NCBI GenBank assembly: GCA_963678675.1
Contig: OY783201.1
Coordinates: 16,237,769-16,301,768, forward strand
Reading direction: 5' to 3'
From: Xiphydria camelus
Taxonomy: Eukaryota; Arthropoda; Insecta; Hymenoptera; Xiphydriidae
DNA: 64,000 nt
Below, one piece after another: positions 1-64,000 of the stretch. The position numbers and the translations under genes are program-made. Below the pieces are notes generated by a model that was not told where the DNA came from, did no database searches, and was given only the letters and a program-made list of their open reading frames with translations. The first letter of the stretch is position 1. Each line of letters opens with the position of its first letter.

Positions 1-2
1 TA

Positions 3-942
3 ACACTACCCAACGCATATGATTTGGTTATAACAGCGATTCAAACTCTCACAGACGACAAGTTAAGTTTGGCATTCGTAAAAACCAGGCTATTGGATTA
101 CGACATATAATTAAAAAATGAAAACAGTGACACAAGTGCAAAAGTTTTGCACGCCGAAACTCAATTTCGAGAAAAAGTGCAGAGGAAGAATAATGGAACC
201 GAACGTAAATAAAAAAAAAATTCGACAGAATTTTAAACAAAGAAAATTCAATAAATTTTCACAAAGTTTCAATCCACACAACAATCAATATGTTAAAATT
301 AATAACGCAAGGAAATGTGAGCACTGCGGAAGAAAAAATCACGAAAAGAAAAATTGCTTTTATTACAAAAGAATGACTCAAAGCACTGACGACCGCCAAA
401 GAACAATACAAACTGTTCAAATTCAAGATGATAATGGGAGCTTCGCATTTATGAGTGGAGTCGGATCTCTCTCAACCAATCATTCAGACACTGCAGATAA
501 ATCAACCTTTCTACTGGATTCAGGTGCTACTGACCATTTAACTAATGATCTGAACATATTTGCAGCTGTAACCGATATGGAGGAACCGATTAAAATAACA
601 ATTGCAAAGAAGAGCGAAACTATAACTGCAATAAAAAGGGGAAGAATAGAGGTGACAACAGACCAAGGAGTTCAAGGAACCTTAGACAACATCCTGTACG
701 CACCTGATCTACCCCACAATCTGCTATCTGTAAGCAGAATTCAACAAGCTGGAATGCGAGTAACATTTAAAGAGTATGGTAAGGTAACGATTGAGAAAGG
801 CGACAAGATTATTGCAATTGGTGAGTCATTAAACAATTTATGTTGTATTAATTTTACCATTCGTAAGAAAATGTGTAATCAAACCGATGCTTTTGAAAAA
901 AAAAAATGTATAAACTTTGGCATGAGCAACTTGGGCATATAG
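3..942 (+). pseudogene. Copia gag C-terminus and aspartic protease (broken)
   Basis: Two frames contribute. Positions 3-110 encode the end of a UBN2-type gag domain and stop at a TAA near 108. The ORF from 118 (probable gag frame from about 193) carries a retroviral zinc knuckle of the form CX2CX4HX4C (CEHCGRKNHEKKNC, about 316-357), used in RNA packaging. It continues into the pepsin-like protease with the active-site DSGAT motif near 518-532 and the downstream LL.VS element. The end overlaps the next ORF at 906-942 in another frame, a further frameshift. The fragment is non-functional; family assignment is firm. Confidence 0.88.
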
Positions 943-2231
943 AAAAATCGAAATTTTTAGAAATTAAAAGAAATGATTTAGTTCTTGATAATAAACAATT
1001 ACAAGCGATAAATCCCACGGATGAAATTTGTGAAGGTTGTGTATACGGAAAACAGGCGCGTCTCCCATTCGCAAAATCTAGAGATAGGTCTCACGTGAAA
1101 AGGCCATTATTTATAATTCATTCTGACTTATGTGGTCCAATGTCTCCTGCAACAATTGACGGAAAAAGCTATTTTGCTTCTTTTATCGATGAATATACTC
1201 ACTATATAGTCGTTTATTTAATTGCGCGCAAATCAGATACATTTATTGTATTTCAAGATTTTGTTAAGAAAAGTGAGACACACTTCAATTCGAAAATTGC
1301 TTATCTTAATTGTGACACACACACACACATAATGGGGGTGAATATCTGTCTAACGAATTCAAAGAATTTTGTGTACAAAATGGGATTCAATATCATTTAA
1401 CAGTACCGCACACTCCTCAACAAAATCCGATATCAGAACGGATGAACAGGACAATAGTCGAAAAAGCGCGTGCAATAATACACGGGGCTAATTTAGAAAA
1501 GGAGTTATGGGGGGAAGCAGTTTTAACCGCTACGTATTTAATTAATATAACCCCCACAAAAGCCATTAATGGAAACAAAACTCCATATGAACTTTGGCAC
1601 GATAGAAAACCAAAATTAAATCACCTAAAAATATTTGGTAGTACAGTTTACATTCTTGATAAAACAAGAAAAGGGAAGTTTGACAAAAAGTCATTCAAAG
1701 GGATATTAGTTGGTTACCACCAAAATGGCTATAAAGTGCTGAACGTCGAAACAAATAAATTCATAATTGCTAGAGACGTTATATTTGATGAAGTTAATTT
1801 TAAAATCTCACGTTCAGTACACATTAATGAAATTGAATTTGAGAATTCAAGTATAAAAAGGCAGAAAATTGATAGTAAAACGGAAATCAGTAGAAGCGAA
1901 GAGAGTAATATAAATAAATCTGTGACCGAAACAGATCAAGTAAAGAAAATGCCGAAAAGCGACATAAACTCTCAAGCTAAAACAAACGAACCTATACCAC
2001 GACGTAGTGCACGAATTAAAAACATGTCTCCTATTTCTTATAATGAGGAACAATGCTATCAAATAAGTGCACAGGTGGTAAACGATATTCCCCAGTCATA
2101 TAAAGCAATAAAAGATCGAGATGATAGATTTAAGTGGGAAAAGGCAATACAAGATGAGATGGAATCTTTATTACAAAATAATACATGGGAATTAGTACCT
2201 TGCCCAATCGGAAAGAATATTGTAGATTGCA
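906..2231 (+). pseudogene. Copia integrase (frameshifted by a CA repeat)
   Basis: It begins with the GAG-pre-integrase LWHEQLGH motif, followed by the zinc-binding CEGCVYGK segment and the rve core (HSDLCGPM, first catalytic Asp). The frame is lost at a run of CA dinucleotides, 1316-1329, where the codons for the second catalytic Asp (D before G-G-E-Y) should lie. The core resumes in another frame (GGEYLSNEF, then PHTPQQNPISERMNR with the catalytic Glu, about 1329-1445). The C-terminal part includes the copia-typical 'KIFGS' and 'GILVGY' motifs. The CA expansion is a plausible inactivating lesion. A second shift near 2232 separates it from the reverse transcriptase. Confidence 0.9.
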
Positions 2232-3649
2232 CAGATGGGTTTTTAACATGAAAAATGATTCTGAGGGAAACCCACTTAAATATAAAGCAAGGCTAGTTGC
2301 AAAAGGTTTTAGCCAGCAATATCCATCTGATTATTGTGAAACTTTTGCTCCTGTCGCACGAATAACAACTTTACGTTTAATGTTGGCTTTTGCAAATCAA
2401 AACGATTTACTGATCCATCAGATGGACGTTAAAACTGCATTTCTTAATGAGTCATTAACAGAAGAAATATACATGTGAATACCTGAGGGAGTAGAGTCGA
2501 AGCAAAACTAGGTATGTAAATTGAAGAAGGCGTTATATGGTTTGAAACAATCAGCTCGTTGCTGGTTTCAAAAATTTGACAAAGTACTTAAAGAACGCGG
2601 ATTCACAAACTCCTCAGTTGATCATTGCTTGTATATCTTAGACAGAGGTCAAGTTACTAAAAACATTTACGTTTTACTTTACGTAGATGACATATTGATA
2701 ATAACATTTGAAGAGAATACAATGATAACATTTAAAGGGTATTTAATTAATAAATTCTCAATGGTAGACATGAAAGAAGTAAAATTCTTCTTGGGTATTA
2801 ATATTGAAAGAAAAAAAGGAACTATAACTTTAGATCAGAGCTCGTATTTTTAAAAAATATTAAAGAAATTCAATATGAGTGACTGTAAACCTGCTAGTAG
2901 TCCATTAGAGGTTAAATTAAATTATGCCGAACTTAACTCTGACGAATTTTATGATGTGCCTCGTAAAAACCTAATTGGTTGTTTAATGTACGCTATGTTG
3001 AGTACAAGGCCAGATCTTTGTACTGCCCTGAATTTGCTAAGTCGATATCAAATTAAAAACAACAAAGAACTCTGGCAATGCTTGGAAAGAGTTTTACGAT
3101 ACATTAAAGGGTCATTAGAACTCAAGTTGATTTACAAAAAAAATAATTACGAAAACTTGTTAATCGGCTATGTAGATTCTGATTGGGCAGGCAACGAAAT
3201 CGACCGCAAAGCACAACGGGATACTTATTCAAAATGTTCGATCACAACACGATCTGTTGGAATACAAAACGACAAAACTCGGTAGCAACATCTTCAACAG
3301 AAGCCGAGTACATGGCTCTTTTTGAGGGCATTAAGGAAGCATGTTGGCTCAAATCACTTCTACTAAGCATTAAAGTAGATTTATTGAAGCCAATAGTTAT
3401 CTTTGAAGATAACAATGGATGTATTGCTATAGCAAACAATCCAACTTTTCACAAAAGATCGAAACATATTGATGTCAAGTATCACTTTTCACGAGAAAAG
3501 ATCGAACAGAAAGAAGTATAATAATTAAATATATTTCCACAGGTGACCAATTGGCGGATGCATTCACGAAGTCATTACCTCTAATAAAATTCTTAGGCAT
3601 TCGTGAACATATTGGTCTACAGGACCCCACAAAAACAGATTCTCTGTAA
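2232..3649 (+). pseudogene. Copia reverse transcriptase and RNase H (broken)
   Basis: RVT_2 motifs are plain: KARLVAKGF, ETFAPVAR, QMDVKTAFLN, LKKALYGLKQ, and the catalytic YVDDILI near 2680-2700. RNase H follows (GYVDSDWAGN near 3167, SSTEAEYMAL near 3294, HIDVKYHF near 3466) and then the copia tail LADAFTKSLP (3553-3582). In-frame stops at about 2476 (TGA), 2508 (TAG) and 2851 (TAA) and a shift near 3200 break it into four ORFs. The last copia-like codons are at about 3629; the apparent end to 3649 runs into the adjoining repeat. Confidence 0.9.
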
Positions 3650-4500
3650 AAAAAGGCGGCACGTTCATTCAGAATGCCAACAAAAATTGATACGTAAAAT
3701 ATTCTCCAAGAAAGATTTGAAATCAATTAAGATCGCCATGTTCAAGATTTATGTATTAAAAGTAAAAGGCATTATTTGAAAGGAAAATTATTGTAAATCA
3801 AGTTACTAAAAAATTCGACTAAAAAATTTATAAAAAATTTTAATAAAAAAGAACTTGCCGCGTTTACGTTTTCATATTTTGTCCACTATGCCGAATAATT
3901 GGCAGTGCTTGGACGGTGCTTCATAAATTGCACTGCCGAAGTCAAATTCAGAGAAATTCAGAAGGCCCCCGCCTGATCGGTTTCCCGTGCGACATTCGGT
4001 ATAATCTGGTGGTATCATATAAGTGTATGAATTTATTTAAAATTATAAGTGCTAAACATCGAGTATAATTCTGTCTGAATTTTTTATTTTGAAGGAAAAA
4101 ACGCGGCGTTCTTTTTTATTAAAATTTTTTTATAAATTTTTTTAGTCGAATTTTTTAGTAACTTGATTTACAATAATTTTCCTTTCAAATGATGCCTTTT
4201 ACTTTTAATACATAAATCTTGAACTTGGCGATCTTAATAGATTTCAAATCTTTTTTGGAGAATATTTTACGTATCAATTTTTGTTGGCACTCTGAATGAA
4301 CGTGCCGCCTTTTTTTTTACAATCTATTTTTGTGAGGGGATTTCACTACTTTTTGGAATTTATTCATGAGGAAGATACGTACATGTAGAAGAATAGCTTT
4401 TTATTACCACAAAATTAAAGTCTCACATTTTATACCGATACGAGCCAATTAATTATAACCACGTTACTCTTGATTTATTCTCGTGATATTTTGAAAGGGA
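3630..4500. repeat. Foldback repeat A, copy 1
   Basis: Left arm 3630-3862 (from CACAAAAACAG through GGCGGCACGTTCATTC to AAGAACTTGCCGCG) is repeated as its reverse complement at about 4095-4340, around a 230-bp centre. The homology with copy 2 (34930-35612, opposite orientation) runs on to about 4500, so the repeat unit is longer than its hairpin. No coding capacity is seen. It directly abuts the truncated copia end. Confidence 0.85.
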
Positions 4501-4653
4501 TTTATAGACTAGAGAGCCCTTATATTTTTCACTTTGCCTTAGTATTTTGGAGAAATAAAACATATACCGCTTTCGAATTTACAGGCCATCGGATTTTTCT
4601 TATATTTTGGTCGTCTACAGAAATCCATGAACATGTTTTACCTTGAACTCTAA

Positions 4654-5570
4654 GGGCCGATTCCACCAACTCTAATTAAATGCTTGATTACCTAATCACG
4701 ATTATATTTAATCGGCGTTCTAATCATGATTAACTGCACAATTCGTTCCACCATGAATTTTTAACCCCCGATTATCTAATCATATACCCTCTTCGCAATA
4801 AGTTTTGGTTTTGTTGTAACGGTGATTCTGATTGGTTCATCAACGGAACTTGTAATGGAGTAGGAGGAAAACCTGACGTGCGCTCGTGACGTGATCAACT
4901 GACGCGCTGCAAGCCGAGCTCAGTGAGCTGCCGAAATCTCCAACAGAATTTAAAAAGGAACCAGTTACATAATACCGGAGAGCAAGCAGTTGTACTCTGG
5001 GTGCAATAGCGTGGTTTCTGAAATGTGCACTCCCTTTATTTAGTAAAGATACAGAAAATTCTACGCGATTTTTAACGTAATATGATAATGTTGCGATATT
5101 TAAAAATAGATTATATATTATTTATAAGAAGTAATTTATCTTTCTGTAGCGTGTTGCAAATTATGTACAATTTCCAGAAGCAAAGCTTCAACACTGCCTT
5201 TCGATAATCGAAAACGCGCAATGAAATCGAAATCATCCAAAGTTTGGAAATAATTAATTCGTTCCTTAATTAAATGTGGCCTTCTATCAATTTTGATACC
5301 ATTTTCATCATCAGATGATGATAAAATATCGTCGTAAAATAAATTCATGTGTCCGGTATAGTATTGCACAGCAGTGAAACTTCGACTTTGAGGCTACGTT
5401 GATCCACGTTAATCACTGGTTAAGTTCCTAATCGGCCAAAAATGGCCGATTAAGTTCAACGGTGATTATCTCACTTTAATCATGGTTTAAAAATTGGTGG
5501 AACGCAAGAGCTTGATTAAATAAAGCTAATCGGGAATTAACAATTTAATCACAGTTGGTGGTTTCGGCCC
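4654..5570 (-). mobile_element. PIF/Harbinger deletion derivative with intact ends
   Basis: The left end GGGCCGATTCCACCAACT and right end (reverse complement GGGCCGAAACCACCAACT) form TIRs. They are flanked on both sides by TAA (4651-4653 and 5571-5573), the 3-bp duplication typical of PIF/Harbinger. The subterminal regions are rich in TGATTAAA/TAATCA motifs in both orientations. At 917 bp it is too short for a full transposase and must be non-autonomous. Confidence 0.9.
5136..5369 (-). pseudogene. Harbinger transposase N-terminal fragment
   Basis: A 77-residue reading frame inside the 917-bp Harbinger element. The acidic N-terminus (SSSDDEN) and the segment DFIARFRLSKGSVEALL match the helix region that precedes the DDE core in HARBI1-like transposases. 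The DDE core itself has been deleted. It may be an exon 1 remnant. Confidence 0.7.
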
Positions 5571-5639
5571 TAAGTCTACTCTTCCAATGATCATGACAAA
5601 TTGTTTCATCACATATAAAGATACCACTTATGACAGTAT

Positions 5640-5896
5640 ATATCGTCCCTTTCCTGCAAAAAGTCACAAACTAACATATCTTGTAAAATTCACCTAACTG
5701 GACCTAGTAGCTTAATTTTATTAAATCTTTAAATGATAAAACTCACTAAGACCTAAATGCGTTGGAAGTGAGCATGCGCGCATCATAAAAAGTCATTAAC
5801 CGAAATATAATACCGATATTATAGAGCAGAAACTACCTACTAAGTCAGTTGATGATAAATGTTAGTTAGTGACTTTTTGCAGGAAGGGGACGATAT
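5640..5896. mobile_element. Short MITE
   Basis: About 257 bp bounded by TIRs of about 40 bp (ATATCGTCCCTTTCCTGCAA at the left, its near reverse complement ending at 5896). No ORF. The superfamily is not clear from the ends; a TA duplication is possible. Confidence 0.75.
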
Positions 5897-6127
5897 GTTG
5901 TTACATATATTAACTCGAGACGTTGGAGTAGTTTTAAGAAATCCTTTTGCATGCACCGCTGAAATTTCGCCCCCCCTTATTCGTAAATAAATTTAATTTA
6001 ATTATTACCACATCATTTACAGCTTCGATGCTGACCTTACGACTCATTTCAGTCCGAGTAGAACATCAATTGCAAATATCATCATAAACATGCCAATGCG
6101 AATAAAAATCATCTATTATCTGTTGCA

Positions 6128-6239
6128 GATCAAGTATTCCGTTGTGGTGGGGGTCCTGATTGGTCTACTCGCTAAGATGCGTATACGTTTCTTAGCGAGT
6201 AGACCAATCAGGACCCCCACCGCAATGGAATACTTGATC
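6128..6239. repeat. Near-perfect 112-bp palindrome
   Basis: The arm starting GATCAAGTATTCCGTTGTGG is followed by its reverse complement around a short centre (GATGCGTATACGTTTC) near 6176-6191. Arms are about 50 bp with only a few mismatches. The sequence GATCCTGATTGGTCT is partly reiterated just after it. Confidence 0.9.
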
Positions 6240-6419
6240 CTGATTGGTCTCTTCGCTGAGTTGCGTGCACGCAAAGAGATACGAGTGACTCGAGAAAGGC
6301 CCCCCTGATCTCCCGGTAGCTGTCAATTCGGGAGATCGAAGCATCTAACCTCGAAATCAAGTGTACAAGTGATAAGAAATAATTATACGGGTTTCTTCGG
6401 TGAGTATCGCTAAGTGTTT

Positions 6420-8720
6420 AAAGTAGTTACTCCATTATTGTAATCCAATTCCATTGTATCCCTTATTTTTCTGCCACGACTTTGATTGTTGATAGTGGAT
6501 GGATCAGCCAATAAATTTGATTTTTATTCACTATTAACTATCAAAGTCGTGGCAGAAAAATAAGGGATTCAATGGAATTGGATTACAGTGATGTAGTAAC
6601 TACTTTATTATTATTTTTTCTTTATCGATATAGTCCCTCTTTCGCATTATACTATCCCACACAAGTTCGAATTTATATACCGACCTGTCAAACGTGAAGT
6701 GTACATGTACCTCACTTTTATCTCATTAAGTATTACTGCAGACTCTGACATGTCATCTCGTACAGGTGCAACCGAAGAGGACATAGCTTGTGTCCTGTCC
6801 GTAAAAAGATGACTCGATGGACATCGGAGAATGTCAGACTTGTCACCGAGCGCCTATTACCCACGGTACATTTATTGCAATGTGCGCTTTTCGTTTCAAT
6901 TATTCCTGCTTTAAATAACTTTCCCTTCTTTCAAAGTATTTACCTTGTACAAATTGTTCATCGTAGGGGGCAGCGATCAATGATTGTGACTAATCATAGA
7001 CAAATTATTCCTGCGATGATGTTCCAGTTGCAAAGCATACACTAGCAAGTCAGCTTACAGCATCCGATGTTTAGTATCAACTTTACCTCTTTTGGAACAC
7101 CCATCACCTGAGCATAATCACGACTACGTTAATGTTAATCGCAGAATAGACCGTGAGCTCAGGCACATTATCGCAGTAGTAGTTCGGTACACCGAATTGC
7201 TTTTTAGTTTTAATAGACGAACTTGTCTACGACGAGTCGCTAATATCGATCGTTGCCTCCTACCACGAACAGTTCATAAAAGGTTATTACCTTGAAAGAG
7301 AAGTAAAAGTTATTTAACGCTGGAATAGTTGAGTGAAACGAGAAGCGCGTATTGCAATTAATGTACCGTGGGTAATAGGCGCTCTGTGACAAGCCGGACA
7401 TTCTCCGATGTCCATCGAGTCATCTTTTTACGGATAGGACACAAGCTAGATCCTCTTCGGTTGCACCTGTACGAGATGACATGTGAGAAAATCGTGAGTC
7501 TTCATGAAAATCTTCTAACGTACTCGTTCTGCAGTAATACTTAATGAAATAAAAGTGAGGTACATGTACACTTCACGTTTGACAGGTCGGTATATAAATT
7601 CGAACTTGGGATAGTATAATACGAAAGAGGAAATATATCGATAAAGAAAAAATAATAATAAAGTAGTTACTACATTACTGCAATCCAATTCCATTGTATC
7701 CCTTATTTTTCTGCCACGACTTTGATAGTTGATAGTGAATAAAAATCAAATTTATTGGCTGATCCATCCACTATCAACAATCAAAGTCGTGGGAGAAAAA
7801 TAAGGGATACAATGGAATTGGATTACAATAATGGAGTAACTACTTTATTATTATTTTTTCTTTATTTATATATTTCCTCTTTCGTATTATACTATCACAC
7901 AAGTTCCAATTTACATACAGACCTGTCAAACGTGAAGTGTACATATACCTCACTTTTATTTCATCTCTTCTTCGCCTCTGGTATAATCATTTACACCCCA
8001 CACAAAGCACGTTTTTGAAAGTAACTTTTCTGTAACATTCCTGCGATATTTTGCAATATTCATGAATACTACCGTATATGTTAGAAATATATATTTCTCG
8101 ATAAAAATTCGCAAATGTTGCAAAATATCAGAGAAACATTTCGGAATCATTACATCGAAAGATCTCCTCGATAAGGTACAGCTCGATAAGATTGTACTTG
8201 TCAGGGCTGAATTATATGGGGTTTTTATAATTATTTTAGGAAGTCTCAGAAGAATACAGGTGCAGCATAATATAGATCTGTGCTAGAAAGAATAAGGAAT
8301 AACCTTCGACGAGCATTCGGGCTGTGGCAACAGAGGTTAGAATCAGCAAGACCATGGCAGGGAGGATATTGAATGATGGACGCACATCCATGCACTCGAG
8401 GCAGCAAATCTAACTCGCGGAATGAACCAATGCAGCTGGTTCTTGGAACAACAAGTGGACGATCCCTCGTTTGAAAAAAAACCCCTTGGGTTCGCACATG
8501 ATTTGGAGTCCTTCTAGGTGGAATTGAATAGCAGCACGTTTATTTCTGTAACAGATTATAAATAACAAAATTATATCCAGCATTTCACTATTTAAAATAT
8601 AGTACGAAGGAGGAAATTATCAATAGAGAAAAACTAATGTTAAAGTAATTACTTGATTATTGTGGTCCAATTCAATTGCATCTGCTATTCTTCTGCCACG
8701 GCTTTGGTGGAGAAGAAACA
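6420..8720. repeat. Nested foldback cluster (hairpin MITE inside a larger palindrome)
   Basis: A 188-bp hairpin element (6420-6607; each arm has AAGTAGTTACTCC..., ATCCAATTCCATTG, CTGCCACGACTTTGAT) recurs inverted at 7660-7847, and as a degenerate partial copy at about 8640-8720. Between the first two lie matching outer arms (6608-6985 and about 7290-7659), so 6420-7847 is one palindrome of about 1.43 kb centred near 7137. The outer-arm sequence (CCTGTCAAACGTGAAGTGTA) appears again at 7848-7960. No credible coding region: the ORFs here are palindrome products. Confidence 0.85.
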
Positions 8721-9289
8721 TCAAATTTATTTGTTAATCCATCGATTCACCCCATGCTCGCATGACGCTGGAAACAAAAATAGAATTACTACAAAGATAT
8801 TTATCCTTCCATCGAAAGTGAGGTTAAAGCTGTCAGATGGCAATTAAACTTATCTGGTGGCAATTCTTGTGAGATACTGCCGTTTCCTTTCCTGCTCTTG
8901 ATGCACAGGCAACTAGAGAAAAATACCACTGCATATCCGTTCACTATCTCGATTAAACGAAAAAAAGGTGTGAGTGCCGTTGTACTCACGGAGGATGTGT
9001 TACATCTTACAATTATCTGCGGTCCGAGTTTAATTGGGGAATATGACGTCGTAGTTCGACGTGCAGTTTAATTTTGTCTATAATAAAATATTTATTATTA
9101 TTATATTAGATCGTGTCCTCTTTACAATTTATTTCTCTTCAATTTCTTTTATACAAGTGATTATTGGTTTGTGATAGCTAAAATAAGATACATAAATTTC
9201 TGATTTTATTTTTTCTATGAACCGCGAGAACACAGCGTCTATTGTTGTTTTTGAATTTGTAGTCGAAATATTTCTATTTGTATTTATTT
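8721..9289. other. No gene seen
   Basis: AT-rich sequence without a recognisable coding or RNA feature. It lies between the foldback cluster and the Helentron remnant and may include untranslated parts of either. Confidence 0.5.
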
Positions 9290-9299
9290 TCAAATTTAA

Positions 9300-10077
9300 T
9301 TTTTCTTCTAAGAAGGAAATAAGTGGTTATGCATCGTCCGATGAGAAATCCGTATTGAAGTCGCCTCCTAATATCATTGGCATCTTGTCGAGATCTTCAC
9401 CAAGTTCTGCAGCTCCTACCGGAGTATATGGTAGTAGAATGAAGAGAGAGTGTAGGAATTTTATAATATCCTTTATCTGTTGGTTGGGCGATATATAAAC
9501 AGCGACTGAGAGTACTTTCTGTCCGTTAGTTAATATGCATTCTGCTGCACATAAGTCTCCAACTGATCTTGAAGCCACTGATAGACCTGTCGTTTGGCGA
9601 TATTCAACTTCCATGTGTGGTGTCGTTATATAACACGTATTTTGCTTCTGATATATTGCTACACCACCAGCTCGTTAACCTTCTCGTTTGATTTGAACAC
9701 GACAATCAAAATGTGGAATAGAAATATTATCGTTGTTTCCTATCCATGTTTCAGTGAGCATGAGGAAAGTACATTCCTGTGTCACAGCATCAGTCAGGTC
9801 GTTATTATGTGCTCTCAAGCTTTGACAATTAAATATCAGAAACGATATCGATTGTTTTGCACGCAAGAATTCAAGAATCGTATCTTGATATGTTCGTAAC
9901 GTCCTTCCTGCAAGTCGAGCAAATTCATTTTTAAGCGGAAGCAATGATCGTGGCGTTCTTCTTCCATGATAGAAAGTCCGGTTGTCGTCTGAGGTTACAA
10001 TGAATAATCCTTCGAGACTTGTCACTCTTGAAAGAGCAACATAGACGAGTTGTTGATCGTGTGTTTTATCATAGGAA
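9300..10077 (-). pseudogene. Helitron helicase C-terminus and endonuclease domain
   Basis: Starts YDKTHDQQLVYVALSRVTSLEG, the final helicase motif of PIF1-family Helitron helicases. It continues without break into an exonuclease-endonuclease-phosphatase-like domain: FLIFNCQSLRAH (near 9840-9875), LTETW (metal-binding Glu, about 9750), AGGVAIY (about 9655), and GGDFNTD (9347-9367). A stop near 9680 and another near 9326 interrupt it. The domain order helicase then endonuclease defines Helentrons. Confidence 0.78.
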
Positions 10078-10661
10078 TAAAAATTCTGCTGCGAGAATAG
10101 TTATACAGTTAGGAGGTAGAGGTTTCAGGTCTTTCTCGTACCATAACCGGTCACACACAGAACATACATATCCAAAATGATTTTCTAAAAACTTCTCGTT
10201 GAATTTGCAGTGAGCTTCGACATGTTGCAATAATGGATCATATCCAATTGTTGAAGATGTTGGTTGCCTTGGAGATGGTTCTTGATCGGAAGAACGGGCA
10301 TCATTTGGAGTCGATTGAATTCTTGCAGTTGCAGTCGAAGTCGTAGCTCTTGCTTCACGACGTCGAATTCTATAATCCCTTGAATTTCGTGCTGCAATGG
10401 CTCTTTTATGCTGCAATCTTTCATTAGGCTCCGTGGATTCAGTGGGTGTCATTTCTCTGGCGCTGGTACCAGGCATCGGATCAGTAGATTGTTCTTCATT
10501 CGCACTTGTATTATCCAAACGTCTCTTTTTAGATGAGTGTGAAATAGCCATAGACTCGTTTTTTTTCGGGCACGATATTCACGCATGTACGCAGCAGCTG
10601 CAGTTTTCCTTTTTTTTACTTCTTCAGAAGTCTGTTTTTGTCTGTCTTCTCTTTGGAGCAT
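10072..10661 (-). pseudogene. RepHel N-terminal zinc-finger region
   Basis: The ORF from 10661 has a basic start (AAYMREYRARKK) and passes, after a frameshift near 10550, into the frame of a 160-residue ORF rich in Arg, Ser and Thr. This ends in NHFGYVCSVCDRLWYEKDL (about 10124-10180), a CxxC-containing motif typical of the N-terminus of insect Helitron replicase-helicases. The frame runs into the deletion junction after ITILAAEFLF. The Rep HUH nuclease motif (HxH) is absent. Confidence 0.75.
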
Positions 10662-10839
10662 TGCGCTATCTTTTTTCTATTCTTCGCCTGGTGAGTTGTG
10701 AGGAATCACACTAGTCGACGGAGATATCACTCCCGGTAAATCTTTACCAGCTTCGTTAGAAGACATTGCCAGTTCTAGAGGCCGGATTTGCTGAAGAGTT
10801 AGATAACATTTCATTATTTAATATAAATTCAAGAGAAAT

Positions 10840-10910
10840 AAAATGTTTTTTATTGATTGTTTCTCACCACGCATTAATACGTGGTGAGAAACAATCAATG
10901 TAAAACACTT
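10840..10910. repeat. 71-bp hairpin
   Basis: TTTCTCACCACGCATTAATA and its reverse complement form a stem of about 30 bp with an almost absent loop. It lies just beyond the Helentron coding remnant. A Helitron terminal hairpin would be one explanation, but the required CTRR end was not located. Confidence 0.7.
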
Positions 10911-11542
10911 TTTGTATATATATTTATATATGTACTTATATTTATATACAAATATATACATATTTGTATATATGATTTAGGCTCTATAACCTAAAAGCCC
11001 ATAGTCAAACTATAATTTTTTTGTGTATTATACAACTATAGTTCTATGGATAGTGTATAATTAAGCAATTATCACTATATTCTATTATTACGTATTTATA
11101 CTCGCCAATTTTTATAACTTATAAGACACACAGAAAAACACTGCACTTAACACGTATTTTCACTAGAAAGTAATCCTAGCGTCCACGCGAGCGTGTGCAT
11201 GGGCAGCTTGCGCAAATAGTATGCGCAGTAGCGCCACACACACACTGACGCAGTAACATGTACACGGCTTACGTCTGACGCTCGATTTCCCAGGAAGGTC
11301 CCACCGTAGAGCCATAGCATAGATGTTTACACATCAAAAAAATTTATCTGACTCGAATAAACCGTAGGACTTACGCTCTTATAACCGAGCTTAATTTTAA
11401 AGGATAATTTTCTAAAGGGCATACGTTGTTATGGTTTGACGGAGAATAAAATTCTACGTGCAAAACGTTAATAACCGGAAAATATCTGTTTTTGGACTTA
11501 TGTTCGTCTGGTTCTGAGGTACAGATATATATATTGCCCGAG
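10911..11542. other. No gene seen; AT-rich microsatellite
   Basis: The stretch 10915-10975 is an impure (TATA/ATATGT) microsatellite. The rest has no recognisable feature. Confidence 0.5.
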
Positions 11543-11861
11543 AAATCGGATTCTCGACTTTCAGGCGGCAGGGGCGTGGCTTAGCGTTGCTAAGGGCGAA
11601 TCTCTGTTAATATTTAACTTATAACATTTATTCTGGTCTCTATCGATAGAGAATAGTCGATTTATATGGCGTAACTAAGCATAGTTTTGGTTATAACCGT
11701 ATATTTATTGAGAAAATTCGATGTAAAATTTGAGGGGTGAAGGGGGGGCAGATATTTTTCCTGTAAAGATATACGGGTGCTCGCTCGCTGCGACAGCGCT
11801 GTCGGCGTCGTTCTTACGAACTTGAATGAACATGCCGCGAGACACTACCGTGTCTCTTGAT
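11543..11861 (-). repeat. Dispersed repeat B, copy 1
   Basis: About 320 bp that match 34038-34323 in inverted orientation. Landmarks are GGGGCGTGGCTTAGCGTTG, the TTTGAGGGGTGAAGGGGGG run, and a terminal mini-hairpin GAGACAC...GTGTCTC. Both copies end at the same TCTTGAT/ATCAAGA boundary, so this is a true element end. No coding capacity. Confidence 0.85.
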
Positions 11862-12510
11862 CCCAAAACTTCTTAAGCTTCAACTTTCTATTTTCATTTT
11901 TACTCAAAAAAAAGGAGGGAGGAAATATAATAACCCTTTATTTGAGACACAAAGAAATGTCATAACAAAATGTAAAACGTTAATAGACAAAAAATCATGT
12001 ATTTCTTTTTGAAACAGATGTAAAGACATGTAAAAGCTATGTGTTTAATGAAGGTCTGGTTGGGTTTTTATAAATTGGGATTTTTCCCAAACCCTAGCAA
12101 CAAATGTTGGATCTATCAATGTATTCCCCAATATAATGAATGAAATTAATAAGAAATATAAATGATCTAATTTTTGAGTGGGAGTATTGGTATTAGCAAA
12201 AATCAGTTCAGTAGATTTATTAAATAATCTGATATGTAAGGCGAACTGATGATGTCATGACGAAACTATTCTTAAGAAAGCAGCGCGTAGGGTCCGCTCT
12301 CAAATATCGTATAAATGTTTATATGAAACGATATACACCTAGAGAGAGAGAGAGAGAAAGAACTAAGGACCCAGTGCATTAGAAATCTTTCTTTGTGCGT
12401 CAGTCTCTCGGAGCTCTCCTAAGAGTAAAGACGTTAGTCGCTTATCACTTCCACTCAACCACAGTGTTTTACTTAATTCATTCCATATCACCTGGCTTCC
12501 GTAATAATCA
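11862..12510. other. No gene seen; (AG)n microsatellite
   Basis: Contains a short (GA)n tract at about 12341-12360 and otherwise unremarkable AT-rich sequence up to the TIR of the pogo-like element. Confidence 0.5.
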
Positions 12511-13250
12511 ACGGAAATAAAAGTTTTATGGTTTTTCCGATCTATAAAACTGGGGCCAAAAAATTCTGGAAAAAATTTTTTTTAAGTTACCCCCACCACC
12601 GACCCATAAAATTGGATTTCTTAAGTCTATGTAAAAATACCTCTTAATAACCTCTTTCCATACATCCGCAGTCTATTATGTATCCTTTTTTTTTTAATTT
12701 AGAAAATCTCGAAATTTAAGGCTGTTTAGACTTAAACAGTGAAACGGTCTTATGAAACGATATCTACATTTTTATTTACATACATTTCACACATACAGTT
12801 TTTAATTATTTTAGCAAAACACGTACTTACAATTACATGAAGAATGAAACTTATTGAAATGAATCAATGACATGTATTTTTCAAACTACACAAATAAGAT
12901 ATCGTATGAACCTCAATGATACCGTTGAAAGACGCAGGATCTATGTTGACATTGACGTCGATAATGTTTGGCATAATAGGAATGTGTTTGACTCGTGACT
13001 ATAAGGTCCGCTGTACACATCCGACTTTTAAACGCTGCGGCGCCGGAATTGCGGTCGGCGATACCATAGATAGAATGTGGCGCTGCACACATACCTTCGG
13101 TGACGTGCCACGATCTATCCATGGTACCGCCGCCGCAATTCCGGCACTGCAGCGGCACCGCACGTTTAAAAATCGGATGTGTGCACCGGGCCTTATCACT
13201 GCATGCTGGTGAGATATCCCTTCATCATTCGTTAAAAATCTTATGTAAGT
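12511..13250. repeat. Left TIR of pogo-like transposon, copy 1
   Basis: Reverse complement of about 15235-15800, interrupted by a 190-bp MITE. An (ATTC)n run at about 13358-13378, just inside, is also present in copy 2 as (GAAT)n at about 61931-61952, so it is part of the transposon and not a random microsatellite. Confidence 0.85.
13004..13193. mobile_element. MITE nested in the left TIR
   Basis: Ends AGGTCCGCTGTACACATCCG and the reverse complement of AGGCCCGGTGCACACATCCG form TIRs of about 50 bp. Copy 2 of the host transposon (near 62120-62135) shows the uninterrupted sequence GACTATTATCACTGC, so this 190-bp block is a clean insertion. The 3-bp T/A-rich target and GC-rich interior suggest a Harbinger-type MITE. 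Confidence 0.85.
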
Positions 13251-13482
13251 ACGTTTTATGATTATTATATTTATACTATACATACATATTTGTGCCTGGA
13301 AGACGTCGCTTGTCCGCAGTTACATTAATCAAATTATGACATGTAAATAAAAGAATTCATTCATTCATTCATTCATTCAATGAATCCTGATAAACAAAAT
13401 ATTTGTATATATTGTACATATTTTATTAATGGATTCTACATTAAAAGAGTTGTAATGGTAGAAAACGGCAAATAAACTAAAA

Positions 13483-15103
13483 TTACGGATTATAATTTGT
13501 ACAGTAGTGATATTGTTCATAGAAATATTCAAAACAGAAATACTCGGCACACCATGCACAGCGTATGAAAGCAACTTCTCCACAAATACTACATCTGGGT
13601 ATGTGCTTTACACTCCTAAAGTAACAAAAATCTACAGGGTTTTGAAATTCACCGGGATGCGTTTCTAGATGTCCGCTTTTAAACCAAGCATATCGGAAAA
13701 GATTTTTAAATCTAGGCGACGAAAGCTGGTTGTGTGTTAATGATTGCAATTTAATTATTTCATTGCGCGAGTGCAAACTAATATCTTTCTCTTGAGAAGT
13801 ACATTATCAGAAAATGTTGGAACGAAATTCTTCCAAACCTGGAATCCAAATACATCTATAGGTTGAATAATGCCAGTCGTTTTTTTTCGGAATCATTGAA
13901 AACTGTACTTCTTTGTCTTGTGGGATTAACGTCTCTAGATGACTCGAACAATGTCCCGTCCATAAGTCGAGTAGTAGCATGAGTAGTAGTAGCTTTTATG
14001 GCCAGTATTCGGTAAATACACCTGGATGAACCAAGTTTTTAAATGTTCAGACGTAAGTTTACATGATTTTGAAGCTTGAATGTAAATGTTAGCTGGACGA
14101 AATAGAGATTCTTCCACCCGTGGGCCAAATGTTCCTGTAGACTCCTTCAAAACTATGTACAGTGGTAAAACAAGACGTCCACTTGCCGAAATGATAGGCA
14201 TTATAGTATAGCTGTGTGTCGTAGATGATACCGATTGGACCGTTGCTTCTACCGTTTTTACTCCTAATTTTGCCAATGTTCGCCCTGAATGTACTTCGAA
14301 GTTGACGCCACTCTCGTCTGCGTTATATATTTCTTCAAATCCAATAGTTTGTGTATTTAATTTTACGTTTGATACAAACGTCTTCGCAATATTTTATCAG
14401 GTTGTCAATATCTTGGAACGTAGATTGCGTCCTGAATGTTGTTATTTTACGAGACACGATTCTATATATGCACTCTTTTAAATTTCCAAATCCACCATTT
14501 ACTTGCCTTGAATTCGGAAAGGTCCACCAAGTCCTTCGCCCTCAGAGCCCATAATCTTAAATCCATATCGTGAATAATAGATCTTCTGTCACAAGCTTCT
14601 TCAAATCTTTGCAGAACGTATTCCGTAATAAATGCAATTTTATCTGCATTCATTCCACCTTTTTGTACACTTTCTTCCCATCTATATAGCTGTGGCAAAG
14701 ATTTAACTTTGCGAAATTTTGTCTGCACAGTAGTGAGTGATTGTCGGCCTTTTTTTCCGCTTTTCCAAAATTCAACAGCTTTTCTCTTATAACTTAAGTC
14801 GACTTTTCCACCTTCGTCATCAACAATGAATTCTGCAGGTTCAAAATTATCTTCCTCTTCTGCTGAAATTGTAGGGTACTCCACAACCTGTGCTCCATGG
14901 GGTTCAGATGGATTAGCAAAATCCAATACGTAATCGTATTCAATTAATGGTACGAGATCTACGTTTCTAAAAGTGTTTATAATGTCACGAATTTGATTAT
15001 GAACTTCAATTTCATCTGATGTTATAGGGGTCTGTGCCAACTCCGTAATTTGAAACGTAGTCGTTAACATGTTTATTACGTTTGAAACGTTAATCAGCGC
15101 CAT
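13483..15103 (-). pseudogene. Pogo/CENPB-like transposase, copy 1 (frameshifted)
   Basis: Translation runs from 15103. The first 213 residues contain an acidic leader, then a basic helix-turn-helix (SYKRKAVEFWKSGKKG at about residues 105-120) and a second CENPB-type HTH (LVDLSEFKASKWWIWKF) up to 14462. After a frameshift comes the DDE core: IYNADESG (first Asp, near 14315), then GRTLAKLGVKTVEA, SYTIMPIISASG and FGPRVEESLF. The second-Asp region is damaged near 13965. The C-terminus (13483-13776) ends in a Cys-rich CSICGEVAFIRCAWCAEYFC segment resembling a small zinc finger. Mobilisation function is lost. Comparison with copy 2 shows the same domain order. Confidence 0.85.
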
Positions 15104-15895
15104 TTTATAATGAAAAGCCTTTGGAGCAATGATTAATAACTGTTTCCAATAGAATGGTAACTAATTGCTGTCGTAAATGTAACTGGAAATAAGCTACATC
15201 TTTCAGCCATATTTATATTATACTAATAAGAGAACATGTTCACTTAAGATTTTTTACGAACGGAAGAGGGATACCTTATCAACATGTAACGATAATAGTC
15301 ACGAGCCAAACATGTTTGCAATACGCAAACCGGGATATTTGCTAAAACGTTATCGGTGCCAGTGTCGACATAGATCCTGCGTCATTCAACGTTATTATTG
15401 AGCTTCATACGATATCTTATTTGTGTAGTTTTAAAAATACATGTCATTGATTCATTTCAATAAATTTCATTCTTCATATAATCGTAAGTACGTGTTTTGC
15501 TAAAATAATTAGAAACTGTATGAAATGTATGTAAATAAAAATGTAGATATCGTTTCATAAGGCCGTTTCACTGTTTAACTCAAAACGGCCTTAAATATCG
15601 AGATTTTCTAAATTAAAAAAAAGGATACATAATAGACTGCGGATGTATGGAAAGAGGTTATTAAGAGGTATTTTTATATAGACTTAAGAAATCCAAAAAT
15701 CCATTTTTATGGGTTGGTGGTGGGGGTAACTTAAAAAAAATTTTTCCAGAATTTTTTTGCCCCAGTTTTATAGATCGGAAAAACCCATAAAACTTTTATT
15801 TCAACTTTTTTCCCTTATCTTTCACCGTTCGGGAGTTATTCCGTGAAGAAGAAAAATCTGCATTTTTTTCAAGGGACGATTTCACCCCTTAAAAC

Positions 15896-16237
15896 TGGAA
15901 TTCCGCACCAATGAAATGTATTTTGTATTACGCTTGAACTACTCTACTTGCACACAGAATGGCGGAATTTTCTGAATTTTCGGGTTCTCTATCTTCCCTT
16001 GTTAAAGTATTTTCAACATGACGAACGGGACTTAGAAAAATTTCGGTCTCCTGCATATAGGGATTTGAAAATTTATTTGTGAATAAGTGAACAAAAATTG
16101 TAATTTGTTCAATTATTAAATCAATAAATTATTTGATTTCGAGTCTCCAGAGCATGTTGAGCAAGTTATAAATTATATTGTTTATTAAAAAGCACACCCA
16201 CAGATTATAAGGTAACCTTTAGATTAGGTTTAGGTTT
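15896..16237. other. No gene seen
   Basis: AT-rich spacer between the pogo-like transposon and the Tc1 palindrome. No coding or RNA feature recognised. Confidence 0.5.
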
Positions 16238-16244
16238 AGTGAGA

Positions 16245-16811
16245 CATCAGAGAACCCCCCTTGTTCTTTATAACCTCCACCAAACACCTTTGCATGCCCT
16301 CTATGAGCGTCCGCATGAGCTCCTGAGTGATGTCCCATGCGTCCCGAATCGCACGTTTAAGCTGCGCCACTGTTTGTTATCTGCGGCAGTTGTCACGCAC
16401 GGTCATCGCCATGATGCCCCAAAGGTTTTCGATGGAGTTCAGGTTGGGAGAACACGCGGTTCGGGGTAGAAGGTCGATTTGATGGCACCGCATCCACTCC
16501 ATAGTGTTGTTCTCGCAGCGGGAACTGACGTGAATCGGGGCGTTATCCTGGTGAAAAACCCACGCCACGTCGTCCCGCTCTTCCATAAATGGCAGAAGAT
16601 GATTCTCCAACACCACTTGGTACCTAACGCTGTTGAGTTTGGCAGTAATGACCGCCAAACGATACTTCCCGTGTGAGCTGAATGCGGCCCGTGTCATCAC
16701 CGATTTCCCGCCGCCTTGCCTTTTCGAAAAGATCCTCTCTTCCATCCAAAGATTGTGCCAATAATAAAGCACGATTTGAGGCAGGAAGAGAGGATCTTTT
16801 CGAAAAGGCAA
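16245..16811 (-). pseudogene. Tc1-like transposase C-terminal half (left arm)
   Basis: Contains the second and third catalytic motifs of Tc1 transposases: VFHQDNAPIHVS (Asp, near 16530-16565) and SPNLNSIENLWG (Asp/Glu, near 16425-16460). The last 40 residues are shifted into another frame near 16377. The N-terminal half and the first catalytic Asp are missing. In DDE transposases the protein cuts and joins element ends; this copy cannot. Confidence 0.85.
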
Positions 16812-17294
16812 GGCGGCGGGAAGTCGGTGATGACACGGGCCGCATTCAGCTCACACGGGAAGTGTCGTTTGGCGGTCATTACTGCCAACCTCAACAGCGT
16901 TAGGTACCAAGTGGTGTTGGAGAATCATTTCCTACTATTTATGGAAGAGCGGGACGACGTGGCGTAGGTTTTTCACCAGAATAACGCCACGATTCACGTC
17001 AGTTCCCGCTGCGAGAACAACACTATGGAGTGGATGCTGTGCCATCAAATTGACCTTCTACCCCGAACCGCGTGTTCTCCCGACCTGAACTCCATCGAAA
17101 ACCTTTGGGACATCATGGCGAGGACCGTGCGTGACAACTGCCGCAGATATCAAACAGTGGCGCAGCTTAAACGCGCGATTCGGGACGCATGGGACAACAT
17201 CACTCCGGAGCTCATGCGGACGCTCATAGAGGGCATGCAAAGGCGTTTGGTGGAGGTTATAAAGAACAAGGGGGGTTCTTTGATGTCTCACTAA
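16716..17294 (+). pseudogene. Tc1-like transposase C-terminal half (right arm)
   Basis: Mirror copy of the left arm. The frame is interrupted by a TAG at about 16966, in the VA.VF position just before the HQNNATIH motif. In that motif the catalytic Asp of HQDNAP reads Asn. The downstream frame (17025-17294) is open to its natural end SLMSH and holds SPDLNSIENLWD. Loss of the catalytic Asp and the internal stop make it inactive. Confidence 0.85.
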
Positions 17295-17297
17295 ATT

Positions 17298-17737
17298 TTT
17301 GTTCCTGTTTGCTCGTGCTCGTTAGTAAGAAAAAGCAGTGTTCATAATCTTTTGAAACGGCTGCTGAGGGAGAAGTTGCAAAGAAGAGGGTGTATTCGAG
17401 GGGGGTAGAAAGACATAAGGCAAATTGCAATTTAAATAATATTTTTAGATGCAGGGAAACCGGTGTGGGATAAAACTATGCTTCATTGACCCCTCTACAG
17501 GGTCGATCCGTCAAAAATTAAGGGTGTTCATACTCTTTTGAGAGAGAAACACACTTTATATATATACGAATAATTTACAGGCTTTTAAGAATTTCTCACT
17601 AGTATAACTATGAATATCTTCAGTGGTCACATAAATATTTTGACAGTTCAATTTGACAGTAGCTATTAATTGATTAATATTGTTATTAATTAATTTAATA
17701 TTATTATTAATTAATTGATAAAAATCAATATATCAAT
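17298..17737. other. Probable Tc1 3' flank, otherwise no gene
   Basis: Sequence following the right Tc1 arm. A GGGTGTTCATACTCTTTTGAG stretch near 17522 resembles a Tc1-family terminus, with a related GTTCATAATCTTTTGA at about 17340. This was not confirmed as a TIR pair. Confidence 0.4.
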
Positions 17738-18988
17738 TGAATCGCTTATTTGAGAAATCCAATATGTCCAAATCATGTGATTTTGACATTTTGTTAAAAA
17801 TCGTGTTTTGAAACCATTTCCCGTCGTTTACTTTAGAAACGCACCAAGAGTCAGCCCTTATCTCGACACAGTGAATATTGGCTTTTCTTGTTTATTTGAG
17901 AAAGCCAACATGAGTGACATATATTGGGTTTCTCAAATAAACCATCAGCCAACAGTTAGTATCAGTCACTATGGCGATCGTTGCTGACGAAAAGGTTTAA
18001 ATTTAGCAACTCGAGAACATAAAAAAGGTGTTAAACAAGTTATTTATAAATGTGAAAGAATAAAGAAAGCTAGAGTGGATGGTCAACAATATGTAAATTA
18101 TAAAGGCAAAGAGATACCAAAGAAATATATAGGAAATCCTTGCACGACAGGATTTATACCATGAAAGAGTATATCGAACTTATCGTACAATCAAGTAGGC
18201 AGGATACATTTTCAGTATTTTGGATGGAAGATAACACTATAATAAAAGATTTTTAATTATGGTGGCCAAAGTATTATAAAAAAATTGTCTTTCCAAAGAA
18301 TCTGCAGAAGCAGCTACCTCTGATGCCAAAAAAAAGACCTTTCAGAATAACTTCTTACATTCACTTTTTACACAGCCGAGACCAACCAGGCTGCGTTTTG
18401 GCTAAACCGTTCATTGATTCATGGGTATCCTACAGCTTTCCTATTTTATCTCGAAGAGCGCAACTTACAAGATTTATCACCACTCCAGCCTATCCCAATA
18501 TAAGAATTCCCATTAAAAAGAAGAATATAGACAATATAAAAATAAGTTTCGACCATATCTTGACATGGAATCAGAAGAAATAACAAATTTCTAGGAAGAA
18601 ATATTTTCCTGGCCTGTTATTGATGCTACTGAACAAGATGGTGATTTTGATTGATTTTCCTGAAGTAGTTAACCTCGTTTTATGTTTTAGTTTATTTAAT
18701 ATTATTTAATATTTTTTAACTGTGTAATAAAGATGCAAAATAAAGAAGTATTTCATTAACTTTTTTTTTTGAGAAACCCATGTCTAGATGTTTCTTCCAA
18801 AAATTGAGAAAAATGCTGCTGACATTCATTTAACTTGTACTAAAAAGAACGTAAGAATGTATGTTTAAAACAATTGTAATATCGTAGAATTCAATTTTTC
18901 AGTAGCAAGTCAAAAAACCTGTTTTCTTTGATTTTCTCAAAACGTGTTTTTTGGACATATATTGTTTCTCAAATAAGCGATTCAATTA
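17738..18988 (+). mobile_element. DNA transposon remnant, unclassified
   Basis: TIRs of about 35 bp (TTGAATCGCTTATTTGAGAA at the left, its reverse complement ending about 18988) bound a 1.25-kb element. Inside, a Lys-rich peptide with VNYKGKEIPKKYIGNPC (about 18090-18145) and a later segment AAFWLNRSLIHGYPTAFLFY (about 18380) read as remains of a transposon protein broken by stops and shifts. A second internal copy of the TTTGAGAAA terminus lies at 17897-17935. I do not recognise the superfamily. Confidence 0.65.
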
Positions 18989-19007
18989 ATCTAATGTTCA
19001 TTCCCAA

Positions 19008-19074
<67 letters not shown>
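19008..19074. repeat. (AAT)n microsatellite
   Basis: About 22 uninterrupted AAT units directly after the end of the 1.25-kb element. Poly-Ile ORFs on both strands here are artefacts of the repeat. Confidence 0.98.
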
Positions 19075-19411
19075 TGCAGAATTTGGCTGGTAGGGGTTAT
19101 GGCATTCAAACGATATTCAAATTTTGCCCCTACTTTGAAACGAAAAGTGGAAAATGCGAAAACTTCTCCGACTTTTAACTTCAAAGTAGAAGCAGAATAA
19201 CAGCGAGAACCTACTTTGGATGCCCTAGCTTCTCCTCAATGGAGAGGCTCTGGCCATCAAAATAGGGGCAAAATTTCGACTCAGGATATATTGTACTTTA
19301 ACAAAGTGAATCGATATCCGTGGCTAACTCAATTTTCATAAAAAGTTGATTTATTCGGTTTTAGTTCAAAAAGCTCCTCATTTATATTTCATCCTTTATC
19401 GTAACTACCTA

Positions 19412-20132
19412 CAGGGTTTGTCCCAAAAGTAATGCGTCACACTTGAAAAATTTTTTTATTGAACAGATCGCTACAGCAACTTAAAATTTCTCAAAATGTG
19501 ACCCTTGAGCGTCAATACACTTTTGCCAATGGAATTTCCATGCCTCGTACGCTCCCAGGAAGTCCTCGGCAGAGAAGTTCTTCAGAGTCCTCGTCGTACT
19601 TGATTTAATGTTGTCTAAAGTCTCGAAATGTATTCCTTTCAGGGCTTTTTTCAGCCGAGGGAACAAAAAGAAGTCACATGGAGCAAGATCGGGACTGTAG
19701 GGCGGCTGTGGCAACACTCTCACATTGATGTGTCTCAGGTAGTTCGCGACAACGAATGTGGTGTGCGCCGGCGCGTTGTCGTGGTGAAGCTTCCACGAAG
19801 CGCTGATCTCCTTTCGGACACGGGTGACCCTGTTGTTCAGTCTCTGGAGCACTTTCCAGCGGCGTCTTGTTGAGCTTCACGCAGAACTTGATCGCGTATA
19901 AAGATAGTGTATTGAACAAAGGTTCCAACATTTTTTCCATCGTGAGTACGACGTGACAACTAAACGAGGATTCACAAACTGACACGTTCTGATCGCTCTA
20001 GGGCACGGAGACAACTGAGCCCGGTACCGTTGGAAAGCTTAGGTTTCCAGACCCTATCCCAAGTGGTCCGAGTCGTCTGTGATGTACAGTCGCGTAAAAA
20101 AATTGGACGCATTACTTTTGGGACAAACCCTG
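19412..20132 (-). mobile_element. Mariner element, internally deleted, TA duplications intact
   Basis: TIRs CAGGGTTTGTCCCAAAAGTA at both ends, flanked by TA (19410-19411 and 20133-20134). At 721 bp it is shorter than the usual mariner length of about 1.3 kb. The N-terminal half of the transposase has been deleted. Confidence 0.93.
19481..19852 (-). pseudogene. Mariner transposase C-terminal half
   Basis: Carries HHDNAPAHT (second catalytic Asp) and PYSPDLAPCDFFLFP (the D34D third Asp), then the C-terminal WQKCIDAQG motif of mariner transposases. Translation upstream of 19852 continues in another frame to about 19985 without the HTH domains, so the first catalytic Asp is gone. The natural C-terminal stop is kept at 19481. 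Confidence 0.9.
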
Positions 20133-20170
20133 TACATCACGTATATTGTACTTATGCATCACCTCTAACC

Positions 20171-21266
20171 ATAGAGGAGGGAAATCAAACCTGACATAGT
20201 CCCCCAAACACAATACACCATTACGTATTATTTCGATCATGTGGTGCTGCACTTTACCACCAACTACGTAAACTTAGTCGTTTCGATGCATATGGCCAGT
20301 TTACATTGGGCGAGTAGATGGGCGAGTAGAAGGCCGAGTGAAGGAAACCAGGTTAACTCGACTAATGTAAACGATTGGGCGAGTGAGTAAGTAGAGTGGT
20401 TAAACAGGTAAGTAAAGGGTCGACAAATGTAACTGAGGCGAGTTGAGTAACTGAGTCACTGGACCGAGTTACTCGACCAATGTAAACTGGCCATATAGAT
20501 AGCTTGCCTGTACAGTAACATTGCCTCCGGCGTTTGTTTTCGTAGTTATGCGTCGATAATCTCAAAAGTTACAGATTTGTAATCGTCAAAGTTTTGAATG
20601 TGTGAAAACGGGTGGCTGTAGACAGGAATAACTAGTGGTAAGTCGTTTTTTTGTATTTTGGTGTTATTCAGAAACACATAAGGTAGAAAAAATTGGTTCA
20701 GTTTGATTTCTAACATCATTCTTTCGTTCATTATGAGGAAACGAAGTTCAAGTACCGAAGTTGCCTAACCCGACATACCCTAGCTCTTTTGCTGTAGTTT
20801 TGAAAATTGTATGGGCGTTATGAGTATTTGAGGCTGATTCGGCCGTTTTTTTTTCACAGATGCCTTCTACGAAGGTTATAATTTTTGCTTTGATAATTTT
20901 TGAATAAATTTGTTTTTTTTTTAACTTTTTGAGTGTAAATGTTTGCTTTTTTAATTTATTTCCCTTCAAAAACATATTTAAATTTTATTTATTGCTGTTA
21001 GAAACACTTTACAGATTTTTAAAAAAATTAGAACTGAAATGTTTAGTTTTAAACTTTATTTATAAACCAGGTATGTTGGGGTTGGTACCCTTTTGCTCAG
21101 GAGCTATTTTTGACTTGATTTGATCTCTCTTTTAAACTAATGCTGATTTTTTAAAGGTAAGGGTCCTACCTACACGATGGTATGCAGTTTTTCAAATTTG
21201 ACTAATTTTCGGCTGAGTTTTGGCCAAAAAACAAAGTGGTATGTCGGGTTTGGTTCCCCTCCTCTA
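20171..21266. mobile_element. DNA element remnant with GAGGAGGG ends
   Basis: The left terminus ATAGAGGAGGGAAATCAAAC and the right terminus (reverse complement of about 21240-21266) form a TIR of about 25 bp. No intact ORF. It contains a nested MITE at 20286-20498. Superfamily not determined. Confidence 0.7.
20286..20498. mobile_element. MITE with TGGCCAGTTTACATTG ends
   Basis: TIRs TATGGCCAGTTTACATTGG at both ends, with ACTCG/CGAGT motifs in both orientations throughout the 210-bp body. No coding capacity. Confidence 0.8.
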
Positions 21267-21466
21267 TGTATATTTATTACTGCACATTTTAGTTATTACA
21301 CTGAGCTATGGATAATTTGTGGTTATTATTACTAGTAACCATAAAACCGGCAGTAGTATTTCTTTTTATAAGAATGGGGTGTTTTAATTATTTGTAAAAT
21401 GTGCCATATATTTATATTAAAATTTATTATATTTACATTTTAATTGAGTGTTTTCTTTTTTCACAG

Positions 21467-21668
21467 GGGAAACTATTTCGATAGAACTGCAAGGGTCTGC
21501 CGTAAATTGCAATGTAAAATTGGATCAAAATAATTTAAATATGGGCGATACCTATTACGGTTTGTCTAGATTAAAGACAATTTTCATTCATAATAGGAGC
21601 GATTACACCATATATTATCGGTGGATGCAATACAAAGACAGCGAGAGTGACGTTAAGAAGAAAGAGAA
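21467..21668 (+). CDS. HYDIN: HYDIN-like exon a
   Basis: 202 nt after a polypyrimidine tract and TTTTTTCACAG. It enters with 2 nt of a split codon and leaves 2 nt before GTAAAT. It encodes an ASH-domain end (ISIELQGSAV) and the start of the next domain (LNMGDTYYG), closing in a Lys/Glu-rich stretch. Confidence 0.85.
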
Positions 21669-24600
21669 GTAAATATACAATATATTTTGAATTATTGATA
21701 ACATATCGAGTGGAATAAAACCTCTAATCTTTCCTCGCTTCTCTTGGCCGTAGGTACAAACAAATTTTCCATATTATAGAGAGGGCGAAGATGGTACGCT
21801 CTACAGAGTTGACGCATTATAATATTTCCATGCCCCATGTCTATGAGGTCGTCTACAAGCGGATATATGCTGATGAGATAGATTGTCTGACGAATAATAA
21901 TATTGTTTATAATAATAGCAGATTCGTCTTATCACCCATGGTTGTACCACTTTAATATTATTCCTCTCACCTCATTCAATACAAAGTTTCCAAATAGAAA
22001 CTAGAGGTGATTCCATGTTAAATCTATCACTTTTGGAGTGAATTTTCAATTTTCTTCGAAGCTGGATATATTGTTATCAGTTGCATTACAAATACGTATG
22101 CCAAACGATTATTGAACGTTGTGAAAAATATAAAAATGATAACACTTGGAAGTTTTAGAATCAACTTGTTTGAAAAAATCATAGCACTAAAAACAAAATC
22201 GCAGCTTAATGAAAGGTATAGGGGAGAGCGGGGCTAGTTGTAACACTATTCATATTATAGCCTGTAACTTGAGTTTAATAAAAAAAATTTTAATATTGTA
22301 GAGAGAGCGTGAGCATTTAGCTCATTTATTCAGCTACCATTCCCAATATTAAAGTAGCGCAGTCAACCAATAAATTAAAAATAAATCCATATTTAGTGAA
22401 CAAAATCGGGTGTTACTTCTTGCCTCTTCATTACGGTTAATTGTAACATGCATGGGGCAAGTAGTAACAGAAACGAATTGTTATGATTATTGATAGTAAG
22501 TATAATAAAAGGCTTATAAATATTAAGGCTTAACAATGTTAATACTACATCAACTTTATTTCTTCTATTTACGTTCTTAATTAAACATTGGTTTCTCCTA
22601 ATTACCTGAATTCATACATCAAAGGTTTTGTAGATTCTCATTCTAGTATACAATAATATACCTACGGTAAAACTTTCACTGAGAAATTGAAGTTGAAATA
22701 ACAAGCACTGAATGCCCGAATTCTGACACTATATGCTCTTTGTATAGCATTGTAGTGATAACTCAAAACTATGAAAAATATTGCCATACAGAATACCATT
22801 TTATTTTCGGAATATAGCAAGCTTTAATACAATATCGCATACTTTCAGATAATTTGGAAGGTTGTACTGTGATAAATGCCAATAGCTGTATTATAAAAGC
22901 CGTCATATGGCAGTATTATAAAAATGTCAGTTAGCTATAATACAAAAAAATGTCAATGGCTCTACTGTAGAAAATGCAACGATGACTGTATTGTAAAATG
23001 CCAAATTATCTTAAAATATGCTATATTAGATTAATGTCTGCTATACGTAGAGAATGAAATACTATTCTGTATGGCAATATTTTTCATAATTTGGAGTTGT
23101 CATTGCTGTACCATAAAAAGCGTACGTAGTGTCTTGCAAAAAGCACATAGTGCCAGAATCGGTGACTCCAATGCTCGTCATTTCGACTTCATTTTTCTCC
23201 GTGCAGATACCATAGGTTATTCAATATTTCATTTTCCGTTTGGTAACGTGGGAGTAAGTCTTAACGTTTTATAACTTACCCCAAGAAATTGTCACTTTAT
23301 TTTTATTATGAATTGAAATAACATGGATAGGATTCATATGTTATTAATAAAACATGCTTGTTACCGCGGAAGACTTATGTATCTAGTATTACGTAGTCAC
23401 ATGTTGCATAAGGCATGATAATAAAATGTTCAGACCAAAATTACGAAAATGAAAATTCAAACTTATGTGTCAGAATTTTACGTCACACACATAGAACCCT
23501 CCCTGATGAAGACGCGCAATTGACTGGTCGACGGCTGTTAGCGACATTTAGCTTGCCTAAAACGCGATTTCATGGGTTAGGCACTTATCCCTGTTACAAC
23601 TAGCCCCGCTCTCTCCTACTCGCGCGGATATACTTTAACTTTAAAACTATTGCTAGTAACAATTTTAATTACTTTTAGCAATTTTAATTATTTAATAAAA
23701 TGGATATCAAAAATACCATTACGTGGTACGTAGTCATGCAGGTGAGAATACGGCCCTAGGTAGCAAAGGGTAGAGACTGGGGACGAGTAGCCGCACCCGG
23801 AAAGCGCCAACCACGGGACAGTCAAAAAGTAACACTTTGAGTTACTCTTACAATAATGATAAGTTTGTTTATATAGTGACCGTATTTTTAAACAGATTAT
23901 TGAAAAGTACATGAGTGTTGCTACACACTCATTTTCTTTACAAATTTTTAAAAAGTGGCGAATCTCAAGAAAAAAGGATTTAAATAATTATTTGTTTTAA
24001 AAAAAAGTATGAATTGTTAATTTTTTTCATGTTTCTTATTTTTCGTATAATTTCAAAGCGTATCCGCATTAGTGTGTCAAATTTCTTTAAGCTGCGATTT
24101 TTATACTTAGTGCTATGATTTTAAAAAATAAAACGGTCTTAAAATGTCCGTGTTATAACTTTTATATTTTTCAAAAGTTCCGAAAACCGTTTGGCATATG
24201 TATTTGCAATGTATTATAATTAACAACAACATATCCAAATTTAAAGGAAATTGAAAATTTACACCAAAAAGTGATAGATTTAGCACGGAATGACCCAATA
24301 ACTCATATTCTTAACATTTTAGCTAAACTGCTATACCTTCAGTACAATTTTAAGAATGAGTGTCTCTTAATTTGGTGCAATGTGAATAATTTTTTTCTAG
24401 TAATTATATAATGTATGGAAATAGCAACCAATTTATTCCTAACTGTAATTAATTTTACTAGCAACAACAATTCTGTGCTACTAATTCTTTTGCTGTAACA
24501 GTTACATCTTTTCTGCTGTTTCCGTAAACGAATTTGCTTATAACGTATAATAAATATTTTTAGTAAAATGATCTTACCATTATAGAGTTACGGCTCGTGG

Positions 24601-27600
24601 AAGAATTTCACTGAACTTGTAAATTATATTTGTGTCGCCGGCAGGGTCGAGTGGTTAAAGTGCTGGCCTCTCGAAGACTGCTTGGGCGATAGGTCTAGGG
24701 TTTGAATCCCGGCTTGCGGAAAAATAATTTTTCCGGGATCCGGGGATCGAGCTAAGACCGGCTGTACTCGGGGGGGGGGGGGGCGGCTTCTGCATGGAGG
24801 ACCCCCTTCCCCAGTGATTGAGGACAGAGAGAAGCCCCCCCCCCCCCTTCTGGTTGAAACACTTGGGAGGGCTAAGGAGCTTCTGCATGAAGGCCCTGGG
24901 CTCACCAGGGGATGAGGGCGGAAGAGGGGAGCCCTCTCTCTGTCTGAGTTGCCCCAAGTGTGTCTTGGGTACAATGGTCCAAAAAGGACTGAGTGCCCGG
25001 TAAATGGCAAATACAGAACAGAAATTATATTTGTTGTTTATATAATTTTATAGTCGTTACAGTAGCAAGATTTTTTTAACAGTTACATAATTTATTGGAG
25101 TAGCAAAAATTTTATTCTCTGCTGTAATAATTTTTACTAGTAATCGCAATTCTATATAACTGTTTTATTTTCGTTCAAACAACTACATTTTTTCTTTTAT
25201 TTCTGCAAATTTATTTGCTGATATAGCAAGTATTTTTACTAGAATAAATTTTGCTAAAGTTACAACTACATTTGCTACAATTACAAAAACACTTGCTGTA
25301 ATAATATTTATGTTTGCAATTATAATAAAAATTTGTCAGAAAATCTTAATTCTACTGGGAGTGTAAAACTATTTTTTTCCGCGTACGAAAGCGACGGAAA
25401 CATTTCTTTAAGCGTCTGATATAATAGCCCTATCAGTTTCTTGTGGGTCATACTTACTAGTACATATTGTTAAGGTCTCGTTAGGACCATTTTGCTTTTT
25501 TAATTCTAGGGATAATCTATCTGTACTCTATTAAGGCCATTCCAATATTACGACTGCTCCTAACACTTTTCTACACGAGTCTCAATTAATAACATTCGAG
25601 CTTTCAAGCTTTTATCTCGGAAGTGGTGATGAATATAGCAAAACAGGTCCAATTTTGACAATACAGAGTATATTGAATTATGAGAAGATATGAAAACGGA
25701 AAAGTCGATTCATAAGTTCTAAGCGATTTTTAAAAAACTAATGATATTCCTCAAAATACATTAAAAATGTAAAATATGCACCAATGACTATACGGGGTTT
25801 CTTAAAAAATGTACCCTTTAAAATTGTGTTTACAAAAAGCCCAACAAAAACTGCATACCGAGTTTACCATTCCCCCTCCTGTACTCAAAAAGTACGTTAA
25901 AAAATATACCCATTCTAAATTATGGCGATCAAAACACCAGAAAAAAGTATTGACTTCCGAATGCAATGCCAAGTACCTATCTACCAAGTGTTTTTCAGAG
26001 TGGATAAGATAGGAGGCGAGAGTGCGAGCGACAACTTCGATTAAATCTTCACGTCTTCTTGTAAATCGCCAATTCTGCAGATCGCTCGGTAAAACCAAGC
26101 ATAACAGAAATGACCGTCATCGAAATGACAAGTTAATATATCAAGTAGGCCACTAATCGTACCTACTATTAGTCGTGATAATATTACCGAAGAGAGCGAA
26201 TGAATAATTTCTTTAAATAATAAACTTATGCAAATATCTCGGAAACTGTGAGAGATATGGCGAAACGGATAAAATTTGCGGGTATTCTACAGAGGGTTAA
26301 ACTTTCAGCCGTGATAGTATTACCTCATATAACGAGTCGATAAATTGTTTAACAATTTGTTTAGACAATACATTTTTACAAATATCTAGGAAACGGAGAC
26401 ATACAACGAAACGGAGAAAATTTTAGTTATGAAGGGGATGAAACTTTTAGCCGTGATAATATTATCGAAGAGAACGAATTGATCATTTGTTTAAATAAGA
26501 TAAATATGTAAATATCTCGGAAACGGTGAAATACAACGAAACGGATAAAATGTTGAAGTTGCGAAGGGGATGAAAGTTTTAGCCGTAATGATATTACCGA
26601 ACAAAGCAAGTCAATAATGTGTTTAAACAATAAAGTTTTAAAAATATGTCGGAAAAAGTGAGAGAAAAATTTCATTAAAAAAGTATTGATATGGGCTTTT
26701 ATCGAGCGATCTGCAAAATCGACGTTATAGGAGACTTGTGAAGAATTAATCGAAGTTGTTGCTCGAATTCTTGCATCTCCTATCTTGTCCATCCTGAAAA
26801 ACACTTGTTAGGTAGGTATTTGGCATCAAATTCAGATATCAATACTTTTTTGAGAAGGCAAAACACGGCATTAAATGTTGTACGGGGTTTTTATAGACAT
26901 AATTTGGAATGGATACATTTTTTAACGTACTCTTTTGGGTACTGGAGAGGAGAAGCGTAAACCCGGCATGCAGTTTTTGTTGGGTTTTTTGTCAACACAA
27001 TTTTTAATGGGTACATTTTTTAAGGGGTAATGAATATTCAAGAACTACGTTAATTATAAGACTGACGGGTCATAAAACAACTTTAATTATAGGTTCGAAA
27101 TCTAGTTTTTTACCGTAGAATTGAGTCAAGTATTTGTTCTTCCGCAGGAAGGTGAGATCTGGTCACAAAGTTCCGCGAATGTGACGATTACATTTGAACC
27201 CGATGAAATCGGTGATATTTCAAGTATAGCTTATTTGGAAGTAACTGGATGTGAAGATAGGATTCCAATGAGGTAAAATGATAATATGCCATCTGCGCTA
27301 TTAGTAAACTCTATGCTTTTCTTCCTTTTAAAGTATTTCTGGAGTCTGTAAGGGGCCAATGCTTCGACTGAATCTCGTCACTGCTGATTTCCAGCATATA
27401 TTTCTATCTTCGGTTTATAATTATGAGGTATGAAGGTGATTTCGTCTACTATTTCGATTTGTATGCAATATCTCTATAGTGATAGAAAGGAATTGAGGCA
27501 TGTAAATGCCATCGCCAATAACCTAGTAATGCCCCGAGTCGAAGATTTTGACCTGTTCCATTCTGAATAGACCTGTTTTAAGGTCTGTTTAGACCTGGGT

Positions 27601-30600
27601 AGACCTGGTGGAGTCTCAGGCTGTGTTCCAATCCAACAAAAGTTGCATTCAGTATATACTTGGTCGGTACTGACTCCGCTCCTTAGTACATAGTATGCAT
27701 CTGTAAAAGGTGGTGGGGGAAAAGTCGCAACGAAGTAACTTTCTCGAGACTTTTTCGTCTGCTCAGCTCGAGTAGACGCTCTTTTCACCATAGAGGTAGA
27801 GGTAGAGGGGACTAGAGTATTCACCGGGTATAGGGGCCGTGCATGACGATTGCTACGCCACCTGATGGCAATAATTAGAATGTCTGGAAGAAAATTTTAC
27901 AAGTGTTCATATGGGAGAAATTTTTATTTATTGAAATATTAATTATTTGGAAAAGTAATTAATATCAGCAAGCATCGACGCTACAACTCCCTCTATACTT
28001 TTTGCACGGTCCCTGATACGAACGAGCGAATACCTCAACTCCGCGGTACGTTAAAAATTTCCCCGTGAAAAATTAAAAAAACTGAGTTTCAGGTGTAATT
28101 GACGTAAAGAAATATTACTTTCAATTATTAAATAGAATTAAATGATAATTATAGGGGAATCAATTGCACAATTTATTCCCCCGTGATTACCATTTAATTT
28201 TATTTAATAATCAAAAACAATACTTTTTTACTCTCAATTTTTCTAATTTTTCACGGGGAAATTTTTTACCGTAGAAGGAATTAGCACTAAACCAATGATT
28301 CCACAATTTCACCGTGTTATTCAAATGGAAATCTTAGAAAGCGATTGAGATACCCCTAAATATTGAGTGAGAATATGCACCCGGCGACATATTCAAAGTT
28401 ACATTAAATACTAACGTTTTAAGTGCCCGCCAAAAGAATTAATTAAAAAAGCATTTTTGTGAATCAGTCTTGTACTTATGTTATAAGTACATTCATAAAA
28501 TTGCTGTAAATGTGAATTGCTATAAATGTGACTTGGCGGGTTTTGCATCTATACCCCTCCAGTCCTAAATTAGTGTAGAAAATATTCGAATTTATCGCCC
28601 TAGGTACTAGCCTAGCGAGCGTTCCATTACCTTGGTGGAGAGTCGACATAAGAGTCGCTGGGAGTCGTGTCTGCTTATTGTTAGTGTGCTGACTGCACAT
28701 GCGCGTAGTGCGCTACTCTAGGCTGATCAAATCCGAAGTACTTAGTACGGAGTCTAGTATCTAGTACATACTACGTACTAAGATGAATTGGAACACAGCC
28801 TTAGAATACCTGTAAAGGTATTTTCCTCTATAACCTGAGTTGTCCTGATATGTAAATATGGCCTTCACTGTCCTTAATAAGTCGGATATATTCTTTCGCG
28901 CTAGTCGATGTCCTAACACGTGCTGTTTAGCTCTTTTTCGTATAATTTAAAATTCATAGATAATCAATTAAACATTCTGAACGGAAAATTATTTATAGGT
29001 AGCCTTGAATTGAAAGGAAAGGGGGGGGGGGCAATGTATTAGCAATTTTATTAATTCCTCTCTCTATAATGTTGATAAATAAATAAATAGATAAAAATAT
29101 ACACATTTTTGTGAATGAATAAAATATAGATAAATAAAATTAAAATTTAATTTTCTTCATTGAAAGAGGAATTATTATAGCGGGAAAGGGAAGTAGTGAG
29201 GAATATGATGTTCCTATTTTCTCAACTCATTTCCCTTTCAACGAAAAGAATATAATAAAAATCTGACCTATAGAATTTACTGTTATTTTCATAAATTAAG
29301 TTATTTAATACATTTAGTGGTTTTCAAATAATAATTAATTAATAGGGAACTTGCCTGTCAGATTTTTAAATACTTTTGGTATTTATGTACTCTTTAAACC
29401 CCTTAACAATAGTTATTTGTAAAAAAGAAAATGATCAGTTATCTTGTTTCAATATTTTGTGATAGTTTGTGTTTAATTAAAGTTTGACATGTGGCGACCC
29501 GTCATGCTTTGGCGGCCTGACGCCAGATGGCACCGACCCTCTCGGCCCTTGGCTCACGGCTCCTGGTCCCCGGCTGTCGGCTCTCGGTAGTAAAACGGCA
29601 GTAAATTACTATATAAGAGGACCACAGGGCGTCTAACGCAGGAGTCGGCTTAGCCTTACTGTCGAGTCCATAGGCCGATTCCGGGTCGAAATGGCGAACG
29701 TAATTTTCGTTCGCCGCAGACAATTTTTGAACACGATTTTTCGACACGTGACATTCATGACACTAAGTGTATTAAATACAAATTAAATAACTGCATATTT
29801 ATTTACCGTATGTCCCATAAGAAGCGCAATAAGCGACATTTACCTTCGGCAGTATTTACCGACGGTGCACATGTACCGACTCATGAACCGTCGGCAAATA
29901 CTGCCGAAGGTAAATGTCGCTTGTTGCGTTTCTTATGGGACATGCGGTATACGTGGGAGGAAGGGAAAAAGTGTGGGGGGAAATAAAATTCAGAAGGCCT
30001 TCTTAGACCTGGTTAGTAGCGATAGGATAATAACGGCTTTCCCAGGTCTATTGTGAAAAGTCCGTGTTAGACCTGTCTGCATCTGATATTCACCGTAACT
30101 AGGCTATGAAAGGACAAGTAAGGTTTACTTTCTACATTTCCCTAAGACCTAGTTCATTCCTTTTAGACCTGCAAACGTTTATTCTTAGCAGGGCTTACCA
30201 GTTCAAAATATTCGACCCGGGGCATGTAAGTGTCTCCTGATTCAGTTTTAGTTTATAGAGCGTTCGAAAAGTAGCTCTGCGGTTGCAGTTTTAAACAAAT
30301 TTATTTGATTTTTCAACGATTTTGGCTTTGGCACTTTCAACCTTTTCCATTTACACGCGACAATTATAAATTTCAGGTGGTATGCGTCAATGCAGGGTTT
30401 ATATCAGGTACTCTGGTTCACAAGTCGAAGCCTACCGACTTTGGTGGAACAATTAAAATTGAGCCGACCGAGCTTATATTGCAACCCCAAGAATATAAAT
30501 TTTTGAACATTTCCTACTCATCGAATCACGTTGGACATTTTGCGGAGCGAATTGATTTCATTATAAAAGAGAGTCTCGAAATTATGTTCATAATTATTAG

Positions 30601-32518
30601 GTAAGTGGTAAAGGAGCAGAGTAAAATAAATAACAATGATAACAACGAAAAATAACAATAATGACGAAAATAATGTAATATTGGTATATAACTATGTTAA
30701 TGACAATATAATGGATTAGAGAATCTAATTTTTCTTCTTAATGTTGCAGTGGCCGAATAATACTTCCCATTCTAAGATTTGACAGAGAAAGTCTCGACTT
30801 TGAATCAACTCCTTTAGGTATATCTGAGAACCCTTACAAGAAAATTGTTCGAGGTGTTTTCTTCCGATTTTCTTCAGCTTGCAAAATGCTATAACCTACC
30901 AAAAAAATAAGAGACACTAATTTTTTTTTATCTACCCATGAGCGGTTTTGAGGGGTGGAATTCATTTTTAACAGTCGGCACATGGGAGGATGATTATACA
31001 ATTTCATACAAAAGAACTGTATCAGTCGTAACTAGACCAATTTAAAAATATTTATTGTGTTAAATAATTAAAATATACGTTGTTGAATTTGATTAACCCT
31101 TTTTCCTATCAAATGCATTACCTCTTGAACCGTTTGCATTAAAAATAAGCTTTTTAAGGAATGGTTCACTCTTCGGAAAAAATTTATTAAAACTTAACAA
31201 ATTATATTTTCATTATTTAATATGAGAAACATTTCAAAATTGGTTTAGTTATGGTTGATACAGTCCTTCTTCGTGAAACTGCATAATCACCTTTCGATAT
31301 GACCAATTTTAGGGATGGATTTTGGGATTACCTCTTAAGACCACGTATGGGCACATAAATGTAAAAAATATGAATCTCTTAATTTCTGATGAGCTACAAA
31401 ATATTACAAGCTCAAGGAAATCGAAGGAAGACACTCTGAAATGGTTTATTAGTAGATCAAATTTAAATTCTAGGAAAGAGAGTCTTAAATGAATATAGAG
31501 ATCATCCTTGCAAAAGCTAATTCGGTTCTCTAACTAATTTTTTTTTATTGTGGATATGAAAACTTTGGATAAAGTTATTTACTTCATATTTTTCATTTTT
31601 CATTTTGGGCCTTATTTAAGCTGGATATTTAGAAGTGTAACATATGTCATCGCGTTGCAAGTTTTTCTTTCGCATTCGCTGTTTATCTCTTATGGCTTTT
31701 AGATGACGTCATAATATAGCAAGGAGAAAGGTACCTACTTAATATTGTGAATACTTCTTTTTTCGAACATTCTCTCCTTTTGTGTGATATTGAACATGTA
31801 TACAGATTACAAATTGAATTAGAAAATATGAAAATTTGTTTTATGCGAAAACCGAATTCATTATTTCAATAAGGGATCAATTCTATATCAATTTAAAACT
31901 TTCTCTCATTTAGAACTTCAATTTTACAAAAGAATCTTCAGAAAGAGTAAAAATGGATTGAAATTCATATTTGTAGGATTTACTTCCAAACAAGAGTTTT
32001 CCCTTCACAATCATTCTTCAGTACCAATAAGATTTAATATGAAAATACTGAGTGATGGAATTCATCCAACTATCAGTCATGAAGACTTTGCAATGGCTCG
32101 AACAAAACCCTGCTTTCCTCTTAATCCTCGCGAGTTCTTCATGAATCCTAGTGAGGGAATTGTAGAAGCGAATAGTTTCTCGAAAATAAAAGTAAGATTC
32201 ACACATAAGTGTTTCTCATATTTTTTACTTTCTTTCCTTACTAGATTATTTTATTTCAATTTCGACGCTCTTCCATAGATTATGTATACGGCAAATATTG
32301 TACGAACCGAAAAGACATCTTTACGTGTGGATATATCTAATTCCGACTCTGAACCGATGATATTGCCAATCAGATTTATTGGAAAGGTCGCATCTCTCGT
32401 AGTTCAACCGACGGACATAACTATTCGATTTTGCTTCATCAACTTTTCCTATATGCGCTACATTACAGTGGAGAACAAGTCGAACATCGAGGGATACTTT
32501 CATTTAGTTCCACAAACG
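21467..32518 (+). CDS. HYDIN: HYDIN-like axonemal central-pair protein, eight internal exons
   Basis: Eight exons (21467-21668, 21754-21940, 27148-27272, 27334-27427, 30377-30600, 30750-30817, 31977-32191, 32279-32518) join in phase to about 450 codons without a stop. HYDIN is a giant protein of the C2b projection of the ciliary/flagellar central pair, built of many ASH/MSP-type beta domains. In insects it would act mainly in sperm tails and chordotonal cilia. Recognition rests on the order of segments: FVLSPM joined to EGEIWSQS, then G.GP, the 'ISFSS'-like ISYSS, PREF...SEGIV, and LPI...FINFSYMRYITVEN. Introns are GT-AG; the largest (5.2 and 2.9 kb) are filled with transposons. Earlier and later parts of the gene are not found in the window. 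A related ASH-domain ciliary protein is the main alternative. Confidence 0.85.
21754..21940 (+). CDS. HYDIN: HYDIN-like exon b
   Basis: 187 nt between TTGGCCGTAG and the donor GTTGTA. The single leading base completes the codon left by exon a. It encodes a helical linker (KQIFHIIERAKMV...) and ends with FVLSPM, which leads directly into EGEIW of exon c. No stop codon. The donor GTTGTA is weak, so the exact 3' edge is inferred from the family. Confidence 0.75.
22221..23616. mobile_element. DNA element with GAGAGCGGGGCTAGTTGTAAC ends
   Basis: TIRs GGAGAGCGGGGCTAGTTGTA at the left and its reverse complement at the right, flanked by TA on both sides. At 1.4 kb it has no intact ORF and itself carries a MITE (22716-23166). 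A TA target and G-rich termini fit the Tc1/mariner/pogo group, but no transposase remains to prove it. Confidence 0.8.
22716..23166. mobile_element. MITE nested at the third level
   Basis: About 450 bp with TIRs (GAATTCTGACACTATATGCT and reverse complement of about 23145-23166) and a shared inner block GAAAAATATTGCCATACAGA in inverted orientation. No ORF. Confidence 0.75.
24634..25021 (+). mobile_element. tRNA-derived SINE with 13-bp target duplication
   Basis: A tRNA-like head (24634-24715) carries a pol III A box (GTCGAGTGGTTAAAGTG, about 24646-24662) and B box (GGTTTGAATCCCGGC, about 24699-24713). The spacing and extra arm suggest a class II tRNA such as Ser. The body contains G12-14 and C12-13 runs and two related CTTCTGCATG.AGG segments. 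It is flanked by AAATTATATTTGT at 24621-24633 and 25022-25034, a clear target-site duplication. It sits in a HYDIN intron. The tail lacks a long poly(A). Confidence 0.9.
25035..25794. other. Intron sequence, no gene seen
   Basis: AT-rich HYDIN intron DNA, with recurring GCTGTAAT/TTACTAGTAA-like words but no TIR or coding signal that I can define. Confidence 0.5.
25795..27028. repeat. Palindromic element with 4-unit internal tandem array
   Basis: The left arm 25795-26105 (CTTAAAAAATGTACCC, CCCAACAAAAACTGCAT...) is repeated inverted at about 26690-27028. Between the arms are four tandem units of about 138 bp. No coding capacity. Ends immediately before HYDIN exon c. Confidence 0.85.
26166..26660. 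repeat. Tandem array, about 138-bp unit, four copies
   Basis: Units start near 26173, 26311, 26450 and 26583. Each has CCGTGATAATATTACCGA, then TTTAAAYAATA, AATATCTCGGAAACGGTGA, and ACGAAACGGATAAAATTT. Divergence between units is high, so the array is old. Confidence 0.85.
27148..27272 (+). CDS. HYDIN: HYDIN-like exon c
   Basis: 125 nt after TTCTTCCGCAG; donor GTAAAA. It encodes EGEIWSQSSANVTITFEPDE and the strand that ends RIPM, a very typical HYDIN domain segment. A 5.2-kb transposon-filled intron precedes it. Confidence 0.88.
27334..27427 (+). CDS. HYDIN: HYDIN-like exon d
   Basis: 94 nt after a 61-nt intron (acceptor CTTTTAAAG, donor GTATGA). It encodes SGVCKGPMLRLNL..., the domain boundary, and ends in phase 0 at NYE. 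Confidence 0.82.
27619..28800. mobile_element. Harbinger-type MITE, GGCTGTGTTCCAAT ends
   Basis: Left end GGCTGTGTTCCAATCC and right end the reverse complement of ATTGGAACACAGCC, flanked by TCA and TTA, close to the 3-bp TWA target of PIF/Harbinger. Subterminal TACTAAGT/ACTTAGTA words occur in inverted orientation. No transposase. Confidence 0.75.
28045..28278. mobile_element. MITE with TTTCCCCGTGAAAAATTA ends
   Basis: Inverted repeat arms of about 35 bp around a 160-bp AT-rich centre that is itself partly palindromic (AATTAAATGATAATTATAGG and relatives). No coding capacity. Confidence 0.8.
29805..29949. mobile_element. Near-perfect hairpin MITE
   Basis: Arms of about 63 bp starting ACCGTATGTCCCATAAGAAG, with few mismatches, around CACATGTACCGACTCATG. 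Total 145 bp. Such high arm identity points to a recent origin or to gene conversion. Confidence 0.88.
30377..30600 (+). CDS. HYDIN: HYDIN-like exon e
   Basis: 224 nt after AAATTTCAG; donor GTAAGT. It encodes one beta-domain half including IEPTELILQPQEYKFLNISY. The 2.9-kb intron before it carries a nest of three to four non-autonomous elements. Confidence 0.85.
30750..30817 (+). CDS. HYDIN: HYDIN-like exon f
   Basis: 68 nt after ATGTTGCAG; donor GTATAT. It encodes SGRIILPILRFDRESLDFES, the start of the next domain. Short, but in phase with both neighbours. Confidence 0.82.
30978..31308. mobile_element. Diverged MITE in HYDIN intron
   Basis: GATTATACAATTTCATACAA...AACTGTATCAGTCGTAACTA at the left is matched, with about 20 percent mismatch, by the reverse complement of 31250-31308. 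Arms are about 120 bp. No ORF. Confidence 0.65.
31977..32191 (+). CDS. HYDIN: HYDIN-like exon g
   Basis: 215 nt after ATATTTGTAG; donor GTAAGA. It encodes LHNHSSVPIRFNMKI and the conserved NPREFFMNPSEGIVEANS region. Confidence 0.88.
32279..32518 (+). CDS. HYDIN: HYDIN-like exon h
   Basis: 240 nt (80 codons) after CTTCCATAG; donor GTAAAT. It encodes a full beta-domain stretch ending YFHLVPQT. It is the last exon of this gene that I can recognise; the next would begin in phase 0. Confidence 0.88.
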
Positions 32519-32610
32519 GTAAATTTCTTAGTCGATTTTTGTTCAAAGTATTTCAACGAAAACAGAGTTTCTTTAGGAATGATGATAACTAAATCCGTGT
32601 GAGATCTCAC

Positions 32611-32960
32611 CATACCCAAAAAATACGGGGTTTCGGAATTTTTTATATTTACTCCTTACCGATAATATACCAACGTGCATTTTGTAATAAAAAACCGAAA
32701 TTTTATTCAAATTATGCCGTAACTTTAATTTTCAACATAGGTGTTATTTGAGTACAACGCTCAAAAAATACCCGAATTCTACTGAAAAATTACCGATTTT
32801 CAACGCTGTAGAAGTCACTATGGTTCTAGTATAGTTTGAGTATTTAAACGGTAGTAATGCCAAGAGACTATCTAGCTTGAATAGTACTAAATCAGTATAA
32901 CATCAGTATATATATTTAGGGTATGACAAATTCCAAAACATACCGTATTTTTCAAGTATG
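32611..32960. mobile_element. MITE downstream of HYDIN exon h
   Basis: CATACCCAAAAAATACGGGG at the left and the reverse complement CATACTTGAAAAATACGGTA at the right form imperfect TIRs of about 40 bp. No ORF. Confidence 0.65.
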
Positions 32961-33687
32961 ATTAGCGTATTCGTTTTGTAAAAACCCACATCATAGCAAC
33001 TTGCTACCATACCTAAATTACACTAGCAAAATACAGAAAAAATGTGTGTGATCGAATCTGCCAGGGATTCTCGTTTTCTGAAATGTTGGTTTCTTGTGGT
33101 ATTATTAAAAGTATCGTAAAATAGCAGAACCTTATTACGTGATTCCGGAAATTATTACCTATTATTTTTTCGTCTTTCCCATGTCTTTTAAGATTACATA
33201 TACTTATGTAATGACAGTCTATGATAGTTTTTGAGACATTAAAAAGTGACCTATATCTTATCTTTCAATTTAAAAAACCACTGCGTCCTGTAGCCATCCT
33301 GATTACAGATAGACACAGTAGTATAGGGTCAAATTGATAGACGAACACAGGTCATTGGAAGCGATTAAGCACGAGGAGAGACATTAAAACAATAGAATGA
33401 GTCAACACTTTGTAATAAGGTATAGATAACCCGGGCGTGAGGTACAAGTGGTGGTGTCTCCACCGACCGCGATTTTCGAGTATAAGAGGAGCAGCCAAAC
33501 CCGGAATCGGCACCTGTCTTTCGATGTCCAATAATTAAAAATCTCTTATTTTTTCATTAACGATATTATCTTAACGACTATTTTCTTTTTTTTTTTCATG
33601 GTAGTCGCGATTGCAACGGCAAACTGCCCGGAGCGCAACCACCAGTCGGATTGCAGTTGCTCTGTTGTTCTTTGACCGTCAGTTTCA
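32961..33687. other. No gene seen
   Basis: Contains a GC-richer block (33430-33530) with a TATAAGAGG motif that could be an LTR or promoter relic. The last 110 bp are the likely 5' untranslated region of the Harbinger transposase. Confidence 0.4.
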
Positions 33688-34037
33688 ATGTCGTCTTCAG
33701 AGGATGATGTAATCGTGGCGTGCATGCTACGTCGCAAAACTAGAAAACGTAAATACCGGGTGTATCCCTTCTATTCTATAAATGTGGTACAGAGTTCACA
33801 TGTAGTTGCGCGAGAATTGCACGATCCTGCTAAGTTCCAACGATTTTACCGCATGAACAGATAATCATTTCAATTGTTGGTGGAGAAACTGACACGTTAA
33901 CTGCAATATGAATCATGCGTGATTCACAAGTAGTGTACTTTAACCCGGCAGCGTTGGTGGCTGGCAGTCAATGTGTTAAATCCTATACTGAAAAAGAAGG
34001 ATACCAATTACCGTCGGACAATTAGTATTGAAGAAAA
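33688..34037 (+). pseudogene. Harbinger transposase, 5' exon (interrupted)
   Basis: ATG at 33688 opens MSSSEDDVIVACMLRRKTRK, then ELHDPAKFQRFYRMN (about 33815-33860), the helix block before the DDE core of HARBI1-like transposases. It ends DTNYRRTISIEEK, a conserved family motif. Stops near 33862 and 33898 and a frameshift near 33950 disable it. Homology stops exactly where repeat B copy 2 begins (34038). The continuation is found 2.4 kb downstream. Confidence 0.8.
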
Positions 34038-34323
34038 ATCAAGAGACACGGCAGTGTCTCGCGGCATGTTCGTTCAACGTCGCAGCACCCGTGTATCTTT
34101 ACAGGAAAAATGTCTGCCCCCTTCACCCCTCAATTTTTGCATAGAATTTTCTCAATAAATATATATGGTTATAACTAAAACTATGCTTAGTTACGCCATA
34201 TAAATTGATTATTCTCTATTGATAAAGACCAGAATAAATTTTATAAGTTACATATTAACAGAGATTCATCCTTAACAACGCGAAGCCACGCCCCTCCCAC
34301 CTAAAACTCGAGAATTTTAGATT
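34038..34323 (+). repeat. Dispersed repeat B, copy 2
   Basis: Inverted copy of 11543-11861, starting ATCAAGAGACACGGCAGTGT. It is inserted in the codons after the EEK of the Harbinger transposase and therefore younger than that element. Confidence 0.85.
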
Positions 34324-34929
34324 TATCTTCCGATATCTATATGTCAAAATGTCACAAAAATTCCGGCAATCTTCGGCGATAGTCGGCCATGATCGGAAAT
34401 ATGTATACATAGATGCGATCAAACACGCACACGCGCCATTGAATGTGTGAGATATATTCCGGCTTTCATCGTCGACTTTTCGGCGATGATCGGAAATGCG
34501 TACACAAATGCGACCACACGCATACGCTATCAAATTTATGTAAGAGAAAATATATGTATGACTTCAAATTCCTGTATCTCCTTTCCTAATTACTTTAAAA
34601 ATATTTTTTCTTTTTCCTTGAATTCAGAAAATTATAGTGAGCATTTCCATTACTGCAATTACTTCCATGCAATAACATATATTATGGTTTCATGCCGATT
34701 ATATATGTTCAATTGCTCGTTTTATATGGTGACAGTAAATGTATCAAGCTGTCAAAATAGCTTAAAAAAAAGAAGGAAATGACATGACGCTATATTATCG
34801 ACTATCGTATTATTTATACCTTACCGACTGCCGAAGTCAAATTTCAAGGTATCGGCCATAGGTATGACTTTGATCGGTTTGCCCGCGGACATACGGCAGT
34901 TATTTACGAAAATCCATTCACGAACGAAT
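34324..34929. other. No gene seen
   Basis: Contains repeated GGCGAT.GTCGGCCATGATCGGAAAT...ATGCG words (34360-34510) that look like a short diverged duplication, and at 34826-34890 a GACTGCCGAAGTCAAATTTC segment also present in the centre of repeat A copy 1 (about 3930). Confidence 0.45.
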
Positions 34930-35612
34930 TGTTCTGGGGAAAATATATATATTATTATCGAAACATTAATTATAAAATAATTTCAAAATATCACGAGAAT
35001 AAATCAAAAGTAACGTGGTCATAATTAATTGACTCGTATCGGTATAAAATGTGAGACTTTAATTTTGTAGTAATAAAAAGCTATTCTCCTACATGTACAT
35101 ATTCTCCCCATGAATAAATTCCAAAAAGGAGTGAAATCTTGTCACAAAAATAGATTCTCTGTAAAAAAAAAGACGGCATGTTCATTCAGTGCCAACAAAA
35201 TTGATACGTAAAATACTCTCCAAAAAAGATTATATATAAAAAATAAAAGGCATAATTTGAAAGGAAAATGATTGTAAATCACGTTACTACAAAAATTGAC
35301 GACAAAAAATGTATTTAAAAAATGTCATAAAAAAGAACTTGCCGCGTTTTTTCTTTCAAAATAAAAAATTCACAGATAGAAAATTATATTCGATGTTTAT
35401 GCACTTGTGACTTTAAATAAATTCATACAGATATTATACCACCAGTATATAGTGAGAAAAATATGAAAACTTAAACGCGGCAAGTTCTTTTTTATGAAAA
35501 TTTGGTTATAAATTTGTTGTCGTCGAATTTTTTAGTAACTTTTGATTTACAATAATTTTCCTTTCAAATGATGCCTTTTATTTTTTATGTATTGCTTATT
35601 ACCCTAAGGTAA
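34930..35612 (-). repeat. Foldback repeat A, copy 2
   Basis: Inverted relative to copy 1 (3630-4500). It includes the flank 34980-35150 and both hairpin arms (35150-35345 and about 35460-35612). Its centre lacks about 100 bp that copy 1 has. Confidence 0.85.
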
Positions 35613-35688
35613 GTAACGCAAAATCTGAAACTAACCATAATTTTTATTGAACTGAAAAAATACACAAATCCTTTCAAAAAAATTTAAC

Positions 35689-35997
35689 CTATGGTTGATA
35701 CCCGTTATCGTGTGGATACCCTAAGAAAGGTTGTAACACGCTATCAGTGTAAGCATTGCTGATGACGGTGGAAGGAAAATGTTCATTACTGGTACTTTGG
35801 TGGCTGCAGCTGGTAGTTGTGCTGAAGGCTGTTGGAGGGCGAGAGTACCTATCTACACTTGATGTATGATCTTCCTCTTGCAGTATTTCTTCAATGAGCT
35901 CGATTACTTTCCGTTTAAACTTTCTTTTTTGAGTAGAATTCATTACTTCCATGTCAAGTAATAGACTAAGGAGAAATTTCTGATCAGCACTTTCCAA
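35689..35997 (-). pseudogene. BESS-motif exon of a Harbinger MADF gene
   Basis: Encodes SADQKFLLSLLLDMEVM...KRKFKRKVIELIEEIL, a BESS protein-interaction motif, followed by a Ser/Thr-rich tail ending at a TAG/TAA near 35689. It joins the MADF exon at 36144-36407 after a linker (about 35998-36140) whose frame is shifted once. MADF-BESS proteins are the usual second ORF of animal PIF/Harbinger elements, helping transposase to bind DNA. Confidence 0.75.
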
Positions 35998-36143
35998 TGG
36001 CGTAGGTAATCATGTTGGCTTTCTTGGCTTCAAAATATTCGACAAAGCATCTGTCTGCGTCATATTCTACATTTTTCTTTCTTTTCACGGAGGCATGGCG
36101 GCCATCAGTCTTCTTTTCTGTATTTGTTGGTATCTGAGGATAT

Positions 36144-36407
36144 TTATGTAGTATGATTTAACTCAACTTCCTGAATTTCGTTCTGCGTTTCACCTGTCTC
36201 CTCCCCCTCATCCGAACGGTCAATCTCTGTAGGTGCAATTAAATTACCCTTTTGTTTCGGACCACTGTTGATGAATGGTATAAGGAACTGTAACAAATCC
36301 TCTAAATAGTATTTTTTCTTGATTCCTGCAGCAGATCCACTAGGAGCATTTTTTCTATAATGCCTTAAGAAACCCGTTCTTATGTTCTTACATCTGTCTT
36401 TACAGGC
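36144..36407 (-). pseudogene. MADF domain, second exon
   Basis: Begins after a good acceptor (TTTTTGTTTCAGTTCAG) with ACKDRCKNIRTGFLRHYRKN and SGSAAGIKKKYYLEDLLQFL, the C-terminal half of a MADF domain. Phase 0 matches exon 1. A stop follows NHTT at 36144. Confidence 0.8.
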
Positions 36408-36457
36408 CTGAACTGAAACAAAAACCATCTAATTTACTTTTTAGGTATTTATGTACA

Positions 36458-37231
36458 GGAGATAGTTACCGAGCGTTAACATACTATTTTATGAGAGGCC
36501 TTACGACAATCAGTACAATTATTGCAACTACAACTGAAGCCATTTGGACTGTTCTGCAACCCGAATATATGAGTATTCCAACACGAGAATAGTGGGAAGC
36601 GATTGCCGATCGTTACTCTACTCTTTGGAATTTACCAAATTGTTTGGGTTCGTTGGACGGCAAACATTTCCGAATAAAGTGCCTTCTCAAAACAGAATCA
36701 ACGTTTTATAATTACAAGGGGTACTTTTCAATAGTGCTTATGGCATGTGCAGATACTGACGGATTATTTACTACAATAGATTTCGGGGAAATAGGAAGAA
36801 ACAGTGATGGTGCTGTTTTTCGATCTTCAAATTTAGGACGTTTATTGGAATTAGGAATCTTGGAGTTACCACAGCCTAAACCGCTTCCGTCAACGAATGA
36901 TGATTTCCCTTATTATTTCGCAGCAGACGAAGCTTTCCCACTTAAAAAGTACAGAATACGACCGTACTTAAAACGTACTTTAAATAACAAGAGAGACGAG
37001 TTTTTAACTATCGTTTATCAAAAGGACGGAAAAGTGTGGAATGCGCATTCGGAATGTTGGTGTCTAAAAATTTCGTTTATTTAAAAGACCTATCTGTTGC
37101 AAAAAGAAACCATAAATTCTGTCATAAAAGCTGCATGTGTTTTACACAATTTCATTCGTGTACAGCAAGGAATCTATTGTCATCCAACCGAATTTGATGC
37201 GGGACCAGGATCAGCTACTAGTCGATACTGA
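36458..37231 (+). pseudogene. Harbinger transposase, DDE core exon
   Basis: It follows TTTATGTACAG and starts at the GDSYRALTYYFMRGL motif, continuing from the 5' exon family-wise. Catalytic residues are visible: LGSLDGKHF (first Asp, about 36650), IGRNSDGAVFRSS (second Asp, about 36803) and SVECAFGMLVSK (Glu, about 37040, in a shifted frame). The C-terminal VLHNFIRV box lies near 37150 and the frame ends at TGA 37231. A TAG at about 36588 and the frameshift near 37020 inactivate it. Confidence 0.87.
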
Positions 37232-37373
37232 TAATACACCAGCATCAGAAACACGGAATTATTCACACGCGCAAAGAATGCGAGAAATACCGTGTATTTC
37301 ATGACATCAGCTGGATCGATACCATACAAATGAAGTAAAACGGTGTAAAAAATTCTTGCAATAAATAATTTAC

Positions 37374-37523
37374 CTGTGTCTCCAATTTTTTTTTTGAGAT
37401 TTCCACCCACGCTCTCTCCTTGAGATCCACACGGGAGTAATTTGTATGTGTTGTGTCATATAGACAAGGGTACAGTTCCACTAGACCCACAAATTTAGAG
37501 GTTATCGCAGCTTCTTCGGCCAT
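37374..37523 (-). pseudogene. MADF domain, first exon
   Basis: 150 nt from ATG 37523 to a GTAAAT donor. It encodes FVGLVELYPCLYDTTHTNY...KERAWVEIS, the N-terminal half of a MADF domain, ending in phase 0. The Harbinger transposase core exon lies on the other strand inside the intron that separates it from exon 2. The reading frame is open upstream to 37631, but MAEEAA fits a domain start. Confidence 0.78.
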
Positions 37524-37714
37524 TCTTTGTGACAATTTGAAAGAGACTAGCGACTGCGACGCAGCTTGCACAGTTGCCCCACTACAGTTGTTAACTAGTT
37601 GCGTCGATTTCAGTTCAGTGGGGGGAAACACATATATTTAAATACAAATGCCCCGCGTCGCATTGCCGTCGCGCTGCCGTTGTTAGTTGCTTTGGTGAGA
37701 ACACGGCCTAATAA
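37524..37714. mobile_element. Probable right end of the Harbinger element
   Basis: A GC-rich stretch ends ...TTTGGTGAGAACACGGCC followed by TAA (37709-37713 region). GGCCGTGTTCTCACC as an inward terminus resembles the GGCTGTGTTCCAAT ends seen at 27619. No matching left end was found near 33600, so the left terminus is presumed lost. Confidence 0.5.
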
Positions 37715-38683
37715 TGAATCTTCGGATCTATTACCGCTAATGCGTCTAATTCTAATTCCTTTTTTAGTTCTATCTGATTTTGCATTCATATTTTGGACAT
37801 ATGATGTATAAACCTTAAAACAGAAGAAAGGACAAGCTTTATCCTAAATATACCGAAATCTGCCATAATAGTCCACTGTAACCTCAAAGTTGCAGAACTG
37901 TATCATAAAAAATAGTAACAAAATGATAATTAAAATGCAAACAAATAAGTTGTTATTGATATACAAACCCAGACATATTATATACACAATTTTTTGTTCG
38001 GCAAACATCGACAGAAGCACAAATAATTTCAACTGGTACAAATGGTTTCGCTTGTTTCTACTGCTGACAGTTTGCACAGCATTTGTTTTGTTATTTCAGG
38101 ATGATGGTACTAGCAACCGTCATGAATGTTGGTATTGGTTGTCTCGGAGACATAATAGAATTAAGATGTATACGTCATCTCACGAGATAAACTAAAGTTA
38201 TTTGGTAAAATGTCGATAAATTAGCATGTGACCTGAAAGTTACACGGGCCCATAGAGGGAAATAATGTTAATGGGGTTGGGACATTTGGAAAAAAGATTT
38301 GTAATTAACTAGGTATATCAATATGTTCCTATGTTCATAAATATTCTGCAGAAAATTGCTTTTTCAATTTTCAATAACTCTGTGTAACGTCAAAATGCAA
38401 TTTGAAGTGCTAAATTTCAAATGCGGCTATAAGGTCAACCAGGGGAAATGGGGGCAGGGGTTAATGGGGACGGGTACTCAGGAAATGGGAACAGGGGTTA
38501 ATGAGGATGAGTACTGTAATTTCCTAACTGCTTCAACTATAAAATAAAGAATAATCCTTACTAAAACGTATCTTACTATTCTCCTTATAAACTTCAGAAA
38601 GCCGACTCCGTTTTTAGCATGAATCTTTAACTGTTCAGGTTTGTCCTCATTTGTACCGCTTCCTGCATTAGAGCGATATATCG
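37715..38683. other. No gene seen
   Basis: AT-rich. A G-rich stretch at 38440-38510 contains an imperfect duplication of GGGGTTAATGRGGAYGRGTACT. No coding signal. Confidence 0.45.
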
Positions 38684-38761
38684 TCACCTCAATATAGGTT
38701 TGTTCAATAACCTCCTTTTGGGAATGGAACATTGAACAAACCTATATTGGGGTGACGATAT
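38684..38761. repeat. 78-bp hairpin
   Basis: Arms of 31 bp (ATATCGTCACCTCAATATAG and reverse complement, one mismatch) around a 16-bp loop. Confidence 0.88.
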
Positions 38762-39253
38762 GCCAATTAAAACTCTGTTCCCATTTGCCCCGGATCATGG
38801 AGTAAATGGGGACACAACACTAATTAAAAGAAAAATATATGCAGTTCCTCTGCTTTTTGTTTTGGATATCATTCTTTTGGATGAACATTGGCCACAAAGG
38901 AGGTATAAATGGCTGTATCAATTTCACATTTCGCAGCTAATAGTCTACGAATCAGTACTGATATATAATTGAAATTGAAGTAAGTGTCTCCGATTATCCC
39001 GATTGACCTTAGAATCATTATGATTGGTCGAACACATGATACGTCACAACTTTCCGTCGTACGGTTGAATCGTCCAATTGCGGTTTCGGTAGTCTAACCT
39101 AGTCTTGGCGTAGCGCCGTAATCGCAAGTAGACAGCAGACGCTCAACCCATTTGTTGAATTCAGGGCTGTACCATTTCAAATGATGAATGTGCTCCCTCG
39201 GTCATGTAGACAATTTAAAACCACATTTCTTCATATCTTCACGATCTTTTATA

Positions 39254-39825
39254 CAGGGTCTCCACGTACGTTGTTGACATAGGACGATATGGCACGTAGC
39301 GTTTTGTAGACTGTAGGCTGTACGCTATTGGTCGGAGACGCAAGGACGACGAGCGATTGGCTCTGTCTATCGCCGGCAGACGTCAATAGTCACGAGAGAA
39401 GTTCCCTAGGGCGTAAACATCTAGCAGACGAGAAAGTATGGCGGGCGACGCGTACGCGTCTTTACAAAGTGGAATTTGTCTGAGTAATTGTATTTTTTGA
39501 AAATAAAACGTGGTTTTCAAAGTTAATAAAATATTTCCATTCGATCCTCGGACGCGCTTGGAAAACCACGTTTTGTTTTCAAAAAATACAATTACTCCGA
39601 CAAATTCCACTTTGTAAAGACGCGTACCCGTCACCCGCTGTACTTTCTCGTCTGCTAGGTTTTTACGCCCTAAGGAACTTCTCTCGCGACTATTGACGTC
39701 TTCCGGCGATAGACAGAGCCAATCGTTCGTCGTCCTTGCGTCTCCGACCAATAGCGTACAGCCTACAGTCTACAAAACGCTACGTGCCATATCGTCCTAT
39801 GTCAAGAACATACGTGGAGACCCTG
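39254..39825. mobile_element. 572-bp palindromic MITE, TA target
   Basis: CAGGGTCTCCACGTA at the left and its complement at the right, flanked by TA. The two halves are near-perfect reverse complements over about 265 bp each, around a centre of about 40 bp (GTTAATAAAATATTTCCATT). Mariner-like ends, no transposase. Confidence 0.92.
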
Positions 39826-39882
39826 TAGATTAAAATGCACTCTTTACACGTATAGTCCTTTATCAATATACTACGTTCTATA

Positions 39883-41133
39883 CAGGGTGTCCGTAAAGTA
39901 TGGAAACGGTTGAATATCTCGAAAAGTATGCTTCAGATCGGGAAACGAAAAAATACGTATCTGATATATTTTTAAAAAAACTATCAAATGACACCAAGAT
40001 TGATCCCACACCCCAACCCCTGTGGGTGGGGGAGAGGGAAGCTTCAAAATCTTAAATAGGAACCCCCACTTTTGATTGCATATTCGCATTCTACATTAGA
40101 AACTACATAACTTTTATTTGAAATATTTTTTTCGATTCGTGGCAGATGGCGCTATAATCGACGAAATTCAAATTTTTCGGTTTTTGCAACTGAGAGTCGA
40201 TTTATTCGATTCTGCAATACAATTGCGATAGAAATTTACATTTGCTGTAATTTTTGTTTTGCAAATTTGAATTTACAGTAAATATTTTGTCGTTAGACAT
40301 TTAAAAATCTGTTATAAAAGTACTTTTAGCGTAACCCAGAAGCAACGACGTGGATATAATAGTTTTCTGTTCCCTTCGGGGTGCTTGATTCAGGTGAGTC
40401 CTCTCGCCTCTCACCATCGGGGTGCTTGATTCAGATGAGTCCCCTCGCCTCTTACCATCGGGGTGCTTGATTCAGGTGAGTCCCCTCGCCTCTCACCATC
40501 GGAGGAAAAATGGGATAAAAAATAATAAAATCGACGGGTCCGAGCGTTTTTCCAGAAAATGTACCGTTTTCGACATAATCGCATGTTTCCATACTTTCCG
40601 ATGGTGAGAAGCGAGAGGACTCACCTGAATCAAGCACCCCGAAGGGAACAGAAAACTATTATGTCCACGTCGTTGCTTCTGGGTTACGCTAAAAGTACTT
40701 TTTTACCAGATTTTTAAATGTCTAACGACAAAAGATTTACTGTAAATTCAAATTTGCAAAACAAAAATTACAGCAAATGTAAATTTCTATCGCAATTGTA
40801 TTGCAGAATCGAATAAATCGGCTCTCAATTGCAAAAACCGAAAAATTTGAATTTCGTCGATTATAGCGCCATCTGCCACGAATCGAAAAAAATGTTTCAA
40901 ATAAAAGTTATGTAGTTTCTAATGTAGAATGCGAGTATGCAATCAAAAGTGGGGGTTCCTGTTTAAGATTTTGAAGCTTCCCCCTCCCCCACCCACAGGG
41001 GTTGGGGTGTGGGATCAATCTTGGTGTTATTTGGTAGTTTTTTTAAATATATCAGATAGGTATTTTTTCGTTTCCCGATCTGAAGCATACTTTTCGAGAT
41101 ATTCAACCGTTTCCATACTTTACGGACACCCTG
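39883..41133. mobile_element. 1.25-kb palindromic MITE, TA target
   Basis: Ends CAGGGTGTCCGTAAAGTATG, flanked by TA. Arms of about 490 bp are very similar; the centre (40370-40640) carries a 41-bp tandem repeat on one side with a single matching unit on the other. No transposase. ORFs at 40929-41138 and 39871-40089 are mirror images of the same arm and not genes. Confidence 0.92.
40377..40499. repeat. 41-bp tandem repeat, three units
   Basis: Unit CGGGGTGCTTGATTCAGGTG... through CTCTCACCAT, three copies with two or three substitutions. One inverted unit sits in the opposite arm at about 40600-40642. Confidence 0.95.
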
Positions 41134-41615
41134 TATAAAAACTTGTACTCTGATATAAGCAACGAAAATTTCCATTACCCGGAGGTAAGAAAATATTTGT
41201 ATACGGCTTTGAGGAGCACATCCTGCGTCATTTCCTTTTCATATTCCGCTTAAATTCACTGTTCTTAATTCGCGAATAACTATGGGAATAATGATCTTTA
41301 AGCAAAATCCTCTCAGAGGAGTGTCAATCTAGATATAAACTATTTTTTTCAGAAGAAAAAAAATGTTCTTGCCCTAACCCCATTATTTAAACAATTTTAG
41401 TTGAATACGTATCACGTTAGGGAACCTTTAATATCCATGTTTTTAAGTTATTTTTTTTGTGTGGTTAATTCCAATATTTATTCCAGCTGTTTATATTTAT
41501 TGCAAACAGTATCTACTGTAACCAAGACTTTCTCGGATTATTGATGCAAGAAATTATTGTTAAACAATTTTATTTAAGAATTGTCGATATAGGAATGATG
41601 GATGAGAAATATTAA

Positions 41616-41855
41616 CACTAGAACTATACCGCAACCGGTCAATTTGACCGGTGTCTTATTCAGAGTTCCATTCAACCTCAATTATTTCGTAACCCGTGAG
41701 GTTTTTGTGAAAATTGGTAGAACACTTTTTTGTAGAGCATATTTCGGTCTACAAAAAAGTTCCATAGCAGTGTGGACAAAAAATCCACGGATAACGAGAT
41801 AATCACCCGCCAAAACGACCGTCTTATAAAGCGCGACCATTCGGTAGTTCTAGTG
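41616..41855. mobile_element. piggyBac-type MITE
   Basis: Ends CACTAGAACTA at both termini, each flanked by TTAA (41612-41615 and 41856-41859), the target of piggyBac transposases. Two short inner inverted repeats (CGGTCAAATTGACCGG; TTTTTTGTAGA...TCTACAAAAAA) add structure. No ORF. Confidence 0.88.
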
Positions 41856-41934
41856 TTAAGATCATTTTAATAAATTTATTGTAAAGTATTTCTGAGTCTA
41901 TAAATTTAATATCGCAAGTCTTGGTATTGCAAGT

Positions 41935-42490
41935 ATTGCAAGCAATTTTAGTTGTTTAACAAAACGGATATCGAAGGTACTTACGTGGTACATAGTCATG
42001 CAGATGAGAGTACAGCCTTAGTTAGCGAAGGGTAGACTGGGGACAAGTAGCCGCACCCGGAAAGTGCCAATCACTGGATTGCCGAAGTAACACTGCGCTA
42101 CAATAATTACAAGTTTGTTTATAAAGTGACCGTGTTTCTGAATGGATGACCGGAAAGTACATGAGTGTGGCTACATGCTCATTTCTTTCTTCAGATTTTA
42201 AAAAAGTGGTGAGTCCCAAATAAAAGGGATTCAAATATTTGTTTAAATATTTATTTGTAAAAAGTATGAATTATTAATTGTTTACACTTCTTATTATTCG
42301 TATAAAGTTAAAACATATATGCACGGATATCCGTGTTAGTGTGCCATATTTCATTGAGCTGTAATTTTTACTTTTAGTTCTATGATTTTTTAAATTAAAC
42401 CGGTCCTAAAATTTCTAAGCGTTGTAACTCCTATGGTTAAAAAATTTTCAGAAAATGCTTGGCATACGTACTTTGAATGCAGCTGGCAAT
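41935..42490 (+). repeat. Element C, partial second copy
   Basis: About 80 percent similar by eye to 23690-24230, same orientation (GTGGTACATAGTCATGCAG, GAGTAGCCGCACCCGGAAA, GAAAGTACATGAGTGTGGCT). It lacks the terminal ATCTATCAC end, so it is 3' truncated. Confidence 0.82.
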
Positions 42491-43078
42491 AACATATGAA
42501 GGGCTTGGTGCAAAAACCGGTCAAAAAGGCCAAATTTTGCGAAATTGACTTTTCGGTGGTTTTGGGGCAGTAAAAGGTATAGGGACCGTGTACGAGCTGA
42601 AAAATAGCGACTCGTAGCGGCAACTGTTGCCAAAACGTTGGTGAAAAGTAACTGTAGCGTGTTTGTCAGCGTTGACGTTTGTCATGGATGAATTTGAAAT
42701 TTATTGTGGATTTCGGCATTTCTTATAAATTATTAACAATTAACTCAAAATAAACGTACAGCGCCCGTAACCAACACAAATACAGTCACGAACAAGTTGT
42801 AAATATGTTCCATCAGAGGACGCTGACGCTTGGATGCACGGTCTCTATAGCTTTCGTTTGGAGCAAGAACCCAGCACATAACGTGTATACTTTTAGACTG
42901 AGCTGCGTGTGACCGTTTCTTGCACTAATTAGTATCTTAGTAGCTTCTTTTCATTGGTGGCAATAATTAGTTATGTGTTTCACGTGGTTGGTTATTACTG
43001 CCGACGCGAACATAACTTCGAGAAACTTGCCAGTCACGGTTGATTTCGTACTCGCTGTCGAGAACAAATATCCGAAGA
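42491..43078. other. No gene seen
   Basis: Spacer, probably including the 5' untranslated part of the next transposon ORF. Nothing else recognised. Confidence 0.4.
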
Positions 43079-44240
43079 ATGAGTGATCCTAGTGAGTCAT
43101 CAAGTGAAGAAGATCCTTTTCACCAATCAGATGATACTGATGGCGACCCTGACTTCATCCAGGATGGTCATAGTTGTGAAAAAAGAGGAGCAGTGCACAA
43201 TCTTCAAGAAGTTCCTGATGAACAGTCAAGTAGCGACATAGAGCTGGGTAAAATATATATAGTTTTCCGTTTCTCGGCTTATTTCTAGTTTTTTTACTTT
43301 TAATGTGGATAAGACTTCAAATGATAGGTCGAAAAAGAATAGCAAGAAACGTATACGTACTCCTGACAAATGGGAGAGAAACAAAAGAAAACTGAATAGG
43401 AATTCTGGTAAAAAGTACAGGAATAGCATTAGCAGAGAAATTCATGCAAAAGTTCAGGGACTTTAGATGCCAATGTCTCGTGGTGAATGTTACGATAAAT
43501 TTACAGAATTTGAGAAAGATGATATATTTATTAAATTTTATAAAATGGAAGATAAAAACATTGAAAAGATAGTTATTTGGCCACCTCTATTGACGTAAAG
43601 CATATATCACGTAGGAGGTAGACATCCATTGATGAGAAAAAATTTTTTCTTATTTTCACAAGGTCAAAGTGGGTGCAAAAACTGAGAAAGTTTGTCGTAC
43701 AGCGTTTTGTAATTTATATGCTGTGACTAAGTCCCGAGTTTTACGACTTTACCAACTACGTGCAGCAGGGAAACTTGTTGACAAAGATGATCGTGGTAAA
43801 CATCAAAATCGTCCAAATAAGAAACCGGAAAACATTTCTGTGTCAGTTAGCGACTACATTAGGAGTTTCCCGGCGCGAGTGTCACATTATTACAGGAATG
43901 AGTCTAAAAGAACATATTTGTCACCTGATCTTAACATTAAAAAGATGTACCATTTGTACTTGGAGAAATACGAACCTGAGCAGTTTGTACTAACGAACAA
44001 ACAGCGCTTCAAACCAGTAGTTACATATGACTATTATTATAGACACTTCATGGATCATATCATTTGGATTCCCTCGCACTGACACATGCGCTACTTGTGA
44101 TGAGTTTAAAGTTCAGATTGACAGCGCTTCTAGTGATGAAGATATTCAAAGATTGACTCAAAAGAAGGAACTACGTCTTCGGTAAGCTCAAGCTTTTTAC
44201 GATGATCTGAGAGTCTTGAGGAAAATTATAATATTATTTA
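43079..44240 (+). pseudogene. Transposon-encoded protein, N-terminal to middle part
   Basis: An acidic first exon (MSDPSESSSEEDPFHQSDDT, 43079-43246) ends at a GTAAAA donor. After TTATTTCTAG the frame continues with RIRTPDKWERNKRKLNRNSG, then CYDKFTEFEKDDIF, and in another frame KVCRTAFCNLYAV, DDRGKHQNRPNK, and the GFPRTDTCATCDEF motif near 44065-44105. This order is that of a widespread insect transposon protein of uncertain class, with a CxxC near the middle. Stops (about 43465, 43600) and shifts break it, and the DDE part is missing after 44240. Confidence 0.6.
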
Positions 44241-45060
44241 TTTGCATCAAACGATTAATAAAACATATTTGAATATATTTTTGTACACAAGTATCGATTG
44301 CAATAAAATTTTTATAAATATTATAAATTTGATTTATTTATATGTTATAGACTATCCTTAGTTAACAGCCAACAGAAATATAAAAAACTCGTCCTATGAA
44401 TAAATGCCAGTTATTGGGGTATCCTGCCACACTGTGCGTCGCCTCACTAATGCTGTGAGTAACGTCAAGTTGACGGCATGACCGGCGCGGCCGATACAGT
44501 AATATCAAAAGAGTTGAAATAAATCAATCTGCCCTACCTGCGAGATTTGGAGTGCTGTGTGCGGCGCATGCGTCTTGAGAGCGGCCGATGCGATCAAACT
44601 TTTTAAGAAATCCGCCTCTACTGCGTGCGTTTTTTCAACAATGACACGTTTATAACTGACCCCCCGCGCAACCCGTACCATACAAATGTTATGTCCATAG
44701 GACATTTTAGTTGCGTTAAATGCAAATGCCACTCCTAACTTTAAATCGTTGGCCACGTTGGTCATGCTGTCCACTTCAGGGTAGAGAATCTGCTGTATTT
44801 AACATCGATACCACCAAATGTCTCGAGAGCCGAAGCGCCACCTACATGACAGATGTTGACTTCGTGAACTAAATTGCTCCTCACTCCACACCAATCTACG
44901 CACCTCGCATCCCGTCTCACCCTCTAAGGACTCCCCTCACCTACCCTATATCCCATTCAGAAATGCAACCCAAAAAGGAAACAAATTGCTGAAATGAAAG
45001 GCATCTAAAGGCAACTTTGTTTATTTTCGAAACGAGGTGCCATTTAGCATTCATGTATTA
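44241..45060. other. No gene seen
   Basis: AT-rich start and GC-richer second half (44420-44960). A minus-strand ORF at 44505-44774 has no recognisable domain. Confidence 0.4.
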
Positions 45061-45065
45061 AGTGT

Positions 45066-46267
45066 ACAAATAAGTTTTAGAACACTTCCATTCCGTGTCA
45101 TCAAAGTAATTCAAAGTAGTTCAAAGTTACCGTTCACATATGATATGGTGGCACTTGTTATGTAGTATCGAAACACAAGGGAGTCATAGATATAACCTTT
45201 AAATTCTATGAATAAAACATGCAGACTGATAAGCTTTTTATTAGAAAATAGACATTAGACATTGCATTCACTATGAATTCCATCAAGGGAAAGGTGTTAG
45301 GAAAGCACGTGAACTGATCTGTTCTGTTCTTGGGGTCGACATTGTATCTAAAAGTACATGTGAGTATTGGCATGAGAGATTTAAAGACGGTGATTTTTTG
45401 ATGTTTAGTGACCCTGAGCATACCGGGGCCACTGTAAAGGGGGACGACTACGAATTGCAAGCGTTGTTGGATGAAAACTCTTGCCAGATGGAAAAACAAC
45501 TTTCAGAACAGCTAGGAGTAACTCAACAAACTATTTCCTATCGCTTTGAAGAAATAGGAAAGATTCGAAAAGGAACAAAGTGGGTGCCACACTCTTTGAC
45601 TTAAGCAAATAAAAATAGCCGTCCTGACATATGATTGAATCTTTACAACAAGCAACAAAGAAAGACTTTTCCGTGGAAAATTGTGACCGGCGATGAAAAG
45701 TGGATTTACTTTGATAATACGAAATGTTGATATCATTGGGTTGACCCCAGCGAGCAGACGACATCGTCGCCAAGGCGCAATATTCATTGTAACAAAATCA
45801 TGCTGTGTATATGGTGGGATATGAAAGGGGTACTCCATTATGAACTTCTGAAACCTAGCCAGACAGTTACTGCCAGTCGCTATCATCAACAATGACCAAA
45901 AGCGTCCATTTACTAGCAAAGGAAAAGGTCCAGTGAAACTGCTCCATGACAACGCCAGGTCTCATGTAGGTTGTACCACACTCGACGTATTCATCAGACT
46001 TAGCTCCAACTGATTCTCACTTGTTTCGGAAAATGCAAGACGAATTGTCTGATGTGCGATTCAAAATATTTGAAGATCTTCAAAAATGGGTCGATAACTT
46101 CCTCATCTCGCAAGATGAAACTTTGTTTGCGAAAGGCATCCGTGAATTGCCTAAAAGATGGCTGAAGATCATTAAAAGTGAGGGGGATTATTTAGATAAA
46201 TAAATGTATTTTACTTTTTTCCAAAATAAATTTTGAATTTTTGCAAGTGTCTTAAAACTTATTTGAA
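45066..46267 (+). mobile_element. Mariner element, full-length but decayed
   Basis: Termini TGTACAAATAAGTTTTAGAA at the left and the reverse complement TGTTCAAATAAGTTTTAAGA at the right enclose about 1.2 kb, the normal mariner length. It contains a complete but mutated transposase. Confidence 0.82.
45240..46203 (+). pseudogene. Mariner transposase (stops and frameshifts)
   Basis: Segments in order: the N-terminal HTH with STCEYWHERFKDGDF (about 45353-45398), the second HTH (QLSEQLGVTQQTISYRF, 45502-45552) and WVPHSLT; a tetrapeptide-like TGDEKW (first catalytic Asp, about 45690-45710) and WWDMKGVLHYELL (about 45810); LHDNAR (second Asp, about 45940-45957); and the C-terminus to SEGDYLDK at 46200. 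At least four frame changes and several stops are needed to follow it. Inactive. Confidence 0.82.
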
Positions 46268-46698
46268 CACCTATCAGCGCATATTAATGAAAGTAGCGTC
46301 AGGGTCAGTCACAGTTACGTAGTATCAATTAACGTCTCCAACAATCCACAATGCACTGAATATCTTGGAGCGTCTCTAGATCAACGCCAATTCCAAGTGC
46401 CCATCTGCACTCTTCTTCCCCTACTCGACGCGTAACGTCATGTGATCTGCACATGCGCACTATGCGACCTACCCTCTATGTCACATACGCTGTTTCGTGA
46501 ACTAGTCAAACGGCATCACGGCTCCCATCTGCAGGTCACCTACCTTGTTCCGCTTGACGTCGCTTATCTCGAATACAGCGTAACGCTTGTCCAAGACTAA
46601 GGAGTAGGGCGCTCCTCACTCACACTGCAGCCATTGAGTACCCCACTCCTGAGCGTAGTACTTTTCGCGATGTTCTAATGAGTTATCACCTCAACTTA

Positions 46699-47010
46699 AG
46701 GCCGATTTACAAATATTGATCCGACTCCGTTCCGGCATCGGAACGTTCCGACAGAATCTATTTAGACTATTTCCATATAAGCGACAGGATCAGTGTAAAG
46801 TAAGTAAAATTAGTCTTGCTATCGCTGTAAACGAAATAGGTGCAATGGATCTTATCGACGAGAAACTTATAATAATTGTCTTGTTACTCGACAAAGAAGT
46901 GGAGGAACAAGTAAAAAGAGAGAAGCGAAAATGGGTTGACGAAGTGTGGAATAAAAGATAAACCGAGGGCGAATTTTCAACGCTATACCGGGTGTCCTCA
47001 AACATTTGAC
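46699..47010 (+). mobile_element. Harbinger element end with transposase N-terminal scrap
   Basis: TTAAGGCCGATTTACAAA (46696-46713) looks like a Harbinger terminus with its TTA target. From 46843 the + strand encodes MDLIDEKLIIIVLLLDKEVE...RKWVDEVWNKR followed by a TEGEFSTLYR motif after one stop: the N-terminal HARBI1-type block. The rest of the transposase is absent. Confidence 0.6.
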
Positions 47011-47409
47011 AGAGAGGAAAGGCCTATAAAAAAACGAACATAATGCAATTGATTTTGTTGAGCCATTAAGAATTTACTGAGAAATTAATTATATACGGCA
47101 CCAGTGAATGAACACTTCAATGCTTTTCAAATGTAAAGTTTCGTTCATTCACTGGATTTTGCCATCCGCTTAGGTGTTCATTCACTGGTCCACTTACCCT
47201 ATTCGAAAAAAATCCAAACGATTATTATCAAACTATCTGTCAGAGCGTCTGTCACATTCACAACTATTAAGATGACCGATATTTTTCGGACTGAAACGTC
47301 TATTTGGTTCGTGTCTGGGCTGTCGGAATTACCACCGAATTACAGGAAATCGCAGCGGATCGGAAGCGCCAACCGATACGCAACCCACTACGCTGGCGTG
47401 TATAGAGGG

Positions 47410-47619
47410 GAACATTCTGTATAGATGGGAAGAAAGTGTACAAAAAGATGGAACGAATGCGAAAAAAATTGCATTCATTACGGAATACGTACTGCAAAGA
47501 TTTGAAGAAGCTTGTGACAGAAGATCTATTATTCACGATATGGATTTAAGATTATGGGCTTTGAGGGCGAAGGACTTGGTGGACCTTTCCGAATTCAAGG
47601 CAAGTAAATGGTGGATTTG
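47410..47619 (+). pseudogene. Pogo-like transposase copy 2, 5' part
   Basis: Encodes LYRWEESVQKDGTNAKKIAF... through EFKASKWWIWK, the two HTH regions of the same protein as copy 1 (14462-14700, minus strand). Homology ends at TGGAAA (47619). The next copy-1 base, TTTAAAAGAGTGC, is found 13.2 kb away at 60827. Confidence 0.88.
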
Positions 47620-47625
47620 GAAAGG

Positions 47626-48080
47626 GTCTGGCCATATTTCCATATGAAAAATGCCCCGGCACCAATTAACTTTGTTAAACCTTTTATTTATTGCTTTTTA
47701 TCCAAAATACCTCCACAACAAATTTCAGACCGCTAACATCACGTACAAGGGAAATAGGGGGTGAACAATAATTAACGTTACTATTTTTTTTCTCTGGAAC
47801 CATAAAAGATATCAAACTCGTTCAAAAACTAAATTGTAGTTCTTCGTGAGTAGTATGTATATATTTTTTCGACGGCATAAAAACACTGTTTAAAGGTGTT
47901 CATTTAAAAATAGAGTTTTTTCAATGGAGAATTTATAACAATCGCTGGAGATACAACCAACCAAAAAAATCATATGGAATCATCTATTAGTCAGCTATTA
48001 TGTGAAACAATTGCCAAATAGTTTAATTTGGTAGAATATAGTAAAAAAATTGAAAAACCTTTAACACGTTCACGCCGGCG
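47626..48080. repeat. Left terminal inverted repeat of the composite
   Basis: Matches the reverse complement of 60360-60820 closely, ending in TTAACACGTTCACGCCGGCGC. The palindromic continuation seen on the right side is cut here by the Harbinger insertion at 48086. Confidence 0.9.
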
Positions 48081-48314
48081 CGGTTCCTTTAAGGTACGAT
48101 TCCGAAGGTGACCGCAGCAATCGACTGCAACTGCAGGCTGCAGACGGCAACTGCAAACTTGTTGCCGCGTGCGGTTGGACCAATGTATTATAGATTGCAG
48201 CGTCACTGCCGTCGCAGTCGGTGTTAAGCGTTCTGTGAATAAAGATGTTTGACGATCGCGATACGTTATTGAATCTATCAGTTATTAAAAAGAATATAAA
48301 AATATTATACTTAC

Positions 48315-48465
48315 TACTTTTATTAAGTTCCTTCCCTATAGTTTTCCCCGCGTTTTCTTTGACAAAAATGTTTCGATAATAATCAACGTGGCTGGCATCA
48401 TAAATAACTGGATGTATAGTCACAATATTGATCAATTTTTCCTCGTCAGAGTTCGAAAAACTCAT
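48315..48465 (-). pseudogene. MADF exon 1, left copy
   Basis: MSFSNSDEEKLINIVTIHPV...SHVDYYRNIFVKENAGKTIG, ending at a preserved GTAAGT donor. It is the N-terminal half of a MADF domain; the Trp of the consensus (KENVWKTIG in the right copy) is changed to Gly. Confidence 0.8.
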
Positions 48466-48712
48466 TAACCTTTAGGGTAACTTTAAGGTACGATTCCGAA
48501 GACAACCGCAGACGGCAGACCGCAGACCGCAGACTTCAGACCGCAGCGGCAAACTGCAGGTGACAGCACTGGTGTCTACGTTTCTCCAGGAAGCGCATTC
48601 GAAGCGCGGCGGCACTGTCGCCTGCCGACGTAGTCTGCCGTGACCGCATACTGCACTACCGCTCCCGAACCAGTAGTGTCGCCGACCGCATGGTAAACAG
48701 TTGTTTTTAAAA

Positions 48713-48860
48713 ATGAGTTTTTCGAACTCTGACGAGGAAAAATTGATCAATATTGTGACTATACATCCAATTTATGATGCCAGCCACGTTGATTATTATC
48801 GAAACGTTTTTGTCAAAGAAAACGTTTGGAAAACTATAGGGAAGGAACTTAATAAAAGTA
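48713..48860 (+). pseudogene. MADF exon 1, right copy
   Basis: The mirror copy, MSFSNSDEEKLINIVTIHPI...YRNVFVKENVWKTIGKELN, with the same GTAAGT donor. The rest of the MADF gene is not in the element, so only the ATG-bearing exon and its donor were kept. Confidence 0.82.
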
Positions 48861-49161
48861 GTAAGTATTTTTATATTCTTTTTAATAACTGATAGATTCA
48901 ATAACGTATCGCGATCGTCAAACATCTTTATTCACAGAACGCTTAACACCGACTGCGACGGCAGTGACGCTGCAATCTACATTCGTCCGACCGCACGCGT
49001 CAACAAGTTTGTAGTTGCCGTCTGCAGCCTGCAGTTGCAGTCGGTTGCTGCGGTCGCCTTCGGAATCGTACCTTTAGTCATCGTCACTATTCTCCTCAAC
49101 GGTGGTAGATAAGGCGGTTACGTCAAATATATTTGTCAATATTTCGGCTGGTCTAACGATT

Positions 49162-49386
49162 TTAGACTTGTAGCGGCCGTGTGACAAATAATAAATTATG
49201 GCAGCTACATGACTCCTCTGCCTGCTTATATATGATTAGTCTGAATTTGCTACAGAATATTGAACCTATTTGGACAGTGTTGTTACAACAGGCTTGATAT
49301 TTGTGTACTTCTTCATCTGTAACAATTATCTTCGACTTGCCGCGGAATTTTTTAACACTTAGGTTACAATTAAGACACTTATTCAT
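49162..49386 (-). pseudogene. Zinc-finger N-terminus of a transposon protein
   Basis: MNKCLNCNLSVKKFRGKSKI...VQIGSIFCSKFRL shows paired CxxC / C-x-K-x-R cysteines seen at the N-terminus of a family of insect transposon proteins that end in a SWIM finger. A matching SWIM-finger remnant lies at 59146-59230 on the opposite strand. It may belong to the 13.2-kb element itself. Confidence 0.5.
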
Positions 49387-49474
49387 TTCACTTTACCAAA
49401 ACTGAGTGCATTGCATACGTTCCGATACACTTCGTTACATACATTGGTTAACGCATATTTGGTTTCGGCTTATA

Positions 49475-49858
49475 CAGGGTGTTACTTAATGATAGGCCGT
49501 AATTGCAAGGGCACATTACTGAATCAATTTTTAGTAGAAAAGTTCATATTAACATGTGTCCTAAAATATCTGGTTTTCAAGATACAGGACGTCAAAGTTT
49601 AAAAAAATCGTTTTTTTAATAATATTTCAAAGATCCCTGTGCCGATTTTGTTGACATTTGGCACTGTTGTTTATTGTAATAAGACGCTAAGTTAGCACTA
49701 ACTAGAAGATAATTATGAGTTCCAGTGGCGTCCCAGGGGGACGTCCTGTATCTTGAAAACCAGACATTTTAGGACATATGTTAATATGAAATTTTCTACT
49801 GGAAATTTATTCAGTGATGTGCCCTTGCAATTACGGCCTATCATTAAGTAACACCCTG
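49475..49858. mobile_element. 384-bp MITE, TA target
   Basis: CAGGGTGTTACTTAATGATA at both ends with TA on each side. Arms of about 140 bp around a non-palindromic centre. Mariner-like termini, no transposase. Confidence 0.9.
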
Positions 49859-50327
49859 TATAGCTTAAATGTAAAAGTAATTGGACTACGGTGGGAGTAG
49901 CGTGGATTGATGCATTGCGCCCTGATTGGCTAGAAGGGAATTTAGAACAAGGGTTGACATTGGGTATTTCCCGAGTTCCGGTTCTAGTTGGCAAGGAGTT
50001 AGGCTATACGGAATGATAAAGCGACTTGACAAGACAGGTATTACGTTTATCTGATCGGTCATCTATTGAATTCGTCATTTCTCCCCTTTACAAGCTCCCC
50101 TTTACTGCGAAAGACGGCTTATTCCGACACTTTTGTTAATTGGACTTTTCAGGAAAGGTGCGGGGCTACAAGCTCATTAGCAGCCTAGATTCGCGGAAAC
50201 ATATCGCCTCACCATTGTGACTGGTGGTGAGATTGACTCTAGATTAGAGAGGTACATAGATCGCGATGATACCGAGTGGTAAGAACCGATATATCGAAGT
50301 CCGTTTATTGTGCGACGGAACAAGGTT
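49859..50327. other. No gene seen
   Basis: Flank of the Polinton insertion; part of the older host element. AAGGTT at 50322-50327 is the left copy of the target duplication. Confidence 0.5.
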
Positions 50328-51878
50328 AGTAGATAAGCTAGGACAGTTCTGGGCCACCAACGTGACCAAAAATGGCGGGAAATTTGAATTTGGCGGAATT
50401 CTAACTTACCGACAGAGTGAGGATGGGTTGCGTGCTTTGTTACCGACGGATCAGTGACTTACCGATAGAGCACGGGCGGCCATTTTGAATTTCACCCCAA
50501 CAGAGCTCCACCATTGGTTGAACCCCCACCCCTGGTGCTCTGCCATTGGTCGAACCCCCACTCCTCGACCTCACTCGCTCCTAACGCCATCTCGCGGACT
50601 CCGATCTCGCTCGCAACGCCATCTCGAGGATCCAGACCTCACCGGTATCGCCATCTCGCGGATCCAGACCTTACCGGCAGCGCCATCTCGTGGGCCCCCA
50701 CTTCCCGCGTGCATCATCTCGCAACGCTACTACGCAATCTCTTCCCCTCCCCCACCCGCAGTCGACGTAGAGCGTCACGGCTCGGTTGCATACTTTCAGG
50801 GGTAGCTGCTACCGATGGAACTCTGATTTACCGACGGAGCAAAGCAAATATTTTCAATTTTACCCTGACAGAGCTCCACCATTGATCAAACTTCCGCTCC
50901 CCGACTTCACTCGCAGCGTCATTTCGCGCAATTTCAACGCTACTGAAGAGTTCGAGCTTACCGACAGAGTGGCGTCCTGGTTGCATGCTTTCAGGGGGTC
51001 GAACCCCCACTCCTGGACCTCACTTGCTCGCAGCGTCATCTCGTGGGCCCGCGTGCATCATCTCGCAACGCTACTGCGTACTCCCTCTCCCTTCCCCTCT
51101 CGCGAGCGACGAAGTCGTGCAGGTTCGGACATAGTGCGCCACGACCTGGTTGCATGCTTTCAAGGGCAGCCGGTGCCCACGGGGCTCTAACTTACCGACA
51201 GAACAAAGCAACCATTTTGAATTTCACTCTGACAGAGCTCCGCCATTGATCAAACTTCCGCTCCACGACTTCACTCGCAGCGTCATTGCGCGCTGCTGAA
51301 GAGTTCGAGCTCACCGACGTTACCGACCGAGAGGCATCAGTCGGTAAAAAGGTACGCGCGATCACGTTACCGACTGAGCGGCATCATACAGTAAAGAGGT
51401 GAGCGGTGAACGGTCATTTAGAATCACCGACGAGCAATCGCTCCTCGAAACGCAATGTTTGATAAAGACGTACGCGCGTGCAAGTTCGCACTTGCTCCGA
51501 GCAATCTTGCTATCAAATTTCAAAGGATATGCCGCTACTACGCAGTTCCTACCGACCCGAGTGTCTTATCTGAACGATGACGTCATACCTTATCGCTCCG
51601 CTACTGCGCAGTTTCACACGCCATTCCCGAACGATGACGTCATAGCTTCTCAACAGGCATGAATACGTTTACCTCCCCCACCTCACCCACACCGCAACGT
51701 CTGCTCAAATACTGCGGTTAGAGTCAACCATTGTGAGTGAGAATTCATAAGTTCGCTTCTGAAATACACCGATGAGCAATCGTTGATAGAGAAAATAGGA
51801 TTGTGAAAGACTCCTTCAACCGCTGTATCCATCGCTGCAAACCTCATCAAGTCGCGATTACATAAAGTTGTACCTCTC
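50328..51878. repeat. Left TIR of the Polinton-like element
   Basis: Reverse complement of 57437-59022 with few differences. It contains at least eight TTACCGACNGAG-type words, several CGCCATCTCG.GGA..CC units, GAGCTCCACCATTG repeats, and TGACGTCA motifs near its inner part. The long ORFs in it are mirrored in the other TIR and show no family resemblance, so I do not call them genes. Confidence 0.93.
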
Positions 51879-52131
51879 TCATCGATTCGAGTATCAAGTC
51901 GTTGCAAACCTCGTTGAGTCTTACCGGCGACCATCTGAATAATACAGATTGCGTCTATCGCTGCAAACCTCGTTGACATGTCTTAAACTAAACGCTCTCG
52001 AGTGACGATTCGCAGGTTCGCTTCAAGTAATCGCTGAGGGTGAGGGATGGAGAGAGAAATTTCACTCAATGGAGGTGTTATAAATAAACTAAACACTTTT
52101 TTTTTCTTTCATTCTTTTTTATTAACATTTT
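51879..52131. other. Spacer with GCTGCAAACCTCGTTGA repeats
   Basis: Three related GTTGCAAACCTCGTTGA/GCTGCAAACCTCATCAA words at 51832-51975 link the TIR end to the 3' end of the small minus-strand gene. No coding feature. Confidence 0.5.
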
Positions 52132-52437
52132 TTACTTTTGCACAAATTCAACCATATTTTTCTCGCCGCCAAGATTCTTTAGGTATAGATTATTTTCACC
52201 GCACGCTTTCTCCACTTTGTCAAACTCGTCATCATCGTCGAAGACTTTGCTTACTCGTGCCGGGAGGAAGATTGTGAAATCCTTTTCCACATCCACAACG
52301 ATTTTAGGTCCGTATTTCGTTTTGACCTTCCTCGCTTTAGTGATGAGATATCCCCGGTCGATTTCCAGCTCGGAAAACTTCTTCGTCTCCAGATATCCGG
52401 TCAATCGACCGAGTTCGTTCAATTTAGCGAAATCCAT
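52132..52437 (-). CDS. Small Polinton protein, possible OB-fold ssDNA-binding protein
   Basis: An intact 101-codon frame from ATG 52437 (MDFAKLNELGRLTGYLETKK) to TAA 52132. An upstream extension to 52608 is open but has no start context that I trust, and its composition differs. The central TKYGPKIVVDVEKDFTIFLP has the alternating hydrophobic pattern and Tyr-Gly turn seen in OB-fold strands of small DNA-binding proteins. The N-terminus is helical and the C-terminus acidic then mixed. It is divergent to the polymerase across a 650-bp shared upstream region. A single-stranded DNA-binding role in protein-primed replication would fit its position, but this is inference. Confidence 0.6.
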   Translation of the reverse strand: MDFAKLNELGRLTGYLETKKFSELEIDRGYLITKARKVKTKYGPKIVVDVEKDFTIFLPARVSKVFDDDDEFDKVEKACGENNLYLKNLGGEKNMVEFVQK

Positions 52438-53087
52438 GTTTCTTAGCTTCTCCTTCTTCTTCAAGACGTGACTGACTTCAAGGTGTGACTGATGGTGACA
52501 CCCCGCTGAGACGCGAGGTTTTTGTAGTCCATCGTTACTCGGTAGTGGGGGTAAATCTTGCGCATGGCAATAGCCAATCAGGGTTTCACGTTGCGCCAGA
52601 TGACGCAATGCCTTCCAAGAACTGTTTACCGCGATGGTGTTACTGGAATCCTGGCGATGTCAAGGTCTGTCAACAATTCCAGGAATCGGAACTGCGCAGT
52701 AGCGGTGAAATCCTTTGTAATTCGATCCTCAGAGCAAGTCCGAACCCGCGCGTACGGACGCTTCGCGCGATAAGGCTGGTCGATTCCCCCGTGGCGTCAA
52801 CAATTCCAGGAATCGGAAGTGCGCAGTAGCAGTATATCGTATGACGTCATCGCTCACGAGTGGAAGAACAATCGACCCGCGTGTCATTCCTGAACGATTG
52901 CGTCATACCTTATCGCTCCGCTACTGCGCAGTTTCACATGCCATTCCCGAGCGATGACATCATAACTTCTCAACAGGCACGAGCACGTTTACCTCCCCCA
53001 CCTCGCCCCCACCGCAACGTCTTTGCTTAAATACCGCACGTCGCCGCGATCACGCCATTAGTCACATCGTACTCACGAAACGACAAC
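52438..53087. promoter_or_regulatory. Divergent intergenic region, duplicate of TIR inner segment
   Basis: Positions about 52887-53035 repeat, at about 85 percent by eye, the TIR segment at 51585-51718: TACCTTATCGCTCCGCTACT, CGATGACRTCATARCTTCTC, CGTTTACCTCCCCCACCTC. CRE-like TGACGTCA is intact at about 52842 and degenerate (TGACATCA) at about 52955. AATTCCAGGAATCGGAA..GCGCAGTAGC occurs twice (52674 and 52801). A TTAAATA motif 60 bp before the polymerase ATG could serve as a TATA-type element. Confidence 0.55.
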
Positions 53088-56000
53088 ATGTCTTCGGAAC
53101 AGTGCAAGGATATTGTGAACACCCATCGAGAGGCTTTCGAGCTCATCGCTCGCAAGAGTGTCGATTCCGTCAACATCACGCGATGGATCCGACAAGGGGT
53201 CAAGAGTTTGCGGCTGCTCGGGCGATTGATGCGCTGAGAAGGAACATCGGTCGCCGGCAAACAACGGTACGTGGCCGCCATTCGCCAGGTGAAGAGTTAT
53301 AATCGAAAGCTCAACAGCTTGCTCGTGAGAGGTGGTCGTCTTGATCGGCGCGGGCAAAGACGCAGCGATCGTGTCTCGTGGGAGGATCTCCAGTCGGCGT
53401 TCGACGGACGCATCCGCACGGGTGTGATCGTAAACCTGCAAAATCTGGATCCCGCCGTCTTCCTGCAGGACGCGCTGGCACTCTTCACACCGCGCATCAA
53501 GAACGCGCTCAAGAGGGAGAATGCGTTGAAGGTGAATTCTGTACTGGAAGGCGAGTACAGCATCTTCAAGAATGACGAAGAGATCGTCGAACTGAAGACC
53601 TTCGCCACGAAGAACGCTCCAATCCTGCAGACCACAGATTTGAAGCAGTGGTTCGTCGAGAATGTGCGGCACCCCATTCTCCGGCAAATGGAAGAATTCC
53701 AGGAGCGGGACTTGGGTTGGACGTTGCGAGTCATCATCAACTTGACCGTCAACGTGAACCGGTTCAACCCGATGAGGGGCAGCTCCTACCTGGAACTTCC
53801 AGAGTTTGTCAGGATAAAGAAAGCATGCGTCAACGTGCAGAACACCGACGACCAGTGTTTTAAGTGGGCGCTCCTTTCTGCACTGCATCCTGTTGATTGG
53901 GGCAGGCATTCTAACGGTGTGTCAGTGTACAAGCCGTACGAAAACGAGTTGAACTTTGCGGGTATAGACTTCCCAGTGACGCCGGGAGAGGTCCCGAAGT
54001 TTGAGAAGCAGAATGAGCTATCAGTCAACATCTACATTCTGCTAAAATGTAAAGAAAAATTTTCGGTCGCACCCATCCACGTCACCTCGCACAAGAAGAC
54101 CAAACATGTGAATCTCCTCATGATTCAAGATCGATACGTCGACGAGGAATCGAATGAGAAGGAGGTGAACGAGGATGATGAAACACACCATCTACCACTA
54201 CGTGTGGATAAAGGACCTCTCTCGGCTGGTCAGCGCACAACTATCACGAAGGGATGGAAAGAAATATATATGTGATCGCGCGCTGCCTGCACTACTTCCG
54301 GAGTACTAAAAAGCTTGAAACCCACGAAGTCGACTGCGTCCAGGTGAATCGGTGCAAGGTCAAGATGCCTGCACCGATGCATAGCACCTTGAAGTTTAAG
54401 AACTTTAACTTCAAGGAAAGGGTGCCATTTGTCGTCTACGCAGACTTCGAGTGTCTCCTGAAGAACGTCGACCTGCAGCAGACGAGCAAAACGAGAGTTT
54501 GTCAAGTCCACGAACCGTTCAGCGTGGGTTACTACGTGAGGTGTAGCTACGACCACACGCTCTCCCGCTATAATAGCTTTCGGGGCCCGAAACCCGCTGA
54601 ATGGTTCGCGCGTGAACTCTTTGAGCTGGTCGAGCAGGTCGAAGGAGTCCTCGAGTACACCGTACCCATGGAACCGCTCACGGAGGAACAGGAGAGGGCA
54701 TTCCACATCGCCGAGAAGTGTCACATTTATGGGGAGTCTCTGCTGGATGTGAAGAGAGTTCTGGACCACTGCCATCTCACCAGCAGATACAGGGGTGCAG
54801 CGCACGAAGACTGTAACCTCAATTATCAGGATTCGCGCACCATTCCCGTAGTCTTCCACAATCTCAGCAGCTACGACAGCCACCTCATCATCAAGGAGAT
54901 ATCCACATGCTTCGACGGCCGGATCGACCTCTTGCCCTTGACCATGGAGCGATACGTCTCGTTCGCGAAACTTCTAAAGGGCAGCGACATCGCTCTTCGG
55001 TTCATTGACTCCTTCCGCTTCATGGCATCGTCGCTGGAGAAGTTGGCGTCTTACCTCGCGGAGGCGCCGATCACCAAGAGCGAGTTCCCGCAGATCCAGA
55101 CCGAACAGTTCGAATTGTTGAGGCGGAAAGGTGTCTTCCCCTACGAGTTTCTCGACGCGTGAGCCAAGATGGACGTCACGGAGTTGCCGACCCAGCAAGA
55201 ATTTCACAGCCGTCTCAACGGCTGCGGCATCTCCGACGAGAACTACGAACACGCCCAGAGGGTCTGGCGTGAGTTCAACGTGGGAACTCTGGGCGAGTAC
55301 GCGGACCTCTACCTCAAGACCGACGTCCTGCTGCTGGCCGACGTTTTCGAAAACTTTCGTGACAACTGCATCGAAGCGTACGGTTTGGATCCAGCCCATT
55401 ACTACACCACACACGGCCTCACGTGGGACGCCATGTTGAAGTACACCACCATCGAGCTGCAACTGCTCACTGACATCGACATGCTCATGTTCGTCGAACG
55501 GGGCATCCGAGGCGGTGTTAGTCAGTGCAGCAACCGTTACGCCCGAGCCAACAACGCGTACATGAGGGACTACAATCCCGAAGAGGAGACAATGTACCTC
55601 ATGTACTATGACGTTAACAACTTGTACGGCTGGGCGATGACGCAACATCTCCCATACGGTGGCTTCGAGTGGGTGGAGAACCTCGCCGGTGACTTCCAGT
55701 GGAATGTGTCCGACGACTCACCCATCGGATACATACTTGAGGTGGACTTGGACTATCTTGAAGCCATCCACGATATCCACCGAGACCTTCCGCTTTGTCC
55801 CGAGCAGATGAAGCCACCGGGCTCGAAAGAGTCCAAGCTTCTGACGACGTTGTACCCGAAATCACGTTACATTATCGACTACCGCAACTTCAGGCAAGCT
55901 CTTGAGCACAGTCTACGGCTCACCAACATCCATAGAGCCCTTAAATTCGACCAGTCACCGTGGCTTAAGAGCTACATAGACTTGAACAGCGGTATGAGGA

Positions 56001-56845
56001 AACGAGCCCGCAATGAGTTTGAGAAGAACTTGTTCAAACTCATGAACAATGCGGTGTTCGGTAAGACGATGGAAAACGTGCGCAAACGTGTTGACGTCAA
56101 ACTCGTAACCAAGTGGAAGGGCAGGTACGGTGCTGAAGCACTCATTGCCAAACCCAACTTCCAGAACCGAGTCGTTTTCGCAGAAAACTTCGTAGACGTG
56201 CAGCTCAACAAGATCGAGGTTTTGCTGAATAAGCCAATCTACGTGGGGTTCTGCGTACTCGACTTGTCGAAAACTTGTGTTTACGAGTTTCACTACGACT
56301 TCATTATGCCAACCTTCGAGAGCAATAACAAACTGCTCTACACGGACACCGATAGCCTCATCTACGAAGTGCGAGGCGGGGACGTCTACGACGTGATGTA
56401 GCGTCACATTGGGCGCTTCGACACGTCCGACTACCCCACCGATTACGCCTTCGAGATGCCGCTGGTGAACAAGAAGGTGGTCGGCCTCATGAAGGACGAG
56501 TGCAACGGTCAGATCATGACGGAATTCGTCGGACTCCGAAGTAAAATGTACAGTGTGCGGGTCAACGGCGAGGACCGCATGAAGAAGGCCAAGGGCGTCA
56601 AGTCGTCGGTGCTCGCGAGAACCATAGATTTCGAGGACTACGTCGCCTGCTTGAGACAAAATACCACACAGTATCCCTCGCAGTACCTCTTTCGATCGAG
56701 GCTACACGAAGTGCAGACTGTGCCGCAGACCAAACTCGCGCTAAGTCCGCACGACGATAAGAGGTGCCTGCAGCCCGATACCACGGACACTCTACCCTGG
56801 GGCCACTGCAGAATAACTGATGTAAATATGGATGTGGATGTGTAA
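53088..56845 (+). pseudogene. Protein-primed family B DNA polymerase, Polinton type (decayed)
   Basis: ATG 53088 opens about 1,250 codons. An N-terminal region (53088-54180) includes TDDQCFKWALLSALHP and KHVNLLMIQ. A Cys-rich finger (YICDR, CLHYF, ETHEVDC, about 54260-54340) follows. The 3'-5' exonuclease motifs are VVYADFECLL (Exo I, Asp at 54443), FHNLSSYDSHL (Exo II, about 54853) and YLKTDVLLLADV (Exo III, about 55309). Polymerase motifs are YYDVNNLYGW (A, about 55603), KLMNNAVFGKT (B, about 56036) and YTDTDSL (C, about 56339). Lesions: TGA at 53235, frameshifts near 54185 and 54277 (the second looks like a 4-base GCGC gain), TGA at about 55160 and TAG at about 56399. All catalytic residues are still present, so decay is recent. 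Confidence 0.9.
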
Positions 56846-57196
56846 ATATAGGTGTGTGTATGGAATAGGGTTACGACTGTAAATATAGTTAGGATTACAA
56901 ATGAAAATATAGGCGTGTGTGTGTGTGATAGGATTACAACTGTAAATATAGGTAGGATTACAAATGTAAATATAGGTATGCGTGCGTGTGTGGATATAAA
57001 TATAGGTGTGGATATACTTAAGTAAAACTAAGCGGCATTACGAGAGAGAGCCCTCAAGTACCGCAGCACTAAAGTCTTCCGATCGATTGCTCTGCTCCAT
57101 CCGAAGATTCTCCTCGTATTTAACAGGAGAGTGACGAGTGTCGCCTCTCACCCCTATAAATGAATATAAACATGGATTTGTGGAGGAATAAATGAA
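56846..57196. repeat. Low-complexity GTAAATATAGG repeats
   Basis: From 56821 to about 57010 the words TGTAAATATAGG, GGATTACAA and (GT)n recur at irregular spacing. The rest is a short unique spacer before the chromodomain scrap. Confidence 0.7.
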
Positions 57197-57339
57197 TCAT
57201 TTATTTGTCCAACTGTTGTGCGAATCATTGAAACCCAACCACTTTACAAATTACCTATTTCCGCGTCTCTTGAGCACCCGCTCCACGAGGTAGACGTCGG
57301 GATGTTTGACCGCAGCGAGTTCTTCCTCGTGGAGAACAT
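57197..57339 (-). pseudogene. Chromodomain remnant, probable Polinton integrase C-terminus
   Basis: The minus strand encodes KHPDVYLVERVLKRRGNR, a stop, then FVKWLGFNDSHNSWTNK and a terminal TGA at 57197. This has the chromodomain pattern (Y.VE.IL..RG....VKW.GF...NSW). Polinton integrases end in a chromodomain, and the position (last gene before the TIR, reading inward from it) fits. The rve catalytic core is absent: upstream lies a 25-bp minisatellite and then the TIR. Confidence 0.72.
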
Positions 57340-57340
57340 C

Positions 57341-57447
57341 AGAGATACATCTGGAGTGTATCCTCAGAGATACATCTGGGATGTATCCTCAGAGATACAT
57401 CTGGGGTGTATCCTCAGAAATACATCTGGAGTGTATCCTCAGAGATA
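57341..57447. repeat. 25-bp minisatellite, 4.3 units
   Basis: Unit AGAGATACATCTGGAGTGTA TCCTC, starting at 57341, 57366, 57391, 57416 and a partial unit at 57441. It lies exactly between the integrase scrap and the start of the right TIR. Confidence 0.97.
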
Positions 57448-59022
57448 CAACTTTATGTAATCGCGACTTGATGAGGTTTGCAGCGATGGATACAGCGGTT
57501 GAAGGAGTCTTTCACAATCCTATTTTCTCTATCAACGATTGCTCATCGGTGTATTTCAGAAGCGAACTTATGAATTCTCACTCACAATGGTTGACTCTAA
57601 CCGCAGTATTTGAGCAGACGTTGCGGTGTGGGTGAGGTGGGGGAGGTAAACGTATTCATGCCTGTTGAGAAGCTATGACGTCATCGTTCGGGAATGGCGT
57701 GTGAAACTGCGCAGTAGCGGAGCGATAAGGTATGACGTCATCGTTCAGATAAGACACTCGGGTCGGTAGGAACTGCGTAGTAGCGGCATATCCTTTGAAA
57801 TTTGATAGCAAGATTGCTCGGAGCAAGTGCGAACTTGCACGCGCGTACGTCTTTATCAAACATTGCGTTTCGAGGAGCGATTGCTCGTCGGTGATTCTAA
57901 ATGACCGTTCACCGCTCACCTCTTTACTGTATGATGCCGCTCAGTCGGTAACGTGATCGCGCGTACCTTTTTACCGACTGATGCCTCTCGGTCGGTAACG
58001 TCGGTGAGCTCGAACTCTTCAGCAGCGCGCAATGACGCTGCGAGTGAAGTCGTGGAGCGGAAGTTTGATCAATGGCGGAGCTCTGTCAGAGTGAAATTCA
58101 AAATGGTTGCTTTGTTCTGTCGGTAAGTTAGAGCCCCGTGGGCACCGGCTGCCCTTGAAAGCATGCAACCAGGTCGTGGCGCACTATGTCCGAACCTGCA
58201 CGACTTCGTCGCTCGCGAGAGGGGAAGGGAGAGGGAGTACGCAGTAGCGTTGCGAGATGATGCACGCGGGCCCACGAGATGACGCTGCGAGCAAGTGAGG
58301 TCCAGGAGTGGGGGTTCGACCCCCTGAAAGCATGCAACCAGGACGCCACTCTGTCGGTAAGCTCGAACTCTTCAGTAGCGTTGAAATTGCGCGAAATGAC
58401 GCTGCGAGTGAAGTCGGGGAGCGGAAGTTTGATCAATGGTGGAGCTCTGTCAGGGTAAAATTGAAAATATTTGTTTTGCTCCGTCGGTAAATCAGAGTTC
58501 CATCGGTAGCAGCTACCCCTGAAAGTATGCAACCGAGCCGTGACGCTCTACGTCGATTGCGGGTGGGGGAGGGGAAGAGATTACGTAGTAGCGTTGCGAG
58601 ATGATGCACGCGGGAAGTGGGGGCCCACGAGATGGCGCTGCCGGTAAGGTCTGGATCCGCGAGATGGCGATACCGGTGAGGTCTGGATCCTCGAGATGGC
58701 GTTGCGAGCGAGATCGGAGTCCGCGAGATGGCGCTACCGGTGAGTTCTGAATCCGCGAGATGGCGTTGCGAGCGAGTGAGGTCGAGGAGTGAGGGTTCGA
58801 CCAATGGCAGAGCTCCAGGGGTGGGGGTTCAACCAGTGGTGGAGCTCTGTTGGGGTGAAATTCAAAATGGCCGCCCGTGCTCTATTGGTAAGTCACTGAT
58901 CCGTCGGTAACAAAGCACGCAACCCATCCGCACTCCGTCGGTAAGTTGAAATTCCGCCAAATTCAAATTTCCCGCCATTTTTGGTCACGTGGGTGGCCCG
59001 TAACTGTCCTAGCTTATCTACT
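57437..59022. repeat. Right TIR of the Polinton-like element
   Basis: Inverted copy of 50328-51878. The high identity of the two arms, including all the TTACCGAC words, suggests recent replication or conversion. One extra CGCCATCTCG-type unit near 58730-58770 makes it slightly longer. Confidence 0.93.
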
Positions 59023-59140
59023 AAGGTTGTTTGGCTCATATTTCAATTATCCACAGAACATTTTTAATGCGAATATGAAGAAAAAAAATCCCAGCAATAG
59101 CCAAACGTGAGCAGTTACAAGAATGTACTAATTGTAAGAT

Positions 59141-59290
59141 ACACTACTTGTGATTGTGCTAATGGCAGTAGGACAGTAGGATGCTGTTCGCATATAGCTG
59201 CTATAATTTATTATTAGCTACATGCCCGCTGAATTTAAAAAATCTAAAATTGTTAGACCTGCCGAAATATTTACCAATATATTTGATGTA
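59141..59290 (+). pseudogene. SWIM-type zinc-finger remnant of a transposon protein
   Basis: CDCANGSRTVGCCSHIAAII (59150-59209) is a CxC...CxH SWIM finger as found near the C-terminus of a group of insect transposon proteins. A stop follows, then in a neighbouring frame KIVRPAEIFTNIFD, also typical after that finger. No catalytic domain remains. Confidence 0.65.
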
Positions 59291-59387
59291 ACCAACTCAT
59301 CTACCAAGATTATGTAAATTATACAAATTATGGTACTTGTTTTTTGTATACATTATTGTATATTATGTATATTATAAAACAATATAG

Positions 59388-60290
59388 GGGAACGAGGGGC
59401 AAAACCGGGTAGGGCATTTAATTTCATACCTGACCACGCTATCTATGAACCAATGCTACAAAATAGTCGTCACACTCCCGCTAGTTCACAGAATATTTGT
59501 ATGGCGTAGGCATCGCAGCGTTCGTGAGTTATTGGACATGCCCAGCACGTGCTTGTTAGGTACATAATGTTATTTTTGATATTCTAAGTACTTTCTACAA
59601 TCCACTATGGACTCCGTTGATAGATGTTGTTTACTTATACCCTGAAACCCTTGTTTCTGTAGTGCATTTGTGTTGGAAAAGTTTTCCATTATAGGTTATA
59701 ATTGAAAACGTGGGAGTCAATTTGTTGTAGAGATAGACTTGGGGCAAAACCGGGTGGAGCATAATCGGGTATTACCCGGTGTTTCTAAAGGGCAACAAAG
59801 GTAAACAAAAAATAAAGATAACAAAAAAGTCCACAGAGGACACTAGTTTCGAGGAGGAAGATAAAAATACTGAAAGATTTGAAAATAATACACTGTGTTT
59901 TTTATTGTGAGGAAAACTACTCCATGGCAGCAAGAAATGATGGATGGGTTCAGTGTATTTCGTACGAGAACTGGGCCCATGAAGGTTGCACTGGTTGGCT
60001 GGATGAGGATTTGAATAAGTTCCAATGCGATAGTTGCCTTAAAGCACTTTAATCAAACTTGTATAACTCAACCCGGTTTTGCCGCGGGGGTGGGGCAAAA
60101 CCGTATTTAGCACTACTTTTCGTTATGCACTTTTTTAGTCAATACAGATTTTTTTTCATAATTTGATCGGTACATTCTGTAGATAATGTTTGTAGTATTT
60201 TGTTGCCAAAACACCGGTTATAAATTAAAATTATTGAGTGTGTGAAATGTATTTTACCTTAGCTATGCCCGGTTCTGCCCCCCGTTCCCC
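59388..60290 (+). mobile_element. 903-bp DNA element with GGGGAACGAGGGGC ends, TA target
   Basis: The left GGGGAACGAGGGGCAAAACC and right complement of GGGGAACGGGGGGCAGAACC are TIRs, with TA at both flanks. CGGGT/ACCCGG and GGGGCAAAACCG words recur internally. The only coding trace is a C-terminal PHD-like finger, so this is a deletion derivative. Confidence 0.88.
59891..60052 (+). pseudogene. PHD-like finger, C-terminus of a transposase
   Basis: HCVFYCEENYSMAARNDGWV, then QC...WAHEGCTGW...FQCDSCLKAL and a TAA. The spaced Cys/His residues resemble the PHD finger at the end of many insect pogo/Tigger-type transposases. The first CxxC pair reads CVFYC. The transposase body is missing. Confidence 0.7.
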
Positions 60291-60348
60291 TAGACATTGT
60301 GCGTACATAATTAATAAATAAATAAATATACATAATATAATATGAATT

Positions 60349-60820
60349 AACACGTTCACGCCGGCGCTGAGTACCGCGCCGGCGTGAACGTGTTAAAGGA
60401 TTTTCAATTTTTTTACTATGTTCCACCAAATTAAACTATTTGGCAAATGTTTTACATAATAGCTAACTAATAGATGATTCCATATGATTTTTTTGGTTGG
60501 TGTATCTCCAGCGATTATTATAAATGTTCTATTGCAAAAAATATTTTTTTAAATTGACACCTTTAAACAGTGTTTCTATGTCGCCGAAAAATATATGATA
60601 TACTACTCACGAAGACCTACAATTTAGTTTTCGAACGACTTTGATATCTTCTATAGTTCCAGAGAAAAAAAATAGTAACGTTAATTGTGTTGTTTACCCC
60701 CTATTTCCCTTGTACGTGAAGTTAGCAGTCTGAAATTTGTTGTGGAGGTATTTTGGATAAAAAGCAATAAATAAAAGGTTTAACAAAGTTAATTGGTGCC
60801 GGGGCATTTTTCATATGGAA
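60349..60820. repeat. Right terminal inverted repeat of the composite
   Basis: Counterpart of 47626-48080. Its inner edge is a 49-bp palindrome, TTAACACGTTCACGCCGGCG and complement around TGAGTACC (60349-60397). The left arm lost the second half of this palindrome to the Harbinger insertion. Confidence 0.9.
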
Positions 60821-60826
60821 ATACGG

Positions 60827-62703
60827 CGAGACAGTTTAAAAGAGTGCACAGAATCGTGTCTCGTAAAATAACAACATTCAGGGCGCAATCTACGTTCCAA
60901 GATATTTACAACCTACAGAATATTGCAACGACGTTTGTATCAAATGTTAAATTAAATATACCAACTATTCGATTTGAAGAAATATATAACGCAGACGAAA
61001 GTGGCTTCAACCTCGAAGTACATTCAGGGCGAACATTGGCAAAATTAGGAGTAAGAACGGTAGAAGCAACGGTCCAATCAGTATCATTTACGACACACAG
61101 CTATACTATAATACCTATCATTTCGGCAAGTGGACGTCTTGTTTCACCACTGTACATACATAGTTTTGAAGGAGTCTACAGGAACATTTGGCCCAAGGGT
61201 GGAAGAATCTCTATTTCGTCCAGCTAACATTTACATTCAAGTTTTAAAATCAGGTAAACGTACGTCTGGACATTTTAAAACTTGGTTCATCCAGGTGTAT
61301 ATACCGAATACTGGCCATAAAAGCATGGTACTACTCGACTCATGGACGGGACATTGTTCGAGTCAGCTAGAGACGTTGATCCCACAAGACAAAGAAGTAC
61401 AGTTTTCAATAATTCCGAAAAAAAAACGACTAGCATCATTCAACCTTTAGATGTATTTGGATTCCGAATTTGGAAGAATTTCGTTCGAACTTTTTCTGAT
61501 GATATATTTCTTGAAGAGAAAGATATTAGTTTGCACTCGCGCAATGAAATAATTAAATTGCAATCATTAATACACAATCAGCTTTCGTCGCCTAGATTTA
61601 AAAATCTTTTCCGATATGCTTGGTTCAAAAGCGGATATCTAGAAACACATCCCGGTGAATTTCAAAACCCTATAGATTTTTGTTACTTTAGGAGTGTAAA
61701 GCATATACCCATATGTAGTATTTGTGGAGAAGTTGCTTTCATACGCTGTGCATGATGTGCCGAGTATTTCTGTTTTGAACATTTCTATGAACAATATCAC
61801 TACACTGTACTAATAATTATAATCCGTAATTTTAGTGTATTTGCCGTTTCCTACCAGTACAACTGTTTTAATGTATAATCCATTAATAAAATATGTACAA
61901 TAGATATAAATATTTTGTTTATCAGGATTCATTGAATGAATGAATGAATGAATTCGCTTATTTATATGTCATAATTTGATTAATGTAACTGCGGATAAGC
62001 TACGTCTTCCAGTCACAAATATGTATGTATAGTATAAATATACAATATATAATAATCATAAAATGTACTTACATAAGATTTTTAACGAATGATGAAGGGA
62101 TATCTCACCAGCATGCAGTGATAATAGTCACGAGTCAAACACATTCCCATTATGCAAAACGTTATCGGCTTCAATGTCGACATAGATCCTGTGTCATTCA
62201 ACATTATCATTGAGGTTCATACAATATCTTATTTGTGTTGTTTGAAAAATACATGTCATTGATTCACTTCAATAAGTTTCATTTTTCATGTAATTGTAAG
62301 TACGTGTTTTGCTAAAATAATTAAAAACTGTATGAAATGTATATAAATAAAAATGTAGATATCGTTTCGTAAGACCGTTTCACTGTTTACGTCAAAACGG
62401 CCTTAAAGTTCGAGGTTTCCTAAATTAAAAAAAAAGGATACATAATAAACTGGGGATGTGTAAAAAGAGGACATTGAGAGGTATTTTTACATAAACTTAA
62501 GAAATCCAAAAACCCATTTTTATGGGTTTGTGGTGGGGGTAACTTAAAAAAAATTTTTTTCCAGAATTTTTTCGCACCAGTTTTATAAATTGAGAAAAAC
62601 CATAAATCTTTTATTTCAACTTTTTTCCCTTATCTTTCACCGTTCGGGAGTTATTCCGTGAAGAAGAAAAATCTGCATTTTTTTCAAGGGATGATTTCAC
62701 CCC
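60827..62703 (+). mobile_element. Pogo-like transposon copy 2, 3' part
   Basis: It resumes copy 2 at TTTAAAAGAGTGC. Coding part to about 61830, then the (GAAT)n tract (61931-61952) and a TIR (about 62060-62703) equivalent to 15235-15895 of copy 1. It ends at the TTAA used by the piggyBac. Confidence 0.88.
60830..61830 (+). pseudogene. Pogo-like transposase copy 2, DDE core and C-terminus
   Basis: KRVHRIVSRKITTF starts the fragment, then IYNADESGFNLEVHSGRTLA (first Asp, about 60990), a frameshift near 61145, KSMVLLDSWTGH (second Asp, about 61335), and after another shift SIIQPLDVFGF (third Asp, about 61437). The C-terminus ends in the Cys-rich CSICGEVAFIRC segment with a TGA at about 61753. 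Better preserved around the second and third Asp than copy 1. The DDD spacing supports the pogo/CENPB group. Confidence 0.86.
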
Positions 62704-63107
62704 TTAACCTTTAACTACACGCGCTGGTGTACTATGTACACCACTCTGTTTAAAACCACCATTTTTTAATACGAACAGCTGAGCCGCCGCAGCGCTACCT
62801 AACCTTTCATTATTATCTAGGTCAACACTACGTGCAGTATCACTGCAGCAGCCTGATTAGTAAAGTCGTTGTGCATCGAAATTAGCAGCAATCCGTTGTG
62901 GTGCCTAAAATATACCACGCGTGTATTTTTTATCATGTAAGTATATATTTATTATTGTACAGATTTCCTGGTTTTTGGGTGTATATTTTTATGTATAATT
63001 TAATATATTCTCAAATAATTTGATTCTCTAGTATTTTATTCCTTTTTTAGAGATCAAATAAAAGTTAGAGATCCAAAAAGTCTCACTCTAAAGATGAGCT
63101 CCAAGTA

Positions 63108-63364
63108 ATGGCTCAAGCAATATTTGATAACGAGTCTGAGGAAGAAGTAGGAGGAGATGCAGGTACGTCAGAGAAAGAGGTTATAGAAGAAGGAAATGCG
63201 GATACGTCAGATGAAGAATATAAAGAAGAAAGTGATTACAGTTTGGCCTCAGTAGAAGAGTTTAGCGAAGAAGATGAGGAAGGAAACAATTCAAATAATA
63301 TCGACCTTATTGAAAATTACTATGTGGCTAAAGATAAAAAACTCGCTGGAAGAAAAACCCCATT
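63108..63364 (+). CDS. piggyBac transposase, acidic N-terminal part
   Basis: ATG 63108 (MAQAIFDNESEEEVGGDAGT) encodes about 85 residues, dominated by Glu, Asp and Ser, as usual for piggyBac N-termini. A frame without ATG continues upstream to about 63060 (SKKSHSKDELQ), so the true start may be earlier. The frame stops after RKTPL. A possible 35-nt intron (GTAAGT at 63365, TTTAG before 63400) or a one-base indel next to an A10 run separates it from the main frame. Confidence 0.7.
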
Positions 63365-63410
63365 GTAAGTAAATATAGCAAAACGAAAAAAAAAATTTAG
63401 TAAAAATATT

Positions 63411-64000
63411 TTCCGGGCCAAAAACATATGCAAGATCTATCACAGATGAGAGGAGTGCATTCGAAAAATTATTTACCGACGATATTATTCAAAATATTGT
63501 TGATTGTACAAATCTGGAAATTGAAAAACTGCGACCGAACTATGACCGACAACGAGATGTAAAAAATGTTACAAAAAATGAACTTTTGGCTTTTTTCGGA
63601 CTATTATTTTTCGCAGGGCTAAGGAAGCAAAATCACACACATTTTCTTGAATTGTGGACCACTGATGGGACTGGTTCAGAAATTTTTCGAGCTTGTATGG
63701 GTTGCAATCGATTTTTATTTATACTGACCGCCTTGAGATTTGACGACAAAAATACAAGAATTGACAGAAAAAAGTCTGATAAACTCGCGGCCACTAGATT
63801 TGTGTTGGATCGGTTTGCAGAGAACTGTGCCAAAAGTTATTCTATAGGTGCTGAGGTAACAATTGATGAAATGTTAATACCTTTTAGAGGAAGATGTAGT
63901 TTTTTACAATACATCCCAAACAAACCAGCAAAATATGGATTAAAAGTTTTTGTGTTATGTGATGCGCAAACATTCTACGTTACAAACTTTGAAGTATATT
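63411..64000 (+). CDS. piggyBac transposase DDE domain, open to the window edge
   Basis: An uninterrupted frame from about 63411: GPKTYARSITDERSAFEKLF, TKNELLAFFGLLFFAGL, then the first catalytic motif VTIDEMLIPFRGRC (Asp, about 63864) and KPAKYGLKVFVLCDA (second Asp, about 63962). This is the conserved DDE_Tnp_1_7 order. Nearly 200 codons are free of stops, in contrast to most transposases in this window. Residues beyond the window (third Asp, C-terminal Cys-rich finger) cannot be judged. Confidence 0.88.

Follow-up and report, generated by a model that had tools for sequence, protein, structure and literature searches.

A probable non-autonomous, internally deleted and rearranged Polinton in the genome of Xiphydria camelus

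Introduction

Polintons (Mavericks, polintoviruses) are 15-20 kb long according to the available text of one survey (PMC4028283), and those of vertebrates 12.7-24.6 kb according to that of another source (PMC8097293). In this study we focus on an element of only 8,695 bp, found in a stretch of 64,000 nucleotides of contig OY783201.1 of Xiphydria camelus, which we call the window. The integrating enzyme is missing from this element, yet the element sits in a duplicated target. How did it get there, and does it belong to an undescribed system, as a sequence-only reading of the locus had proposed?

Results

Ends of the element

The element is a complete copy and occupies positions 50328-59022, bounded as follows:

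50322..50327, left target site duplication, 6 bp, AAGGTT
50328..51877, plus strand, left TIR, 1,550 bp, with tandem and direct repeats inside
57441..59022, minus strand, right TIR, 1,582 bp, 162 bp of small-ORF flank included
59023..59028, right target site duplication, AAGGTT, a perfect match to the left copy

The tips of the element are AGTAGATAAG. At the left junction, AAGGTT (50322-50327) is followed by the element start, AGTAGATAAGCTAGG, and at the right junction the element end, CTTATCTACT (59022), is followed by AAGGTT (59023-59028). The left and right TIRs differ by 17 substitutions over 1,550 aligned bases (1.10%) and by a single 32-bp gap event, and 162 bp of the flank of the small ORF are present in both. 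Comparison of the ends and TIRs therefore confirms the AG...CT termini, the 1.55-kb TIRs and the perfect AAGGTT duplication that had been claimed for this locus, and with them the description of a complete 8.7-kb Polinton-like element. As in Polintons, the duplicated target is 6 bp long and the TIRs end in AG...CT. An Rfam search of the window gave no match.

Gene remnants and joins

Between the TIRs, the following features are found:

52132..52437, minus strand, 101-aa ORF, function not assigned, with tblastn matches at other loci
52868..52876, join J1 (approximate), between the small-ORF cassette and the inner TIR piece that precedes PolB
52873..53037, plus strand, inner TIR piece before PolB, 88% like TIR positions 1226-1388
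53090..56845, plus strand, family B DNA polymerase (PolB) pseudogene, in pieces in more than one frame
57200..57346, minus strand, 3' end of an integrase gene, 49 residues, convergent to PolB
57339..57450, 25-bp tandem repeats fused to the integrase tail
57437..57452, join J2 (approximate), the right-hand join, between the 25-bp repeats and the TIR

Two pieces of PolB match Pfam DNA_pol_B_2 (PF03175), with E-values of 2.4e-17 and 3.2e-5, the latter below Pfam's cut-off. The polymerase is recognisable by this match but its frame is broken: in one alignment with the intact frame of another copy (L032), it shows three frame-changing gaps and four stops, two of which also occur in a further copy. 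The window element thus holds no working replication module, contrary to what had been claimed for it. The reference copy L032 is complete (8.2 kb), has a perfect duplication and carries an open PolB frame of 1,270 aa, for which a search of the PDB gave no match up to E 1.

The integrase tail is 88% identical in amino acids over its 49 residues, and 93% identical in nucleotides over 134 bases, to the end of an ORF that matches Pfam rve; this tblastn match ruled out that the tail is a misread end of PolB. An integrase query run by tblastn against the window found nothing besides this tail (57200-57346, minus strand), and no complete RVE integrase. Likewise, the ATPase and protease DNA modules of a larger relative (L047) had no match in the window element, which leaves it with neither packaging ATPase nor cysteine protease, and Pfam, used alone, named no capsid protein among the ORFs scanned. 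The gene content first read from the locus, namely a PolB, a small ORF and an integrase tail, therefore stands, and the element lacks a usable integrase.

The 101-aa ORF has tblastn matches, whole or in pieces, in nine of 20 loci (L031-L050). For its product, the protein database yielded no relative and the PDB no match up to E 1. The predicted fold of this product has a mean pLDDT of 43.7, and neither the product nor PolB found relatives among viral contigs.

The fused tail is explained by a direct repeat of 68-75 bp, 89-93% alike, that flanks DUF8207 in all four copies tested, and that consists of the integrase 3' end and its copy upstream of DUF8207. At five integrase-bearing loci this upstream copy stands 1.42-1.54 kb from the integrase. 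In the window and in L031 the left side matches one repeat copy and the right side the other, the arrangement expected from recombination across the repeat. The same window-like fused tail was found at five loci (best 40 of 256 candidates scored, plus spacing).

Join J1 appeared private to the window among the fetched loci, until a genome search (best 40 of 123 candidates scored) gave two further loci, C1:23802079 and C29:16957688, and so three in all. A window-like TIR was absent at the expected place in both (best 40 of 290 candidates scored), so these two loci may be truncated; J1 may also have reached several loci through segmental duplication. Among the best 40 of 256 candidates scored, J2 was found at the window locus only, and the complete window structure, both tips included, was read at no other locus.

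Related copies in the genome

Both tips could be read in 17 copies, of 1.1 to 19.5 kb. A perfect 6-bp duplication surrounds 15 of them, whatever their content, which excludes a chance match at the window; the exceptions are L031, where five of six bases match, and L041/52. PolB is present in 14 of the 17, and in 12 of these 14 the integrase is missing or reduced to a tail. Perfect duplications are also found around copies with part of PolB or none (L049, L050, L053, L054), of which L053 and L054, at 1.1-1.3 kb, are MITE-like, and around copies that lack the small ORF (L032, L033, L034, L040, L049, L053, L054).

Integrase-bearing relatives with the same ends coexist with these copies. In L047/48 both tips were read, together with an open 308-aa integrase and a perfect duplication of its own, and L055/56 is a larger relative with an open integrase, whose PolB-side tip was read and is the same; these are the kind of relative that the sequence-only reading had sought. 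The tips and duplication length of the window element are common to L047/48, L045/46 and L055/56 (for the first two, among the best 40 of 370 candidates scored). Across the genome, at least 129 integrase matches were found, 56 of them of at least 250 aa and 36 of those stop-free (best 128 of 972 candidates scored). In the fuller relatives, a TIR is followed by the small ORF, ORFs without a name, the ATPase, the 25-bp repeats, a protease candidate, DUF8207, then integrase and PolB convergent to each other, and the second TIR. The ATPase of relatives with the same tips is a weak match, and the best viral protease match of the protease candidate has an E-value of 0.51. An unnamed family was rejected for the DUF8207 ORF because the precomputed domains of its relatives are PF26634; a Pfam scan of the ORF itself gave nothing up to E 0.1.

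Two integrase-less types recur, one with the window-like fused tail (the five loci above) and one with PolB and DUF8207 (14 loci, with DUF8207 read at four and inferred from spacing at ten). The spacing analysis used 30 of the 135 matches from the search that scored 40 of 256 candidates, 23 of 102 PolB places and 9 of 129 integrase places, and for 11 PolB places the lack of a nearby integrase was judged by eye from the listed integrase matches. Since many copies share the tips of the window element but have no integrase, this element is not a one-off deletion among full-length copies.

In a PolB tree of 12 rows (without L033, L038 and L049, whose sequences are partial), which is mostly unresolved with three of nine inner branches well supported, the structural types form no clean clades.

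Discussion

We conclude that the window element is most probably (roughly 85%) a non-autonomous, internally deleted and rearranged Polinton/Maverick that was integrated in trans. Its gene remnants, tips and duplication length are those of ordinary Polintons of the same genome, which points to a derivative made by deletion and rearrangement and gives no support to an undescribed system. In the series of events that we propose, loss across the 68-75-bp direct repeat would have removed DUF8207 and the integrase and left the fused tail, and other middle genes would also have been lost. Through two further joins, PolB and the small ORF would then have come to lie head to head and both ends would have received the same TIR, after which an integrase of larger relatives, recognising the shared tips, would have integrated the reduced element at AAGGTT. 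The order of these events, and recombination or template switching as their cause, are our inference; the structure, the gene remnants, the shared tips and duplication length and the joins that other loci share are observed. The open integrase frames of relatives with the same tips suggest that the integrase came in trans, and the polymerase probably did so as well.

For the family as a whole, a compact lineage that borrows its integrase is plausible. In a stronger form, elements of about 8 kb would keep their own PolB (with DUF8207) under selection in cis and take only the integrase from full-size relatives. This stronger form, which we consider possible but less likely than not, would make the window copy either one of its members, broken only recently, or a further reduced offshoot. 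The 14 PolB and DUF8207 loci argue for such a lineage, as do PolB ORFs of 1,268-1,270 aa in four of the 11 copies placed by spacing and the complete copy L032. Furthermore, at PolB sites shared among nine integrase-less copies, changes fall mostly at codon position 3 (45/31/123), and the states that are L032's own follow with 3/4/15, both tested against a null of one third that ignores mutation bias and relatedness. Against it, this constraint may stem from integrase-bearing ancestors, and the PolB closest to that of L032 belongs to a differently built copy (L041, 98.4%). Stop-free PolB frames of at least 1,200 aa are rarer without an integrase (6/66) than with a full one (5/27) among 102 matches, the best of 326 candidates; the 66, defined by no listed integrase within 3 kb, may be an overcount, since whole-genome counts cover scored candidates only. 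Perfect duplications where PolB is partial or absent also speak against it.

Could the insertion at this site have been a full-length Polinton whose middle was lost and rearranged only afterwards, so that the short form never moved? J2 and the exact overall structure, seen at the window locus only among the candidates scored, would fit, but we consider this unlikely: with the fused tail at five loci and J1 at three, at least those changes are not local. Moreover, simple internal loss does not yield the small-ORF flank in both TIRs, and perfect duplications surround short copies elsewhere. A different mobile system, with the small ORF product or PolB as integrating agent, is very improbable, for although the small ORF recurs among the loci and lacks database relatives, perfect duplications occur without it, and the element holds an integrase remnant and has the tips and duplication length of relatives that carry an integrase.

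Like Polintons, the window element has 6-bp duplications, long TIRs with AG...CT ends, a PF03175-family PolB and, as a remnant, an RVE integrase convergent to PolB; unlike them, it lacks integrase, ATPase and protease, and its broken PolB lies head to head with a small ORF. Linear protein-primed DNA viruses produce defective genomes by deletion and rearrangement, in which the middle is lost and terminal segments are rejoined between long inverted termini. The window element resembles these in its lost middle and rejoined ends, whereas the copies described here are chromosomal and known from genome sequence alone. As in non-autonomous DNA transposons and MITEs, the ends are kept, the enzyme is lost, and enzyme-bearing relatives with the same ends coexist (movement in trans being taken as defined in the available text of PMC6431247); the family differs from them in that most PolB-bearing short copies still carry a good part of their large replication gene.

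In a single genome, copies between 1.1 and 19.5 kb long have tips and perfect duplications of this kind in common, which indicates that its ends are enough for a Polinton to disperse. Elements of Polinton type below 10 kb were discarded as incomplete in one survey, according to its available text (PMC4028283), and with such a filter this swarm of short copies would be missed. The swarm serves as a natural experiment on the functions that act in cis and those that act in trans: the integrase is dispensable for the individual copy, and PolB stays open in some of the integrase-less copies with DUF8207. If a lineage with its own selected polymerase does exist, replication in cis would be split from integration in trans.

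The element and its surroundings

The window corresponds to C29:16237769-16301768, on one of the 38 contigs (C numbers) of the 357 Mb genome that was searched. The sequence-only reading proposed a complete Polinton-like element, and indeed the 6-bp duplication AAGGTT flanks 50328-59022 on both sides, inside which lie terminal inverted repeats (TIRs), 1,550 bp long on the left and 1,582 bp on the right, that differ by 17 substitutions over 1,550 aligned bases and one gap of 32 bp. Its G+C content is 47-53% in 2-kb bins, against 32-43% in the rest of the window. The element contains:

52132-52437, minus strand, small ORF of 101 aa
between the two joins described below, plus strand, PolB pseudogene
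57200-57346, minus strand, integrase end of 49 residues

The small ORF and integrase tail proposed earlier are present; the supposed replication module is not kept in working form, PolB being a pseudogene. The closest named PolB proteins are those of Leptopilina wasps (64-68% identical), and also of ants, which points to a hymenopteran host as far as a mobile gene can.

Other repeats occur in the window. A retroelement remnant with overlapping frames, which from its domains we take to be copia-like, lies at 115-2251 (plus strand; Pfam Pol_BBD, gag_pre-integrs, retroviral SH3-like and weak rve matches). Inverted arms of 431 bp (94%), 10 bp apart, at 16328-17199 surround an ORF with Pfam DDE_3 (16377-16850, minus strand), and an ORF with DDE_Tnp_4 (36593-37084, plus strand) represents a second transposase family. 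Arms of 455 bp, 97% complementary and 177 bp apart, form a foldback-like structure at 39966-41052, and nested inverted repeats, including a 114-bp arm pair of 100% complementarity, lie directly left of the element (48091-49074).

Copies with the same tips

With 40 of 370 candidates scored, the left TIR has at least 93 matches in the genome. The search gave many short copies, so that the element is not a one-off deletion among full-length Polintons. Loci fetched around the best TIR matches (L numbers; paired numbers denote one copy) yielded a module map of 19 copies, window included; both tips were read in 17, and L037 and L042, with one tip read, are outside the counts.

Copies with both tips read (length; target duplication)
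Window: 8.7 kb; perfect 6 bp
L031: 9.6 kb; 5/6 bases
L032: 8.2 kb; perfect 6 bp
L033: 6.7 kb; perfect 6 bp
L034: 8.7 kb; perfect 6 bp
L035: 7.5 kb; perfect 6 bp
L036/51: 10.6 kb; perfect 6 bp
L038/39: 13.3 kb; perfect 6 bp
L040: 8.3 kb; perfect 6 bp
L041/52: 12.65 kb; none, composite-looking
L043/44: 19.5 kb; perfect 6 bp
L045/46: 15.5 kb; perfect 6 bp
L047/48: 12.0 kb; perfect 6 bp
L049: 3.5 kb; perfect 6 bp
L050: 7.0 kb; perfect 6 bp
L053: 1.1 kb; perfect 6 bp
L054: 1.3 kb; perfect 6 bp

The duplication is perfect in 15 of the 17 copies. PolB, whole or in part, is held by 14 of the 17; integrase is absent beyond a tail in 12 of these 14 and present in two. Of the 12 copies in which the two TIRs were compared, the window (1.10%) and L032 (1.28%) have the least diverged pairs. 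L043/44 contains foreign transposons (reverse transcriptase and P-like transposase).

In L050 (342-7296, 7.0 kb), which lacks PolB, DUF8207 sits between two oppositely oriented copies of the first 132 integrase codons; C10:29900183/29902879 has such a pair of integrase starts too, which places this odd build at two loci.

Integrase-less types

Among the matches listed, a convergent integrase within 3 kb of PolB is full at 27 of 102 places, partial at 9 and not listed at 66. In type C, read in L032, L033, L034 and L040, the order is PolB, integrase end, DUF8207, integrase-end copy and 25-bp repeats. PolB lies 1.70-2.04 kb from the integrase-end copy at 11 places, L032 included, and 3.14 kb from it at the sole integrase-bearing place with both listed; read and spacing-placed loci total 14. 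A stop-free PolB ORF of 1,268-1,270 aa is found at 4 of the 11 places (L032, C1:28243905, C6:18609867, C6:12285464). Type D is marked by the fused integrase tail, with a spacing of 0.72-0.93 kb (window, L031, C1:23806434, C10:23789890, C6:26600633); at the C10 place, the same strand carries an integrase fragment some 2 kb beyond. Type B (L035, L036, L041) shares one join of the PolB end to a piece of the ATPase stretch.

The DUF8207 (PF26634) ORF of L032 (2015-2926, plus strand; 304 codons stop to stop) is conserved in this genome's Polinton copies and has at least 550 related database proteins, many of them hymenopteran.

Fuller relatives

Integrase-bearing relatives with the same tips include L047/48 (12.0 kb) and L045/46 (15.5 kb), which match the terminal ~300 bp at 81-83%. 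Both have unnamed ORFs, a small ORF that has diverged, a DUF8207 end, convergent PolB, an integrase (Pfam rve, E 4e-10; sub-threshold chromodomain match) and an ATPase stretch whose match to poxvirus A32 is weak (E 7e-4, under Pfam's cut-off) and which is split across two ORFs in L047. Their protease candidate was confirmed by none of the searches run. PolB is broken in both, and therefore neither is established as autonomous. In L045, a 2.7-kb insertion with inverted arms of ~1.06 kb (98%) splits the protease candidate (6370-9060).

The L047 integrase is an open 308-aa frame matching 10 PDB integrase sequences (E 4e-7 to 8e-4). The genome has at least 129 integrase matches; among those listed, 56 reach 250 aa or more, 36 of them stop-free. 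The integrase end closest to the window's tail is that of locus L055 (95.5% at the nucleotide level; L047, 93.3%), which belongs to another subgroup and lies next to PolB sequence that resembles the window's at 92%. Locus L056, ~4.4 kb away, has the tip AGTAGATAAGCTATGGGGG as in L032, the DNA between being known from the PolB match only.

Origin of the window structure

In all four type C copies tested, DUF8207 is flanked by 68-75-bp direct repeats that are 89-93% alike and consist of the integrase 3' end. Since such a stretch also lies 1.42-1.54 kb upstream of integrase at five integrase-bearing places, the repeat did not arise through the loss. In the window and L031, the left side matches one repeat copy and the right side the other, the outcome expected of recombination between repeats; a single step would then suffice to give the fused tail, whether the parent was integrase-bearing or of type C.

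The window element has two further joins. At J1 (~52868-52876) the small-ORF cassette meets an inner piece of TIR that precedes PolB; among the matches listed, this join is common to two further loci at 96-97%, both with PolB nearby. The J1 copy at C29:16957688 keeps the small-ORF stretch and lacks the TIR beside it; that at C1:23802079 has no small-ORF match among those listed, and no TIR in the 1.5 kb read upstream. At J2 (~57437-57452), found only in the window among the matches listed, the 25-bp repeats run into a TIR that includes 162 bp of flank from the small ORF; the two partners have TACA in common. L031, L035 and L036 have PolB starting from one TIR, with the small ORF located at the opposite one; relative to this arrangement the window's PolB segment is inverted. 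Template switching during linear replication may have caused these joins, and it is improbable that a full-length Polinton inserted and then lost its middle in place.

Constraint on PolB

Codon positions were assigned by the open L032 frame, at sites varying among nine integrase-less copies with at least two copies per state. These shared sites fall 45/31/123 by codon position (binomial p 2e-16 against one third each, mutation bias and relatedness being outside the model), an excess at position 3 that shows past constraint on PolB. The bias is weaker for states found in one copy only: the position-3 share is 0.49 in the window (21/15/34, p 0.006), 0.41 in L031 (p 0.13), 0.20 in L033, 0.38-0.50 in L034, L035, L036 and L040, 0.67 in L041 and 0.68 in L032 (3/4/15, p 0.0009). 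The bias does not show that this constraint acted in integrase-less elements: the PolB of L032 is nearest to that of the differently built L041 (98.4%), so integrase losses may be separate and recent. Stop-free PolB frames of at least 1,200 aa occur, among the matches listed, at 4/31 places without integrase, 0/4 with partial and 4/22 with full integrase at 90% identity or more, and at 2/35, 2/5 and 1/5 below 90%. Perfect duplications also flank copies with part of PolB or none (L049, L050, L053, L054), which speaks against a copy requiring a PolB of its own.

Discussion

Intact vertebrate Mavericks measure 12.7-24.6 kb, and their TIRs span 46-1,447 bp (PMC8097293), and Mavericks can be abundant in wasps (PMC6035795). 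Judged by title and start of abstract, none of the papers listed for Polintons and Mavericks that are non-autonomous, defective or miniature, subscription papers and Repbase being outside this scope, concerns an integrase-less PolB-bearing lineage. The window element is best called a non-autonomous Polinton within an unusually well-preserved swarm.
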